A program made the position numbers and the translations under genes. From Actinospica acidithermotolerans (lineage in GTDB: Bacteria > Actinomycetota > Actinomycetes > Streptomycetales > Catenulisporaceae), in NCBI RefSeq assembly GCF_018139625.1, contig NZ_JAGSOH010000034.1:1-60099 (forward strand): a DNA stretch of 60,099 nucleotides. Reading direction: 5' to 3'. The notes under the pieces are model-generated. The model was not told where the DNA came from and did not search any database. It was given only the letters and a program-made list of their open reading frames with translations. Positions 1-60,099 of this stretch are shown one piece after another. Position 1 is the stretch's first letter; every line of letters begins with the position of its first letter.

Positions 1-679
<679 letters not shown>

Positions 680-683
<4 letters not shown>

Positions 684-2005
684 GACGAGCGGACCTCCTG
701 TTCCAATCGGTCGAGCTGGCCGGTCAGCCGCACCAGTTCTGCTTCGGTCATCGGGACCTCGCCGGCGAGCACCGCGTGCACCTGCTCCGGCGGCCGGCCC
801 AGCCGCTCGGCGACGGCCTGCACGAGCGACTCCGGCTTTCGGCCGGCGGCCCCGGCCGGCAGTCCGAGCAGCGGCGCGATGCGGCGGGCCGCCGCGCTGC
901 GGAGCAGGCCCGCGGCACGGCCGTGCGCCGCGGCGCGGCGGTAGAGATTCGCATGCCCCTCAACGGTTTCCGCGGCGCGCACCTTCACCGGCAGGTTCTC
1001 GCTCACCAGGCGTCCGAGCCTACGCGAGCGCCAGTAGGCGAGGGCAGCCGCCGCGATGAACAGCTGCAGCAGCATCCACCAGATCCAGTGCGGGATCAGC
1101 TGGGCCAGCGTCACCGCCTGGCTGCTGGAGCCGCCGCCGCTGCCCGACCCGCCGCCGCTTCCGCCTCCGCCGCCGCCCGCGCCGGACGCGGTGGCCGTCG
1201 GCGTACCGGAGCCGCAGGCCGATCCGGTGCAGCCGTTGAGGTTCTCGTCCAGGGTGAACTGCTTCGCCAGCCACACCAGCGTGCCGTGCCCGCCGAACAG
1301 TCCGAGCGCGAGCGAGGCGTCGCCCTGGTTCGCGAGGTACTCGTTCTCGGTGAAGTCGGTCCAGCCCAGCAGGATCACGTCGCCGCCGGTCTTGGTGTTC
1401 CGCAGGGAGACCAGCGCCGGGTCGGCGTTCGAGCCGATCGCGTAGCAGCCGGTCAGATCCGTGTACGCGGGCGACGCGGTGCCGGTGGGCGTCGCGGTGG
1501 CGGACGTGGTCGCCGTGGAGCTCGTGGGCAGCTGGTACGTCTCGCTGCCGTCCGGCATGACGACGGCCCCGGCGCTCGTCGCGTTGGACTGCGTGCAGTC
1601 CGTTCCGGTGTCGACGACCGTTGACGCCTCGGTCGTCGACGGCTTGTCGACGGTGACGCCGGGCGCGAGCGCGTCGATCAGAGCCGAATCGGTGCTCAGG
1701 ACGATGATCCGGCCCCAGGCCGTCGACGCGAGCCGGGCGATGTCGGCCGCGCTCATGTCCGTCTCGTCCTGGTCGATCACCAGCGTGGTGTCGCTGCCGC
1801 TGTAGATGTCGGCGTCGGAGGCGGCGGTCGACGTCGTGTACTGGATCCCGTTCTCCATCAACATGTTCAGCATCGCGTCGTCGTTCTGCGGAGAGATGAG
1901 CGCCGTGGTGCTGGTGGGAGAGGGGGTCGCGGCGTACGCGGTCGGAGTCAGGGCGGTCAGCAGTGCTGCGGCGGCGACGAACGGAGCGCGGCGTACCTTG
2001 ATCAT
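680..2005 (-). CDS. DUF4350 membrane-anchored protein of the MoxR operon
   Basis: 441 residues. A signal sequence or N-terminal anchor (about residues 5-25) is followed by an extracytoplasmic Ser/Thr-rich region with a DUF4350-type fold, a Gly/Ser linker (near residues 275-295), one strong membrane segment rich in Trp/Leu (near 305-325) and a basic cytoplasmic tail of about 110 residues. ATG at 2005 overlaps the TGA of the DUF4129 gene (ATGA), and its own TGA overlaps the MoxR start, so the genes are translationally coupled. Function is unknown; by context it acts with MoxR and DUF4129 at the membrane. Confidence 0.85.
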
Positions 2006-2667
2006 GCGCGCACCGCCGAACCGATCGCATCGTCGACCGCGCTGATCACGCCGTAACCCTCGGGCGTTCCGAGGTATTCGCCGTACTCGACCTCGTCGAA
2101 GGCGCGCGCGGCGTCGCGTAGGGCTTCCGCATGCTCCGGCAGCAGCTCGCCCGCGTCGCGCGCCGCCTCGTCGGCGGTGCGGTCCTTGCGTTCGGGGAGC
2201 AGCGACCGCTCGTCGAGTACCGCGATGACGGCGCGGAAGCGCTCGCGGATCGCCTCCTGCCAGTTCCCGCCCTTCGCGGCCTGCTCGGCGTTGTGCCGGT
2301 GCAGAGCGGCCCCGAACAGCGGGGTCTCCGCGCTGCCGCCGGCGAGGTGCTTGCCCTTGTCCTTCTTGGCGTTCTCGTCCTTGCGCGGCTTGCCGATCTT
2401 CCGCAGGACCAGCAGGATCGCGATGCCGACGACGACGATCAGCAGGATGACGAGCAGGATCGTGGTCCCGCTGGAGTGGTGCGAGGCGGTGGAGGTCGGC
2501 GTGGGGCTCGGCGTCGAGACGGTCGGTGTGGGCGACGAGGTGGACGGCGTGGGGCTCGGGCTCGTCGGCTGGACGTGGTACTTGCCCTGGGCCAGCTCCT
2601 GCGAGGCCTGCTGCTGCGCCTGCTGCCGCCCAGGCGTCATCGGCGCGCCTTCGGATATCGCGCTCAC
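2002..2667 (-). CDS. DUF4129 domain protein
   Basis: 221 residues from GTG 2667, chosen because it forms a GTGA overlap with the upstream gene (an ATG nine codons later is the alternative). The order is a short N-terminal region, a Ser/Pro/Thr-rich linker, one transmembrane helix rich in Leu/Ile/Val, then a helical cytoplasmic DUF4129 domain with the family-typical pattern around WQEAIRERFRAVIAVLDER and AFDEVEYGEYLGTPEGY. The family is found almost always near MoxR and is sometimes fused to transglutaminases. The molecular role is unknown. Confidence 0.87.
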   Translation of the reverse strand: MSAISEGAPMTPGRQQAQQQASQELAQGKYHVQPTSPSPTPSTSSPTPTVSTPSPTPTSTASHHSSGTTILLVILLIVVVGIAILLVLRKIGKPRKDENAKKDKGKHLAGGSAETPLFGAALHRHNAEQAAKGGNWQEAIRERFRAVIAVLDERSLLPERKDRTADEAARDAGELLPEHAEALRDAARAFDEVEYGEYLGTPEGYGVISAVDDAIGSAVRA

Positions 2668-3863
2668 AGCATCGACCCCTGAGTCCGCCGGGACCTGTTC
2701 GCGAGGCGCGCCCAGGCGATTCGGATGTCCAGGCCCTCCCGCCGGAAGCGCCGGTCCACGTACAGCAGCGTGGCCGTGGCCGCGCGGTACGGCGTGGTCA
2801 GCAGCAGCGTGACCAGGTACGTGACCGCGTATGCGACGAGCCACCAGCTGAAGCCGGGACTGCCCGGCAGGCCGGCGAACTGGTCGCCGACGCCGTACGC
2901 GTCGCGCAACTGCCAGCCGAACACGGTCAGCGAGGCTGTCGCGCACGCCGCGATCAGCATGGTCAACAGACTGCACCAGCCGATCCGGAAGATGCCGCGG
3001 GCGGCCAGCCGCCGCGAGCGGCGAAGTGCGGTGCCGATGCCGGCGCCCTCCAGCACCGCGGCGGGGGCCGCGACGGCCGTCACCGACTTCAGCACGAAGC
3101 AGAGCGGGACGAAGCCGAGGCAGATCAGGAAGTACCAGCCGCTCACCTTGCCGGCCGGATTCACGGCCGCGGCGTGCGCGGCCAGGCCGAAGAGGAACGT
3201 CGCGAACGCGCGCGGCACCGTCGTGATCGCGGCCAGGACGTAGAGGCGCGCGGTCCTTCGCCTGAGCATCGCGCGTGCCTTCGCGGCGTCGACGGGCTCC
3301 GCGTCCACGTAGCCCTTCACCGAGGGCGCGAACAGCCCGGCGAGCACGGTCGCGGCGAAGCCGGAGCAGACGACTGCGATGAGGATCTCCGTCGTCACCA
3401 AGCAGATCTTCTCGCCGGTGCTCGGCGCGTAGTTCACGGTCGCGTCGCCGAAGAAGTCCGTCGACGTCCAGCTCGGATGCGCCTGCACGTCCTGGCTGAT
3501 CATCCGGTTGAACCACCAGGTCAGCGCCAGTGCGGCGGCCGAGCTGAGGGTGACGACGGCGGCCGCGCGGGCCAGGATCGCCTTGGGCACCGACGGGATC
3601 GCGCCGACCGCGCCGTCGATGAGTTCGAGGACGGAGAGCGGACGCAGCGGGATCGGGCGCTGCCGGAACTCGCGCGGCGCGGTGCTCTTCGCGGCGGCCG
3701 CGGTGGACCCCGGGGCCCGGGCAGCCGGCGCGGCCGCCTGGATCCGGGTGCCCGACGGGCCGTTCGACGCTGGCACGGACGGCGACGCCCACGGCGCAGC
3801 CGTGTCGGTCCCTGCCTCCTCCGGCATTCCCTCGCCCGCCCTCACCTGGATCCGCCGAGACAC
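2664..3863 (-). CDS. Polytopic membrane protein, first gene of MoxR operon
   Basis: 399 residues from GTG 3863 (an ATG at 3827 is an alternative; both lack a strong ribosome binding site). The N-terminal 75 residues are Ala/Pro-rich and probably disordered and cytoplasmic. About six hydrophobic segments follow, with the pattern of the glycerophosphoryl diester phosphodiesterase membrane-domain-like proteins that sit next to DUF4129 and mtrA in actinobacteria. No catalytic motif is visible. It diverges from mtrA across a 220-bp gap and leads a tightly overlapping operon. Confidence 0.8.
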   Translation of the reverse strand: MSRRIQVRAGEGMPEEAGTDTAAPWASPSVPASNGPSGTRIQAAAPAARAPGSTAAAAKSTAPREFRQRPIPLRPLSVLELIDGAVGAIPSVPKAILARAAAVVTLSSAAALALTWWFNRMISQDVQAHPSWTSTDFFGDATVNYAPSTGEKICLVTTEILIAVVCSGFAATVLAGLFAPSVKGYVDAEPVDAAKARAMLRRRTARLYVLAAITTVPRAFATFLFGLAAHAAAVNPAGKVSGWYFLICLGFVPLCFVLKSVTAVAAPAAVLEGAGIGTALRRSRRLAARGIFRIGWCSLLTMLIAACATASLTVFGWQLRDAYGVGDQFAGLPGSPGFSWWLVAYAVTYLVTLLLTTPYRAATATLLYVDRRFRREGLDIRIAWARLANRSRRTQGSML

Positions 3864-4083
3864 GGCGTGGCCCCCGCAACCGCGCAGGGTCCAGATTGTG
3901 TCATGCCGAGCAGAGCCAAATCCACAGTCCGCCCACTAACGTGGGCCCCGGAGCCCGCCTGGAGGCCGTCCAGAGCGCGGGCCTGTCGCGTACCCCGTAT
4001 CAGGTCGTCACGGTATGCGAGGATATTCAGGTACCCCCGGGCGTGTAGGGGCGGGTTGGCCAGGTGAAGGGAGCGGACCCCGG
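3864..4083. promoter_or_regulatory. Divergent intergenic region, MoxR operon / mtrA
   Basis: 220 bp separate the divergent starts, so promoters for both operons must lie here. Several TA-containing stretches near 4000-4035 could be -10 elements for mtrA, but none has a convincing -35 partner, and I found no clear paired GTTAC-type MtrA site. Confidence 0.4.
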
Positions 4084-4761
4084 ATGAAGGGTCGCGTGTT
4101 GATCGTCGACGACGACACCGCGTTGGCGGAGATGTTGGGCATCGTCCTGCGGGGCGAGGGCTTCGAGACCGCGGCGGTGGCGGACGGCGACCGCGCGTTC
4201 AGCGCGTTCCGGGAGTTCAAGCCGGACCTGGTGCTGCTCGACCTGATGCTGCCCGGGCGGGACGGGATCGACGTGGCCCGGCAGATCCGCGCCGAGTCGG
4301 GCGTGCCGATCGTCATGCTGACCGCGAAGAGCGACACGGTGGACGTCGTCGTCGGCCTCGAGTCCGGCGCGGACGACTACGTGATCAAGCCGTTCAAGCC
4401 CAAGGAGCTGGTGGCCCGGGTGCGCGCCCGGCTGCGCCGCGCGGACGAGCCCAAGCCGGAGACGCTGGCCATCGGCGACCTGACCATCGACGTGGCCGGG
4501 CACTCGGTCAAGCGCGGCGGCGAGCCGATCGCGCTGACCCCGCTGGAGTTCGACCTGCTGGTCGCCCTCGCCCGCAAGCCCTGGCAGGTGTTCACCCGCG
4601 AGGTGCTGCTCGAGCAGGTCTGGGGCTACCGGCATGCGGCCGACACCCGGCTGGTGAACGTGCACGTCCAGCGGCTGCGCTCGAAGATCGAGCACGACCC
4701 GGAGAAGCCGGAGATCGTCATCACCGTGCGCGGCGTGGGCTACAAGGCGGGACCGGCCTGA
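4084..4761 (+). CDS. mtrA: Response regulator MtrA
   Basis: OmpR/PhoB-type response regulator, 225 residues, partner of the MtrB kinase. In actinobacteria MtrA controls cell-wall remodelling, DNA replication timing and, in Streptomyces, development. Receiver acidic pair DD9-10, phospho-acceptor Asp53 (LVLLDLMLPG), Thr80 and Lys102 (IKPFKPKEL); the C-terminal winged helix includes TPLEFDLLVALARKPWQVF and VWGYRHAADTRLVNVHVQRL, nearly identical to Streptomyces MtrA. ATG 4084 is preferred over an upstream in-frame start because it yields the family N-terminus MKGRVLIVDDD. mtrB follows after 57 bp. Confidence 0.98.
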   Translation: MKGRVLIVDDDTALAEMLGIVLRGEGFETAAVADGDRAFSAFREFKPDLVLLDLMLPGRDGIDVARQIRAESGVPIVMLTAKSDTVDVVVGLESGADDYVIKPFKPKELVARVRARLRRADEPKPETLAIGDLTIDVAGHSVKRGGEPIALTPLEFDLLVALARKPWQVFTREVLLEQVWGYRHAADTRLVNVHVQRLRSKIEHDPEKPEIVITVRGVGYKAGPA

Positions 4762-4818
4762 GTCCGTTCGGGCGGGCCGGGGAACGATGAGGATCGAGAG
4801 TAGGGACGAGCACTGATC

Positions 4819-6633
4819 ATGGCGCGGAGGTGGCGCCGGTGGGGCGCGGCCGCGCTGCGCCTGCCCGGCAAGGTGCGTTTCCGGTGGCGGCGTTCGCTGC
4901 AGTTCCGGGTCGTCGCGGTGACGATGGTGCTCTCCGTCATCGTCGCGGTCGGCCTGGGCGAGTTCGTCGCCGACCGGGTCGCCAAGGGCCTGCAGGCCAC
5001 GCGGTACAGCGTGGCCGAGGGCATCACCGCGTCCGGCTTCAAGCTCGCGCAGAGCCAGTTGCAGGACTACGGCAACGGCACGGTCAGCGACACCAACTTC
5101 TCGGACGCCGCCGAGCAGCTGCTCACCCTGCTCAACACCGGTTCGGCCAACGGCCAGCTCTACCAGGTCGCGCTCGAGTTCATCGGGGACAAGGCCGGCG
5201 CGGTCCCGCCGACCGGGACCTGGGGCTTCGGTCCCTCGGTGGTGCCGGCCGGGCTGAAGGAGAAGATCGCCGAGAACGCCAACCAGGCCTTCAGCGAGTA
5301 CTACACGCTCACCGAGACCTCGGTCGACGGCCGGACCGTCACCGTGCCCGCGGTGCTGTTCGCGAAGCGGGTGAGCACCAGCGACGGGCTGACCGCCGAC
5401 GTGTACTACGGCTTCCCGCTGCGCCAGGACCAGCAGACGCTGAACAACGTCGAGGAGTCGCTGCTGCTCGCCGGGCTCGTCCTGGTGCTCGCGCTCGCGG
5501 TCATCGCGTGGTTCGTCACGAGACAGGTGGTCACGCCGGTCCGGATGGCCGCAGCGATCGCGGAACGGCTCGCCTCCGGGCGGCTGGACGAGCAGATGCG
5601 GGTGCGCGGCGAGGACGACCTCGCCTCGCTGGCCACGTCGTTCAACAAGATGGCGATGAACCTGCAGAGCCAGATCCGGCGGCTCGAGGAGCTCTCCCGG
5701 ATGCAGCGCCGCTTCGTCTCCGACGTCTCGCACGAGCTGCGCACGCCGCTGACCACGGTCCGGATGGCCGCCGACCTGATCCACGACGCCCGCGAGGACT
5801 TCGACCCGACCGTGGCCCGGTCGGCCGAGCTGCTGCAGACGCAGCTGGACCGCTTCGAGGAGCTGCTGGCCGACCTGCTGGAGATCAGCCGCTTCGACGC
5901 CGGCGCCGCGGTGCTCGACGCCGAGCCGGTGGACCTGCGGCTGCTGACCCAGAAGGTCGTCGACGGCGCGGAGCCGCTGGCCGAGAACAAGGGCAGCCGG
6001 GTGGTCACCCGCTTCCCGCAGGCCCCGGCCGTCGCCGAGGTGGACACCCGGCGGATCGACCGGATCCTGCGCAACCTGGTCGTCAACGCGATCGAGCACG
6101 GCGAGGGCAAGGACGTGGTCATCACCATCGCCGCCGACGAGGACGCGGTGGCGATCAGCGTGCGCGACTACGGCGTCGGCCTGCGGCCCGGCGAGTCCTC
6201 GCTGGTGTTCAACCGCTTCTGGCGGGCGGACCCGGCCCGGGCCCGCACCACCGGCGGCACCGGCCTCGGCCTGTCCATCGCGCTCGAGGACGCCAAGCTG
6301 CACCGCGGCTGGCTGCAGGCCTGGGGCGAGCCGGGCGGGGGCACCCAGTTCCGGCTCACCGTGCCGCGCACGGTCGGCACCGAGCTGCTGCACTCGCCGA
6401 TCCGGCTCGAGCCGGAGGACTCCCAGCACCACCAGCGGCACCGCCGGCTGCCCGCGGCCTCGACCGCGGCGCGCGGCCTGGTCCGCTCCGGCGCCATCGC
6501 CGCGATCGGCCCCGGCTCCGGGCCCGGCGACTCCTCCTCGCGTCTCGACCGGTACCCGGGCACCTTCGTACTGCCGCCCTCCGGCCCGGCGGGTTCGCCG
6601 CAGCCGGAGCAGGCCCGCGACGAGGAGGCATGA
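4819..6633 (+). CDS. mtrB: Sensor histidine kinase MtrB
   Basis: 604-residue membrane kinase that phosphorylates MtrA. TM1 is near residues 30-50, an extracellular sensor spans about 51-213, TM2 is near 214-234, then a HAMP linker. The HisKA motif SDVSHELRTPLTTVRM has its phospho-His near residue 306; the ATPase boxes NLVVNAIEHGEG (N), DYGVGL (G1), FNRFWRADPAR (F) and TGGTGLGLS (G2) follow. A variable Ser/Pro-rich tail of about 80 residues ends the protein. lpqB starts 5 bp after its stop, preserving the conserved mtrA-mtrB-lpqB order. Confidence 0.98.
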   Translation: MARRWRRWGAAALRLPGKVRFRWRRSLQFRVVAVTMVLSVIVAVGLGEFVADRVAKGLQATRYSVAEGITASGFKLAQSQLQDYGNGTVSDTNFSDAAEQLLTLLNTGSANGQLYQVALEFIGDKAGAVPPTGTWGFGPSVVPAGLKEKIAENANQAFSEYYTLTETSVDGRTVTVPAVLFAKRVSTSDGLTADVYYGFPLRQDQQTLNNVEESLLLAGLVLVLALAVIAWFVTRQVVTPVRMAAAIAERLASGRLDEQMRVRGEDDLASLATSFNKMAMNLQSQIRRLEELSRMQRRFVSDVSHELRTPLTTVRMAADLIHDAREDFDPTVARSAELLQTQLDRFEELLADLLEISRFDAGAAVLDAEPVDLRLLTQKVVDGAEPLAENKGSRVVTRFPQAPAVAEVDTRRIDRILRNLVVNAIEHGEGKDVVITIAADEDAVAISVRDYGVGLRPGESSLVFNRFWRADPARARTTGGTGLGLSIALEDAKLHRGWLQAWGEPGGGTQFRLTVPRTVGTELLHSPIRLEPEDSQHHQRHRRLPAASTAARGLVRSGAIAAIGPGSGPGDSSSRLDRYPGTFVLPPSGPAGSPQPEQARDEEA

Positions 6634-6637
6634 GCCG

Positions 6638-8563
6638 GTGACCGCACGGCCGGGGCGGGCTGGGATACGGATGGCGGGGCTCGCGGCGGTGGTCGCGGCG
6701 CTCGCCTCCGGCTGCGTCAGCCTGCAGACGAACGGGCCGGTCGCGACCGTCGCCGACGGGGACTCCGGGTCCTCGCAGGTGCAGATCTGGCCCTCGCCGC
6801 CGACCGCGAGCGAGTCGCCCACCGCGATCGTGACCGGGTTCCTGGCCGCCGCGCGCAGCGGCTCGGCGAACGCGTCGATCGCCGAGGCCTATCTGAACGC
6901 GGACATGCAGCGGCAGTGGAAGTCCGAGATGAACACGGTGCTCGTGCTCGCCGACGACTCGGAGACCTATCCGCAGGCCCCCGGCCAGAACGGCTCGTCC
7001 GCGGACCAGGGCGACAGTTCGGCGGCCGCGCAGATCCCGGCGGCCGGGCAGGCGGAGCAGGCCGCGCAGGACACCGACGCCGGCGGCTCCGGCACCGACG
7101 TCACCGAGCAGGTGCAGGGCGACCTGCTCGGAACGGTGGACTCCTCGGGCGTCTACTCCGCCTCCAGCGGCCAGGTGACGTACGAGTTCGGGCTCACCGA
7201 CACCAAGAACGGCTACCGGATCTCCTCGCTGCCCGACGGTTTCGGCGTGCTGATGGAGCGCTCGGACTTCGAGTCCTCCTACAGCAGGCACAACGTGTAC
7301 TACGAGAACGCGCAGTACGGCGGCAAGCTGATCCCGGCTCAGATCTACCTGCCCTCGATAGACACCGACCAGGAGCTCGCGGACGCGATGGCCCGCGAGG
7401 TCGTGCAGGGCGTGCCGGACGAGCTCGGTGCCGCGGTGCAGGACCCGGTGCAGAACGCGGTGCTCAAGAGCGGCGTGCAGTTCCAGGGCGACGGCTCGGC
7501 GATTGTCACCATCGACAGCCACGGCGCATGCGCCAAGGACGCCGGCGCCTGCGAGTACCTCAGCCAGCAGCTCGCCGTGAGCTTGAACAGCCTGAGCACG
7601 AAGGTCACGTCGGTGACCGTGAAGGACCAGTCGAACAACCACGAGTACTCCCCGCCCCTGGACACCACGCTCACCTCGTACGGCCTGAGCCAGGCCCCGC
7701 GGGGCGGCCAGAGCGCCTTCTACGCCATCGCCGACGACGGCGAGGTCGAGCAGGTCGGCACCGGCAACTCGGTGAGCTCGAACGAGAAGAGCTACGGTCC
7801 GGCGAAGTCGAAGTTCAAGGAGGTCGCGGTCAACCCGGTGCAGGCGGACCGCGCCCCGCAGCTCGCGCTGGTCGGCCAGGACGGCACCAAGGTCTACGTC
7901 ACGCGCCGGCAGGACACCTCGGGCGATCTCACGCAGGTCTACCCGGGCACCGCGACCGCGACCGGCGGGACGGTCGGCGGGCTGAGCTGGGACGCGTACG
8001 GCGACCTGTGGTTCACCGTCACGCAGGGCGGAACCACGACGGTCTACCGGTACGGGCAGAACACCCTCAGCCAGGTCGCCGTGACCGGGCTCGACGGCAC
8101 GATCACGCAGGTCGCGGCGGCTCCGGACGGCAGCCGGGTGGCGGTGGGCTTCAAGGACTCGAGCGGCGACTCCTGGATCTCGATCGGCGCGCTCTCCCAG
8201 AACGACGGAGGCTGGCAGCTCGACCTGTCCGCACCCGACGTGGTCGCGGCCGACTGGAGCCAGATCAACGACTTCGACTGGTACAACGAGGACTCGCTCG
8301 CGGTGCTCGGCATCCAGCCGAACTCGCAGGTCCTGGGCCTCTACCAGGTCTACACGGACGGTTCCGCGGTCTACGACTCGCTCACCGAGCAGCCGGTCGA
8401 GGCCGGGCCGCCGGCCAACGCGGACAGCTTCGTGTGGACCGCCGGCAGCCAGCCGGTCGCGGCCGCGGTGAACGGCGGGAAGCACTCGCTCTACCAGTTG
8501 TCCGTCGAGGGCGTGGACGCGCAGCTGCTCACCGGGGTGTCGGGCACCTCGCCGAGTTACTGA
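6638..8563 (+). CDS. lpqB: Lipoprotein LpqB, MtrAB accessory protein
   Basis: 641 residues from GTG 6638, just after the mtrB stop. A signal peptide ends in the lipobox LASGC near residue 26, predicting a lipid-anchored extracytoplasmic protein. It contains a GerMN-type domain (about 230-345) and a C-terminal beta-propeller-like LpqB domain (about 345-640). In mycobacteria LpqB binds the MtrB extracellular domain and modulates signalling; the same role is inferred from family and order. Confidence 0.96.
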   Translation: MTARPGRAGIRMAGLAAVVAALASGCVSLQTNGPVATVADGDSGSSQVQIWPSPPTASESPTAIVTGFLAAARSGSANASIAEAYLNADMQRQWKSEMNTVLVLADDSETYPQAPGQNGSSADQGDSSAAAQIPAAGQAEQAAQDTDAGGSGTDVTEQVQGDLLGTVDSSGVYSASSGQVTYEFGLTDTKNGYRISSLPDGFGVLMERSDFESSYSRHNVYYENAQYGGKLIPAQIYLPSIDTDQELADAMAREVVQGVPDELGAAVQDPVQNAVLKSGVQFQGDGSAIVTIDSHGACAKDAGACEYLSQQLAVSLNSLSTKVTSVTVKDQSNNHEYSPPLDTTLTSYGLSQAPRGGQSAFYAIADDGEVEQVGTGNSVSSNEKSYGPAKSKFKEVAVNPVQADRAPQLALVGQDGTKVYVTRRQDTSGDLTQVYPGTATATGGTVGGLSWDAYGDLWFTVTQGGTTTVYRYGQNTLSQVAVTGLDGTITQVAAAPDGSRVAVGFKDSSGDSWISIGALSQNDGGWQLDLSAPDVVAADWSQINDFDWYNEDSLAVLGIQPNSQVLGLYQVYTDGSAVYDSLTEQPVEAGPPANADSFVWTAGSQPVAAAVNGGKHSLYQLSVEGVDAQLLTGVSGTSPSY

Positions 8564-8596
8564 GGATTCACTCAGCGTCTTTTCGGCGTTCGCCTA

Positions 8597-8625
8597 CTGA
8601 CTGCGCGTCAACCGCGGCCTAATAT
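8597..8625 (+). promoter_or_regulatory. Leaderless-type promoter of comF
   Basis: -35 CTGACT (8597-8602), a 17-bp spacer and -10 TAATAT (8620-8625). Seven bases then separate the -10 from the ATG at 8633, which would place transcription start at the A of the start codon. No ribosome binding site is present. Confidence 0.7.
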
Positions 8626-8632
8626 CGGCAAG

Positions 8633-9340
8633 ATGGGGCTCAAGAACTGGGCATTGCTGCTCGCGGACCTGGTCCTGCCCGCCGAGTGCGCGGGTTGCGG
8701 CGAATCGCGCTCGCGCTCCGCGCTGCCGGGGCTCTGCACGCTCTGCGCGCTCAGCCTCTCCGGCCCGCCGCTTCCGGCCGGGCCGCCGAAGCCGGCGGAG
8801 GGCGTGCCGCCGGTGCACGCGCTGGCCGCCTACCTCGATCCGGTCCCGGAGATCATCATCGCGCAGAAGGAGCACGGCCGGCTCGACCTGGCCAGACCGC
8901 TCGGCGTGGAGCTGGCCAGGGCCGCGGAGGCCGCGGCGGCCGGCGCCGACCCGTTCTGGCTGGTGCCGGTCCCCTCGACGCACGCGGCGACCGTGCGGCG
9001 CGGCCAGGACCCGATGCTGCGGATGGCCCGGGTCGCGGCGGCCCGGCTGCGGGCGAGCGGCCGGGCGGTGGCGGTGCTGCCCGCGCTGACGCACCGTCGG
9101 AAGGTCGCCGACCAGGTCGGGCTGGGCCGCCGGGAGCGCTCGGAGAATCTGGACGGCGCACTCGCGGTGCGGGCTTCGAGCGCCAGGCTGCTGCCCGAGC
9201 GGCCGGTGGTGCTGCTGGACGACGTGATGACGAGCGGGGCCACGCTCGCCGAGGCGGCCCGCGCGCTGCGCGCGGCCGGCAGCGCGCCGGTCGGCGCCGC
9301 CGTCCTCGCGGCGGCCCGGCTCAGCACCCGGCTGAGCTGA
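8633..9340 (+). CDS. ComF-family phosphoribosyltransferase-like protein
   Basis: 235 residues. The N-terminus has a four-cysteine zinc ribbon (Cys19, 22, 35, 38). The C-terminal type I phosphoribosyltransferase fold carries the PRPP loop VVLLDDVMTSGATL near residues 192-205. In naturally competent bacteria ComF acts in DNA uptake; in Streptomyces relatives, where classical competence is not established, the role is open and may involve DNA repair or nucleotide salvage. It lies between lpqB and the hibernation factor, as in Streptomyces. Confidence 0.92.
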   Translation: MGLKNWALLLADLVLPAECAGCGESRSRSALPGLCTLCALSLSGPPLPAGPPKPAEGVPPVHALAAYLDPVPEIIIAQKEHGRLDLARPLGVELARAAEAAAAGADPFWLVPVPSTHAATVRRGQDPMLRMARVAAARLRASGRAVAVLPALTHRRKVADQVGLGRRERSENLDGALAVRASSARLLPERPVVLLDDVMTSGATLAEAARALRAAGSAPVGAAVLAAARLSTRLS

Positions 9341-9583
9341 GGGTTTGCATACTGTTCACCCGCATGGGGGAGCAGGGTCTTTTGGGTCTACCGTATGGGC
9401 GCTTCCGGGATTACTTTGCCTCTATCGAGGCTAGGAGGGCCTGCGAGGGCGGCGGCAGGCCGCCTTACCCGAATGGTTTCCGCCCTAAACGAGAGGCTTC
9501 AATCCCCATCTTTCCCTACATATACGGACTGTTCGGGCGTATGGTCGGACCACCCTGACGGAACAAGCGAGAGGGATGCACCC
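9341..9583 (+). promoter_or_regulatory. Leader/promoter region of the hibernation factor gene
   Basis: 243 bp without a credible ORF. It holds a small GC-rich hairpin (GGCGGC / GCCGCC near 9449-9465) and a TATGGT hexamer at 9540-9545 that could be a -10 element 39 bp before the GTG. GAGGG at 9571-9575 is the ribosome binding site. A stress-sigma promoter is expected for this family, but I cannot assign one. Confidence 0.4.
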
Positions 9584-10285
9584 GTGGAGATCGTCGTGAA
9601 GGGTCGCAAGGCTGAGGTGACCGAGAGGTTCCGCAAGCACGTGGTGGACAAGCTCACGCGGATCGAGCGGTACGACCACAAGATCATCAGCCTCGACGTG
9701 GAGCTCTCGAAGGAACGCAACCCCCGCCAGACCGAGCGCAAGGACCGGGTCGAGCTGACGATGCGCTCCCGCGGGCCGGTGATCCGCGCCGAGGCCTGCG
9801 CGCAGGACCCGTACGCCGCACTGGACCTGGCCGTCGGCAAGCTCGAGGCGCGGATGCGCCGGGCCGCCGACCGCCGCCGCGTCCACCACGGCCGGCGCAG
9901 CCCGGTGTCCGTCGCCGTCGCCACCTCGAATCTCGCCGAGCTGGAGGCCGCGGACTACCTGGCCAGGGAGGCCGCCGAGGCCGAGGGGGGCGCCGGCAAG
10001 CAGGAGGCGCAGCGGCACAAGGTCTGCAACATCGACGTCGAGGGCGACGGCCCGCTGGTGGTCAGGGAGAAGACGCACGCGGCCAAGCCGATGGCCCTGG
10101 ACCAGGCGCTCTACGAGATGGAGCTGGTCGGCCACGACTTCTACCTGTTCGTCGACGCCGACACCAAGCTGCCTTCGGTGGTCTACCGCCGGCGCGGCTA
10201 CGACTACGGCGTGATCCGGCTGGACGACGCCGCCCACTTCGCCGAGGACTACGACGCCGCGCACTTCGGGGGGCGTGCGGCCTGA
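9584..10285 (+). CDS. hpf: Long-form ribosome hibernation promoting factor (HPF)
   Basis: 233 residues. The N-terminal S30AE domain (about 1-100; EIVVKGRKAEVTERFRKHV onward) binds the 30S decoding centre. A linker (about 100-165) leads to the C-terminal dimerisation domain (about 175-230, with MALDQALYEMELVGHDFYLF) that pairs two 70S ribosomes into inactive 100S particles. GTG 9584 is chosen because GAGGG lies 8 bases upstream and the product matches the Streptomyces N-terminus; upstream in-frame codons give no family similarity. Confidence 0.96.
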   Translation: MEIVVKGRKAEVTERFRKHVVDKLTRIERYDHKIISLDVELSKERNPRQTERKDRVELTMRSRGPVIRAEACAQDPYAALDLAVGKLEARMRRAADRRRVHHGRRSPVSVAVATSNLAELEAADYLAREAAEAEGGAGKQEAQRHKVCNIDVEGDGPLVVREKTHAAKPMALDQALYEMELVGHDFYLFVDADTKLPSVVYRRRGYDYGVIRLDDAAHFAEDYDAAHFGGRAA

Positions 10286-10334
10286 CGCCCCGTCAACCCC
10301 CTTCCGCCCTGCGCGCCGCGCGCTTCGCGCATCT

Positions 10335-10366
10335 GTGCAAATGCACGCCGCGCGGAGGACTATTAT
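10335..10366 (+). promoter_or_regulatory. Palindrome and -10 upstream of the orphan response regulator
   Basis: A perfect inverted repeat GTGCA-AA-TGCAC (10335-10346) lies 14 bp before a TATTAT -10 element (10361-10366). It occupies the place of the -35 hexamer, which is otherwise poor, so it may be an activator or repressor site. Confidence 0.5.
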
Positions 10367-10505
10367 CAGGAGTCATCGACCCCAGACGATGATGGTCCGA
10401 CTACCTATCGCTACCGTGCCCGGCGCCGGCCGGGCACGTGGCGGGTGGCGGCACGGCCGGGAGCCGCACGGCGACCGCGGGAGATGACGGAAGGGGCTGG
10501 GACTG

Positions 10506-11219
10506 ATGTCCGATGCTCGGGCAGGGGCGGCACAGCGCGGCGAGCCGATCAGGGTCCTGCTCGTCGACGACCACGCACTGATGCGGCTGAGCCTGCGCAC
10601 CGTGCTGGAGACCGAGCCGGACATCGAGGTGGTCGGCGAGGCCGGGGACGGGAACGAGGCCCTGGCCAAGGCGGCTGAGCTGCTGCCGGACCTGGTGCTG
10701 CTGGACGTGAAGATGCCCGCCCGCGGCGGGATCGGCGGCGGCATCGAGGCGGCGGCCGCGATCAAGGACATCGCCCCGAGCGCCCGCGTCGTCATGCTCA
10801 CCATGAGCGAGGACGAGGAGGACCTCTACGAGGCGATCAAGGCGGGGGCCAGCGGCTACCTGCTCAAGGACGTGCTGCCGCACGAGATCGCCGACTCCAT
10901 CCGCTCCGTGGTCGGCGGCCAGTCGCTGATCTCCCCGCCGATGGCGGCGAAGCTGCTGACCGAGTTCGCCACCATGGTCCGGCACGGCGAGGACCGGAAG
11001 AACCCGGGCCCGCCCGCGCCCCGGCTGACCGACCGCGAGCTCGAGGTGCTCAAGCTCATCGCCACCGGCGCGAACAACAGCAAGATCGCGAAGACGCTGT
11101 TCATCAGCGAGAACACGGTCAAGAACCACGTGCGCAACATCCTGGAGAAGCTGCAGCTGCACTCCCGGATGGAAGCGGTCATGTACGCCGTGCGCGAGAA
11201 GATCCTCGACCTGCCCTAG
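10506..11219 (+). CDS. Orphan NarL/FixJ-type response regulator
   Basis: 237 residues with no kinase gene beside it. The receiver has the acidic pair DD21-22, phospho-Asp67 (LVLLDVKMPA) and a Gly-rich insertion just after it (GGIGGGIEAA). The C-terminal LuxR-type HTH carries LTDRELEVLKLIATGANN and TVKNHVRNILEKLQLHSR. Sequence and neighbours (HPF, ComF, LpqB, MtrBA) correspond to S. coelicolor SCO3008, described as the orphan regulator OrrA; that identity is from memory and synteny. Targets here are unknown. Confidence 0.93.
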   Translation: MSDARAGAAQRGEPIRVLLVDDHALMRLSLRTVLETEPDIEVVGEAGDGNEALAKAAELLPDLVLLDVKMPARGGIGGGIEAAAAIKDIAPSARVVMLTMSEDEEDLYEAIKAGASGYLLKDVLPHEIADSIRSVVGGQSLISPPMAAKLLTEFATMVRHGEDRKNPGPPAPRLTDRELEVLKLIATGANNSKIAKTLFISENTVKNHVRNILEKLQLHSRMEAVMYAVREKILDLP

Positions 11220-11308
11220 CCGGCGCCCCTGAACGTATTGGCGGCCCGGGCCGCGGATACGGCATCATTGACCACGACCTCCGGGCCTGCCCGGAGGCGT
11301 CGCTGCGA

Positions 11309-11379
11309 TCCCGGGTCGTCTAGTGGCAGGACATCAGATTTTGGTTCTGAGTACGGAGGTTCGAATCCTCCCCCGGGAG
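11309..11379 (+). tRNA. tRNA-Gln (anticodon UUG)
   Basis: Acceptor arms TCCCGGG (11309-11315) and CCCGGGA (11372-11378) with discriminator G11379. The anticodon stem TCAGA/TCTGA encloses loop TTTTGGT with anticodon TTG at 11341-11343. The T arm is GGAGG-TTCGAAT-CCTCC (11355-11371). CCA is not encoded. It lies between the orphan regulator and glmU. Confidence 0.97.
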
Positions 11380-11455
11380 CTGCGCTCGGATTCGCTTCAT
11401 CGGCACCAGGTAGGCTCGGCGATGGTCCTTGTCGCCGAGAGTAGGTAGGCACTTC

Positions 11456-12916
11456 ATGCCCCCTGAGCTCCGCCCCGCCGCCGTATTCGTCCTCGCTGCC
11501 GGACAGGGCACCCGGATGAAGTCGGACACGCCCAAGGTGCTGCACACGCTGTGCGGCCGCCCGCTCGTCGGCCACGTGGTGGCCAACGCGCGCGGGCTCG
11601 ATCCGCGGCGGCTGGCCGTGGTCGTCGGGCACGGCCGCGAGCAGGTCTCCGCGTACCTGGCGAGCGTGGACCCGGAGATCCGCGCCGTGGTCCAGGAGGA
11701 GCAGCACGGCACCGGGCACGCCACGCGGGTGGCGCTCGAGGCGCTGGCCGAGACCGACGGCGAGCTCGAGGGAACCGTCCTCGTGCTGTTCGGCGACACT
11801 CCGCTGCTGAGCACCGAGACGATGGCCGCCGTGCTCGAATCGCACCACCGGGCCGGCCGCGCCGTCACCGTGCTGACCGCGATCCTGGACGAGCCGCGCG
11901 GCTACGGCCGGATCATCCGCGAGGGCGACTCCGTCGTCGCGATCGTCGAGCAGAAGGACGCGACGCCCGAGCAGGCCGCGATCCGCGAGGTCAACTCCGG
12001 CGTGTTCGCGTTCGACGCCAAGGTGCTGCGCGACGCCCTCGGCCGGCTGAACCGGGACAACAAGCAGGGCGAGGAGTACCTGACCGACGTGCTCGGCATC
12101 GCCGCGGCGGACGGCCTCACGGTCGGCGCGCACGTCGTCGAGGACTGGCACGAGACGCTCGGCATCAACGACCGGGTCCAGCTCGCCGAGATGCGCGGAC
12201 TGCTGAACCGGAAGCTGACGGAGCATTGGATGCGCGAGGGCGTGTCCATCATCGACCCGGCGACCACCCAGCTCGACGTGCAGGTCACGCTCGGCCGGGA
12301 CGCGATCGTGCACCCGAACACGCAGCTGCACGGCAGCACCGTGATCGCCGCCGGGGCCGAGATCGGCCCGAACTGCACGCTCACCGACACGTTCGTGGGC
12401 GAGGGCGCCAGGGTGACGAACGCCACGACCGAGGGCGCCGAGATCGGCCCCGAGGCGACCGTCGGCCCGTACACCTACCTGCGGCCCGGCACGAAGCTCG
12501 CGCGCGGCGCCAAGGCGGGCGGCTTCGTCGAGATGAAGAACGCGGAGATCGGCGAGGGTTCGAAGGTGCCGCACCTGTCGTACGTCGGCGACACGACCAT
12601 CGGCGAGGGCTGCAACATCGGCGCGGGCACCATCACCGCGAACTACGACGGCGTGGCCAAGCACCGCACCGAGATCGGCGACCACGTGTTCGTCGGCACG
12701 AACACCGTGCTCATCGCCCCGGCGACGCTGGGCGACGGCGCGTTCGTCGCTGCGGGCTCGGCGATCAGCAGCCCGGTCGGCCCCGGCGAGCTGGCCGTGG
12801 CCCGCGGCCGCCAGCGCAACATCGCGGGCTACATCGAGCGCAAGCGCCCGGAGAGCAAGGCGGCGAAGGCGGCGGCCGAGGCGAAGGCGCAGACGGCCGG
12901 AGAGGGAGCCGAGTAG
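11456..12916 (+). CDS. glmU: Bifunctional GlmU (acetyltransferase / uridyltransferase)
   Basis: 486 residues. Acetylates glucosamine-1-phosphate and transfers UMP to give UDP-N-acetylglucosamine for peptidoglycan. The N-terminal nucleotidyltransferase has VLAAGQGTRMKS (about 12-23) and FGDTPLL. The C-terminal left-handed beta-helix acetyltransferase (about 265-460) contains hexapeptide repeats and AGTITANYDGVAKHRTEIG. ATG 11456 is chosen over an upstream TTG because it sits directly before the conserved N-terminus. A TAGGCT -10-like hexamer at 11411-11416 may be its promoter. Confidence 0.98.
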   Translation: MPPELRPAAVFVLAAGQGTRMKSDTPKVLHTLCGRPLVGHVVANARGLDPRRLAVVVGHGREQVSAYLASVDPEIRAVVQEEQHGTGHATRVALEALAETDGELEGTVLVLFGDTPLLSTETMAAVLESHHRAGRAVTVLTAILDEPRGYGRIIREGDSVVAIVEQKDATPEQAAIREVNSGVFAFDAKVLRDALGRLNRDNKQGEEYLTDVLGIAAADGLTVGAHVVEDWHETLGINDRVQLAEMRGLLNRKLTEHWMREGVSIIDPATTQLDVQVTLGRDAIVHPNTQLHGSTVIAAGAEIGPNCTLTDTFVGEGARVTNATTEGAEIGPEATVGPYTYLRPGTKLARGAKAGGFVEMKNAEIGEGSKVPHLSYVGDTTIGEGCNIGAGTITANYDGVAKHRTEIGDHVFVGTNTVLIAPATLGDGAFVAAGSAISSPVGPGELAVARGRQRNIAGYIERKRPESKAAKAAAEAKAQTAGEGAE

Positions 12917-12928
12917 CCCCGACCGGAG

Positions 12929-12975
12929 CCGTCCGGATGCCGCGGTGACGGACCGCGCACGTTTTCGCCGGACGG
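12929..12975 (+). terminator. Nested hairpins after glmU
   Basis: An inner hairpin CGCGGT-GACGG-ACCGCG (12941-12957) is followed by CACGTTTT. Outer arms CCGTCCGG (12929-12936) and CCGGACGG (12968-12975) are also perfectly complementary. It looks like an intrinsic terminator with a short T run. The prs promoter must lie downstream in the rest of the 249-bp gap; a TTGACA at 13116-13121 has no good -10 partner. Confidence 0.55.
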
Positions 12976-13165
12976 AGGGCGGTTCGTGGGATGAACCGCA
13001 CACGTCCGTATGGTGTCCGGCGGGGGTCGGCATGTCGCGACTTCTGCGACAATAGGAGGGGGCAGAACCCGCCGTCTCGCGATGAACGGGATAACGCCCG
13101 ATGCTTCCCCCGCTTTTGACACAGGATCGGGCAAAGGCTCGTCAACTCCCCAAGGAGCTAGTCGC

Positions 13166-14146
13166 GTGACCGGCATCGAGACCACCGGCCAGAAGAAACT
13201 GATGTTGTTCTCCGGCCGGGCGCACCCGGAACTGGCCGCGGCGGTGGCCGCGGAGCTGGGCGTCGAGCTCGCGCCCACCCAGGCCAGGGACTTCGCCAAC
13301 GGCGAGATCTACGTGCGTTTCGAGGAGTCGGTGCGCGGCAGCCACGCCTTCGTGCTGCAGAGCCACACCGCGCCGATCAACCAGTGGATCATGGAGCAGC
13401 TGATCATGGTGGACGCGCTCAAGCGCGCCTCCGCCAAGAACATCACCGTGATCATGCCGTTCTACGGCTACGCGCGCCAGGACAAGAAGCACCGCGGCCG
13501 CGAGCCGATCTCGGCCCGGCTGATGGCCGATCTTTTCAAGCAGGCGGGCGCCGACCGGCTGATGGCCATCGACCTGCACACCGACCAGATCCAGGGCTAC
13601 TTCGACGGCCCGGTCGACCACCTGTGGGCGATGCCCCTGCTGATCGACTACATCCGGGAGAACATCGACCGGGACCGGCTGACGATCGTCTCCCCGGACG
13701 CCGGCCGGGTGAAGGTCGCCGACAAGTGGTGCGACAAGCTCGGCGCCCCGCTGGCCATCGTGCACAAGCGGCGCGACGCGAACATCGCCAACCAGGTCTC
13801 GGTGCACGAGATCGTCGGCGACATCAAGGGCCGGGTCTGCGTCCTGGTCGACGACATGATCGACACCGCGGGCACCATCTGCGCCGCCTCCGACGCGCTC
13901 TTCGAGCACGGCGCGGCCGAGGTGATCATAGTGGCGACCCACGCGGTGTTCTCCGGGCCCGCCGTGGACCGGCTGAAGAACTCGCGGGTGACCAAGGTCA
14001 TCGTCACCGACACGCTGCCGCTGTCCGACGAGCGCCGCTTCGACAAGCTGACCGTGCTCTCGGTGGCCCCGATCGTGGCCCAGGCCATCTCGGAGGTCTT
14101 CGAGGACGGCTCGGTGACCTCGATGTTCGAGGGCGCCGACGACTGA
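13166..14146 (+). CDS. prs: Ribose-phosphate pyrophosphokinase (PRPP synthetase)
   Basis: 326 residues. Makes PRPP from ribose-5-phosphate and ATP for nucleotide, His and Trp synthesis. Visible motifs are FANGEIYVRFEESVRG, the ATP-binding flexible loop YGYARQDKKHRGREPI, the metal site DLHTDQIQGYFD and the PRPP loop VLVDDMIDTAGTI. GTG 13166 is chosen because AAGGAG (13152-13157) lies 8 bases upstream and the following residues match the family. glmU-prs-rplY-pth is the conserved actinobacterial order, and GlmU and Prs both feed sugar-nucleotide metabolism. Confidence 0.97.
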   Translation: MTGIETTGQKKLMLFSGRAHPELAAAVAAELGVELAPTQARDFANGEIYVRFEESVRGSHAFVLQSHTAPINQWIMEQLIMVDALKRASAKNITVIMPFYGYARQDKKHRGREPISARLMADLFKQAGADRLMAIDLHTDQIQGYFDGPVDHLWAMPLLIDYIRENIDRDRLTIVSPDAGRVKVADKWCDKLGAPLAIVHKRRDANIANQVSVHEIVGDIKGRVCVLVDDMIDTAGTICAASDALFEHGAAEVIIVATHAVFSGPAVDRLKNSRVTKVIVTDTLPLSDERRFDKLTVLSVAPIVAQAISEVFEDGSVTSMFEGADD

Positions 14147-14159
14147 GTGCCCCTCGCTC

Positions 14160-14176
14160 GCTCCGCGGTGCGGAGC
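14160..14176 (+). terminator. Hairpin after prs
   Basis: Perfect 7-bp stem GCTCCGC-GGT-GCGGAGC beginning 13 bases after the prs stop. There is no T run, so a factor-dependent or weak terminator is likely. Confidence 0.4.
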
Positions 14177-14192
14177 AGCCCTCCCCGCCGGG

Positions 14193-14387
14193 TAGGATGG
14201 ACGTATTGCCCGGCGAGGGAGTGGCCGCGGTTCCGCGAGAGCGGGATCCGGCGGGCTCCGTGATCGACGTGCTGATCGCACTCCGGGCCGTCGCACGGCC
14301 CTTTTTTCATGGGCCGACGCCTCGGCCGGGGGTCGATTCGCCGAATCGTCCAGGCTGAAACCGACCCCCGACACCAAAGGCGACACC
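14193..14387 (+). ncRNA. Structured leader RNA of rplY with internal intrinsic terminator
   Basis: A TAGGAT -10-like hexamer (14193-14198) lies between inverted arms CGCCGGG (14186-14192) and CCCGGCG (14209-14215). Downstream come an intrinsic terminator (14285-14307), hairpin GGCCGA-CGCC-TCGGCC (14312-14327), the near-palindrome GATTCG-C-CGAATC and long-range arms GGGGGTCG (14328-14335) / CGACCCCC (14362-14369). From the end of the T run to the rplY ATG there is no TA dinucleotide, so no -10 element can lie there. rplY transcripts must therefore pass the terminator. I infer attenuation or a riboregulator; no known Rfam class is claimed. Confidence 0.55.
14285..14307 (+). terminator. Intrinsic terminator in the rplY leader
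   Basis: Stem GGGCCGT (14285-14291), loop CGC, ACGGCCC (14295-14301), followed at once by six T. Textbook rho-independent structure, about 80 bases before the rplY start. Confidence 0.85.
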
Positions 14388-14993
14388 ATGTCCGAGATCA
14401 AGATCGCGGCCGAGCCGCGCGACACCTTCGGCAAGGGCGCGGCCCGCCAGCTGCGCCGCGACGGCAAGATCCCCGCCGTGCTCTACGGGCACAAGCAGGA
14501 GCCGGTGCACCTCGCGCTGCCGGAGCACGACCTGTTCCTCGCGCTCAAGACCCCGAACGTCCTGCTGAACCTGGACATCGTCGGCGGCAAGAGCGAGCTG
14601 GCCATCCCGAAGGCCGTCTCCAAGGACCCGGTCAAGCGCACCCTCGAGCACGTCGACCTGCTGCTCGTGCGCCGCGGCGAGAAGGTCACCGTGGACGTCC
14701 CGGTCGTCACCGCCGGCGAGATCGCCCCCGGCGGCCTGCTCGAGCTCGTGCTCACCTCGCTCTCCGTCGAGGCCGAGGCCACCCACATCCCGGCGTCCTT
14801 CGAGGTCTCCATCGAGGGCCTGGAGGAGGGCTCGCAGATCACCGCGGGCGCCGTCCCCCTGCCGAGCGGCGTGACCCTGGTCACCGACGCCGAGGCCGTC
14901 GTCGTGCACGTGCTGACCCCGGCCGCCACGCTGGTCGAGGAGGAGTCGGCCGAGGGTGAGGCCGAGGCGGGCGCCGAGGCCGAGGCCGAGTAA
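14388..14993 (+). CDS. rplY: 50S ribosomal protein L25/general stress protein Ctc
   Basis: 201 residues, the long Ctc form. The N-terminal L25 domain (about 1-95; EPRDTFGKGAARQLRRDGKIPAVLYG) binds 5S rRNA, and the C-terminal beta domain (about 100-185) is followed by an acidic Glu/Ala tail (EAEAGAEAEAE). It precedes pth by 6 bp, a conserved pairing. Expression is probably controlled by the structured leader described above. Confidence 0.97.
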   Translation: MSEIKIAAEPRDTFGKGAARQLRRDGKIPAVLYGHKQEPVHLALPEHDLFLALKTPNVLLNLDIVGGKSELAIPKAVSKDPVKRTLEHVDLLLVRRGEKVTVDVPVVTAGEIAPGGLLELVLTSLSVEAEATHIPASFEVSIEGLEEGSQITAGAVPLPSGVTLVTDAEAVVVHVLTPAATLVEEESAEGEAEAGAEAEAE

Positions 14994-14999
14994 CTCCGC

Positions 15000-15575
15000 A
15001 TGGCAGAACCCTGGTTGGTGGTCGGGCTCGGCAACCCCGGGCCCGGCTACGCCGCCACCCGGCACAACGCCGGATTCATGGTCGTGGACCTGCTCGCCGA
15101 GCGGATGGGCGGCAGGTTCAAGGCCCACAAGGGCGGCGCCGAGGTGGTGGAGGGACGGGTCGCGGGCCGGCGCGTCGTGCTCGCCAAGCCCAAGTCCTTC
15201 ATGAACCTCTCCGGCGGCCCCACCGTGGCCGCGCAGAACTTCTTCAAGGTCCCGCTCGAGCAGATCGTCGTCGTGCACGACGAGCTCGACATCGACTACG
15301 GCGTGCTGCGCCTCAAGCGCGGCGGGGGCGACGGCGGGCACAACGGCCTGAAGTCGATCACCAAGTCGCTCGGCTCGAAGGAGTACCTGCGGGTCCGCTT
15401 CGGCATCGGCCGCCCGCCGGGCCGCCAGGATCCGGCCGACTTCGTGCTCAAGCCCTTCTCCTCGACCGAGGCCAAGGAGCTGGCGCTGAATGTCGACCGC
15501 GCCGCGGACGCCGTGGAGGCGCTGCTCACCGGCAGCCTGGAGGACGCGCAGAACCGGTACCACGCGGGCGTCTGA
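15000..15575 (+). CDS. pth: Peptidyl-tRNA hydrolase
   Basis: 191 residues, normal length. Releases peptides from dropped-off peptidyl-tRNA. [18 protein letters not shown] contains Asn12 and catalytic His22; [21 protein letters not shown] and GGHNGLKS provide the remaining active-site Asp and Asn. It directly follows rplY and is probably cotranscribed. Confidence 0.98.
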
Positions 15576-15621
15576 GCGGTCGGGTTCCGGGCGGCGGGCG
15601 GCGGTCTGCGAGAATCGGAGC

Positions 15622-16923
15622 GTGAGCTACGACTATGACGCCCCCGCATCCGCCGCACTGTTCGACCGCGCCCAGGCGGTGACCCCGGGCGGGGTCAACT
15701 CGCCGGTCCGCGCGTTCCAGGGGGTCGGCGGGACGCCGCGCTTCATGGTCTCCGGGCGCGGCGCGTACCTCACCGACGCCGACGGACGCGAGTACGTCGA
15801 CCTCGTCTGCTCCTGGGGCCCGATGATCCTCGGCCACGCGCACCCCGCGGTGCTCGAGGCCGCGGGCGCCGCACTGGCCCGGGGCACCTCCTTCGGCACG
15901 CCGAGCGAGGGCGAGGTGGCGCTCGCCGAGGAGATGGTGGCCCGGATCGCCCCGCTGGAGCAGGTCCGGCTCGTCTCCTCCGGCACCGAGGCCACGATGT
16001 CGGCGATCCGGCTCGCCCGCGGCTTCACCGGACGCTCGAAGGTCGTCAAGTTCGCCGGCTGCTACCACGGGCACGTCGACGCGCTGCTGGCCGCCGCCGG
16101 CTCCGGCGTCGCGACGCTCGCGCTGCCCGACACGCCCGGCGTGACCGGCACCCAGACCGGCGACACGATCGTGCTCCCGTACAACGACCTCGAGGCGGTG
16201 CGCGCGGCGTTCGCCGAATTCGGGGACTCCATCGCCTGCGTGATCACCGAGGCCGCCGCCGGGAACATGGGCGTGGTCCCGCCGCTGCCCGGCTTCAACG
16301 CCGCGCTGCGTGATCTGTGCCACGCCAACGGCGCCCTCTACATCTCGGACGAGGTGATGACCGGCTTCCGCAGCTCGCGCGAGGGCTGGTTCGGCATCGA
16401 CGGCGTCGCGCCCGACCTGATGACCTTCGGCAAGGTGATGGGCGGCGGCTTCCCGGCCGCGGCGTTCGGCGGCCGCGCCGACGTGATGGGCCAGCTCGCG
16501 CCGCACGGCCCGGTCTACCAGGCGGGCACGCTCTCCGGGAACCCGGTGGCGACGGCCGCCGGCCTGGCCACGCTGCGCCACTGCACCCCCGAGGTCTACA
16601 CGCACCTGGACGCGACGGCGAAGACCGTGGCCCAGCTCGCCTCCGACGCGCTCTCCGAGGCGGGGGTGGGGCACCGGGTGCAGTTCGCCGGGACGATGTT
16701 CTCGATCTTCTTCACCGACGCAGCGGTCAACGACTACGCGACGGCCAAGACCCAGGACACCGGGAAGTTCAAGGCCTTCTTCCACAGCATGCTGTCCGAC
16801 GGCGTCTACCTGCCGCCGAGCGCCTTCGAGGCCTGGTTCGTATCCGCCGCGCACGACGACGCCGCGATCGCCCGGATCGCCGAGGCCCTGCCGGCCGCCG
16901 CGCGGGCCGCCGCGAGCGCCTGA
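15622..16923 (+). CDS. hemL: Glutamate-1-semialdehyde 2,1-aminomutase
   Basis: 433 residues. PLP enzyme converting glutamate-1-semialdehyde to 5-aminolevulinate, the C5 route to haem, which the neighbouring cytochrome c maturation genes consume. [20 protein letters not shown] is the family N-terminus, and the PLP lysine is about K271 in [22 protein letters not shown] 15622 lies just before the conserved start; no other in-frame start gives family similarity. Confidence 0.97.
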
Positions 16924-16978
16924 GCCCGCCCTCCGTCCCACGCCCCGACCGATGGCACCCCCAGCAGAAGGAACGCGC

Positions 16979-17647
16979 ATGACGCAGCAGATCGACCCCG
17001 GAGTCAAGACCGTCGTCCACCTGATGCGGCACGGCGAGGTCTTCAACCCGGAGGGGATCCTCTACGGCCGGCTGCCCGACTTCCACCTGTCCGAGCTCGG
17101 CCGCAAGATGGCCGAGCGCGGCGCCGAGTTCTTCGCCGAGCGCGACGTGACCTACGTGGTGGCCTCGCCGCTGGACCGGGCCCAGGAGACGGCCGCGCCG
17201 ATCGCGGCGCGGCGCGACGTCGAGCTGGCGACGGACGGCCGGCTGATCGAGGCCTCGAACTTCTTCGAGGGCAAGAAGTTCAGCGTCGGCGACGGCGTGC
17301 TCAAGCGCCCGGCCACCTGGCCCAAGCTGTACAACCCCTTCCGGCCGTCCTGGGGCGAGCCGTACAAGGAGCAGGTCGCGCGGGTGCGCGCGGCGCTCGA
17401 GGCGGCCCGCGACAAGGCGCTCGGGCACGAGGCCGTGTGCGTCAGCCACCAGCTGCCGATCTGGGTCAGCCGGCTCGCCGCCGAGCACCGGCCGCTGTGG
17501 CACGACCCGCGCAAGCGCGAGTGCTCGCTCGCCTCGGTCACCTCGTTCCACTACGTCGGGACGCAGCTCGTCGGCCTGGAGTACCACGAGCCGTCCAAGG
17601 ACCTGCTGCCGGTGAAGACCACGAAGAAATTCGTCGCCGGGGCGTGA
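16979..17647 (+). CDS. Histidine phosphatase (phosphoglycerate mutase superfamily)
   Basis: 222 residues. RHG motif LMRHGEVFNPEGILYGR with phospho-acceptor His18; a second conserved His lies in CVSHQLPIWVSRL. Typical broad phosphatase fold; substrate unknown. ATG 16979 follows AGAAGGAA by a proper spacing. The order hemL, histidine phosphatase, TlpA-like lipoprotein, ccdA, resB, ccsA matches the Streptomyces SCO4470-4475 region as I recall it. Confidence 0.93.
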   Translation: MTQQIDPGVKTVVHLMRHGEVFNPEGILYGRLPDFHLSELGRKMAERGAEFFAERDVTYVVASPLDRAQETAAPIAARRDVELATDGRLIEASNFFEGKKFSVGDGVLKRPATWPKLYNPFRPSWGEPYKEQVARVRAALEAARDKALGHEAVCVSHQLPIWVSRLAAEHRPLWHDPRKRECSLASVTSFHYVGTQLVGLEYHEPSKDLLPVKTTKKFVAGA

Positions 17648-17756
17648 AACGCCTGACGGGGCGTCGGGTCGGCGGCCGGGAGAAGGTCACGCCGAGATCA
17701 CGGCTTGCTGAGCTTTCCTGAGAACCGCTGACCCGACGGCTTCGCCAGAAATCGGG

Positions 17757-17776
17757 CATGCGAAACTCTTCGCATG
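17757..17776. promoter_or_regulatory. Inverted repeat spanning the resA start codon
   Basis: CATGCGAA-ACTC-TTCGCATG, two perfect 8-bp arms; the ATG of the next gene (17774) lies in the right arm. No ribosome binding site is visible upstream. It could be an operator or an RNA hairpin that hides the start codon. Confidence 0.5.
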
Positions 17777-18367
17777 GTCGCACCGAAACCCGCCCGCCGC
17801 CGTACGCTCGCCGTCGCGGCCGCGAGCCTCGCCGCGGCCGCGGTCCTCGCGGGCTGCGGGAGCAGCTCCGGCAGCTCGAACGGAGCGCAGACCGGATACG
17901 TCAAGGTCACCACCGGCATCTCGCAGGTGAAGGCCGCGGACCGGCAGGCGATGCCCGCGCTCTCCGGCACCACGCTGCAGGGCAAGTCGCTGTCCGTCGA
18001 CTACACCGGCCACGTGACGGTGATCAACGTGTGGGGCTCGTGGTGCACGCCGTGCCGCGAGGAGGCGCCGGACTTCGCCGAGGCCTATCAGAAGTACCAC
18101 GCCAAGGGCGTCGAGTTCGTCGGCATCAACACCCGGGACGACAACGCCGCGGCCATCGCGTACAACTCGCAGTTCGGCATCTCGTACCCCTCCTTGCAGG
18201 ACCCGGACGAGACGCTGGTGCTCGACCTGAAGGAGATAATCCCGGCCACCAGCGTGCCGTCCACCGTGATTGTGGACAGCAGCGGCAAGGTCGCGGTGCG
18301 CGCGCTCGGCGGCATCACGGAGCCGGAGCTGCTCAAGGAGATCGACTACACCCTCTCCGGGAGCTGA
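17774..18367 (+). CDS. resA: TlpA/ResA-like thioredoxin lipoprotein
   Basis: 197 residues. The signal peptide ends in lipobox VLAGC (Cys28), so the protein is anchored outside the membrane. The thioredoxin fold carries the redox motif WCTPC (Cys91, Cys94) and the cis-Pro segment SVPSTVIVDSSG. Reduces apocytochrome c haem-binding cysteines before haem ligation, with electrons from CcdA. First gene of a ResA-CcdA-ResB-CcsA set; ccdA starts 20 bp later or less. Confidence 0.94.
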   Translation: MVAPKPARRRTLAVAAASLAAAAVLAGCGSSSGSSNGAQTGYVKVTTGISQVKAADRQAMPALSGTTLQGKSLSVDYTGHVTVINVWGSWCTPCREEAPDFAEAYQKYHAKGVEFVGINTRDDNAAAIAYNSQFGISYPSLQDPDETLVLDLKEIIPATSVPSTVIVDSSGKVAVRALGGITEPELLKEIDYTLSGS

Positions 18368-18387
18368 CCTTGTCGATCGGGTCCCTG

Positions 18388-19200
18388 ATGGACAGCGGCT
18401 CGCTGCTGCTGGCGGTCCCCGTGGCCGTGGCGGCGGGCGCGATCTCCTTCGCCTCGCCCTGCGTGCTGCCGCTGGTCCCCGGCTACCTGTCCTACGTCAC
18501 CGGCATGTCCGCGGTGGACGCGCAGGACCGGGCCGGCGCGGGCGCGGCCGCGCCGGACGAGACGGAGGGCGCGGACGGCCGGCCGGCCCGCCGCTTCCGC
18601 TTCGGCGCCCGGCACCGCACGCTGCTCGGCGCGTTCCTGTTCGTGCTCGGATTCTCCACGGTCTTCGTCACCGCCGGCTACGCCTTCGGCGACTGGGGCG
18701 AGTCGCTGATCGCGCACCAGCGCGGGCTCGACATCGCGTTCGGCCTGGTGATGATCCTGATGGGCGTGTTCTTCGCCGGGCTGATCCCGGACCGGTGGAG
18801 CGGCTGGATGCAGCGGGACGTGCGCTTCCACTACCGGCCGGCGATGGGCCTGCTCGGCGCACCGCTGCTCGGCCTGGTGTTCGGCATCGGCTGGACGCCC
18901 TGCCTCGGCCCGACGCTGACCGCCGTGCAGAGCCTCGCGTTCACCCAGGGCACCGCCGGCCGCGGCGCCCTGCTGTCCGCGTTCTACTGCCTCGGCCTCG
19001 GCGTGCCGTTCCTGGCCGCGGCGCTGGCCTTCGGCTGGGCGATGCGCGCGATCGGCTGGATCAAGCGGCACTACGCGCTGGTGACCCGGCTCGGCGGCGC
19101 GATGATCGGACTGGTCGGCATCGCCCTGGTCTCCGGGTTCTGGGAACACCTGATCACGCAGATGCAGTCATGGATCTCGGGCACGACGCTGCCCCTGTAG
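18388..19200 (+). CDS. ccdA: CcdA, thiol-disulfide transmembrane electron carrier
   Basis: 270 residues, about six membrane helices. The paired cysteines that carry electrons across the membrane are in SFASPCVLPLVPGYLS (helix 1) and GIGWTPCLGPTL (helix 4). Passes reducing power from cytoplasmic thioredoxin to the ResA lipoprotein. ATG 18388 is used; TTG 18370, directly after the resA stop, is an alternative. A charged loop of about 35 residues separates helices 1 and 2. Confidence 0.95.
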   Translation: MDSGSLLLAVPVAVAAGAISFASPCVLPLVPGYLSYVTGMSAVDAQDRAGAGAAAPDETEGADGRPARRFRFGARHRTLLGAFLFVLGFSTVFVTAGYAFGDWGESLIAHQRGLDIAFGLVMILMGVFFAGLIPDRWSGWMQRDVRFHYRPAMGLLGAPLLGLVFGIGWTPCLGPTLTAVQSLAFTQGTAGRGALLSAFYCLGLGVPFLAAALAFGWAMRAIGWIKRHYALVTRLGGAMIGLVGIALVSGFWEHLITQMQSWISGTTLPL

Positions 19201-19242
19201 ACCGTACGCGGGGACGACGTACACAACGAAGGATTAGTCCAG

Positions 19243-20988
19243 GTGAGTGAGCAGACGCAGGACACCGTCGGAACGGCTCCGGCCGCCGACGCCGACCCGC
19301 CCGAGCCCGTCGAGCAGGAGCGCCTGACCGAGGACGCGGTCGAGGCGGCGGCGGCCGAGCGGGCCGAGAAGCTGTCCACCGCGCCGAGGACGGACGACGG
19401 GATAGCGGTCCCCTCGCTCGGCGCCCTCGGCATGCTGCGCTGGACCTGGCGGCAGCTGACCTCGATGCGCATCGCGCTCGTGCTGCTGTTCATGCTCTCG
19501 CTGGCCGCGATCCCCGGCTCGATCCTGCCGCAGAACTCGATCGACCCGTCGAAGGTGACCACCTTCTACCAGTCGCACACGAAGTGGGCGCCGATCCTCA
19601 ACGACCTGCGGCTGTTCGACGTCTTCGAGTCGCCCTGGTTCGGCGCGATCTACGGTCTGCTGTTCATCTCGCTGATCGGCTGCATCGTGCCGCGCTCCTG
19701 GGCGCACTTCAAGGCGATGCGGGCTAATCCGCCGGCCGCCCCGCGCAACCTCAAGCGGCTGCCGGTGCACGCCTCCTTCAGCACCACCGCCGAAGCCGAC
19801 GAGGTGCTCAAGCTCGCGGCCAAGCGGCTCAGGGGACGCCGGTTCAAGACCGTGCGCGGCGAGGACAGGGCAGGCGGCTGGGTCTCCTCCGAGAAGGGCT
19901 TCCTGCGCGAGACCGGCAACCTGCTCTTCCACCTCTCGCTGATCGGCATCCTGATCGGCATCGCGATCGGCCACTTCCTGGGCTACAAGGGCGCGGTGCT
20001 GGTCACCGAGGGCACCGGCTTCTCGGACACGGTCACCAGCTACGACAGCCTCACCCTCGGCCCGTGGGTCGGCGCGCAGGACCTGCCGGACTTCAGCTTC
20101 ACGCTGAACAAGTTCTCCGCCACCTACCAGGAGAGCGGCGACCAGTTCGCCCAGCCGCGCACCTTCGACGCCTACGTCAGCTTCAAGTCCTCGCCCTCGG
20201 CGAAGGCCAGGAACGAGGACGTGCAGGTCAACTCGCCGATGACGATCAACGGCACGAACGTCTTCCTGGAGGGCCACGGCTACTCGCCGGTCGTCGAGGT
20301 CAAGAACGGCAAGGGGGACGTGCTGTTCGACGGCCCGGTGACCTTCCTCGGCCAGGACGAGTACTTCGACTCCTCCGGCGCGATCAAGGCACCGAGCAAC
20401 GTGAAGAACGGCACGGACCTCGGCTTCCAGGGCTGGTTCCTGCCGACCGCGTACATCTCCTCCGGCGCGATGCCCGCCTCGATCTTCCCGGCGGCGCAGA
20501 ACCCGATGCTGATCCTCTCGGCGTACTCGGGCAACCTGAACATGAACGGCGGCGAGGACCAGAGCGTCTACAGCCTCGACACGACCGACATGAAGCAGCT
20601 GAACGTGAAGTCCAAGAGCGCCAGCGCCTCTGCGGGCAACGCGCTCGAACTGAAGGTGGGCCAGACCGCGACGCTGCCGAACGAGCTCGGCTCGATCACG
20701 TTCGTCGGCGTCAAGCAGTGGGCCCAGTTCAACATCGCCTACGACCCGGGTCAGAAGGTCGTGCTCCCCTCGGCGGTCCTGGCCGTGCTCGGCCTGATCG
20801 GCTCGCTGGGCCTGCGCCGCCGCCGGATCTGGGTGCGGGTCACCGAGCAGGCGGACGGCACCCGCCTGGTCGAGGTGGCGGGCCTGGCCCGCACCGAGGG
20901 CGCCACGCCCACGGCCGAAGTGACCCAAACCGCGCAAAGCCTGGCCGCGGCCGTGCGGCAGCCCGTCCCCGATGGAGCCCCCGCGTGA
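19243..20988 (+). CDS. resB: ResB/Ccs1 cytochrome c biogenesis protein
   Basis: 581 residues from GTG 19243. After an acidic N-terminal tail of about 65 residues come membrane helices (SMRIALVLLFMLSLAAIPGS; GAIYGLLFISLIGCIVPRSW; LLFHLSLIGILIGIAIGHFL), a large extracytoplasmic domain (about 260-495) and a last helix near 505-525. With CcsA it forms the system II synthase that exports haem and joins it to apocytochrome c. Its TGA overlaps the ccsA GTG. Confidence 0.95.
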   Translation: MSEQTQDTVGTAPAADADPPEPVEQERLTEDAVEAAAAERAEKLSTAPRTDDGIAVPSLGALGMLRWTWRQLTSMRIALVLLFMLSLAAIPGSILPQNSIDPSKVTTFYQSHTKWAPILNDLRLFDVFESPWFGAIYGLLFISLIGCIVPRSWAHFKAMRANPPAAPRNLKRLPVHASFSTTAEADEVLKLAAKRLRGRRFKTVRGEDRAGGWVSSEKGFLRETGNLLFHLSLIGILIGIAIGHFLGYKGAVLVTEGTGFSDTVTSYDSLTLGPWVGAQDLPDFSFTLNKFSATYQESGDQFAQPRTFDAYVSFKSSPSAKARNEDVQVNSPMTINGTNVFLEGHGYSPVVEVKNGKGDVLFDGPVTFLGQDEYFDSSGAIKAPSNVKNGTDLGFQGWFLPTAYISSGAMPASIFPAAQNPMLILSAYSGNLNMNGGEDQSVYSLDTTDMKQLNVKSKSASASAGNALELKVGQTATLPNELGSITFVGVKQWAQFNIAYDPGQKVVLPSAVLAVLGLIGSLGLRRRRIWVRVTEQADGTRLVEVAGLARTEGATPTAEVTQTAQSLAAAVRQPVPDGAPA

Positions 20989-22034
20989 GTATCAACGAGA
21001 ATTTCGCGCACTACAGCAATCTGTTCATCGCCCTCGCGCTGGTCGGGTACGCCGCGGCCTTCTTCGCCTATTGCGGCGAGTGGGCCTTCGGCACCAGCTC
21101 GCGCTTCGGCAAGAGCGTCGAGAAGGTCGGCACCGCGGCCGAGGGCGTGAAGCTCGGCAAGCAGGCCGCCGCCCCCAAGGTCGAGGCGGTCAACGCGGTC
21201 GACGGCGGCAACGGCGTGACGGTGCTCACCCGCGCCGTGGCCGAGGAGGAGGAGCCGACGATCGCCGGCGACAACCTCCGCGCCGAGATCGTCGGCCGGT
21301 TCGCCGTGATGGCGACCTTCATCGGCTTCGCATTCCACGCCGCCGGCGTGCTCTTCCGCGGCCTGGCCGCGCACCGCGTGCCGTGGGCGAACATGTACGA
21401 GTTCTCCTGCGCCGCCGCGCTCGCGATGAGCTTCGCCTACCTGGTGCTGCTCGTCCTGCGCAAGAAGGTGCGCTGGATGGGTCTGCCGGTCACCGGCATC
21501 GTGCTGCTGACCCTCGGCATCGCCTACACGCTGCTGTACACCGACGCCGAGGAGCTCGTCCCGGCGCTGCACTCGTACTGGCTGTACATCCACGTCACCG
21601 CGGCCGTGATAAGCACCGGCGCCTTCGGTGTGGCGACCGTGGCCACGATCCTCTACCTGCTCAAGTCGGCGAACGAGGAAGGCGGCCTGCGCCGCTTCAA
21701 CAGCACCTTCGACCGGCTGCCCTCCTCGGTCGCGCTGGACCGCACCGCGTACCGGGTGATCGCGTTCATCTTCCCGCTGTGGACCTTCGCGATCATGGCC
21801 GGCGCCGTCTGGGCGGAGAAGGCCTGGGGCCGCTACTGGGGCTGGGACCCCAAGGAGACCTGGTCGTTCATCGTCTGGGTGGTCTACGCCGCCTACCTGC
21901 ACGCGCGAGCCACGCACGGCTGGAAGGGCAAGGCTGCCGCGTACGTCGCACTGATCGCGTTCGCCTGCGTGCTGTTCAACTACTTCGGAGTGAACACCCT
22001 GCTCACGGGCAAGCACTCGTACGCGGGTCTGTAA
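20985..22034 (+). CDS. ccsA: CcsA/ResC cytochrome c-type biogenesis protein (haem handling)
   Basis: 349 residues from GTG 20985, set by the GTGA overlap with resB. About eight helices; the tryptophan-rich haem-binding motif WGRYWGWDPKETW (about 281-293) and flanking His residues identify the haem-handling family. A 55-residue charged insertion follows the first helix. Completes the four-gene system II set, which supplies the cytochrome c subunits of the quinol-oxidising part of the chain. Confidence 0.96.
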   Translation: MSINENFAHYSNLFIALALVGYAAAFFAYCGEWAFGTSSRFGKSVEKVGTAAEGVKLGKQAAAPKVEAVNAVDGGNGVTVLTRAVAEEEEPTIAGDNLRAEIVGRFAVMATFIGFAFHAAGVLFRGLAAHRVPWANMYEFSCAAALAMSFAYLVLLVLRKKVRWMGLPVTGIVLLTLGIAYTLLYTDAEELVPALHSYWLYIHVTAAVISTGAFGVATVATILYLLKSANEEGGLRRFNSTFDRLPSSVALDRTAYRVIAFIFPLWTFAIMAGAVWAEKAWGRYWGWDPKETWSFIVWVVYAAYLHARATHGWKGKAAAYVALIAFACVLFNYFGVNTLLTGKHSYAGL

Positions 22035-22094
22035 CAGCCAAGCGACAGATAACGAAACGGGCAACCAACGGCCCGGGGTGCTCGTCCTTCGACT

Positions 22095-22108
22095 AGACAA
22101 CCGTGTCT
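22095..22108. promoter_or_regulatory. Small palindrome upstream of the LCP gene
   Basis: AGACA-ACCG-TGTCT, perfect 5-bp arms, 20 bp before the start and just 5' of the GGAAGG ribosome binding site. Possible operator; no regulator is identified. Confidence 0.3.
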
Positions 22109-22127
22109 GGGAAGGGCGAGCACCACC

Positions 22128-23987
22128 ATGAGCTACGACGACGACTACTTCGACCAGCAGCCCCCGCGGCGCGGTTACGGTAGCGGCCGTCCGGAGCAGG
22201 TCGGCGCTCCGTACTCCCGCAACGATCCGTACCGGCCGCCGGCCTTCGACGAGTCCGCGGCCGACCCGTGGAGCCCGGGCGCGTCGGTTCCGGCGCAGAC
22301 CGCCGCGTTCGCGGCCGGCCCGGCCGGCGCGACCGCCGTCCACGAGGCGGTCGGTGCCCAGGCGGCCGAGGGCACCGTCAATCCGGACCTCGACCTCGAC
22401 GAGGTGGACCCCAAGGGGCGCAGCCGGCTGAACGCGAAGCGCCGGCGCGGCGCGAGGTCCGGTTCCGGCCGCAAGAAGAAAGTGCTGAAGTACACCGCAC
22501 TGGGGACCGCGGGCGTGGTGGCCGCGGTCGTCGGGGTCGGCGTCTACGTCGTCGCCCACCTGGACAGCAACATCAAGCACACCTCCCTGCTGCCCACGGG
22601 GGTCACCCAGCAGGCCGAGGTGCCGGACAAGTTCGGCAACACGGCCATGAACATCCTGCTCATCGGCACCGACGCGCGGGTCTCCGCGGCCGACTGCAAG
22701 CTCGGCGGCGACTGTTCCTCGGGCGGCAGCGGCAACTCGGACGTGCTCATGGTGATCCACCTCTCGGCCGACCGCACCAACGCGACGATCATGTCCATAC
22801 CCCGGGACACCGAGACCACGATCCCGGACTGCGGTTCCAACTCCTCGTACTACGGCATGATCAACTCCTCGCTGGCCTACGGCGCCTCCTGCACCGTCGC
22901 GACCGTGCACCAGCTCACCGGCCTGACGATCGACCACTACATGGAGGTCGACTTCTCCGGCGTAGTCACCATGTCGGACGCGCTCGGCGGCGTGCCGGTC
23001 TGCGTGACCAACAGCATGTACGACAAGGACTCCGGCCTGCGGCTGAGCGCCGGAACCACGACCATCGAGGGCAAGCAGGCGCTCGAGTTCGTGCGCACCC
23101 GGCACGGCTTCTACGACGGCTCCGACCTGGGCCGCGAGAAGGCCCAGCACATCTTCCTGTCGAACATGATCAGGCAGATCCGCTCGGAGGCCTCGTTCAC
23201 CGACCTGGCGAACCTCTACTCGATCGCCGACGCGGCCACGAAGTCCCTGCAGGTGGACGACGGCCTGGCCGGCGTGACCAACCTGGTCGGGCTGTTCGAC
23301 ACGATGAACAAGGTGCCGACCAACCGGGTCACCTTCGTGACGATGCCCTGGGAGCTCGATCCGAACAACACCAACCGGGTGATCTGGAACGAGACCGAGG
23401 CCAAGCAGATGTTCGCGAACATCAAGAACGACGTGGCCTACTCCTCGTCCTCGACCAAGACCTCCTCCAGCTCGTCGAAGAGCGAGTCGGACAGCATCGC
23501 CAGCGTGGCCACGGCCGAGGCCGCCGCGTATACGACGGGCTCCGTCGAGCAGGCCTCCAGCGTGGTCACCTCCCAGGTCCACGCGCAGGTCCTCAACGGC
23601 ACCGGGGTCTCCGGCCGCGCCTCGACGGTCGCGCAGGCCCTGGTCTCCAGCGGCTTCACCTCGTCCGACATCGGGACCGGCAACGCGAGCACCGCCTCCA
23701 AGACGGTCGTCTACTACCCCTCGGGCCGCTCCGACTCGGCCTCGGCGGTGGCGAACGCGCTGGGCATCCCGAGCTCGCAGGTCGAGGAGTCCTCGAACTA
23801 CTCCGAGGTGACGGTCGTCGTCGGCACGGACTGGACGAGCGGCACGACGTACTCCTCGGCCGGCTCGTCCTCGTCCCCGAGCACCTCGGGGACGACCGCG
23901 GCGACGGCACCGAGCTCGTCCTCCCAGCTGAACGCGTCGACGACCGGGCAGTGCGTGCAGGTCGCCTCGGGCGACATCGTGGGCTGA
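22128..23987 (+). CDS. LytR-CpsA-Psr (LCP) family cell-wall ligase
   Basis: 619 residues. An acidic/Pro-rich cytoplasmic N-terminus with a basic stretch (about 1-120) leads to one membrane helix (about 122-145). The extracytoplasmic LCP domain starts at MNILLIGTDAR (about 174) and includes SDVLMVIHLSADR, IPRDTE and VRTRHGFYDGSDLGR with the Arg/Asp residues that bind polyprenyl pyrophosphate. A Ser-rich linker precedes a LytR_C domain (about 485-570). Such enzymes attach teichoic acid or polysaccharide to peptidoglycan. Confidence 0.95.
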   Translation: MSYDDDYFDQQPPRRGYGSGRPEQVGAPYSRNDPYRPPAFDESAADPWSPGASVPAQTAAFAAGPAGATAVHEAVGAQAAEGTVNPDLDLDEVDPKGRSRLNAKRRRGARSGSGRKKKVLKYTALGTAGVVAAVVGVGVYVVAHLDSNIKHTSLLPTGVTQQAEVPDKFGNTAMNILLIGTDARVSAADCKLGGDCSSGGSGNSDVLMVIHLSADRTNATIMSIPRDTETTIPDCGSNSSYYGMINSSLAYGASCTVATVHQLTGLTIDHYMEVDFSGVVTMSDALGGVPVCVTNSMYDKDSGLRLSAGTTTIEGKQALEFVRTRHGFYDGSDLGREKAQHIFLSNMIRQIRSEASFTDLANLYSIADAATKSLQVDDGLAGVTNLVGLFDTMNKVPTNRVTFVTMPWELDPNNTNRVIWNETEAKQMFANIKNDVAYSSSSTKTSSSSSKSESDSIASVATAEAAAYTTGSVEQASSVVTSQVHAQVLNGTGVSGRASTVAQALVSSGFTSSDIGTGNASTASKTVVYYPSGRSDSASAVANALGIPSSQVEESSNYSEVTVVVGTDWTSGTTYSSAGSSSSPSTSGTTAATAPSSSSQLNASTTGQCVQVASGDIVG

Positions 23988-23994
23988 ATGGGAA

Positions 23995-24027
23995 GGCCAT
24001 GGCGTCGATAGCATCGACGCCATGGCC
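23995..24027. promoter_or_regulatory. 15-bp perfect inverted repeat with embedded promoter and start codon
   Basis: Arms 23995-24009 and 24013-24027 are exactly complementary around the loop AGC. TAGCAT (24009-24014) is a TANNNT -10 element 7 bases before the ATG at 24022, which is inside the right arm. The repeat begins 7 bases after the LCP stop, so as RNA it could also end the LCP transcript, although there is no T run. Confidence 0.7.
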
Positions 24028-25110
24028 GACTCACGCCCGCACGTCCTGCTCAGCTTCGCCGCGTCCCTCGACGGCTTCCTCGACGACGCCTCGCCGAACC
24101 GGCTGCTCCTGTCGAACGCCGCCGACTTCGACCGCGTCGACGCGGCACGCGCCGAGAGCGACGCGATCCTGGTCGGTGCCGGCACGATCCGCGCGGACAA
24201 CCCGCGGCTTCTCGTCCGTTCGGCCGAACGGCGGGCCGAACGTACCTCGCTCGGTCTAGCGCCGAGCCCGCTGCGCGTCGTGCTCGGCGGCTCGCGCGGC
24301 ATCGACCCGGCCGCCGCGGTGCTGACCGAGCCCGGCGCCGAGACGGTCGTGTACGAGGGCCGCCGCTCGCTTCCCGACGTGCTCGGCGACCTGGCGGAGC
24401 GCGGCGTGCGCAGGCTGATGGTCGAGGGCGGCTCGGCGGTTCTGACGGAGTTTCTGGCGGCGGACCTCGCCGACGAGATCCAGGTGGCCCACGCGCCCTT
24501 CCTCATCGGCGACGCCGCGGCGCCGCGCGCCTTCGGCCTGCCGGGCCCGGCGGGCTTCCCGCAGTCACCGGAACGGCGGATGCTGCTGGCCGAGTACCGC
24601 TCTCTGGGGGACGTGCTCTACGCGCGGTACCTCGTTCAGAGGAATGATTCGGATGAGGAGCTGCTCGGGTTGACGATCGAACTCTCCCGGTCCTGCCCGC
24701 CGGTGCTCAATGCGTACGCCGTCGGGGCGATCATCGTGGCCGAGGATGGCACGATCCTGAGTACCGGCTATTCGCGCGAACCGCTGTACGGGCTCGGCGA
24801 CCCGTCGAAGAACCACGCCGAGGAGGTCGCGATCGCGAAGCTCGACCCGGCCGACCCGCGGCTGCGCTCGGCGACGATCTACACCTCCCTGGAGCCCTGC
24901 TCGCCGCGCGCCTCGCGCCCGCTGAGCTGCACCGATCACATCCTCGCCGCCGGCATCCCGCGGGTCGTGCTGGCGTATCGGGAGCCCGCGCTGCTCGCAG
25001 TGTGCGACGGCGCCGAGCGGCTGCGGGCGGCCGGGGTCGAGGTGGTCGAGCTGCCCGCGCTGGCGCCTGCCGTGCGCGAGGTGAACCGCAAGGTGCTCGC
25101 CCGGGGCTGA
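24022..25110 (+). CDS. RibD-like protein with reductase-deaminase domain order
   Basis: 362 residues. N-terminal half (about 1-205) is a RibD_C/DHFR-like reductase: LLSFAASLDGFLDD, LVGAGTIRADNPRLLVRS and LMVEGGSAVLTEFL. C-terminal half (about 210-360) is a cytidine-deaminase-like domain with zinc motifs NHAEE and LEPC...C in which the Cys spacing is nine residues (RibD usually eight, PC-x8-C with GRTPP). Classical RibD is deaminase then reductase, so this is a reversed order. It may catalyse both riboflavin steps or act on another pyrimidine. No other riboflavin gene is nearby. Confidence 0.85.
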   Translation: MADSRPHVLLSFAASLDGFLDDASPNRLLLSNAADFDRVDAARAESDAILVGAGTIRADNPRLLVRSAERRAERTSLGLAPSPLRVVLGGSRGIDPAAAVLTEPGAETVVYEGRRSLPDVLGDLAERGVRRLMVEGGSAVLTEFLAADLADEIQVAHAPFLIGDAAAPRAFGLPGPAGFPQSPERRMLLAEYRSLGDVLYARYLVQRNDSDEELLGLTIELSRSCPPVLNAYAVGAIIVAEDGTILSTGYSREPLYGLGDPSKNHAEEVAIAKLDPADPRLRSATIYTSLEPCSPRASRPLSCTDHILAAGIPRVVLAYREPALLAVCDGAERLRAAGVEVVELPALAPAVREVNRKVLARG

Positions 25111-25229
25111 AGCATCGATATCGCTTCGATAAATACGACTAATCACCTGATTGGCAGGATTCGGGCACGTCGCAGAGGGCTACTACTTACGAAAGAGAGC
25201 GCACCCTTCTTCGACGTGGGGAGTCGGCA

Positions 25230-25892
25230 GTGTCCGTATCCGCGTTCCGCCGTTCCATACCCCTTCTCGCCGCGGGCTCCGCGGTGGCCGCCGTCGCGGT
25301 CACCGCCGCCCTGACGCCTCGTGACCCGGCCTCGGCCTCCCCGGCCGCCGCGACGTCCATCGCCGCGGCCCATACCGTGACCGACGCGAAGCCCCTGCTC
25401 GGCGCCGAGCTCGCTGCCTCCGCCCGGAAGGCCGTGGCCTCCGAGCAGGCTGCGGCGGCGGCCGCGAAGGCCAAGGCCGCGGCAGCCGCGCGGGCCGCGT
25501 ACGAGAACTCGGCCGCCGGAAAGACCGCCGCGCTGCGCGCCGCGGGCGTGCCCTGCGACATCTACGCGGTCGCCTGCGTCTCGCTCTCCAAGCAGGAAGC
25601 CTGGCTGATGCGCGGTGGCAAGGTGGTCTACGGCCCGGTCAGAGTCGCCACCGGCCGGGCCGGCCTGCCGACGCCGGCCGGCGACTTCCATGTCTTCTAC
25701 AAGGTCGTCAACGGCTGGTCCAACACGTACGACGCGCCGATGCCGTACAGCGTGTACTTCTACCGCGGCGACGCGTTCCACGAGGATCCCGTCACCGTCC
25801 GGTCGCACGGCTGCATACATCTGTCGCTGCACAACGCGGAGTACTTCTACCGTTTCCTCGGCTACGGCGACCTGGTCGAGATACGCGACTAG
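25230..25892 (+). CDS. Secreted L,D-transpeptidase (YkuD domain)
   Basis: 220 residues from GTG 25230, preceded by GGGGAG. Sec signal peptide (about 1-40), an Ala/Lys-rich probable coiled coil (about 65-105), then a YkuD domain with catalytic motif SHGCIHL (Cys195, His193) and upstream TPAGDFHVFYK. Makes 3-3 peptidoglycan cross-links or anchors proteins to the wall. The coiled coil may span the periplasm-like space. The 119-bp upstream gap includes an ATCGA/TCGAT inverted repeat. Confidence 0.94.
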   Translation: MSVSAFRRSIPLLAAGSAVAAVAVTAALTPRDPASASPAAATSIAAAHTVTDAKPLLGAELAASARKAVASEQAAAAAAKAKAAAAARAAYENSAAGKTAALRAAGVPCDIYAVACVSLSKQEAWLMRGGKVVYGPVRVATGRAGLPTPAGDFHVFYKVVNGWSNTYDAPMPYSVYFYRGDAFHEDPVTVRSHGCIHLSLHNAEYFYRFLGYGDLVEIRD

Positions 25893-25914
25893 CCCGTACC
25901 CGATACTTGTAGGC

Positions 25915-27384
25915 ATGGCCTACGAAGATCTCCGGTCCTTCCTCAAAGCCCTCGAGAAGGAGGGCGAGCTGCGCCGCGTGAGCGTCGAGGTGGACCCCTA
26001 CCTCGAGGTCGGGGAGATCACCGACCGGGTGCAGAAGACCCGGGTGAACGGCGTGCCCGGGCCCGCCCTGCTGTTCGAGAACGTCAAGGGCTCGAAGCTG
26101 CCGCTCGCCATGAACGTGTTCGGCAGCGAGCGGCGGCTGTGCATGGCGCTCGGCCTGGACAGTCTGGATGAGATCGGCGAGCGGATCGCCGGGCTGCTCA
26201 GGCCCGAGCTGCCGCACGGCCTGTCCGGCTTCAAGGACGCGCTCGGCAAGGCGGCGCAGCTGCGGTCCGTGCCGCCGAAGCGGGTGAAGGGCGGCGCGCC
26301 GTGCCAGGAGGTCGTGCTGACCGGCGACGCCGTGAACCTCGACCTGCTCCCGGCGCTGCACACCTGGCCGCAGGACGGCGGCTCCTTCTTCAACCTGGGC
26401 CTGACGCACACCAAGCACCCCGAGACCGGCCTGCGAAACCTGGGCCTCTACCGTCTTCAGCGGCACGACGAGCGCACCATCGCCATGCACTGGCAGATCC
26501 ACAAGGACTCGACGAACCACTACGCCGTCGCGCAGCGCCGCGGCGAGCGGCTGCCGGTCGCGATCGCATTCGGCTGCCCGCCGGTGGTGAGCTACGCGGC
26601 CACCGCGCCGCTGCCCGCCGACATCGACGAGTACCTGTTCGCCGGGTTCATCCAGCGCGAGCGGGTGGAGCTCGTCGACTGCAAGAGCGTCCCGCTGCAG
26701 GTCCCGGCGAACTGCGAGGTCGTCCTCGAGGGGTGGCTCGAGCCCGGCGTGATGCGGCCGGAGGGCCCCTTCGGCGACCACACCGGCTTCTACACGCCGG
26801 TCGAGCCGTTCCCCGCGCTCACGGTCACCACGATGACCATGCGCAAGAACGCCATGTTCCAGTCCATCGTTGTCGGGCGGCCGCCCACCGAGGACGGACC
26901 GCTCGGCAAGGCCACCGAGCGCTTCTTCCTGCCGCTGCTCAAGATGATCATCCCGGACATCGTGGACTACGACCTGCCGGAGACCGGCGGCTTCCACAAC
27001 TGCGCGATCGTGTCCATCGACAAGCGCTTCCCCAAGCACGCGCAGAAGGTGATGCACGCGATCTGGGGCGCCGGCCTGATGTCGCTGACCAAGCTGATCG
27101 TGGTGGTGGACTCGGACTGCGACGTGCACGACTACGCCGAGGTGTCCTGGCGGGCCTTCGGCAACGTCGACTACGCCCGCGACCTGCTGCTCACCGAGGG
27201 CGCCGTGGACCACCTGGACCACGCCTCGTACCAGCAGTTCTGGGGTGGCAAGCTGGGCGTGGACGCGACCAGGAAGCTGCCCGAGGAGGGCTACACCCGC
27301 AACGGCGGCTGGCCGGAGATGATCGTCTCCGACCCGGCCACGGCCGCGAAGGTGGACCGGCGCTGGAAGGAGTACGGACTGTGA
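25915..27384 (+). CDS. ubiD: UbiD-family decarboxylase of the futalosine menaquinone pathway
   Basis: 489 residues. prFMN-dependent decarboxylase, expected to act on prenylated 1,4-dihydroxy-6-naphthoate. Family motifs: VNGVPGPALLFENVKGSKLP, STNHYAVAQRRGERLPVAI and EGWLEPGVMRPEGPFGDHTG, which holds catalytic acidic residues. ubiX, supplying prenylated FMN, lies two genes downstream and mqnP between them; all three overlap by GTGA. ATG 25915 follows the transpeptidase by 22 bp and a GATACT -10-like hexamer. Confidence 0.95.
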   Translation: MAYEDLRSFLKALEKEGELRRVSVEVDPYLEVGEITDRVQKTRVNGVPGPALLFENVKGSKLPLAMNVFGSERRLCMALGLDSLDEIGERIAGLLRPELPHGLSGFKDALGKAAQLRSVPPKRVKGGAPCQEVVLTGDAVNLDLLPALHTWPQDGGSFFNLGLTHTKHPETGLRNLGLYRLQRHDERTIAMHWQIHKDSTNHYAVAQRRGERLPVAIAFGCPPVVSYAATAPLPADIDEYLFAGFIQRERVELVDCKSVPLQVPANCEVVLEGWLEPGVMRPEGPFGDHTGFYTPVEPFPALTVTTMTMRKNAMFQSIVVGRPPTEDGPLGKATERFFLPLLKMIIPDIVDYDLPETGGFHNCAIVSIDKRFPKHAQKVMHAIWGAGLMSLTKLIVVVDSDCDVHDYAEVSWRAFGNVDYARDLLLTEGAVDHLDHASYQQFWGGKLGVDATRKLPEEGYTRNGGWPEMIVSDPATAAKVDRRWKEYGL

Positions 27385-28298
27385 CCGCCATGGAGGTGAC
27401 GGCCCCGATCCCGGCCAAGGGCGTCGGCGGCAAGGCGAAGGCCTTCAAGAACCTGGTGCTGCTCGAGCACTCGGTCTTCGCCCTGCCCTTCGCGTACATC
27501 GCGGCGCTGACGGCGATGTTCACCGTGTCGAAGTCCGTGCACTGGCGCCAGCTGCTCATCGTGACGATCGCGATGGTCGGCGCGCGGAGTTTCGCCATGG
27601 CCGTGAACCGGATCATCGACCGCGAATTCGACGCCAGGAACCCGCGCACCGCGAAGCGCGAGCTCGTCACCGGCGTGCTGTCCGTGAAGACGGCCTGGAT
27701 CGGCGCCGTCATCGCCCTCGCGGTCTTCCTCGGCGCCGCGGCCGAGCTCAACTGGCTCTGCTTCTGGCTGGCCCCCGTCGCCGCCGTGCCGCTGATCGTC
27801 TACCCCTACGGCAAGCGCTTCACGAACGTCCCGCACGCGCTGCTCGCGCTCGCCCAGGCGATCGGCCCGATCGGCGCCTGGATGGCCGTGACCGGCCGCT
27901 GGAGCTGGGACGCGGTGGTGCTCGGCGTGGCCGTCGGCATCTGGATCGGCGGCTTCGACCTGATCTTCGCGCTGCAGGACATCGAGACCGACCGGGACCA
28001 GGGCCTCGGCTCGGTCCCGGCGCGCTGGGGCGTCGCCGTCGCGCTCACCGGGGCCCGGGTCGCGCACGTCGCGACCACCCTGCTGTTCGTCTGGTTCGGG
28101 CTGCTGACCCACGCCGGCGTCTTCTGGTGGCTCGGCGTCGCGGTCGTCGCCTGCGCTTTCACCTACGAGCACTCATTGCTCAGCCCGACCGATCTCTCCC
28201 GGCTCAACCGCGCGTTCTTCACCGTGAACGGATTCGTCGGCATCGCGCTGTTCTGCTTCGCCCTGGCCGATCTCGCGGTCCGCGGGATCTCGCCGTGA
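27381..28298 (+). CDS. mqnP: MqnP, UbiA-type prenyltransferase
   Basis: 305 residues, GTG 27381 overlapping the ubiD stop (ATG 27390 is an alternative). About eight helices with two Asp-rich motifs, NRIIDREFDARNPRT and DIETDRDQG, that bind prenyl diphosphate through Mg2+. In the futalosine route MqnP prenylates 1,4-dihydroxy-6-naphthoate; assignment rests on the ubiD-mqnP-ubiX operon (SCO4490-4492 in S. coelicolor, from memory). Confidence 0.93.
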   Translation: MTAMEVTAPIPAKGVGGKAKAFKNLVLLEHSVFALPFAYIAALTAMFTVSKSVHWRQLLIVTIAMVGARSFAMAVNRIIDREFDARNPRTAKRELVTGVLSVKTAWIGAVIALAVFLGAAAELNWLCFWLAPVAAVPLIVYPYGKRFTNVPHALLALAQAIGPIGAWMAVTGRWSWDAVVLGVAVGIWIGGFDLIFALQDIETDRDQGLGSVPARWGVAVALTGARVAHVATTLLFVWFGLLTHAGVFWWLGVAVVACAFTYEHSLLSPTDLSRLNRAFFTVNGFVGIALFCFALADLAVRGISP

Positions 28299-28939
28299 CC
28301 GGCGAGGGGCGGCGGCCTTGGGTGGTGGGGATCTCGGGGGCCTCGGGGACGCCGTACGCGCTGGCCGCGATCGGGGCGCTGCTGGACGGCGGCGAGGAGG
28401 TTGACCTGGTGGTGAGCCGGGCGGCGCGGCTGACGATCCTGGACGAGACGGGGATCTCCTTCCGCGACTCGCACTGGCGCGAGGACCTCGCGGCGCTGCT
28501 GGACTGGAAGCCGTCCGACCCGCGGCTGGACGCGGTGCGGTACTGGACGGCCGGGGACTTCGCGGCGGGACCGTCCTCGGGCAGCTATCCGGCGCGCGGG
28601 ATGCTGGTGATCCCGGCGACGGCGGCCGCGGTGGCGGGGATCAGCATCGGCCTGTCCAAGGACCTGCTGCAGCGGGCCGCCTCCGTCAACCTGAAGGAAC
28701 GTCGGCCGCTCGTCCTCGTGGTGCGCGAGGCGCCGCTGGCCTCGACCACCCTGGAGCAGCTGCTCACGCTCAGCCGGGAGGGGGCGGTGATCCTGCCCGC
28801 GTCGCCCGGCTTCTACGCGGGCGGCCAGAGCGTGCAGCGGCTGGTGGACTTCGTCGCGGGCAAGGCGCTGGACGCGCTCGGCGTCGAGCACTCGCTGCTG
28901 CGCCGCTGGAACGGGCAACTGGGGGAGCAGCGCGGGTAA
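28295..28939 (+). CDS. ubiX: UbiX flavin prenyltransferase
   Basis: 214 residues, GTG 28295 overlapping the mqnP stop. Makes prenylated FMN for UbiD from FMN and dimethylallyl phosphate. Flavodoxin-like fold with WVVGISGASGTPYALAAI at the N-terminus and the family segments SGSYPARGMLVIPAT and LVLVVREAPLASTTL. Third gene of the ubiD-mqnP-ubiX operon. Confidence 0.96.
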   Translation: MTGEGRRPWVVGISGASGTPYALAAIGALLDGGEEVDLVVSRAARLTILDETGISFRDSHWREDLAALLDWKPSDPRLDAVRYWTAGDFAAGPSSGSYPARGMLVIPATAAAVAGISIGLSKDLLQRAASVNLKERRPLVLVVREAPLASTTLEQLLTLSREGAVILPASPGFYAGGQSVQRLVDFVAGKALDALGVEHSLLRRWNGQLGEQRG

Positions 28940-29056
28940 CCGAGTGGGACTGTGCACGCGTTTGCATGTAGTGTCCGGGGCTTGGGAAGAGGTCGGTAAC
29001 CTGTGCGGCGCGAGGCGGGTGGGCCACCGCGCACAAGTCGGAAGGCGGATGCAACA

Positions 29057-29512
29057 GTGGACGCGGTCGACCGCACCCTGGTGGAGGCGCTGCGCGCCAA
29101 CGGGCGGGCCACCTACGCGGAGCTGGCGCGGCTGGTGGGCCTGTCCGGGCCGAGTGTGACCGACCGGATCAACCGGCTGGAGCAGGCCGGCGTGATCACC
29201 GGCTACCGCGCGGCGGTGGATCCGAGCACGCTGGGGCTCGGCGTGACCGCGCTGATCGGGGTGCTGCTCTCGGACGCCGCCGACCTGGACGACGTCGCCC
29301 GGCGGCTCAAGGACGTCCCGGAGATCGAGGACTGCTGGTTCGTCGCCGGCGAGGAGTCCTTCGTGCTCAAGGTGCGGGCGGGCGATCCGGTCGGCCTGGA
29401 GAAGATCATCGGCAGGCTCGGCCGGATCCGCGGCGTGGCCCGCACCCGGACCACGATCGCCCTGTCGACCAAGTGGGAGGCCCGGCAGATCCCGATCCCG
29501 GCGGAGGATTGA
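29057..29512 (+). CDS. Lrp/AsnC-family regulator
   Basis: 151 residues from GTG 29057 (GAAGG about 11 bases upstream). N-terminal winged HTH (VDRTLVEALRANGRATYAEL... GPSVTDRINRLEQAGVI) and C-terminal RAM ligand domain (about 65-140). Lies between ubiX and mqnE as SCO4493 does in S. coelicolor. It may sense an amino acid or pathway intermediate and control menaquinone genes, but no operator is identified. Confidence 0.94.
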   Translation: MDAVDRTLVEALRANGRATYAELARLVGLSGPSVTDRINRLEQAGVITGYRAAVDPSTLGLGVTALIGVLLSDAADLDDVARRLKDVPEIEDCWFVAGEESFVLKVRAGDPVGLEKIIGRLGRIRGVARTRTTIALSTKWEARQIPIPAED

Positions 29513-29517
29513 TTGCG

Positions 29518-29574
29518 GAGCGGCCGCGGGATGTGGGCCCGCTCCCTGATCCGGCCCCCATCCCGCGGTCGCTC
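29518..29574. terminator. 16-bp inverted repeat between lrp-type gene and mqnE
   Basis: Arms 29518-29533 and 29559-29574 are complementary over 16 positions with a single G-U pair, separated by a 25-base loop. It starts 5 bases after the regulator stop. A bidirectional or factor-dependent terminator is likely; there is no T run. Confidence 0.55.
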
Positions 29575-29587
29575 CCTCGCCCCGGCG

Positions 29588-29593
29588 TACGCT
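29588..29593 (+). promoter_or_regulatory. -10 candidate for mqnE
   Basis: TACGCT, 41 bases before the GTG of mqnE. A strong ribosome binding site (GGAGAAGGAG, about 29618-29627) follows, so mqnE is led conventionally. No clear -35 is seen. Confidence 0.4.
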
Positions 29594-29634
29594 GGTCCAG
29601 GTAACTGCCGCGTAGCTGGGAGAAGGAGCGGGCC

Positions 29635-30801
29635 GTGGACGTCGGACTCAAGCGGGAACTCGAAGCAAAGGTGTTCGCGGGGGAGCGCCTGAGCCGCGAG
29701 GACGGCGAGGCCCTCTACGCCTGCGACGATCTGGCCTGGCTCGGCTCGCTGGCGCACCACGTGCGCACGGCGAAGAACGGCGACAAGGTCTTCTTCAACG
29801 TCAACCGGCACCTGAACATGACGAACGTGTGTTCAGCTTCCTGCGCGTACTGCTCTTTCCAGCGCAAGCCCGGGGAGAAGGACGCCTACACGATGCGCAT
29901 CGAGGAGGCCGTCCGCCTGGCCAAGGCCATGGAGCCGGACGGCATCACCGAGCTGCACATCGTCAACGGGCTGCACCCGACGCTGCCGTGGCGCTACTAC
30001 CCGAAGTCCATCAGCGAGCTGAAGGCCGTGCTGCCGGGCGTCTCGATCAAGGCGTTCACCGCCACCGAGATCCACTGGTTCGAGAAGATCTCCGGGCTGA
30101 GCGCGGACGAGATCCTCGACGAGCTGATCGACGCCGGGCTCGAGTCGCTGACCGGCGGCGGCGCGGAGATCTTCGACTGGGAGATCCGGCAGCAGATCGT
30201 GGACCACGCGACCCACTGGGAGGACTGGTCGCGCATCCACCGGCTCGCGCACGGCAAGGGCCTGCGCACCCCCGCGACGATGCTCTACGGCCACATCGAG
30301 CAGCCGCGGCACCGCGTCGACCACGTGCTCCGGCTGCGCGAGCTGCAGGATGAGACCAACGGCTTCGCGGTCTTCATCCCGCTGCGCTTCCAGCACGACT
30401 TCCACGACTCGAAGGACGGCAAGCAGCGCAACCGGCTGATGAACCAGCCGATGGCGACCGGCGCCGAGGCGCTCAAGACCTTCGCCGTCTCCCGGCTGCT
30501 GCTGGACAACTTCGACCACGTGAAGTGCTTCTGGGTGATGCACGGCCTCGGCACGGCCGGCCTGTCGCTGAACTACGGCGTGGACGACCTCGACGGCTCG
30601 GTCGTCGAGTACAAGATCACCCACGACGCCGACGATTTCGGCACCCCGAACAAGATGTCCAGGGACAGCCTGCTCGACCTGATCAGGGACGCCGGCTTCA
30701 CTCCGGTCGAGCGCAACACCCGCTACGAGGTGGTGCGCGAGTTCCCGGGGCCGGACACCGAGCGCCGCGAGTCCCCGCAGTCGATGGTGTTCGCCGAGTA
30801 G
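29635..30801 (+). CDS. mqnE: Aminofutalosine synthase MqnE (radical SAM)
   Basis: 388 residues. Adds the adenosyl radical to 3-[(1-carboxyvinyl)oxy]benzoate (MqnA product) to give 6-amino-6-deoxyfutalosine. The [4Fe-4S] motif is CSASCAYC (Cys66, 70, 73). Also GITELHIVNGLHPTLPWRYY, FTATEIHWFEKISG and MFVMHGLG-like VMHGLGTAGLSLNYGVDDLDG, typical of MqnE rather than MqnC. Chosen start GTG 29635 follows GGAGAAGGAG. Corresponds to SCO4494 by sequence type and neighbours. Confidence 0.96.
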   Translation: MDVGLKRELEAKVFAGERLSREDGEALYACDDLAWLGSLAHHVRTAKNGDKVFFNVNRHLNMTNVCSASCAYCSFQRKPGEKDAYTMRIEEAVRLAKAMEPDGITELHIVNGLHPTLPWRYYPKSISELKAVLPGVSIKAFTATEIHWFEKISGLSADEILDELIDAGLESLTGGGAEIFDWEIRQQIVDHATHWEDWSRIHRLAHGKGLRTPATMLYGHIEQPRHRVDHVLRLRELQDETNGFAVFIPLRFQHDFHDSKDGKQRNRLMNQPMATGAEALKTFAVSRLLLDNFDHVKCFWVMHGLGTAGLSLNYGVDDLDGSVVEYKITHDADDFGTPNKMSRDSLLDLIRDAGFTPVERNTRYEVVREFPGPDTERRESPQSMVFAE

Positions 30802-30834
30802 CGGATGGCTATGCGTCACCGGGTGGTCGCGCAT

Positions 30835-30850
30835 TGTTCCACGTGAAACA
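30835..30850. other. parS-like centromere site (ParB-binding)
   Basis: TGTTCCACGTGAAACA matches the published ParB site consensus TGTTNCACGTGAAACA at every fixed position and differs from the perfect Streptomyces-type palindrome at one base. It is intergenic, between mqnE and the GNAT gene, as expected for a real parS. Such sites cluster around oriC and nucleate the ParB complex that segregates chromosomes. Confidence 0.88.
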
Positions 30851-30880
30851 TCATGCATAGCACGGCAGTTTTATGCGAGA

Positions 30881-31444
30881 ATGGTTCGCATGACGCTGCA
30901 ATTCGAGGTGGACCCGGAGCTGACCGAGCAGCTCCGGGCCGAGATCGTGGCCTGCTGGACGGATGTCACCAACGCGGGCGGGGCCGTCGGCTTCGTGCCC
31001 CCGGTCGCCATGGACGATGTGCTGCCGACGGCCGAGAAGCAGTTCGCCGGAGTCCTGGCCGGCCAGGCCCGGCTGGTCGTCGGCCGCGTCGCCGCGGGGG
31101 AGCAGGCGGGCCGGCTGGCCGCGCTCGCCTTCCTGGTCGGCGGTGACTTCGCCTTCACGGCGCACTGGCAGACCGTGCGAAGGGTCATGGTGCACCCGGA
31201 CTTCCAGGGCGAGGGCTACGGCTACGCGCTGATGGCCGAGATCGCCGCCGTGGCCCGCGAGTCGGGGCTCGAGCTGCTGCTGCTGGACTGCCGCGGCGGC
31301 ACCGGCGCCGACCTGTTCTACAAGAAGTGCGGCTACGAGGAGTACGGCCGGCTGCCGAAGGCCCTCAAACTCCCTGGTCGCACGGAGGACGGCGAGGGCG
31401 CGACGCCTTACCGGGACCGCATCCTCATGGCTCTGGAGCTGTGA
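30881..31444 (+). CDS. GNAT-family N-acetyltransferase
   Basis: 187 residues from ATG 30881 (ATG 30890 is the alternative, and lies in an ATGCGA/TCGCAT inverted repeat). The acetyl-CoA binding region is VRRVMVHPDFQGEGYGYALM followed by LDCRGGTGADLFYKKCGYEE. Substrate unknown. Embedded between mqnE and mqnA, but the similarity is to general GNAT enzymes, so a role in menaquinone synthesis is not implied. Confidence 0.88.
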   Translation: MVRMTLQFEVDPELTEQLRAEIVACWTDVTNAGGAVGFVPPVAMDDVLPTAEKQFAGVLAGQARLVVGRVAAGEQAGRLAALAFLVGGDFAFTAHWQTVRRVMVHPDFQGEGYGYALMAEIAAVARESGLELLLLDCRGGTGADLFYKKCGYEEYGRLPKALKLPGRTEDGEGATPYRDRILMALEL

Positions 31445-31785
31445 GGTACCGTGAATCCGTGAGTGCGAACAATGAGCCCGTGCAGCAGACCCCGCAGCGA
31501 ATCCCGCATGCCACCCTGCGTTACACGACGCTGCGGCTCGGGCTCTTCCTGGTCGCGCTGGTCGTGATGTGGGGCGTCGCGAAGCTGGCCGGGATGGACC
31601 TGAGTACCGACACGAACCGGCTGATCCTGCTGGCCGTCGCGCTGCTGCTGTCCAGCTCCGTGTCCTTCTTCGCCCTCTCCAAGTACCGTGACGCCATGTC
31701 GGCCGGGCTGGTGGCCCGATCCCAGCGGCTGAGCCGGAAGATCCAAGACTCCGCGTCCTTCGAGGACGAGGAGCAGGACGCGTGA
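31441..31785 (+). CDS. DUF4229 small membrane protein
   Basis: About 114 residues if GTG 31441 is used (GTGA overlap with the GNAT gene, as elsewhere in this genome) or 108 from GTG 31459. Two hydrophobic helices (LRLGLFLVALVVMWGVAKLA and LILLAVALLLSSSVSFFAL) form a hairpin, followed by a charged tail. DUF4229 is an actinobacterial family of unknown function. Its stop overlaps the mqnA GTG, so it may be cotranscribed with mqnA. Confidence 0.82.
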   Translation: MRYRESVSANNEPVQQTPQRIPHATLRYTTLRLGLFLVALVVMWGVAKLAGMDLSTDTNRLILLAVALLLSSSVSFFALSKYRDAMSAGLVARSQRLSRKIQDSASFEDEEQDA

Positions 31786-32648
31786 CGGCCGGGTCGACCG
31801 GTCCGGTACGCAAGCCCCGCGTCGGCCACATCCAGTTCCTCAACTGCATGCCGATCTACTGGGGCCTGGTGCATTCCGGCGCCCTGCTCGACATCGAGCT
31901 CGTCAAGGACAGCTCGGAGCGGCTCGGGGAGCGGCTGGTCGCGGGTGAGCTGGATATCGCGCCGATCCCGCTCGCGCACTTCCTCAAGCACAGCGAGGAC
32001 CTCGTCGTGCTCGAGGGCCCGGCGGTCGGCTGCGACGGCCCGGTGATGTCCTGCAACCTGATCTCGCAGGTGCCCTTCGAGGAGCTCGACCGGCAGCGGG
32101 TCGCCCTCGGCTCCACCTCGCGCACCACGGTTCAGCTCGCCCGGCTGCTGCTGCGCGAGCGGTTCCACGTGGCACCCGAGTACTTCACCTGCCCGCCGGA
32201 TCTCAGCCTGATGATGCAGGAGGCCCCCGGCGCCGTGCTCATCGGCGACCCGGCGCTGCGGGCCGCGCTCATCGACGTGCCCCGGCACGGGCTGCACATG
32301 CTCGACCTCGGACAGGCCTGGAAGGACTGGACCGGCCTGCCGATGGTCTTCGCCGTCTTCGCTGTCCGCCGCGCCTACCTGGCCGAGCACCCGGACCTGG
32401 TGCGCGAGGTGCACCAGGGCTTCCTGCGCTCCGTCGAGATGGCGGTCAACGAGGTGGACAAGGTGGCCGCGCAGGTCGCCCGCTGGGAGGTGTTCGACGC
32501 CGCCGAGCTCGAGAAGTACTACACCACCCTCGACTTCTCCTTCGGGCCGCGCCACCTGGCCGGCGTCCGGGAGTTCGCCCGCCAGATCAGCGGGCAGATC
32601 GACATCGATCCCGACGTGCGGATCGACGTCCTCGGTGCCGATGCGTAG
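31782..32648 (+). CDS. mqnA: Chorismate dehydratase MqnA
   Basis: 288 residues from GTG 31782. Removes water from chorismate to give 3-[(1-carboxyvinyl)oxy]benzoate, the first futalosine step. The periplasmic-binding-like fold shows VGHIQFLNCMPIYWGL, AGELDIAPIPLAHFL, SCNLISQVPFEEL and the substrate-site segment GSTSRTTVQLARLLL. The product feeds MqnE upstream. Confidence 0.97.
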   Translation: MTAGSTGPVRKPRVGHIQFLNCMPIYWGLVHSGALLDIELVKDSSERLGERLVAGELDIAPIPLAHFLKHSEDLVVLEGPAVGCDGPVMSCNLISQVPFEELDRQRVALGSTSRTTVQLARLLLRERFHVAPEYFTCPPDLSLMMQEAPGAVLIGDPALRAALIDVPRHGLHMLDLGQAWKDWTGLPMVFAVFAVRRAYLAEHPDLVREVHQGFLRSVEMAVNEVDKVAAQVARWEVFDAAELEKYYTTLDFSFGPRHLAGVREFARQISGQIDIDPDVRIDVLGADA

Positions 32649-32651
32649 GGT
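32646..32651 (+). promoter_or_regulatory. -10 candidate sharing the mqnA stop codon, leaderless mqnC
   Basis: TAGGGT begins with the TAG stop of mqnA and lies 8 bases before the mqnC ATG. GGGTGGA could also act as a ribosome binding site, so the leaderless reading is uncertain. Confidence 0.4.
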
Positions 32652-32659
32652 GGACTGAC

Positions 32660-33805
32660 ATGACTGAGGTGTTGGAGCGCGCCGCGGCCGGCGGCCGGAT
32701 CAGCGAAGAGGAAGCCCTCGAGCTCTACCGGCACGCGCCGCTGCACGAGCTGGGCCAGGCCGCGGACGCCGCGCGCCGCGCGAAGCTGCCCTACCTGGCG
32801 GACACCGCCACGTACATCATCGAGCGCAACATCAACTACACCAACGTCTGTGTGACGGCGTGTAAGTTCTGTGCGTTCTACGTCGCGCCCAAGTCGCCCG
32901 ACGGCTGGTCGCGCGACCTCGACGAGATCCTGCGCCGCTGCGGCGAGACCGTCGAGCTCGGCGGGACGCAGATCATGTTCCAGGGCGGGCACCACCCGGA
33001 CTACGGCGTCGAGTACTACGAGCGCGCCTTCTCCGCGATCAAGGAGCGGTACCCGGAGCTGGTCATCCACTCCCTCGGCGCCTCCGAGATCCAGCACATG
33101 GCGAAGGTCTCCGGCGTCTCCATCGAGGAGGCGATCACCCGGATCAAGGACGCCGGCCTCGACTCGCTGGCCGGCGCGGGCGCCGAACTGCTGCCCGAGC
33201 GGCCGCGGAAGGTCATCGCGCCGCTCAAGGAGAGCGGCGAGCGCTGGCTGGAGATCATGGAGACGGCGCACAAGCGCGGCCTGGAGTCGACCTCGACGAT
33301 GCTGATGGGCACCGGCGAGACCAACGCCGAGCGCATCCGGCACCTGGCGATGATCCGCGACGTGCAGGACCGCACCGGCGGCTTCCGCGCGTTCATCCCG
33401 TACACCTACCAGCCGATGAACAACCACCTCAAGGGCCGCACGCAGACCACGACCCTCGAGTACCTGCGGCTGATCGCGGTCGCGCGGCTGTTCCTGCACA
33501 ACGTCAACCACATCCAGGGCTCGTGGCTGACCACCGGCAAGGAGGCCGGCCAGCTGAGCCTGCACTACGGCGCGGACGACCTCGGCTCGGTCATGCTCGA
33601 AGAGAACGTGGTGTCCTCCGCCGGGGCGCGCCACCGCTCGAACCGCAGCGAGCTGATCCACCTGATCCGCACAGCCGGACGCGTTCCGGCCCAGCGCAGC
33701 ACCACCTACGAGCTCCTCGCGGTGCACACCGACCCCGCGGACGATCCGGTCGACGACCGGGTGCGTTCGCACATCGCCTCCACCGCGCTGACCGTCGTCG
33801 ACTAA
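32660..33805 (+). CDS. mqnC: Cyclic dehypoxanthinyl futalosine synthase MqnC (radical SAM)
   Basis: 381 residues. Radical SAM enzyme that cyclises dehypoxanthinylfutalosine into the naphthol ring system. Iron-sulfur motif CVTACKFC (Cys64, 68, 71) directly after YIIERNINYTNV; downstream GGTQIMFQGGHHPDYGVEYY, AGAGAELLPERPRK and STSTMLMGTGET are MqnC signatures. The stop codon overlaps a -10 candidate for the next gene. Confidence 0.97.
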   Translation: MTEVLERAAAGGRISEEEALELYRHAPLHELGQAADAARRAKLPYLADTATYIIERNINYTNVCVTACKFCAFYVAPKSPDGWSRDLDEILRRCGETVELGGTQIMFQGGHHPDYGVEYYERAFSAIKERYPELVIHSLGASEIQHMAKVSGVSIEEAITRIKDAGLDSLAGAGAELLPERPRKVIAPLKESGERWLEIMETAHKRGLESTSTMLMGTGETNAERIRHLAMIRDVQDRTGGFRAFIPYTYQPMNNHLKGRTQTTTLEYLRLIAVARLFLHNVNHIQGSWLTTGKEAGQLSLHYGADDLGSVMLEENVVSSAGARHRSNRSELIHLIRTAGRVPAQRSTTYELLAVHTDPADDPVDDRVRSHIASTALTVVD

Positions 33806-33808
33806 AGT
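33803..33808 (+). promoter_or_regulatory. -10 candidate sharing the mqnC stop codon, leaderless deaminase gene
   Basis: TAAAGT begins with the TAA stop of mqnC and lies 8 bases before the ATG at 33817. There is no ribosome binding site in the gap. Confidence 0.5.
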
Positions 33809-33816
33809 CTTCGGCC

Positions 33817-35091
33817 ATGCAGACCCTCCACAGCGCGCCGATAGTCCTGCCCGTCTCCACGGACCCGATCGGCGACGGAGCGGTGCTCGTCGACGGCGAT
33901 CGCGTCCAGGCCGTGGGCCCGCGGGCAGAACTCGTCAAAGCCCACCCCGGCGTCCGGGAGCGGGCGTGGTCCGGCGTGCTGACGCCGGGTCTGGTCAACG
34001 CGCACGCGCACCTGCAGTACACCGACTTCGAGGAGCTCAACTCGCTCGACCAGCCGTTCCACGTGTGGATCGGCAGGATGATCGAGAAGCGCGCCACCTT
34101 CACCGACGCGATGTGGGGCGAGTCCACCCGGCGCGGCCTGCACCTGATGCTGCGCTCCGGGATCACCTCCGTCGCCGACATCGTCACCGACCCGGCCGGC
34201 GTGCTGCCGCCCACCGCGCGCAGCGGAATCGGCGGCGTGTCGTACATCGAGATCGTGTTCGAGGACGCGCGCAGCTGGTCCGACTCGGGCCGTGCGCGGC
34301 TGCTGGAGCGCCTCGCGTCCGGCCCGGCCTCCCGGACCCTCGGAATCTCCCCGCACACGCCCTACACGGTCGCCACGGCCGTCTTCGCGGACTGCGTCGC
34401 CATAGCCCGGGACAAGGGTCTGCGACTGCACCCGCACGTCGCCGAGGCGCCCGCCGAGTCGGAGTACGTACTCACCGGCACCGGCCCGTTCGCGGAGAGC
34501 ATGACGAAGGCCGGCAAGGCGATGGAGCTGATCCGCGACGGCGGCAGCGGCCTGAGCCCCGTGCAGTTCCTCGACAAGCTCGGCGTCTTCGGCCCCGACA
34601 TGCACGCCGCGCACTGCGTGCACTGCGATCCGGCCGACCGCCACGTCCTGCGCGAGCGCGGCGTCTACGCCGCCCTGTGCGCCCGCTCCAACAAGATCCT
34701 GCAGTCCGGCCGGCCCCCGGTCGCCGACTACCTGCGCGAGGACTCCCCCTTCGGCATCGGCACCGACTCGCTCGCCTCGAGCCCGTCCCTCGACCTGCTC
34801 GAGGAAGCCGCCGCCCTGCGCGCCCTGGCCGTGACCCAGGGCTACACCGAAGCCGACCTCGACCGCCGCATCTTCGAGGCCGCCACCCTCGGCGGCGCCG
34901 GCGCCATGGGCCTGACCGACGTCGGCCGCCTCGAGCCCGGCTCCCGCGCGGACCTCGCCGTCTTCGCCCTGCCCGATCTCGCCTCCGTCACCCCGGCCAC
35001 CGCCTACGGCGCCCTGCTCGACGCCGCGTCCACCGGTGCCCACAGGTGCCTCGGCACGATCCTCGGCGGCACGATCGTCCACCGGGGCTAG
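33817..35091 (+). CDS. mqnX: Aminodeoxyfutalosine deaminase (amidohydrolase)
   Basis: 424 residues. Amidohydrolase fold converting 6-amino-6-deoxyfutalosine to futalosine. Metal ligands are visible in LVNAHAHLQYTDF (HxH), RLHPHVAEAPAES, AAHCVHCDPAD and the Asp of FGIGTDSLASS. In S. coelicolor the deaminase gene lies elsewhere (SCO5662, from memory), whereas here it follows mqnC by 11 bp, which supports the function. ATG 33817 begins the conserved region. Confidence 0.9.
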   Translation: MQTLHSAPIVLPVSTDPIGDGAVLVDGDRVQAVGPRAELVKAHPGVRERAWSGVLTPGLVNAHAHLQYTDFEELNSLDQPFHVWIGRMIEKRATFTDAMWGESTRRGLHLMLRSGITSVADIVTDPAGVLPPTARSGIGGVSYIEIVFEDARSWSDSGRARLLERLASGPASRTLGISPHTPYTVATAVFADCVAIARDKGLRLHPHVAEAPAESEYVLTGTGPFAESMTKAGKAMELIRDGGSGLSPVQFLDKLGVFGPDMHAAHCVHCDPADRHVLRERGVYAALCARSNKILQSGRPPVADYLREDSPFGIGTDSLASSPSLDLLEEAAALRALAVTQGYTEADLDRRIFEAATLGGAGAMGLTDVGRLEPGSRADLAVFALPDLASVTPATAYGALLDAASTGAHRCLGTILGGTIVHRG

Positions 35092-35223
35092 CTGCGTGGT
35101 CTTTATGCCGCGACCGGGGTCATGTCGATCTCGCAGTGCGGGTGCCGGTCAGAGGAGCTGCTGGTCTGAGCGCGCTGACTCAAAGAGTCACCTACCAGGC
35201 CTAACCATGTCAGGATACGAAGT
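35092..35223. promoter_or_regulatory. Upstream region of the paralogous unknown gene pair
   Basis: A perfect inverted repeat TGACTC-AAA-GAGTCA (35176-35190) lies 33 bp before the start at 35224. CAGGAT (35211-35216) is 7 bases before that ATG and can be read as a -10 or as an AGGA ribosome binding site. Confidence 0.4.
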
Positions 35224-35880
35224 ATGGGTTTCTTCGACTCCTTTGCACCGCCGATTCCTCCGCAACGGCCGCGCCGCCCCCGGCTACCGCCGTGGCGGGG
35301 ACCGCAGCGCAATATCCTGCCCGTCGCGCTGCCGGTGGACGTCCTACTCATCCGCAACGAAACGAAGGCGGTCTACGTCAACGGCTTCGACGTCTATCCG
35401 TATGGTTTCGCCTTCACTGTCACCACTGTGGTCCACACGCCCGGCAGTGACGCGGTACGCAGACAGCCGGTGCCTTTTCCGCGCACGGCGAATCCGTTCG
35501 CCGGACTCTCGCCCCGCGGCGGCGAACCTCCCACGCCCGAGGAGATCGAACAGGCATTCCGTGTCGGCGTGCGCTACTCCGACGGCCGGGCCTGCGAGGT
35601 GGAAGGGCGTGGCAGAAGGTCCGGCGAGACGCGGCCGCCCGAGCAGCCGCTGGTCAGCCTCACCTCAGGCCACGGGAGCGAAAGCGAGTGGACGCAGGGG
35701 CTTTGGGTCTGGGGCATCCCCGCGACCGGCGATCTCGAGTTGACCTACCGTTGGCCGGCCGAACAGGCCCGCGAGTCCCTCGTCCTTCTCGACGGCGATC
35801 TGCTGCGCGACGCGGCCGCACACGCCGTCACGCTCTGGGACGAACCCCAAGACGAAGGAGACGGCGATGCACGCGGCTGA
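35224..35880 (+). CDS. Protein of unknown function, paralogue of its downstream neighbour
   Basis: 218 residues, no signal peptide or membrane segment, Pro-rich N-terminus (about 1-30). I do not recognise the family. The last 90 residues align with the next protein: VGVRYSDGR, then PLVSL, LWVWGIPATGDLELTYRWPA and LLDGDLLRDAAAHAVTLW match GVQFADGR, PLIST, IVVTAIPQAGPVKLYYQWLD and EIDGDVLRDAADRSSELW. The pattern (aromatic beta strands ending in a DGxxLRDAA...LW helix) recurs in actinobacterial hypothetical proteins. Overlaps the next gene by 14 bp. Confidence 0.72.
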   Translation: MGFFDSFAPPIPPQRPRRPRLPPWRGPQRNILPVALPVDVLLIRNETKAVYVNGFDVYPYGFAFTVTTVVHTPGSDAVRRQPVPFPRTANPFAGLSPRGGEPPTPEEIEQAFRVGVRYSDGRACEVEGRGRRSGETRPPEQPLVSLTSGHGSESEWTQGLWVWGIPATGDLELTYRWPAEQARESLVLLDGDLLRDAAAHAVTLWDEPQDEGDGDARG

Positions 35881-36412
35881 AGAAATCGGACGGACCGTTC
35901 CCACCACGATCGCGTGGAACAAGGTCCTGGCCGACACGACCGAGATCGTCTTGTTCGCGCCGAGACTGCAGGTGTACCGGTCGCTGTTCCGCATCGCGAT
36001 CGCCGGTCGGTTGCGGCCTACAGCGTCCGCCGAGGCCGCGCAGCGTTTCTCCGGGGTGCAGGCCAGCGGCAACCCGTACGCGCTCACCGCCGAGGACCTG
36101 GCCCGGGGACTTCGGTTGGGCGTGCAGTTCGCCGACGGACGCCGGGCAGCGCTGGAGCGACGTGCGGGCGTGTTGCCCTCCGGTGGGCCCCTTGAGCCTG
36201 GCCCCCTGATCTCGACCAGCAGGGCCTCGAGCGACGAGGGCGTGTTCGACTGGGAGATCGTCGTCACCGCGATCCCGCAGGCCGGTCCGGTCAAGCTGTA
36301 CTACCAGTGGCTCGACCTCGGGATCGGCGAATCGATGGCCGAGATCGACGGCGATGTCCTGCGTGATGCCGCGGACCGAAGCAGCGAGCTCTGGGCCGCA
36401 GATCACACGTGA
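35867..36412 (+). CDS. Protein of unknown function, paralogue of its upstream neighbour
   Basis: 181 residues from ATG 35867, inside the end of the preceding gene. Shares with it the VGV-x-DGR block, the central W/Y-rich strands and the terminal DGDVLRDAA...ELW helix, so the two probably arose by tandem duplication and may form a heteromer. No enzyme motif, signal peptide or membrane helix. Base composition is somewhat lower in GC than the flanking mqn genes, consistent with an accessory origin. Confidence 0.72.
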   Translation: MHAAEEIGRTVPTTIAWNKVLADTTEIVLFAPRLQVYRSLFRIAIAGRLRPTASAEAAQRFSGVQASGNPYALTAEDLARGLRLGVQFADGRRAALERRAGVLPSGGPLEPGPLISTSRASSDEGVFDWEIVVTAIPQAGPVKLYYQWLDLGIGESMAEIDGDVLRDAADRSSELWAADHT

Positions 36413-36580
36413 CACCGAACGCGTGGTGACTCTCGATTTCCTCGAAGGAAGCGTCCAGCGGTCATACCGACGTGTCACCGCCCTCTCGCGCGTGACATCT
36501 CCGTTGGGGCCTGCAGTGGGTCATCTCGATGACAGAGGTGGAGAGGACGGTTACGACATCGAATTCGGTTCTTCCCGGAC
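36413..36580. other. Convergent gap, nothing recognised
   Basis: 168 bp between convergent genes. No hairpin with T run and no ORF with family similarity seen. Confidence 0.4.
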
Positions 36581-37381
36581 TCACTGCGTTGTGTCAGTGG
36601 TGCTGGGTAGCTCGCGCAGGGGCGGGTAGTAGAGGACCTCGACGAACATGATGCGGCCGTGGACGACGTCGAGCACGATCATGCCGCTGTGGTCGTTGTT
36701 GCTGAACAGCGGGATGTTGCTGTGGCCGGGCCCGTATGCGCCGTCGGGTTTGGGCGCGGTGTAGAAGCTCTGGCAGAAGTCGTCTTTGCATGGGCACCGG
36801 GCGATAATGCGCAGGTCGTAAGCGCAGACGGCGAGGTCGGTGTGTCCTTCGGCTTCGAGTAGTGAGACCAGTTCCGCCGAGAAGTCGGGATGTATCTCGC
36901 GTAGCAGCGGTGCCGGTCCGCCATCTGCGCCCAGGATGTGCGGTGGGATCCGCCAGTAGGTCGGGCGCCACCAGTACAGCACGGTGCGGTCGGGTGGCCA
37001 TGGCCGTGTCGGTTCGCCGACCGGCTCGAACGCGTGCAGCGAGCTTGGCTCGATGAGGTACCAGTCAGGGTCGAGGGGTTCGGCTGCGGTGGCAGGACGG
37101 GCACGAGCGGCGCGTCGTTGCTCACTGGCGCCGAAGGACTTGAAGTTCTGCTGGGCGTCGATGAGGGACGGCTTGTTCGCGCCGCCGGTGTAACTCGGCC
37201 ACCGGAGTTGGACAAGGTCGTCCTCCCAAATGCACACGGGGCAGATCTCGTAGGAGCCGGGCGGCTCGTCGAAGACAAGGTATCCGCAGCACGGGCAGGG
37301 GAATCCGTGCTCGCCAGATTCGGCCCGGTTAGCTTGAGCAGAGCACACGGCGGAATCCTGCCTGGCGCCCAGCCATTTCAC
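36581..37381 (-). CDS. CPCC zinc-ribbon-like protein with C-terminal unknown domain
   Basis: 266 residues from GTG 37381 (GTG 37348 is a shorter alternative). A Cys-rich CPCC domain at about 27-90 (FPCPCCGYLVFDEPPGSYEI then CPVCIWEDD) supplies four to five cysteines for a metal. The C-terminal half (about 185-255) has its own Cys motif RCPCKDDFCQSFYT and a beta-rich GMIVLDVVHGRIMFVEVLY segment. CPCC proteins are mostly small single-domain proteins of unknown role; this two-part architecture is unusual to me. Convergent with the unknown pair. Confidence 0.78.
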   Translation of the reverse strand: MKWLGARQDSAVCSAQANRAESGEHGFPCPCCGYLVFDEPPGSYEICPVCIWEDDLVQLRWPSYTGGANKPSLIDAQQNFKSFGASEQRRAARARPATAAEPLDPDWYLIEPSSLHAFEPVGEPTRPWPPDRTVLYWWRPTYWRIPPHILGADGGPAPLLREIHPDFSAELVSLLEAEGHTDLAVCAYDLRIIARCPCKDDFCQSFYTAPKPDGAYGPGHSNIPLFSNNDHSGMIVLDVVHGRIMFVEVLYYPPLRELPSTTDTTQ

Positions 37382-37487
37382 CAGGGGTTTTCACGCCGCT
37401 GTGGGCAGGGGACCGAGTCCCGGCCCGGGCGCCGCACTTTCTGCAGCCATCGACGAATGAGCAGGCCGGCGAGTTCCGCGTCGTGCC

Positions 37488-37650
37488 TACGCCGTGCCGC
37501 GGTGGGGATGACGATGCCGCCGTACCGTGTCGGGGCGACGATTACGGCATGCCGCAGTGAGGGGGACGACGCCGCCGTACCGCGGTCGGGGTGATCTCGG
37601 CACGAGGCGACGACTACGCCGTGCCGCGGTGGAGGGTGACGATGCCGCCG
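37488..37650. repeat. Three imperfect copies of the ubiE 3' end
   Basis: Related 36-base units start at 37488, 37543 and 37615. The last one (37615-37650) encodes the UbiE C-terminus [11 protein letters not shown] on the minus strand; the other two lie beyond the stop codon and still translate to GGIVIPTAARR-like and GGVVVPLTAACR-like strings. They look like decayed tandem duplications of the gene end. Confidence 0.7.
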
Positions 37651-38303
37651 GTCAGGTCGCGCCAGGCGACCTTGGACCAGCCGGAGGCCTGGATCAGGGT
37701 GGCGAGGCCGCGCTGGTCGGGCCAGGCGCGGATGGACTCGGCGAGGTAGACGTAGGCCTCGGGGTTGCTGGCGACCTTGTTGGCGATCGCCGGGAGCGCG
37801 CGCATCAGGTACTCGAGGTAGACCGTGCGCAGCGGTGCGAGGGTGGGGTGCGAGAACTCGCAGACCAGCAGGCGGCCGCCGGGCTTGGTGACGCGGTGCA
37901 GTTCGCGCAGGGCGGCGGTGGTGTCCTCGACGTTGCGCAGGCCGAAGGAGATGGTGACCGCGTCGAAGGTGCCGTCGCGGAAGGGGAGCTTGGTCGCGTC
38001 GCCGGCGACGAAGTCGAGGTAGGGGTTGCGCTTGCGGCCGACCTCGAGCATGCCCAGCGAGAAGTCGCAGGCCACGACGCTCGCACCGGCCTGCTGGAAG
38101 GGGAGCGAGGACGTTCCCGTCCCGGCGGCGAGGTCGAGCACCCGCTCTCCGGGCCGGGCGTCCACGGCCTGGGCCACGGCCCGCCGCCACAGCCGGGTCT
38201 GGCCCAGCGACAGCAGGTCGTTCGTCAGGTCGTAGCGCTCGGCTACTCCGTCGAACATCTCCGCAACCTCGCGCGGCTTCTTGGCCAACGACGCTCTGCT
38301 CAT
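37614..38303 (-). CDS. menG: Demethylmenaquinone methyltransferase UbiE/MenG
   Basis: 229 residues from ATG 38303. SAM-dependent C-methylation of demethylmenaquinone, last ring step. Motifs [35 protein letters not shown] (SAM loop), [20 protein letters not shown] and [17 protein letters not shown] are classic UbiE. A longer upstream ORF extension is not credible because similarity starts at [20 protein letters not shown]. The divergent gap to the lipoprotein gene is only 49 bp. Confidence 0.97.
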
Positions 38304-38352
38304 GGTCCTATCCTGGCACCTTCGGGTAGGTGTATGGGCAAAGGGGCTCGAT
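38304..38352. promoter_or_regulatory. 49-bp divergent promoter region
   Basis: Contains the inverted repeat CACCT-TCGGGT-AGGTG (38317-38332) and AAGGGG as the ribosome binding site for the plus-strand gene. On the minus strand CAGGAT lies 6 bases before the menG ATG, a leaderless-type arrangement or an AGGA binding site. Confidence 0.45.
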
Positions 38353-39951
38353 ATGGTGTCGCGTCGATTGGCTGTGGGGGCCCTGACCTGCGTACTCCTG
38401 CTCGCGGCCGGATGCACGGGAGGTTCGGGCGGCGGCACGCCGGCCTCGGCGTCCCCCGATCAGGGCTCTGCGGGGACCGCGGCGGGCACCGCGGCGGCGA
38501 GCGCCGCGTCGGCGTCGGGGATCGACGTGGCGGCGGAGAACGCGAAAGCCGGCGACCGGTCGTGGCAGATCGACGAGAACGCGCTCGGCGCGCAGGACGC
38601 GATCGAGGGCTACACGAACCTCGCCTCCGTCGCTCCGGGACAGTCCTTCAAGCTGTACGTCTCGACGACGGCCTCCTCGTTCACCGCGACGGCCTACCGG
38701 ATCGGCTACTACGGCGGCGCCGACGGCACGAAGGTGTGGGGGTCGGCCCCGACGAAGGGCGTCCATCAGACGGCGCAGTCCTTCGATTCGTCCACTCGTA
38801 CGGTCGAATGCGACTGGCAGCCCTCGATGACCGTGGACACCTCCGGCTGGGTGCCGGGGGAGTACCTGATCAAGCTCGTCTCCTCGGCCGGGAACCAGCG
38901 CTACGTGCCGCTGCTCGTGCACTCGACCTCGACCGCCGGAAAGGTCGTGCTGGTCGCCGGGATCACGACGTGGCAGGCGTACAACACGTGGGGCGGCTAC
39001 TCGCTCTATCAGGGTGCGAACGGCGGCTACTCCAGCCGGGCGTACGCGGTGTCCTTCGACCGGCCGTACATCGACCCGGACGAGCCGGAGGGCGACGGAC
39101 TGTTCTTCCCCTTCGACCGGGCGCTCGTCTCCTTCGCCGAGCAGCACGATCTGCCGGTCGCCTACGAGACCGACCTGGAGTTGGAGACGAGCCCGCAGCT
39201 GTTCGACGGCGCGCGGGCGATCGTCTCGGACGGGCACGACGAGTACTACTCCGCGGCCATGCGCACGACGCTGACGGACGCGCGGGACCAGCACGGCACG
39301 AACCTCGCCTTCCTCGGCGCGAACTCGATCTTCCGGCACATCCGGTGGGGGTCGACGCAGCTCGGCTCCGACCGCCTGGTGATCTGCTACAAGGACTACT
39401 CGATCGACCCGCTCGCCTCGACCAACCCGTCCGACACCACGCAGGAGTGGCGCTATGCCCCCGACCCGCGGCCGGAGAACGCGCTGACCGGCTCGCTCTA
39501 CCAGTGCAATCCGGTCGACGCCGCGTACGTGGTGTACGACCCGAAGAACTGGATCTTCGCCGGGACCGGCGTCACCCAGGGCACGTCGTTCTCCGGACTC
39601 GTCGGGCCCGAGTACGACCGGGTCGTCGACATCGGGACGACCCCGCATCCGATCGAGGTGCTCAGCCATTCGCCGCTGACCTGCCAGGGGAGCGGCAGCT
39701 ATCAGGAATCCTCGTACTACACGGTCGCGTCCGGCGCCGGAGTGTTCGACGCGGGCACGATGCGCTGGGAGTGCGCGCTCGGCTCCCAGTGCTCCGCGCA
39801 CTTCGGCTCGGCCGCGCGGCAGTTCGTGCGCACGGCGACGCTGAACCTGCTGACGGCCTTCGCGCAGGGGCCGGCCGGCCGGACGCACCCGGCGCAGGAC
39901 AACACCGCGGCCGACGGCGTGCCGAACGGCGAGGGCCTCGGCATCGATTAA
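38353..39951 (+). CDS. Lipoprotein with N,N-dimethylformamidase beta-subunit-like domain
   Basis: 532 residues. Lipobox LLLAAGC (Cys21) and a Ser/Ala-rich linker to about residue 60. The remainder resembles the DMFase large-subunit C-terminal domain: [69 protein letters not shown] and KNWIFAGTG. The family is common in actinobacteria, but substrates other than dimethylformamide are unproven. Extracellular and membrane-tethered, so it probably acts on an external amide or glycan. Not part of the quinone pathway by sequence. Confidence 0.85.
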
Positions 39952-40007
39952 TCCGGCTCTCAGAAGTAATGAATATGTCTTACAAATAGGGCGATTAGAA
40001 CTGGTGC

Positions 40008-41507
40008 GTGCCATCGCCAGTTCGCCGAAGGCTGCTGATCGGAGCAGGTATCGTTCTGCTCGCCGCGCTGCTCACCCGGGTCGCGTGGACCGAGCCGACG
40101 CTTTCCGACGGTTCCAACACCATCCTCGAGGGATGGGATTTCGCGCACGGCGACGTGCTTCTGCACGGCTGGATCCTCTCCGACGTCTCCTTCTACGCGC
40201 TGGAAATCCCGGTCGCGGCATTCAGCGCGGTAGCCCTCGGCGGGAGTTCGGCGGCGGTGCATCTGACGGCTGGTCTGGTCTACACGCTCGTGGTCGCGTG
40301 CACGCTCTGGTGCCTGCGCGACCGCGCGCCGCGCTGGACGCTCGCGCTCGCCGTGCTGCTCGTGCCGCTGTCCGACGCAGTGGCGCGGAAGGCGCTGATC
40401 TCCGGTGTGGACCACCTCGGCTCAAGCGTCTTCATCCTGCTCGCGACGCTGATCGTGGAGCGGCTTCGCGACCGTTGGTGCGCAGCGTGGCTGCTTCTGC
40501 TACTCCTCGCGGTCGGCGAGGTGAGCGACGGCTTCGTCACGTACGTCGGAGTGTGCGCCGTGATCGGGCTCTGCTGCTGGCAGATGCTCGCCGAACGCCG
40601 CCTGGCCTGGGACTATCCGAGGTTCATCGCGGCGGCGCTGCTCTCGGTGCCCGCGGCCCGTCACTTACGCAGCGAGCTGCGGCACCTCGGCGCGTACGCG
40701 ATGTCCTCGCCGAACACAGTCATCTCGCCGCGCTCCGAATGGATGGCGCACCTGCGCAGCACGTGGTTCGGACTCCGCGTGCTGCTCGGGTTCGGGCAGG
40801 TCGGCAGCGGCTTCGCGCGGCTGTGCGAGCTGGCGCTCGGCTGGTCGCTGCTCGTGCTGATCGTCCTCGGCGGGAGCAGAACCCTGTGGCATTGGCGCAC
40901 GAGCCGGGAGCCGCAGCGGATCGCCGTGCTGCTCGTGCCGGGCGCGCTGCTCGCCTACCTGCTCTCCGAGCAGTCGTCCATCGCGGGCAACGCCTTCGAT
41001 CTCGCCGGGATGCTGCCGTTCTGCGCGCTGCTGGCGGCCGAGGCGCCTCCGGGCCGATGGGCCGTCGGACGCGGGGCGGTGCGCTTCGCGGCCGGTGCGA
41101 TGACGGCCTCGGCCGTGGTCTTCGCCGTCGCCCAACCGGCCGCTGCGACTGACTCGTCCGGCCTCATAGCCCGACTGCGCGCACTCCATCTGAGCTACGG
41201 AATCAGTGATTACGGGACCGCGTCGTCGACCACTGTGGACTCGGACCTCGAGGTCGCCGTGCGCGCGGTGGTCTGGAACGGCGGCGGATTCGACGTGTAC
41301 GGCTGGGAGACCAGGACGCCCTGGTACAGCGCTGCGACGCACGACGCGCGGTTCTTCGTCACCTCACCCGGCGGCACGACTCCGGCGGAGGTCGAGTCGG
41401 CGTTCGGGCGCCCCGCGGCGATGTACCGGATAGACGAGTACGAGGTACTTGTCTATTCCTACAACCTGCTGACCCGGGTCGAGCCGTCCGCGCTGCCCAC
41501 CGGCTGA
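40008..41507 (+). CDS. Polytopic membrane protein, unknown function
   Basis: 499 residues from GTG 40008; the 56-bp upstream gap is AT-rich and has no ribosome binding site, but TAGAAC 6 bases before the start resembles a -10. About nine to ten helices fill residues 8-390, then a soluble extracytoplasmic tail of about 110 residues. ILEGWDFAHGDVLLHGWIL between helices 1 and 2 recalls GT-C-type glycosyltransferases, but I see no diagnostic acidic motif. It contains one TTA leucine codon (40665-40667), very rare in this window. Confidence 0.75.
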   Translation: MPSPVRRRLLIGAGIVLLAALLTRVAWTEPTLSDGSNTILEGWDFAHGDVLLHGWILSDVSFYALEIPVAAFSAVALGGSSAAVHLTAGLVYTLVVACTLWCLRDRAPRWTLALAVLLVPLSDAVARKALISGVDHLGSSVFILLATLIVERLRDRWCAAWLLLLLLAVGEVSDGFVTYVGVCAVIGLCCWQMLAERRLAWDYPRFIAAALLSVPAARHLRSELRHLGAYAMSSPNTVISPRSEWMAHLRSTWFGLRVLLGFGQVGSGFARLCELALGWSLLVLIVLGGSRTLWHWRTSREPQRIAVLLVPGALLAYLLSEQSSIAGNAFDLAGMLPFCALLAAEAPPGRWAVGRGAVRFAAGAMTASAVVFAVAQPAAATDSSGLIARLRALHLSYGISDYGTASSTTVDSDLEVAVRAVVWNGGGFDVYGWETRTPWYSAATHDARFFVTSPGGTTPAEVESAFGRPAAMYRIDEYEVLVYSYNLLTRVEPSALPTG

Positions 41508-41529
41508 TAGAGCCGACAATCCCTCCGGC

Positions 41530-41535
41530 TAGACT
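41530..41535 (+). promoter_or_regulatory. -10 element of menJ, leaderless type
   Basis: TAGACT, a consensus actinobacterial -10, 6 bases before GTG 41542. There is no ribosome binding site in between, so initiation at or near the start codon is likely. No clear -35. Confidence 0.55.
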
Positions 41536-41541
41536 TCCGAT

Positions 41542-42819
41542 GTGCAGAGCTTGAGCGAGAACCAGGCCGATGTCATCGTCGTCGGCGCCGGACCGGCGGG
41601 GTCGACGACCGCCTACCACTTGGCGCAGGCGGGGCTCGACGTCCTGCTGCTGGAGAAGACCGCGTTCCCGCGCGAGAAGATCTGCGGCGACGGGCTCACC
41701 CCGCGCGCCGTCACCCAGCTGGTGCGGATGGGCATCGACACCTCCGAGTCCAACGGCTGGCTGCACAACAAGGGCTTGCGCATCCTGGCCGGCGGCGTGA
41801 CGCTCACGCTGGACTGGCCCGAACTGGCCGCGCACCCGAACTACGGGCTCGTCCGGCCGCGCGCCGACTTCGACGAGCTGCTGGCCAGGCAGGCGCGCAA
41901 GGCCGGCGCCCGGGTGCTGGAGAACTGCAACGTCACCGGGCCGATCCTGGACCCGCGCACCTCGCGGATCACCGGCGTGACCGCGAAGCTCGGCCCGGAG
42001 AAGACCGAGACCGAGTTCCGCGCCCCGCTCGTGGTCGCCGCCGACGGCAACTCGACCCGGCTGTCCATCGCCATGGGCCTGCACAAGCGCGAGGACCGGC
42101 CGATGGGCGTGGCCTACCGCGCGTACTACAAGAACCCGCGGCACAACGACGACTACCTCGAGTCCTGGCTGGAGCTGTCCGACGCCAAGAACCCCGACCG
42201 GCTGCTGCCCGGCTACGGCTGGATCTTCGGCATGGGCGACGGCACCTCGAACATCGGCCTCGGCATCCTGGACACCTCCAAGGCCTTCGGGCACGTGGAC
42301 TACCGGGACATGATGCGCCGCTGGCTGGCGAGCACCCCCGAGGAGTGGGAGCTGACCGAGGAGAACCGGACCTGCCCGATCCGCGGCGCCGCGCTGCCGA
42401 TGGGCTTCAACCGCAAGCCGCACTACACCCGCGGCCTGCTGCTGGTCGGCGACGCGGGCGGCATGGTCAACCCGTTCAACGGCGAGGGCATCCCGTACGC
42501 GATGGAGTCCGGCGAGCTGGCCGCGCGGGTGATCGCCCAGGCCAACGCGCGCACCGGCACCTACGCGCGGGAGCTGGCGCTGTCCGACTACCCGCGGATC
42601 CTGGGCGAGACCTACGGCGGCTACTACACGCTCGGCCGGCTGTTCGTGAAGCTGATCGGCAACCCGAAGGTCATGCAGCTGGCCACCCAGCGCGGCCTGT
42701 CGCACCCGATGCTGATGAAGTTCACCCTCAAGCTGCTCGCCAACCTGACCGACCCGCGCGGCGGGGACGCGATGGACCGGATCATCAACGGCATCGCCAA
42801 GGTCACCCCCCGCGCTTAG
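41542..42819 (+). CDS. menJ: Geranylgeranyl reductase family FAD enzyme, MenJ-type
   Basis: 425 residues from GTG 41542. FAD-binding GAGPAGSTTAYHLAQAG, KICGDGLTPRAV, RPRADFDELL and LLVGDAGGMVNPFNGEGIPY. Closest in type to mycobacterial MenJ (Rv0561c), which saturates one isoprene unit of menaquinone. Placement directly before nuo and after menG supports action on the quinone tail. Partial tail saturation is typical of actinobacterial MK-9(Hn). Confidence 0.93.
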   Translation: MQSLSENQADVIVVGAGPAGSTTAYHLAQAGLDVLLLEKTAFPREKICGDGLTPRAVTQLVRMGIDTSESNGWLHNKGLRILAGGVTLTLDWPELAAHPNYGLVRPRADFDELLARQARKAGARVLENCNVTGPILDPRTSRITGVTAKLGPEKTETEFRAPLVVAADGNSTRLSIAMGLHKREDRPMGVAYRAYYKNPRHNDDYLESWLELSDAKNPDRLLPGYGWIFGMGDGTSNIGLGILDTSKAFGHVDYRDMMRRWLASTPEEWELTEENRTCPIRGAALPMGFNRKPHYTRGLLLVGDAGGMVNPFNGEGIPYAMESGELAARVIAQANARTGTYARELALSDYPRILGETYGGYYTLGRLFVKLIGNPKVMQLATQRGLSHPMLMKFTLKLLANLTDPRGGDAMDRIINGIAKVTPRA

Positions 42820-42836
42820 GCACCCGCAGCCGCGGG

Positions 42837-42877
42837 AAAGTCCCCTTCGTCCCGGTTCGGGATGGAGGGGACTTTTT
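42837..42877 (+). terminator. Strong intrinsic terminator after menJ
   Basis: AAAGTCCCCT pairs with AGGGGACTTT, continuing inward through TCG/TGG wobble pairs to TCCCG-GTT-CGGGA (18-bp stem), and ends in TTTTT. It isolates nuo from menJ transcription. Confidence 0.92.
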
Positions 42878-42986
42878 GTCGTCGCGGCGCCTTCCGGGCG
42901 CGGAGATCGGCTTCTACTGTAGGTAGAGAGCCGAAGTCAAAGCGATCTCACGGGTTGGATCATGCGCGGGCGGATCACCCGAAGGA

Positions 42987-43004
42987 TTGTGACCGCACTC
43001 ACAA
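42987..43004. promoter_or_regulatory. Operator candidate 1, CRP/Rex type
   Basis: TTGTGACCGCACTCACAA, with 6-bp perfect arms. It fits TGTGA-N6-TCACA exactly (CRP family) and TTGTGAA-N4-TTCACAA (Rex) with a mismatch in each half. Confidence 0.6.
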
Positions 43005-43078
43005 GCCGAGATCATCACGAAATGTCCGGCTCGTGATCGACGATCATTTCGGATCTATCCGATTGCGGATGGCCTGGG

Positions 43079-43094
43079 CGTGACACAGATCACG
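43079..43094. promoter_or_regulatory. Operator candidate 2, CRP type
   Basis: CGTGACACAGATCACG, 5-bp perfect arms, GTGA-N6-TCAC core. Centre 91 bp downstream of site 1 and about 97-102 bp upstream of the -10 candidate. Confidence 0.55.
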
Positions 43095-43272
43095 AAGCGC
43101 GATGCGGCCCGTGAGGACTACGTTACGGATCAGGCGGAGAAGACTTCATCGGGCCGTGGCGGACATCACATCTGACGCGGCGTAGGATGTCCGCGAGCAA
43201 GGCACGGATGCGGCAAAAGATCACAGTCCCAGGCGAATGGAGCGTGACGCGGCGGCACCCGCCGAGTCGGGC

Positions 43273-43290
43273 TTGTGAATTCCTTCACGA
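43273..43290. promoter_or_regulatory. Operator candidate 3, Rex type, just before nuoA
   Basis: TTGTGAATTCCTTCACGA fits TTGTGAA-N4-TTCACAA with one mismatch. It overlaps the start of the purine-rich ribosome binding region 25 bp before nuoA. Rex, the NADH/NAD+ sensor, is reported to control nuo in Streptomyces (from memory). Confidence 0.65.
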
Positions 43291-43314
43291 GGAGCAAGGG
43301 AGGTGGCGGCGCCA

Positions 43315-43674
43315 ATGGACACCTACGTCCCGGTGCTGATCCTCGGCCTGATCGCGGGAGGCTTCGCGGTCTTCTCGGTCATCATGGGCGCGATGACCGG
43401 CCCGAAGCGGTATAACCGGGCCAAATACGACAGCTACGAGTGCGGCATCGAACCCACCCCGCAGCCGGTCGGCGGTGGCCGCTTCCCGGTCAAGTACTAC
43501 CTGACCGCGATGCTCTTCATCGTCTTCGACATCGAGATCGTCTTCCTCTACCCCTGGGCCGTGGCGTTCGACTCGCTCGGCTGGTTCGGGCTCGCGGAGA
43601 TGTTCCTTTTCATCCTCACCGTCTTCGTCGCCTACGCCTACGTCTGGCGGCGCGGCGGACTCGAGTGGGACTAG
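43315..43674 (+). CDS. nuoA: NADH-quinone oxidoreductase subunit A
   Basis: 119 residues. Three membrane helices and the family signature [20 protein letters not shown] plus [26 protein letters not shown] 43315 is chosen over GTG 43303 because [20 protein letters not shown] aligns with Streptomyces NuoA N-termini and GGGAGG lies upstream. Part of the membrane arm near the quinone site. First of 14 nuo genes on one strand. Confidence 0.97.
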
Positions 43675-43690
43675 GAGGTCCTGGATCCAG

Positions 43691-44248
43691 ATGGGTATCG
43701 AGGAGAAGGTCCCCAGCGGCTTCCTGCTCAGCACGGTGGAGGGGCTCGCCGGCTACATGCGCAAGGGCTCGCTCTGGCCGGCCACCTTCGGCCTGGCGTG
43801 CTGCGCCATCGAGATGATGGCCACCGGCGCCGGCCGCTACGACCTGGCCCGCTTCGGCATGGAGGTCTTCCGCGCCTCGCCGCGGCAGGCCGACCTGATG
43901 ATCGTGGCCGGCCGGGTCAGCCAGAAGATGGCGCCGGTGCTGCGGCAGATCTACGACCAGATGCCGAACCCCAAGTGGGTGCTCTCGATGGGGGTCTGCG
44001 CCTCCTCCGGCGGCATGTTCAACAACTACGCGATCGTGCAGGGAGTCGACCACGTCGTGCCGGTCGACATCTACCTGCCGGGCTGCCCGCCGCGGCCGGA
44101 GATGCTGATGGACGCGATCATCAAGCTGCACGAGGAGATCCAGAAGACCCCCCTCGGCGTGGACCGCGTCGCCGCGGCGCGCGCGGCGGAGGAAGCGGCC
44201 CTCAAGGCGCTCCCGACGATCGAGATGAAGGGGCTGCTGCGCCCATGA
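43691..44248 (+). CDS. nuoB: NADH-quinone oxidoreductase subunit B
   Basis: 185 residues. Holds cluster N2, the last iron-sulfur centre before quinone: [23 protein letters not shown] and LPGCPPRPE give the four Cys ligands. Its TGA overlaps the ATG of a 25-codon ORF that bridges to nuoC. Confidence 0.98.
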
Positions 44249-44322
44249 GCGAGCTTGCGAGCGAATCAACGTGGGCGGCGCGTGCGCGAAGCGCCCACCG
44301 GGCACCGGCGAGGTGGCGATGA
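44245..44322 (+). CDS. 25-codon ORF bridging nuoB and nuoC by ATGA at both ends
   Basis: ATG 44245 overlaps the nuoB stop (ATGA) and its own TGA (44320-44322) overlaps the nuoC ATG (ATGA). The peptide starts [10 protein letters not shown], is Arg/Ala-rich, and has no recognised family. Within it lies a hairpin GTGGGCG (44271-44277) / CGCCCAC (44292-44298). It may be a coupling cistron that keeps nuoB:nuoC translation stoichiometric, or a chance ORF. Confidence 0.4.
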
Positions 44323-45053
44323 GCGAGAATCTTCCGGAGCCGGTGCAGCCCGCGCGGCCGGAGCTGCCGCAGCCGCTCGCCGAGCAGGCGGCCGAGATCG
44401 TCGCCGTCCGCCGCGGCATGTTCGGCGGCAGCGGGTCCAGCGGCGACACCTCGGGCTACGGCCGGCTGGTGCGCACCATCGAGTTCCCCGGCCAGTCGCC
44501 GCGGCCGTACGGGGGCTACTTCGACGAGGTGGAGAACGAGCTGTTCGGCGCGCTCGACGAGCGCGACCTGGCGCCGGAGGCCGCGATCGAGAAGGTCGTG
44601 GTGCACCGCGGGCAGCTCACCTTCCACGTGCGCCGCGAGCACCTGCTCGAGGTCGCCAGGACCCTGCGCGACGATCCGGCGCTCAGATACGAGCTCTGCC
44701 TCGGCGTCTCCGGGGTGCACCTGCCGGGCGACACCGGCCGCGAGCTGCAGATCCTGGTGCCGCTGCTGTCGATCACGCACAACCGCCGGGTGCACCTGGC
44801 CGTCAGCTGCCCGGACGAGGACCCGCACATCCCCTCGCTGACCCCGGTCTACCCGGCGACGGACTGGCACGAGCGGGAGGCCTGGGACATGTTCGGCATC
44901 GTCTTCGACGGCCACCCGGCCCTCACCAGGATCCTGATGCCGGACGACTGGCCCGGGCACCCGCAGCGCAAGGACTACCCGCTCGGCGGCATCCCCGTCG
45001 AGTTCAAGGGCGCGCAGATCCCCTCCCCGGACCAGCGCAGGAGCTACCGATGA
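44319..45053 (+). CDS. nuoC: NADH-quinone oxidoreductase subunit C
   Basis: 244 residues from ATG 44319. 30-kDa subunit of the peripheral arm. Family segments include [20 protein letters not shown] (Streptomyces-type N-terminus), [20 protein letters not shown] and [19 protein letters not shown]. Stop overlaps the nuoD ATG. It starts within the end of the 25-codon bridge ORF. Confidence 0.97.
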
Positions 45054-46459
45054 CTCTCACTGCGAACGATGGCCCCCGCCCCGACGCGATGGACGACGAC
45101 ATGGACGGTGGATTCGATCCCTACGCGGCGGCCGGGACGGTCGGTCCCGAGGAGGGCGACGAGACCGTCTACACCCTCAGCGGCGGGGACTGGGACGAGA
45201 TCGCCCAGGAGCTCGCCTCGGCGGCGGACGGCGAGGCGGTCGAGGAGCGGATCGTCGTCAACATGGGGCCGCAGCACCCCTCGACGCACGGCGTGCTGCG
45301 GCTCGTCGTCGAGACGGAGGGCGAGACCGTCACCGAGGTCCGCTGCGGGATCGGCTTCCTGCACACCGGGATCGAGAAGAACCTCGAGTACCGCAACTGG
45401 ACCCAGGGCTGCACCTTCGTCACCCGGATGGACTACACGACGCCCTTCTACCAGGAGGTCGCCTACTGCCTCGCGGTGGAGAAGCTGCTCGGCGTCGAGG
45501 ACCAGGTCCCCGAGCGGGCCAGCGTCATCCGGGTGCTGCTCATGGAGCTGAACCGGATCGCCTCGCACATGGTGTGCATCGCCACCGGCGGCATGGAGAT
45601 GGGCGCGCTGTCCGCGATGATCTTCGGCTTCCGCGAGCGCGAGCTGGTGCTGGACATCTTCGAGATGATCACCGGCCTGCGGATGAACCACGCGTTCATC
45701 CGTCCCGGCGGCGTCGCGCAGGACCTGCCGCCCGGCGCGGTGGACAAGATCCGCGAGTTCCTGGCGCTGATGCCGGAGCGGATGAAGGACATCGAGGCCC
45801 TGTGCAACGAGAACCCCATCTTCAAGGGGCGCACCGAGGGCGTCGGCTACCTGGACCTGACCGGCTGCATGGCGCTCGGCATCACCGGGCCGGTGCTGCG
45901 GGCCACCGGGCTGCCGCACGACCTGCGCAAGTCGCAGCCGTACTGCGGCTACGAGGACTACGACTTCGACGTCGTCACCTGGGACACCAGCGACTGCTAC
46001 GGCCGCTACCGGATCCGGATGGACGAGGTGCGCCAGTCGCTGCGGATCGTCGGGCAGTGCCTGGAGAAGCTCAAGCCGGGCCCGGTGATGATCGAGGACA
46101 AGAAGATCGCCTGGCCCGCGCAGCTCGCCCTCGGCGGCGACGGCATGGGCAACTCGCTGGACCACATCCGGCACATCATGGGCGAGTCCATGGAGGCCCT
46201 GATCCACCACTTCAAGCTGGTGACGGAGGGCTTCCGGGTGCCGCCCGGGCAGGTGTACGTCGGGATCGAGTCGCCGAAGGGCGAGCTCGGCTGCCACGCG
46301 GTGTCGGACGGGGGCACGCGGCCGTACCGGGTGCACTTCCGCGACCCCTCGTTCAACAACCTGCAGGCCGTCTCGGCGATGTCGGAGGGCGGCATGATCG
46401 CCGACCTCATCGTCGCGGTGGCCTCGATCGACCCGGTGATGGGAGGTGTCGACCGTTGA
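45050..46459 (+). CDS. nuoD: NADH-quinone oxidoreductase subunit D
   Basis: 469 residues. 49-kDa subunit that forms the quinone-binding cavity with Nuo[19 protein letters not shown] holds the conserved His-loop, and [20 protein letters not shown] and RAPSFNNLQ-like RDPSFNNLQ are present. An acidic N-terminal extension of about 65 residues precedes the conserved core, as in other actinobacteria. ATGA overlap with nuoC; stop overlaps nuoE. Confidence 0.98.
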
Positions 46460-47172
46460 GCACCGCGGAACTCGGACTGCCCGCCGTGCCCGCCAAGGGC
46501 TATCCCCAGGACGTGAAGGAGCGGCTCGACCAGGACGCCGACGCGGTGATCGCGCGGTACCCGGTCAAGCGCTCGGCCCTGCTCCCGTTGCTGCACCTCG
46601 TGCAGTCCGAGGAGGGCTTCGTGTCGGGTGACGGCATCAAGTACTGCGCCGACAAGCTCGACCTGACGACGGCCGAGGTCAGCGGAGTCGCCACCTTCTA
46701 TTCGATGTACAAGCGGCGCCAGGTCGGGGACTACCACGTGGGCGTGTGCACCAACACGCTGTGCGCGGTGCTCGGCGGCGACGAGATCTTCGCGACGCTC
46801 AAGGAGCACCTCGGCGTCGAGAACGACCAGCGCACCGAGGTCAGCGCAGGGGTTCCGGAGGCGCAGGGCAAGAGCCTCACGCTCGAGCACATCGAGTGCA
46901 ATGCGGCCTGCGACTTCGCGCCGGTGATGACCGTGAATTGGGAGCTGTTCGACAACATGACGCCCGAGAAGGCGAAGCAGCTGGTCGACGACCTGCTCGC
47001 CGGGCGCGAGGTCGTCGCCAGCCGCGGACCGGCGGTCTGCTCCTTCCGGGAGACCGAGCGGATCCTCGCGGGGTTCGAGGACCGCCGCGAGGACGCCGTC
47101 CACGGCGGGACCATCGCGCCCGAATCGATCGTCGGTCTTCGAGTCGCGCAGGCGCGAGGGGAGTCGGCATGA
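46456..47172 (+). CDS. nuoE: NADH-quinone oxidoreductase subunit E
   Basis: 238 residues starting at TTG 46456, set by the overlap with the nuoD stop (TTGA); no in-frame ATG or GTG fits. The 24-kDa subunit carries [2Fe-2S] N1a: ligands in VCTNTLC and IECNAAC. ATFYSMY and the long C-terminal extension are typical of actinobacteria. It works with NuoF in NADH oxidation. Confidence 0.95.
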
Positions 47173-48485
47173 CGCTCAAGCTGGCACCGGTGCTCTCCCG
47201 CGCGTGGGACGAGCAGGACTCGTACACGCTGGAGGGCTACCGGCGGCGCGAGGGCTACACCGCCATCCGCAAGGCGCTGACCGAGATGACGCCGGACGAG
47301 GTCATCGGCGAGGTCAAGGAGTCCGGCCTGCGCGGCCGCGGCGGCGGCGGCTTTCCGACCGGCGTGAAGTGGTCCTTCATCCCGCAGGGCGACGGCAAGC
47401 CGCACTACTTCGTGGTCAACGCGGACGAGTCGGAGCCGGGCACCTGCAAGGACATCCCGACCATGCTCGCCAACCCGCACGAGCTGATCGAGGGCATCGT
47501 CATCGGCAGCTACGCGATCCGCTCCCACCAGGCCTTCATCTACGTGCGCGGCGAGGTCACGCACGTGGCCAGGCGGCTGCTGGCGGCGGTCCGCGAGGCG
47601 TACGCCGCGGGCTTCCTCGGCAAGGACATCCTGGGCAGCGGGTTCGACCTCGACCTCACCGTGCACGTCGGCGCCGGCGCCTACATCTGCGGCGAGGAGA
47701 CGGCGCTGCTCGACTCGCTCGAAGGGCGCCGCGGCCAGCCGCGCAACCGGCCCCCCTTCCCGGCGGTCGAAGGCCTCTACGCCAGCCCGACCGTCGTCAA
47801 CAACGTCGAATCGGTGGCCTCGGTGCCCTCGATCCTGCGCAACGGCAAGGACTGGTTCCGCACCTTCGGCAGCGAGAAGAGCCCGGGCTTCGGATTCTTC
47901 TCCCTCTCCGGCCACGTCACCAGGCCCGGGCAGTACGAGGCCGGCCTCGGCGTCACCCTGCGGGAGCTGCTGGACCTCGCGGGCGGCATCCGGCACGGCC
48001 ACCGGCTGAAGTTCTGGACGCCGGGCGGCTCCTCGACGCCGCTGTTCACCGACGAGCACCTCGACGTGCCGCTGGACTTCGAGAACGTCGCGTCGGCCGG
48101 CTCGATCCTCGGCACCCGCGCGCTGCAGGTCTTCGACGAGACCACCTGCGTGGTCCGCGCGGCCCTGCGCTGGACCGAGTTCTACGCGCACGAGTCCTGC
48201 GGCAAGTGCACGCCCTGCCGCGAGGGGACGTACTGGCTGGTCCAGGCCTACCGGCGGCTCGAGGCCGGCCAGGGCGACGAGGCGGAGCTCGAGAAGCTGC
48301 TCGACATCTGCGACAACATCAACGGCCGGGCGTTCTGCGCGCTCGGCGACGGCGCGGTCTCCCCGATCGTCTCGTCCATCAAGTACTTCCGCGACGAGTA
48401 CCTCGAGCACCTGCGCCAGGGCGGCTGCCCCTTCGATCCGAGCCGCACCACGGTATGGGCCCCGGCCCTGACGGGAGCGTACTGA
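47169..48485 (+). CDS. nuoF: NADH-quinone oxidoreductase subunit F (NADH, FMN site)
   Basis: 438 residues from ATG 47169 (ATGA with nuoE). Binds NADH and FMN and cluster N3. [45 protein letters not shown] and [12 protein letters not shown] with a distal Cys in [11 protein letters not shown] are all present. nuoG begins at the last base of the stop (TGATG). Confidence 0.98.
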
Positions 48486-50977
48486 TGTCCGTCACCACCA
48501 CGAACAGCGTCCCGGCCCAGGGCGGCAGCGCGCAGCTCGAGGTCCCGCCGGGGCACGTGAAGCTCACCGTCGACGGCATCGAGGTGATCGCCAAGAAGGG
48601 CGAGCTGATCATCCGGGTCGCCGAGCGGCTCGGCATCGCGATCCCGCGCTTCTGCGACCACCCGCTGCTCGACCCCGTCGGCGCCTGCCGACAGTGCCTG
48701 GTCGAGGTCGAGGGCCAGCGCAAGCCGCTCGCCTCCTGCACCACGACCGTGTCGGACAACATGGTCGTCAAGACGCAGCTCACGTCCCCTGTCGCCGACA
48801 AGGCGCAGAAGGGCGTGATGGAGCTCCTCCTCATCAACCACCCGCTCGACTGCCCGGTCTGCGACAAGGGCGGCGAGTGCCCCCTGCAGAACCAGGCACT
48901 GAGCAACGGCCGGGGCGAGACGCGGTTCGAGGACAAGAAGCGCACCTTCGCCAAGCCGATCAACGTATCGGCGCAGGTCCTGCTCGACCGCGAACGCTGC
49001 GTCAACTGCGCGCGCTGCACCCGCTTCTCGGAGCAGATCGCCGGAGACCCCTTCCTCGCGCTGATCGAGCGCGGAGCGCAGCAGCAGGTCGGCATCTCGG
49101 TGGCCGGGGACCAGGACTTCGAGTCCTACTTCTCCGGGAACACCGTGCAGATCTGCCCGGTCGGCGCGCTCACCGGCGCCGCCTACCGGTTCCGCTCCCG
49201 GCCCTTCGACCTGGTCTCCTCGCCGAGCGCGTGCGAGCACTGCGCCTCCGGCTGCGCGCTGCGCACCGACCACCGCAGGGGCAAGGTGCTGCGGCGGCTG
49301 GCGGGCGACGACCCGGCGGTGAACGAGGAGTGGAACTGCGACAAGGGCCGCTGGGCCTTCCAGTACGCGACGCAGGCGGACCGCATCACGACCCCGCTGG
49401 TCCGCAGGGACGGCGAGCTCGTTCCCGCGTCCTGGCCGGAGGCGCTGCGCCTCGCGGCCGAGGGGCTGCGGGCGGCCCGCGGACAGGCGGGCGTGCTCGT
49501 CGGCGGCCGCGCGACCCTCGAGGACGCGTACGCCTACGCGAAGTTCGCCCGCCTCGCGCTGGACACCAACGACATCGACTTCCGCGCCCGGCCGCAGAGC
49601 CACGAGGAGGCCGAGTTCCTGGCCTCGCACGTGGCCGGCCGCAACCCCGAATCGGGCGGCCTGACGTACGCGGACCTCGACCGCGCCCCGGCCGTGCTGC
49701 TCGTCGGCTTCGAGCCGGAGGACGAGTCGCCGATCGTCTTCCTGCGGCTGCGCAAGGCCGCGCGGGTGAACAAGACGCACGTCGTCGCCATAGCGCCGCT
49801 GGCCACGCGCGGACTGCGCAAGTGCAACGGGACGCTGCTGAAGGCCGCTCCGCACACCGAGCCCGAGTTCCTCCGGGCGCTGGCCGAGGGCAGCTTCGAG
49901 GCCGGCCTGGACCACGCGGGCCTGGAGGTGGCGCGGCAGCTGCGCGAGGACGGCGCGGTCATCCTCGTCGGCGAACGGCTCGCCTCCGTGCCCGCGGCGC
50001 TCAGCGCGGCGCTGCGGCTGGCCAAGGCAACCGGCGCGAAGCTCGCCTGGGTGCCACGGCGCGCGGGCGAGCGCGGCGCGGTCGAGGCCGGCGCGATCTC
50101 GAACCTGCTGCCCGGCGCGCGGCCCATCGGCGACCCGCTGGCCCGCGGCCAGGTCGCCACGGCCTGGGGCGTCCGGGCCCTGCCGACGCTCGAGGGCCGG
50201 GACGGGGACGCGATCCTCACCGCGGCGCGGGTCGGCGAGATCGGCGGCCTGCTGGTCGGCGGCGTGGACCCAGCGGACCTGCCGGACCCCACCGGCGCGC
50301 TCGACGCCCTCGAGGCGGTCGGCTTCCTGGTGTCCTTGGAGCTCAGGCGCAGCGCGGTGACCGAGCTGGCCGACGTCGTCTTCCCGGTGGCCGCGGTCGC
50401 CGAGAAGGACGGCAGCTTCCTGGACTGGGAAGGCAGGGTGCGCACGTTCTCGGCGGCGCTGAGCCCCGAGGTCACCCAGACCCAGGGCGGCCAGATCAGC
50501 GATCTGCGCGTGCTGGACCGGATCGCCGACGCGATGGACGTGCACCTCGGCCTGCCCGACGTGGCCGCCGCGCGGCGCGAGCTGGACGAGCTCGGCACCT
50601 GGGACGGACCGCGCGCCCTGCCGCCGCGGGCCGAGATGCTGCAGCTCCCGGCGCCGGCCGCCGGGCAGGCCGTACTGGCCACGTGGCACCAGCTGCTCGA
50701 CGACGGACGGCTGCAGGACGGCGAGAAGCACCTCGCCGCCACCGCGCGCCGGCCCGTCGCGCGGCTGTCCGCGGCCACCGCGGCCGAGATCGGCGTCGCG
50801 GCCGGCGCACCCGTGATCGTCAGCACCGACGCCGGCTCGGTGACGCTGCCGGTCGAGGTCGCGGACCTGCCGGACCGCGTCGTCTGGCTACCGACCAACT
50901 CGCCGGGCTCCCACGTGCGCCGCATGCTCAGCGCGGACACCGGGGCCATCGTCTCTCTCATCGCGGAGGGCAGCTGA
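48485..50977 (+). CDS. nuoG: NADH-quinone oxidoreductase subunit G
   Basis: 830 residues. The N-terminal ferredoxin domain has [20 protein letters not shown] (N1b), then [19 protein letters not shown] and CVNCARC...ICPVGAL for N5 and N4. It also has CEHCASGC followed, after 27 residues, by Cys, the ligand set of the extra cluster N7 known from E. coli and Thermus. The remainder is a molybdopterin-oxidoreductase-like fold without visible cofactor motifs, as expected. Confidence 0.97.
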
Positions 50978-52342
50978 ATGGCGAACATGGACCACTGGGT
51001 CATCAACGGCTTCGACACCCACATCCCGTGGTGGTTCCTGCTCACCGTGATCAAGGGCGTCGCGCTGTTCGCGATGCTCGTCGTCCTGACCCTGTTCAAC
51101 ATCTGGTTCGAGCGCCGCGTGGTGTCCTGGATGCAGATGCGCATCGGCCCGAACCGGGTCGGCCCGCAGGGCCTGCTGCAGTCGCTCGCCGACGGCGTGA
51201 AGCTGGCGCTCAAGGAGGACATCGTCCCGGAGAACGCCGACAAGCCGGTCTTCTGGCTTGCGCCGGTGCTCTCCGCGATCCCCGCGTTCCTGGCGTTCGC
51301 GGTGATCCCGTGGGGTCCCGAGGTCTCGATCTTCGGGCACCGGACCACGCTGCAGCTGGTCGACCTGCCGATCGGCGTGCTCTACATCCTGGCCGTCTCC
51401 TCGGTCGGCATCTACGGCATCGTGCTCGCCGGGTGGAGCTCCGGATCGACCTACCCGCTGCTCGGCGGCATCCGCTCGTCCGCGCAGATGATCTCCTACG
51501 AGATCGCGATGGGCCTGAGCTTCGCTGGCGTCTTCCTCTACGCCGGCACGATGTCCACCAGCGGGATCGTCGCCGCGCAGGAGCAGACCTGGTACATCCT
51601 GCCGCTGTGCATCTCCGGGATCATCTACATCATCGCGATGGTCGGTGAGACCAACCGGGCGCCGTTCGACCTCCCGGAGGCCGAGGGCGAGCTCGTCGGC
51701 GGCTTCCACACCGAGTACACCTCGCTGAAGTTCGCGCTGTTCTTCCTGGCCGAGTACATCAACCTGGTCACCGTCTCCAGCCTGGCGATCACGATGTTCT
51801 TCGGCGGCTGGCGCGCCCCCTGGCCGCTCTCGCTGTGGTCGGGCGCGAACCAGGGCTGGTACCCGATGATCTGGTTCCTGGTCAAGCTGCTGATCTTCGT
51901 CTTCGTCTTCATCTGGCTCCGCGGCACGCTTCCCCGCCTGCGCTACGACCAGTTCATGAAGCTGGGCTGGAAGGTGCTGATCCCGGTCTCCCTCGTCTGG
52001 CTGCTGCTGGTCGCGGTGATCCGCCAGCTCAAGAACGTCGGCGACATGGACCAGGCGCACCTGATCCCGATCTGCCTCGGCGCGGCCGCGCTGTTCGTCC
52101 TCGTGCTCGTCGCCCTCGAGGTGCGCGAGCGCAACCAGGTCTCCCGGGACCGCCGGTCGCGCGACGCGGCCGAGCTGGCCCGCGAGGAGGACCTGGAGGG
52201 ACTCGGCGGCGGCTTCCCGGTGCCGCCGATGCCGGGCCAGCAGCGCGCCGCGATCACCCCGCGCCCGCTGCGCACGCCGATCCTCGCCGTCACCGCAAAC
52301 GGACACACTCCAGCGGAGGAGGCCTCAGATGGCCGCCAGTAA
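50978..52342 (+). CDS. nuoH: NADH-quinone oxidoreductase subunit H
   Basis: 454 residues, ATG directly after the nuoG stop. About eight to nine helices; [20 protein letters not shown] and [22 protein letters not shown] are the quinone-cavity signatures. A cytoplasmic C-terminal tail of about 70 charged and Pro-rich residues extends past the usual end. Overlaps nuoI by 14 bp. Confidence 0.98.
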
Positions 52343-52955
52343 GGGCAAGAAGCCGGGCAAGCCGGGGCCGCTCGCCTCGGTCGCGGGCTTCGGCACCACC
52401 TTCGGCACGATGTTCAAGAAGCCGAACACCGAGCAGTACCCGGAGGAGAAGGTACCGACCCAGCTGCGCTTCCACGGCCGGCACCAGCTCAACCGGCATC
52501 CGGACGGCCTGGAGAAGTGCATCGGCTGCGAGCTGTGCGCCTGGGCGTGCCCGGCGGACGCGATCTACGTCGAGGGCGCGGACAACACCGAGGAGGAGCG
52601 CTTCTCCCCGGGCGAGCGCTACGGCCGCGTCTACCAGATCAACTACCTGCGCTGCATCCTGTGCGGCCTGTGCATCGAGGCCTGCCCGACCCGGGCGCTG
52701 ACCATGACGAACGAGTACGAGCTCGCCGACACCAGCCGCGAATCGCTGATCTACACCAAGGACCGGCTGCTCGCGCCGCTGGCCGAGGGCATGGTCCCGC
52801 CGCCGCACCGGATGTACGAGGACGCCTCGGGCCGCGAGGTCACCGAGAAGGAGTACTACCGCGGCGAGGTCCCGCGCGCGGACGACGACCTGCTCGGCCA
52901 GATGCTCGCCGCCGCGAAGGCCGCCGACGAGAACGCCGCGGAGGTGAGCTCCTGA
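52329..52955 (+). CDS. nuoI: NADH-quinone oxidoreductase subunit I
   Basis: 208 residues. Two 4Fe-4S ferredoxin motifs, [12 protein letters not shown] and [12 protein letters not shown], give N6a and N6b that link NuoG to NuoB. Basic N-terminus ([12 protein letters not shown]) and a long C-terminal tail. Stop overlaps the nuoJ ATG (TGATG). Confidence 0.98.
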
Positions 52956-53773
52956 TGGGCAACACCGGACACGGCGAGACATTTCTGTTCTGGGTCGGGT
53001 CGATCATCTCGATCCTCGGCGCGCTCGGGCTGATCTTCTCCAAGAAGATCGTGCACGCCGCGCTCTGCCTGTGCACCGTGATGCTGTGCCTGGCCTTCTT
53101 CTACATGGCCCAGGGCGCGGTCTTCCTCGGCGTGGTGCAGATCGTCGTCTACACCGGCGCGGTCATGATGCTGTTCCTGTTCGTGCTCATGCTGATCGGC
53201 ATCGAGTCGCAGGACTCGCTGGTGGAGACGATCCGCGGCCAGCGCTGGCTGGCCGTGCCGTTCGTGCTCGCCTTCGGGTTCGTGCTCATCGGCGTCTACG
53301 CGCACGCGAACCTGCCGGAGTTCGTCGGCACGGACGCGGCGAACGCGAAGGGCGGCGGCAACGTCCAGTCCCTCGCGCTGCTGCTGTTCTCCCGCTACTT
53401 CTGGGCCTTCGAGGTCTCCTCGGCGGTGCTGATCACCTCGGCGACCGGCGCGATGGTGCTCACCCACCGGGAGCGCACCGTGCCGCGCAAGTCGCAGCGC
53501 GAGATCTCGATCGAGCGCTTCGAGCGCTGGGGCAAGGGCGAGAAGGTCTCGCTCACCGGCCTGCCTAACCCGGGCGTCTACGCGCAGCACAACGCGGTCG
53601 ACACCCCGGCGCTGCTGCCCGACGGCTCGCCGAGCGAGGCCAGCGTCAACGCGACGCTGCGCGGCCGGGACACGGTGCGCGGCTTCCGGCCGCTGCCGCT
53701 GCCCGGGGCCCGCCGCAACGGAGCCGCCGTCGCCTCCCGCGGCGACGCGGGCAACGAGGAGGTGTCGCAGTGA
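52955..53773 (+). CDS. nuoJ: NADH-quinone oxidoreductase subunit J
   Basis: 272 residues. Five helices in the first 175 residues, with [20 protein letters not shown] containing the pi-bulge helix region, and a charged cytoplasmic tail of about 95 residues typical of actinobacterial NuoJ. Stop overlaps the nuoK GTG (GTGA). Confidence 0.97.
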
Positions 53774-54069
53774 ACCCGGACAACTACCTGTACCTGTCCG
53801 CGATCCTGTTCACCCTCGGCGCGCTCGGGGTGCTGATCCGGCGCAACGCCATCGTCGTGTTCATGTGCATCGAGCTGATGCTGAACGCCGCGAACCTGGC
53901 GTTCGTCACCTTCAGCCGGATGCACGGCGCGCTCGACGGCCAGGTCATCGCGTTCTTCACGATGGTGGTCGCGGCGGCCGAGGTGGTCGTCGGCCTGGCC
54001 ATCATCATCAGCGTCTTCCGTACCCGCCGCTCGGCCTCGGTCGACGACGCCAATCTGCTCAAGTACTGA
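53770..54069 (+). CDS. nuoK: NADH-quinone oxidoreductase subunit K
   Basis: 99 residues, three helices. [20 protein letters not shown] includes the conserved membrane Glu of the proton channel; a second Glu lies in [16 protein letters not shown] 53770 set by overlap with nuoJ. Confidence 0.98.
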
Positions 54070-54083
54070 GAGGCCGAAGGCGC

Positions 54084-56012
54084 ATGACACCGTCCTATGC
54101 CCCGGTCGCGGCGACCGGCACGTTCGCCCTGACCGCCTGGGTCATCCTGCTCCCGCTCGCGGGCGCGGCGATCCTGCTGATCGGCGGCCGGCGGACGAAC
54201 CGCTGGGGCCACCTGCTCGGCTGCGCGGCCGCGATCGGCTCCTTCGTGCTCGGCGCGGTGCTCTTCTTCGCGCTGCTGGCCAAGCCCGGCGCCCAGCGCT
54301 CCTACGACCAGCACGTCTACACCTGGATCCCGGTGCCGGGGTTCACCGCCGACGTCGGCTTCCACCTCGACCAGCTCTCCATCGTCTTCGTGCTGCTGAT
54401 CACCGGTGTGGGCTCGCTGATCCACATCTACTCGGTCGCGTACATGGAGCACGACGAGAACCGGCGGAAGTTCTTCTGCTACCTGAACCTCTTCCTCGCC
54501 GCGATGCTCGTCCTCGTCCTCGCCGACAACTACCTGCTGCTGTACGCGGGCTGGGAGGGCGTGGGCCTGGCCTCGTACCTGCTGATCGGCTTCTGGCAGC
54601 ACAAGCCCTCGGCGGCGGTCGCGGCCAAGAAGGCGTTCATCGTCAACCGCGTCGGCGACGTCGGCCTGTCCATCGCGGTCATGCTGATGTACACGACGTT
54701 CGGCAGCTTCGCCTTCGGCCCGGTGCTCAACGGCGCCTCCAGCGCGAAGGTCGGCACGATGACGGCGATCGGCCTGCTCCTGCTGCTCGGCGCCTGCGGC
54801 AAGTCGGCGCAGTTCCCGCTGCAGTCCTGGCTCCTCGACGCGATGGAGGGCCCGACCCCGGTCAGCGCCCTGATCCACGCCGCGACGATGGTCACCGCGG
54901 GCGTCTACCTGATCGTCAGGTCCAACGCCATCTTCGACGTCTCACCGAACGCCCGCCTCGTCGTCACCATCATCGGCGCGATCACGCTGATGTTCGGTGC
55001 GATCATCGGCTGCGCGAAGGACGACATCAAGAAGGCGCTCGCCGGATCGACGATGTCTCAGATCGGCTACATGATCCTGGCCGCCGGCCTCGGCCCGATC
55101 GGCTACGTCTTCGCGATCATGCACCTGATCACGCACGGTTTCTTCAAGGCGGGGCTCTTCCTCGGCGCCGGCTCGGTCATGCACGGCATGAACGACGACG
55201 TGAACATGCGGCACTACGGCGCGCTGCGCAAGTTCATGCCGTGGACCTACGTCACCTTCGGCCTCGGCTACCTCGCGATCATCGGGGTGCCGCCGTTCTC
55301 CGGCTATTGGTCCAAGGACAAGATCATCGAGGCGGCGTTCGCCCAAGGCGGCACGTCCGGCTGGATCCTCGGCTGCGCGGCACTGCTCGGCGCGCTGGTC
55401 ACCGCGTTCTACATGACGCGCGTGGTGCTGATGACCTTCTTCGGCCAGAAGCGCTGGGTCCCGGACGCCGAGGGCCACGAGCCGCACCCGCACGAGTCGC
55501 CGTGGATCATGGTGGTCCCGATGGTCGTGCTGGCGGTCGGCTCCGTCGCCGCGGGCTTCCTGTTCTCGTACCACAACGCGTTCGTGAACTGGCTGAGCCC
55601 GGTCACCGGGTTCAGCGAGGGCCACTCGCCGATCAACACGGCCGTCCTCCAGGTGGTCACGCTGGTGGTCGTCGCCCTCGGCATCGGCTACGCCTACCTG
55701 GGCTACGGCCTGCAGCAGGCCCCGTCGACGCCGCCGCTCGGCTCCTTCGCGACCCGCGCGGCCCGGCAGGACCTGTACGGCGACGCGTTCAACGAGCTCG
55801 TGTTCATGCGCGGCGGCCAGTACCTGACCCGCGTGCTCGTGTACTTCGACATGAAGGGCGTGGACGGCGTGGTCAACGGGGTCTCGGCCGGGCTCGGCGG
55901 CAGCTCCGGGCGATTGAGGAAGCTGCAATCGGGCTTCGTCCGCTCCTACGCGCTCTCGATGTTCGGCGGCGCCACGCTGCTGATCGTGGCCCTACTCCTG
56001 GTGCGAGGCTGA
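54084..56012 (+). CDS. nuoL: NADH-quinone oxidoreductase subunit L
   Basis: 642 residues, antiporter-like proton pump with about 16 helices at the tip of the membrane arm. Conserved [15 protein letters not shown], the lysine helix [41 protein letters not shown] and the lateral helix toward the C-terminus. ATG 54084 lies 14 bp after nuoK; the nearby upstream codons lack similarity. Confidence 0.98.
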
Positions 56013-56013
56013 C

Positions 56014-57570
56014 ATGTCGAGCTTCCCGTATCTGACCGTCACGATCGCGGCGCCGCTGGTCGGCGTGGCCGGGATCGCGCTGCTGCCGAAGGGGACGGGG
56101 GCGCGGTCCAAGCAGATCGCGCTCGGCGCCTCGCTGCTGACCCTGGTCCTGTCGATCGTCGACGCGGTGAAGTTCGACGTCGGCGGACCGCGGTTCCAGC
56201 TGAACGAGTCCTACACCTGGATCTCGCAGTTCCACATCAACTACAGCGTCGGGGTGGACGGCATCGCGCTCGTCCTGATCCTGATGACGACGGTCCTGAC
56301 ACCTGTCGTGATCCTCGCCTCCTGGCATGACGACAAAGACCGGCCGCGGCCGTTCTTCTCGCTGCTGCTCGTGCTGGAAGTCATGATGGTCGGCGTCTTC
56401 GCCGCCACCGACGTCTTCCTGTTCTACGTGCTCTTCGAAGGCCTGCTCATCCCGGCCTACTTCCTGATCGGCTCGTACGGACGCAGCGGCGAGCAGAAGC
56501 GCTCGTACGCCGCGGTGAAGTTCCTGCTCTACAACCTGCTCGGCGGCCTGCTCATGCTGGCCGCGGTGATCGGCCTCTACGTCGTGGCCGAGCGCAGCGT
56601 GGCGGATCCCTTCAGCTTCCAGGCGCTGGCCAACGCGGTCTCGTCGGGCACGCTGCACTTCTCCACCGGTGTGGAGCGCTGGCTGTTCCTCGGCTTCTTC
56701 ATCGCGTTCGCGGTCAAGGCGCCGCTGTGGCCGTTCCACACCTGGCTGCCCGACGCGGCGTCCGAGGCGACGCCCGGCACCGCGGTGCTGCTCGTCGGCG
56801 TGCTCGACAAGATCGGCACCTTCGGAATGCTCAGGTTCTGCCTCGAGCTGTTCCCGAACGCGTCGCACTGGTTCACGCCGGCGGTGCTCGTCCTGGCCGT
56901 CATCAGCACGGTCTACGGCGCCCTGCTGGCGATCGGCCAGACCGACATGAAGCGCCTGATCGCGTACACCTCGATCTCGCACTTCGGCCTGATCACCCTC
57001 GGCGTGTTCGCCTGGACGGCGCGCGGCCAGGTCGGCGCCTCGCTCTACATGGTCAACCACGGCCTCGCGACCGGCGCGCTGTTCCTGCTGGCGGGCTTCA
57101 TGATCCGCCGCCGCGGCAGCGCCGAGATCGAGGCGTACGGCGGCGTGCAGAAGGTCGCGCCGCTGCTGGCCGGCACGTTCCTGCTCGCCGGACTCTCCTC
57201 GCTCGCGCTGCCCGGCATGAGCCCCTTCGTCAGCGAGTTCCTCGTCCTCGTCGGGACCTTCGAGAAGTACCCGGTCGCCGCGATCATCGGCGTCACCTCG
57301 ATCGTGCTCGCCGCCGTCTACATCCTCTGGCTCTACCAGCGGACGATGACCGGCCCGGTCGCCGAGTCCGTCTCGAACTTCAAAGATCTCAACAGACGCG
57401 AGCTGGCGGCGGTCGTGCCCCTTCTCGCTCTGATCCTGGTTCTCGGCTTCGCGCCCGGCATCCTGACGAAGTACATCAACCCGGCTGTCACCCAGTCGAC
57501 CACGCAGATCACCGTCGCGCCTCCGCATACCGTCGCAGACGCCGCCCGAGCCGCCGGGAGCCAGAGATGA
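56014..57570 (+). CDS. nuoM: NADH-quinone oxidoreductase subunit M
   Basis: 518 residues, antiporter-like proton pump, about 14 helices. VGVDGIALVLILMTTVL, FYVLFEGLLIPAYFLIGSYG, the lysine in FAVKAPLWPFHTWLPDA and EATPGTAVLLVGVLDKIG are diagnostic. ATG one base after the nuoL stop. Confidence 0.98.
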   Translation: MSSFPYLTVTIAAPLVGVAGIALLPKGTGARSKQIALGASLLTLVLSIVDAVKFDVGGPRFQLNESYTWISQFHINYSVGVDGIALVLILMTTVLTPVVILASWHDDKDRPRPFFSLLLVLEVMMVGVFAATDVFLFYVLFEGLLIPAYFLIGSYGRSGEQKRSYAAVKFLLYNLLGGLLMLAAVIGLYVVAERSVADPFSFQALANAVSSGTLHFSTGVERWLFLGFFIAFAVKAPLWPFHTWLPDAASEATPGTAVLLVGVLDKIGTFGMLRFCLELFPNASHWFTPAVLVLAVISTVYGALLAIGQTDMKRLIAYTSISHFGLITLGVFAWTARGQVGASLYMVNHGLATGALFLLAGFMIRRRGSAEIEAYGGVQKVAPLLAGTFLLAGLSSLALPGMSPFVSEFLVLVGTFEKYPVAAIIGVTSIVLAAVYILWLYQRTMTGPVAESVSNFKDLNRRELAAVVPLLALILVLGFAPGILTKYINPAVTQSTTQITVAPPHTVADAARAAGSQR

Positions 57571-59141
57571 GCATCCTCGCCGCGTCCTCCACGACCGCCA
57601 CGTTCGTCGCCCCGCACGTCGAGTTCGGCAAGCTCTCGCCGATGCTCATCGCGTTCGGCACGGCCACGCTCGGCATCCTGGTGGAGGCCTTCGCACCGCG
57701 CAAGCAGCGGTACGGGATCCAGGTCGGGCTCGCGCTCGTCGGCATCGCGGCCTCGTTCGCCGCGGTGCTCGCGCTCGCCGGCACGACCGCGTCCGTCGTC
57801 GCCCAGGGCTCAGTCGCCGTCGACGGCACGACGCTCTTCCTGCAGGGCACGATCCTGGTCATCTCGTTCGTCGCGTTCCTCGTCATCGCGGAACGCAAGA
57901 CCGACCAGAACCAGGACGCGTTCGCCGCGCAGGGCGCCTCCGTGCCCGGCTCCGCGGCCGAGCGGGAGACCACCCGGCGCGGCTGGCAGACCACCGAGGT
58001 CTACCCGCTGCTGATGTTCTCGGTCGGCGGCATGCTGCTGTTCCCGGCGGCCAACGACCTGCTGACGATGTTCGTCGCGCTCGAGGCGCTCTCGCTGCCG
58101 CTCTACCTCGTCTGCGGGCTCGCCCGGCACCGCCGGCTGCTGTCCCAGGAGGCCGCGCTCAAGTACTTCCTGCTCGGCGCGTTCTCCTCGGCGTTCTTCC
58201 TCTACGGCGCCGCGATGCTCTACGGCTACGCCGGATCGGTGAACCTCGCCGTCATCGCGCAGCACGTCGCGCACCCGACCGCCGGATCCACGCTGCTGTA
58301 CACCGGCGTGGCGCTGCTCGGCATGGGCCTGCTGTTCAAGGTCGGCGCGGCGCCCTTCCACATGTGGACCCCGGACGTCTACCAGGGCGCTCCGACCCCG
58401 GTCACCGGCTTCATGGCCGCGGCCACGAAGATCGCCGCGTTCGGCGCCCTCGTCCGCGTGCTCGACGTCGGCCTCGGCGTCAACAGCGCGGAGAACGTCT
58501 GGCGGCCCGTCATGCAGGCCGTGGCGATCATCACGATGATCGTCGGCGGCGTGCTCGCGCTGACCCAGCGCGACATCAAGCGGATGCTCGCCTACTCGGC
58601 GATCCTCAACGCCGGTTACCTGCTGATCGGCGTGACCTCGACGACCGCGCAGGCCCGCGCGGCCGTCCTGTTCTACCTGCCGGTCTACGGCGTCGCCATC
58701 ATCGGCGCGTTCGCCGTCGTCACCCTGGTGCGCGACGCCGGCGGCGAGGCCACCGACCTGTCCCGCTGGGCCGGACTCGGCCGCCGCGCCCCGATCCCGG
58801 CCGCGCTGCTCGCCGTGTTCCTGCTGGCCTTCGCCGGCATCCCGTTCACCAGCATCTTCATCGGCAAGTTCGCCATCTTCCAGGCGGCGCTGGCGGCCGG
58901 CTCGCCGGACCTGGTGATCGTCGCGGTGCTGGCGAGCGCGCTGGCGGCGTTCTTCTACCTGCGGGTCGTCGTGGTGATGTTCTTCTCCGACCCGCTGCCG
59001 CAGGGCCCGACCATCGCCCACCCGTCCATCGCGGTCAAGACGGCCCTCGCGGTCGCCGCCTTCGCCACCGTCGCCCTCGGCGTGGCGCCGAGCCTGCTGC
59101 TGCACCTGGCGAACAACTCGGCGGGCATCCTCGCCAAGTAG
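57567..59141 (+). CDS. nuoN: NADH-quinone oxidoreductase subunit N
   Basis: 524 residues from ATG 57567 (ATGA with nuoM). Third antiporter-like pump. FVALEALSLPLYLVCGL, EAALKYFLLGAFSSAFFLYG, LLFKVGAAPFHMWTPDVYQG and AAATKIAAFGALVRVL are present. Last of 14 complete nuo genes. Confidence 0.98.
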   Translation: MSILAASSTTATFVAPHVEFGKLSPMLIAFGTATLGILVEAFAPRKQRYGIQVGLALVGIAASFAAVLALAGTTASVVAQGSVAVDGTTLFLQGTILVISFVAFLVIAERKTDQNQDAFAAQGASVPGSAAERETTRRGWQTTEVYPLLMFSVGGMLLFPAANDLLTMFVALEALSLPLYLVCGLARHRRLLSQEAALKYFLLGAFSSAFFLYGAAMLYGYAGSVNLAVIAQHVAHPTAGSTLLYTGVALLGMGLLFKVGAAPFHMWTPDVYQGAPTPVTGFMAAATKIAAFGALVRVLDVGLGVNSAENVWRPVMQAVAIITMIVGGVLALTQRDIKRMLAYSAILNAGYLLIGVTSTTAQARAAVLFYLPVYGVAIIGAFAVVTLVRDAGGEATDLSRWAGLGRRAPIPAALLAVFLLAFAGIPFTSIFIGKFAIFQAALAAGSPDLVIVAVLASALAAFFYLRVVVVMFFSDPLPQGPTIAHPSIAVKTALAVAAFATVALGVAPSLLLHLANNSAGILAK

Positions 59142-59170
59142 CACCCGCCCGCCCCGAAGCGTCCGTCCGG

Positions 59171-59196
59171 CGCCCACGTCAACGAAGCCGTGGGCG
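59171..59196 (+). terminator. Hairpin after nuoN
   Basis: CGCCCACG (59171-59178) pairs with CGTGGGCG (59189-59196) around a 10-base loop, 29 bp after the nuo stop. No T run, so termination may need a factor. Confidence 0.5.
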
Positions 59197-59267
59197 ACGG
59201 GCGGCGGCCTGCGTTCGGTCCGCGCGCGCTTCAGCCGGGTACGTGCCGTCCGTCGGGGGGCATGCAC

Positions 59268-59273
59268 TAGGTT
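59268..59273 (+). promoter_or_regulatory. -10 candidate for the polyprenyl synthase gene
   Basis: TAGGTT, placing transcription start near 59280, about 48 bases before GTG 59328. No clear -35. Confidence 0.45.
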
Positions 59274-59327
59274 GGGAAACTGCAAGTGTGGACAATGACT
59301 GACCCGACGGGGCGGAAGGCGACGATC

Positions 59328-60099
59328 GTGAGCGTGCAGGTGGAGACCGGACGCGCGAGCACCCTTCCCTGGGGGTTGATCACCTCCGACGCCGAGCTCA
59401 TCGGCAGGGTCACCGAAGCGCTCGGGGACGTCGAGGCGCTGCTCGAGGAGGCCGCGCACAGCGACCACCCGCTGATCCGCGAATCGGCCGGCCACCTGGT
59501 CGCCGCCGGCGGCAAGCGCTTCCGCCCGCTGCTGACCCTGATCGCCGCCGAGTTCGGCGAGGCCGTGGTCCCGGACGTGCTCGCGGCGGCGTGCGTCGTC
59601 GAGCTGACGCACATGGCCACGCTGTACCACGACGACGTGATGGACGAGGCCCCGCTGCGCCGCGGCGTGCAGACCGCCAACGCCCGCTGGGACAACTCGA
59701 TCGCGATCCTGACCGGCGACTTCCTGTTCGCCAAGGCCTCCCAGATGCTCGCGGACCTCGGCCCGGAAGCGGTCCGTCTTCAGGCCCTGACCTTCGAACG
59801 TCTGGTCACCGGCCAGATCAACGAGTGCCTGGAGCCCGCCCCCGGCGAATCGGCGATCGACCACTACCTGAGCGTCCTGTCCGACAAGACCGGCTCGCTG
59901 ATCTCCACCTCCGCCCGCTTCGGCGCCCTGCTCTCCGGCGCCCCCGGCCCCGTCGTGGACCAGCTGACGAAGTTCGGCGAGATCTTCGGCCTGGCCTTCC
60001 AGCTGGCGGACGACGTCCTCGACATCGCCGGCAACCCGGAGGAGTCCGGCAAGGTCCCCGGCACCGACCTGCGCGAAGGCGTCCCGACCCTGCCCACCC
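59328..60099 (+). CDS. Polyprenyl diphosphate synthase (3' end cut off)
   Basis: 257 residues visible. Trans-prenyltransferase that builds the long isoprenoid tail for menaquinone from IPP. GGKRFRPLLTLIAAEFG, the first Asp-rich motif DDVMDEAPLRRG, GDFLFAKAS, and the second Asp motif LADDVLDIAGN are present. GTG 59328 is preferred because CGGAAGG lies 8 bases upstream and the N-terminal length fits Streptomyces homologues (SCO4583 type); ATG 59295 is an in-frame alternative. The product chain length cannot be read from the sequence alone. Confidence 0.95.
   Translation, partial: MSVQVETGRASTLPWGLITSDAELIGRVTEALGDVEALLEEAAHSDHPLIRESAGHLVAAGGKRFRPLLTLIAAEFGEAVVPDVLAAACVVELTHMATLYHDDVMDEAPLRRGVQTANARWDNSIAILTGDFLFAKASQMLADLGPEAVRLQALTFERLVTGQINECLEPAPGESAIDHYLSVLSDKTGSLISTSARFGALLSGAPGPVVDQLTKFGEIFGLAFQLADDVLDIAGNPEESGKVPGTDLREGVPTLPT

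Follow-up and report, generated by a model that had tools for sequence, protein, structure and literature searches.

Candidate Rex and Crp-type sites in the control region of the complex I operon of Actinospica acidithermotolerans

The 495-bp gap upstream of nuoA (42820-43314) is best explained as the region that controls the complex I operon, and its array of palindromes would represent regulatory wiring of an already known kind. The three palindromes that a sequence-only reading had pointed out there, TTGTGACCGCACTCACAA (site 1, 42987-43004), CGTGACACAGATCACG (site 2, 43079-43094) and TTGTGAATTCCTTCACGA (site 3, 43273-43290), were found exactly as written, the reported distances of 91 and 195 bp between centres were correct, and a fourth, CGTGGCGGACATCACA (site 2b, 43155-43170), which that reading had not included, lies among them. 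We consider it probable that the region as a whole combines a promoter with the -10 hexamer TAGGAT, a Rex operator at site 3 and Crp-type binding at sites 2 and 2b.

The window, a stretch of 60,099 nucleotides analysed at its full length, is contig C277 of the 7.9 Mb genome of a soil actinomycete whose family takes in Catenulispora. The gap separates a geranylgeranyl-reductase-family gene (41542-42819; TIGR02032) from nuoA, encoding NADH-quinone oxidoreductase subunit A (43315-43674, forward strand; NF005922, 214.9 bits, cut-off 155). The start ATG of nuoA at 43315 is kept in the genus, with an in-frame GTG at 43303, and the ribosome-binding site GGGAGG (43298-43303, forward strand, by eye) retains GGGAG throughout the genus. 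Genes likely for menaquinone metabolism lie beside the nuo genes at 37614-42819, including a UbiE/MenG-like methyltransferase (by eye) and a reductase that resembles MenJ and scores below the cut-off of the MenJ model. A second, divergent nuoA homologue with 38 percent identity (G000:C398:24637-24978; L088) has no Rex match at up to three mismatches. A terminator scan after the upstream gene reported none; a hairpin was seen by eye 3' of that gene (GTCCCC at 42840-42845 and GGGGAC at 42867-42872, then five T). Two matches from an Rfam scan for RNA elements (E 0.39 and 0.48) were both under the gathering scores and were taken as chance.

Comparison with relatives and with Streptomyces makes it very likely that site 3 is a Rex operator. 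With up to two mismatches allowed, a search for TTGTGAA-N4-TTCACAA across the host genome returned eight matches, of which site 3 was the best with one mismatch and the other seven had two. These seven include site 1, a match upstream of rex at 118 bp from its start (hemA follows rex), a place 240 bp before a WhiB-family gene, and a place at the atp genes that is covered by an ORF when this is called from its first start codon but presumably precedes the true start. The remaining three have no evident link to the Rex regulon: on contig C6 no ORF passed the filter, on C329 a DeoR-like ORF (by eye) has the match close to its 3' end, and on C407 the match is inside an ORF. In each of the three genus genomes, site 3 is the only match with one mismatch. 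For the other two species, all five matches of genome G001 and five of the six of G002 are nuo sites 3 and 1 together with places that repeat the atp, whiB and rex site letters, these last having been equated by identical letters with own-genome annotation as the reference; the reversed control pattern gave 0, 2 and 2 forward matches in the host genome, G001 and G002, respectively. A Rex gene was found in one copy in the host (one PF06971 match; NF003992 at 373 bits, cut-off 226), and 86 of 93 nuoA upstream regions among the matches listed have a Rex match with up to two mismatches within 450 bp, leaving 7 without. Within the literature covered, no paper combined Catenulispora and Rex. A 2003 paper by Brekasis and Paget reportedly deals with Rex, and a 2012 study by Gao is said to have applied ChIP to Crp in S. 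coelicolor.

A close precedent is Streptomyces avermitilis, in which Rex acts as a DNA-bound repressor of nuoA1, atp, rex-hem, cydA1 and wblE (PMC5355995). The same text gives a Rex footprint at nuoA1 from -42 to -16, with a mapped start downstream of the Rex site, over the operator TTGTGACCTGCTTCACAT, whose letters are also found before nuoA elsewhere, for example in L048. It places the wblE site, listed in Table 1 of that paper as ATGTGAACGCTTTCACGA and identical in letters to the Rex-type place at the WhiB-family gene of the host, far downstream of the start at +108 to +135, and a roadblock was proposed for it. The proposal that the array would be of Rex and CRP type is strongly supported for site 3 by its rank as the best motif in three genomes, by the host's own rex and by the nuoA1 precedent.

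The assignment of site 1 is divided between the two regulators. The sequence-only reading had placed sites 1 and 2 closer to CRP, and for site 1 a preference for Crp over Rex is not supported, as it is also among the few Rex-type matches in each genome of the genus. It fits the Crp pattern TGTGA-N6-TCACA exactly and the Rex pattern with two mismatches, has counterparts in both other genomes of the genus, and could therefore belong to either Crp or Rex. Exact TGTGA-N6-TCACA occurs at nine places in the host genome including site 1 (reversed control, 0), and four of the other eight fall inside mechanically called ORFs, two well inside and two at the very start, so that an exact match need not mean a promoter site. 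It is a real possibility, which we hold tentatively, that Rex uses site 1 as well as site 3 as an operator, with two dimers 286 bp apart that bracket the promoter, with only sites 2 and 2b left to Crp. The presence of site 1 among the five Rex-type matches of G001, and likewise among the five plus one of G002, would be consistent with this arrangement, as would the footprinting in S. avermitilis of a Rex target with C for the inner A (TTGTGACCTGCTTCACAT; PMC5355995) and the two Rex-type matches with two mismatches before nuoA in 3 of 10 Catenulispora-group loci (L092-L094). However, site 1 departs from the Rex pattern at two inner letters yet is exact for TGTGA-N6-TCACA in all three species, the reversed control also produced two forward matches by chance in each of G001 and G002, and three of the eight matches in the host genome have no evident Rex-regulon link.

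Between sites 2 and 3 we infer a promoter whose -10 hexamer would be TAGGAT (43183-43188, forward strand; 6 of 6 columns invariant in the genus) and whose possible -35 hexamer is CGGACA (43160-43165, forward strand), recognised by eye 17 bp before it. A consensus promoter scan found no promoter, and the case for a housekeeping sigma promoter (-35 and -10 hexamers 16-18 bp apart) comes from the CGGACA-17-TAGGAT pair seen by eye and from the conservation of the -10 and of its spacing from site 2b: TA[AG]GAT stands 26-27 bp from the start of a GTG-N8-CAC, and 12-13 bp after it, in 84 of 93 nuoA upstream regions among the matches listed. Relative to this putative promoter, site 2 would be centred at about -108, and site 2b at about -32, over the -35 region. 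All 84 loci with this module have another GTG-N8-CAC upstream, the counterpart of site 2 (84 of 84, among the matches listed), at a distance of 32-33 bp in the compared named loci, 30 bp in the Catenulispora group and 76 bp in the host genus.

A Crp-type protein is the likely ligand of sites 2 and 2b, although they fail one strict form of the motif. Each has two mismatches to TGTGA-N6-TCACA, beyond a limit of one, and they are therefore named Crp-like here and not Crp sites. PMC10033298 quotes GTG(N)6GNCAC as the Crp motif of S. coelicolor and GTG(N)8CAC as the GlxR motif, and states that tagged Crp gave no shift of a predicted site. Sites 1, 2 and 2b all have the GlxR form, GTG-N8-CAC, and all depart from the S. 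coelicolor Crp form, with A for G at sites 2 and 2b and C for G at site 1. The host has a Crp ortholog (L135) that matches 3d0s, among the mycobacterial CRP structures, at E 1e-83 and carries cNMP_binding and HTH_Crp_2 domains; it is under the cut-off of the NCBIfam CRP equivalog, a model of the E. coli kind. With this ortholog, the retained type of site and the response of the nuo genes to Crp in Mycobacterium smegmatis, the CRP-type proposal is plausible for site 2.

Sites 2 and 2b might instead be bound by another dimeric regulator, or site 2b might be simply an unusual -35 element, which we regard as rather unlikely. The consensus at sites 2 and 2b lacks symmetry (GTG....GATCAC at site 2) and differs from TGTGA-N6-TCACA. 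With 150 of 220 candidates scored, at least seven places in the genome pass the Pfam cut-off for HTH_Crp_2, which means that the host has further Crp/Fnr-type proteins. Nevertheless, GTG-N8-CAC is the GlxR motif according to the quotation in PMC10033298, and the centre of site 2b varies among genera while its arms are kept, although the arms were required by the search.

The array is also non-random. Across the whole window TGTGA-N6-TCACA with up to two mismatches is not in excess (9 seen against 10.76 expected), and the evidence is accordingly carried by clustering and by the exact or near-exact matches: four of the nine fall in the 495-bp gap, a number reached in 0 of 3000 dinucleotide shuffles of the gap (mean 0.13), and the two Rex-pattern matches with up to two mismatches compare with a shuffle mean of 0.0003, again with 0 of 3000 shuffles reaching two. 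The palindromes are kept upstream of nuoA in close relatives: all three species of the genus carry sites 1, 2, 2b and 3 in an unchanged order. The spacing between sites 1 and 2 (91 bp) and between sites 2 and 2b (76 bp) is the same in all three, and the latter also in the sister genus. In the genus alignment 38 of 38 core columns are invariant, against 19 of 26 inner columns and 208 of 315 others (Fisher p 4e-7), a test in which columns are not independent and core positions were named after the first alignment was inspected, GTG and CAC not having been required. That sites 1 and 2 are chance or neutral and site 3 alone functional is very improbable, since the high background conservation of the gap in the three species (208 of 315 other columns invariant) is outweighed by the shuffles, the invariant core and the site 2 counterparts in every module locus.

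The wider comparison covered 93 nuoA upstream regions: 3 of the genus, 1 of the sister genus, 10 of the Catenulispora group and 79 named loci. Locus L005 of Catenulispora rubra was excluded from the counts because its first 3269 bases are identical to L099, from a genome of the family, and L111-L126 were left out. Because the sample draws on the best 80 of at least 595 stretches, it is weighted to close relatives, mostly Streptomyces, and arm conservation is partly by construction, as the search expressions demanded GTG and CAC. Among the matches listed, the 70 module-bearing named loci go under the names Streptomyces, Kitasatospora, Streptacidiphilus or Actinacidiphila, with one Saccharothrix. 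The nine regions that lack the module comprise four Actinomadura, one Nocardioides, one Antrihabitans and three metagenome-assembled loci.

The position of the Rex operator differs among these lineages. The start of the best Rex match lies 20-23 bp downstream of the -10 in the 70 named streptomycete-type loci among the matches listed, 48 bp in the sister genus, 52-54 or 112-113 bp in the Catenulispora group, 90 bp in the host window and 112-113 bp in its two congeners. The Crp-like pair and the -10 thus stay together and the Rex site shifts. Looping between sites, which had been suggested from their distances, gained no support: sites 2 and 3 are 195, 217 and 218 bp apart in the three species of the genus and 153 bp apart in the sister genus, so their spacing is not fixed.

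In the mechanism that we propose, transcription would start near 43195 from the TAGGAT promoter, which would put site 3 at about +79 to +96, 7 bp before the ribosome-binding site. At a low NADH/NAD+ ratio, Rex on site 3 would block the passage of RNA polymerase, and rising NADH would free Rex from it. A Crp-type protein would act at sites 2 and 2b, with repression as the likelier sign given that site 2b covers the -35 region, and site 1 would be a distal extra site for Rex or Crp. GATCT stands 17 bp after TTGTGA in 59 of 70 named operator-bearing loci among the matches listed; this is in line with the published start, which lies downstream of the operator, and fits a second promoter. The host window has AAGGGA instead of GATCT at that position, so a roadblock on transcription from TAGGAT would be the likelier mode, as proposed for wblE.

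This organisation resembles that of S. avermitilis nuoA1-N1 in the operon, the operator type TTGTGAA-N4-TTCACAA and the co-targets atp, rex-hem and a whiB-like gene, and differs from it in that the host operator starts 90 bp after the conserved -10, by the ribosome-binding site, whereas the footprint there is at -42 to -16. Within what the accessible parts of PMC5355995 describe, the host alone has a second Rex-compatible site far upstream, and the mapped start of S. avermitilis is not at the promoter position inferred for the host. The putative control of an actinobacterial complex I operon by Crp would be shared with M. smegmatis, where deletion of crp1 raised nuoN, nuoF and nuoA 7- to 14-fold and the authors suggest that Crp1 is a repressor, in keeping with a site that covers the -35; this control was shown via expression, and the accessible parts of PMC12713383 mention neither a nuo site nor Rex. 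In Shewanella oneidensis, Crp was reported to act directly on NADH dehydrogenase genes (PMC12210985), but this is a gammaproteobacterium and the second regulator is Arc.

A bolder, and in our view doubtful, extension is that Rex and Crp share an operator at nuo, such that site 1 could be bound by either protein and redox and cAMP signals would compete for the same DNA, while Crp over the -35 and a migrating downstream Rex operator would form a two-step gate on complex I in the Catenulispora relatives and streptomycetes. Taking the same either-protein reading to the common TGTGA-N6-TCACA core in general would be similarly improbable.

Several other elements of the gap were observed. The block GATCGGCTTCTAC-N5-GTAGAG (42905-42928), about 400 bp before nuoA, contains a TCTAC-N5-GTAGA palindrome, is kept in the three species of the genus and in the sister genus, and could represent a further operator or belong to a promoter. 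A genome search with its TTCTAC-N5-GTAGA (42912-42927) gave two forward matches and one reverse match; of these three, two represent a single place on contig C13. The reversed control gave two forward and no reverse matches. The palindrome TCGGATCTATCCGA (43049-43062) is kept in the three species, and a similar one, CCGGATTTATCCGG, precedes nuoA in L092. Between sites 1 and 2, an inverted repeat ATCACGA-N10-TCGTGAT (43014-43037) has changed arms in the other two species, with loss of pairing.

Our search of the literature, of limited reach, found no Crp pair at an actinobacterial nuo operon, and one may be in print. At the level of sequence, these results would widen to the relatives of Catenulispora what has been shown in Streptomyces, the control of complex I by Rex, and they suggest that the Rex operator moves while the remainder of the promoter stays in place. 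They also predict a conserved Crp-like pair at nuo, which could be tested in Streptomyces.
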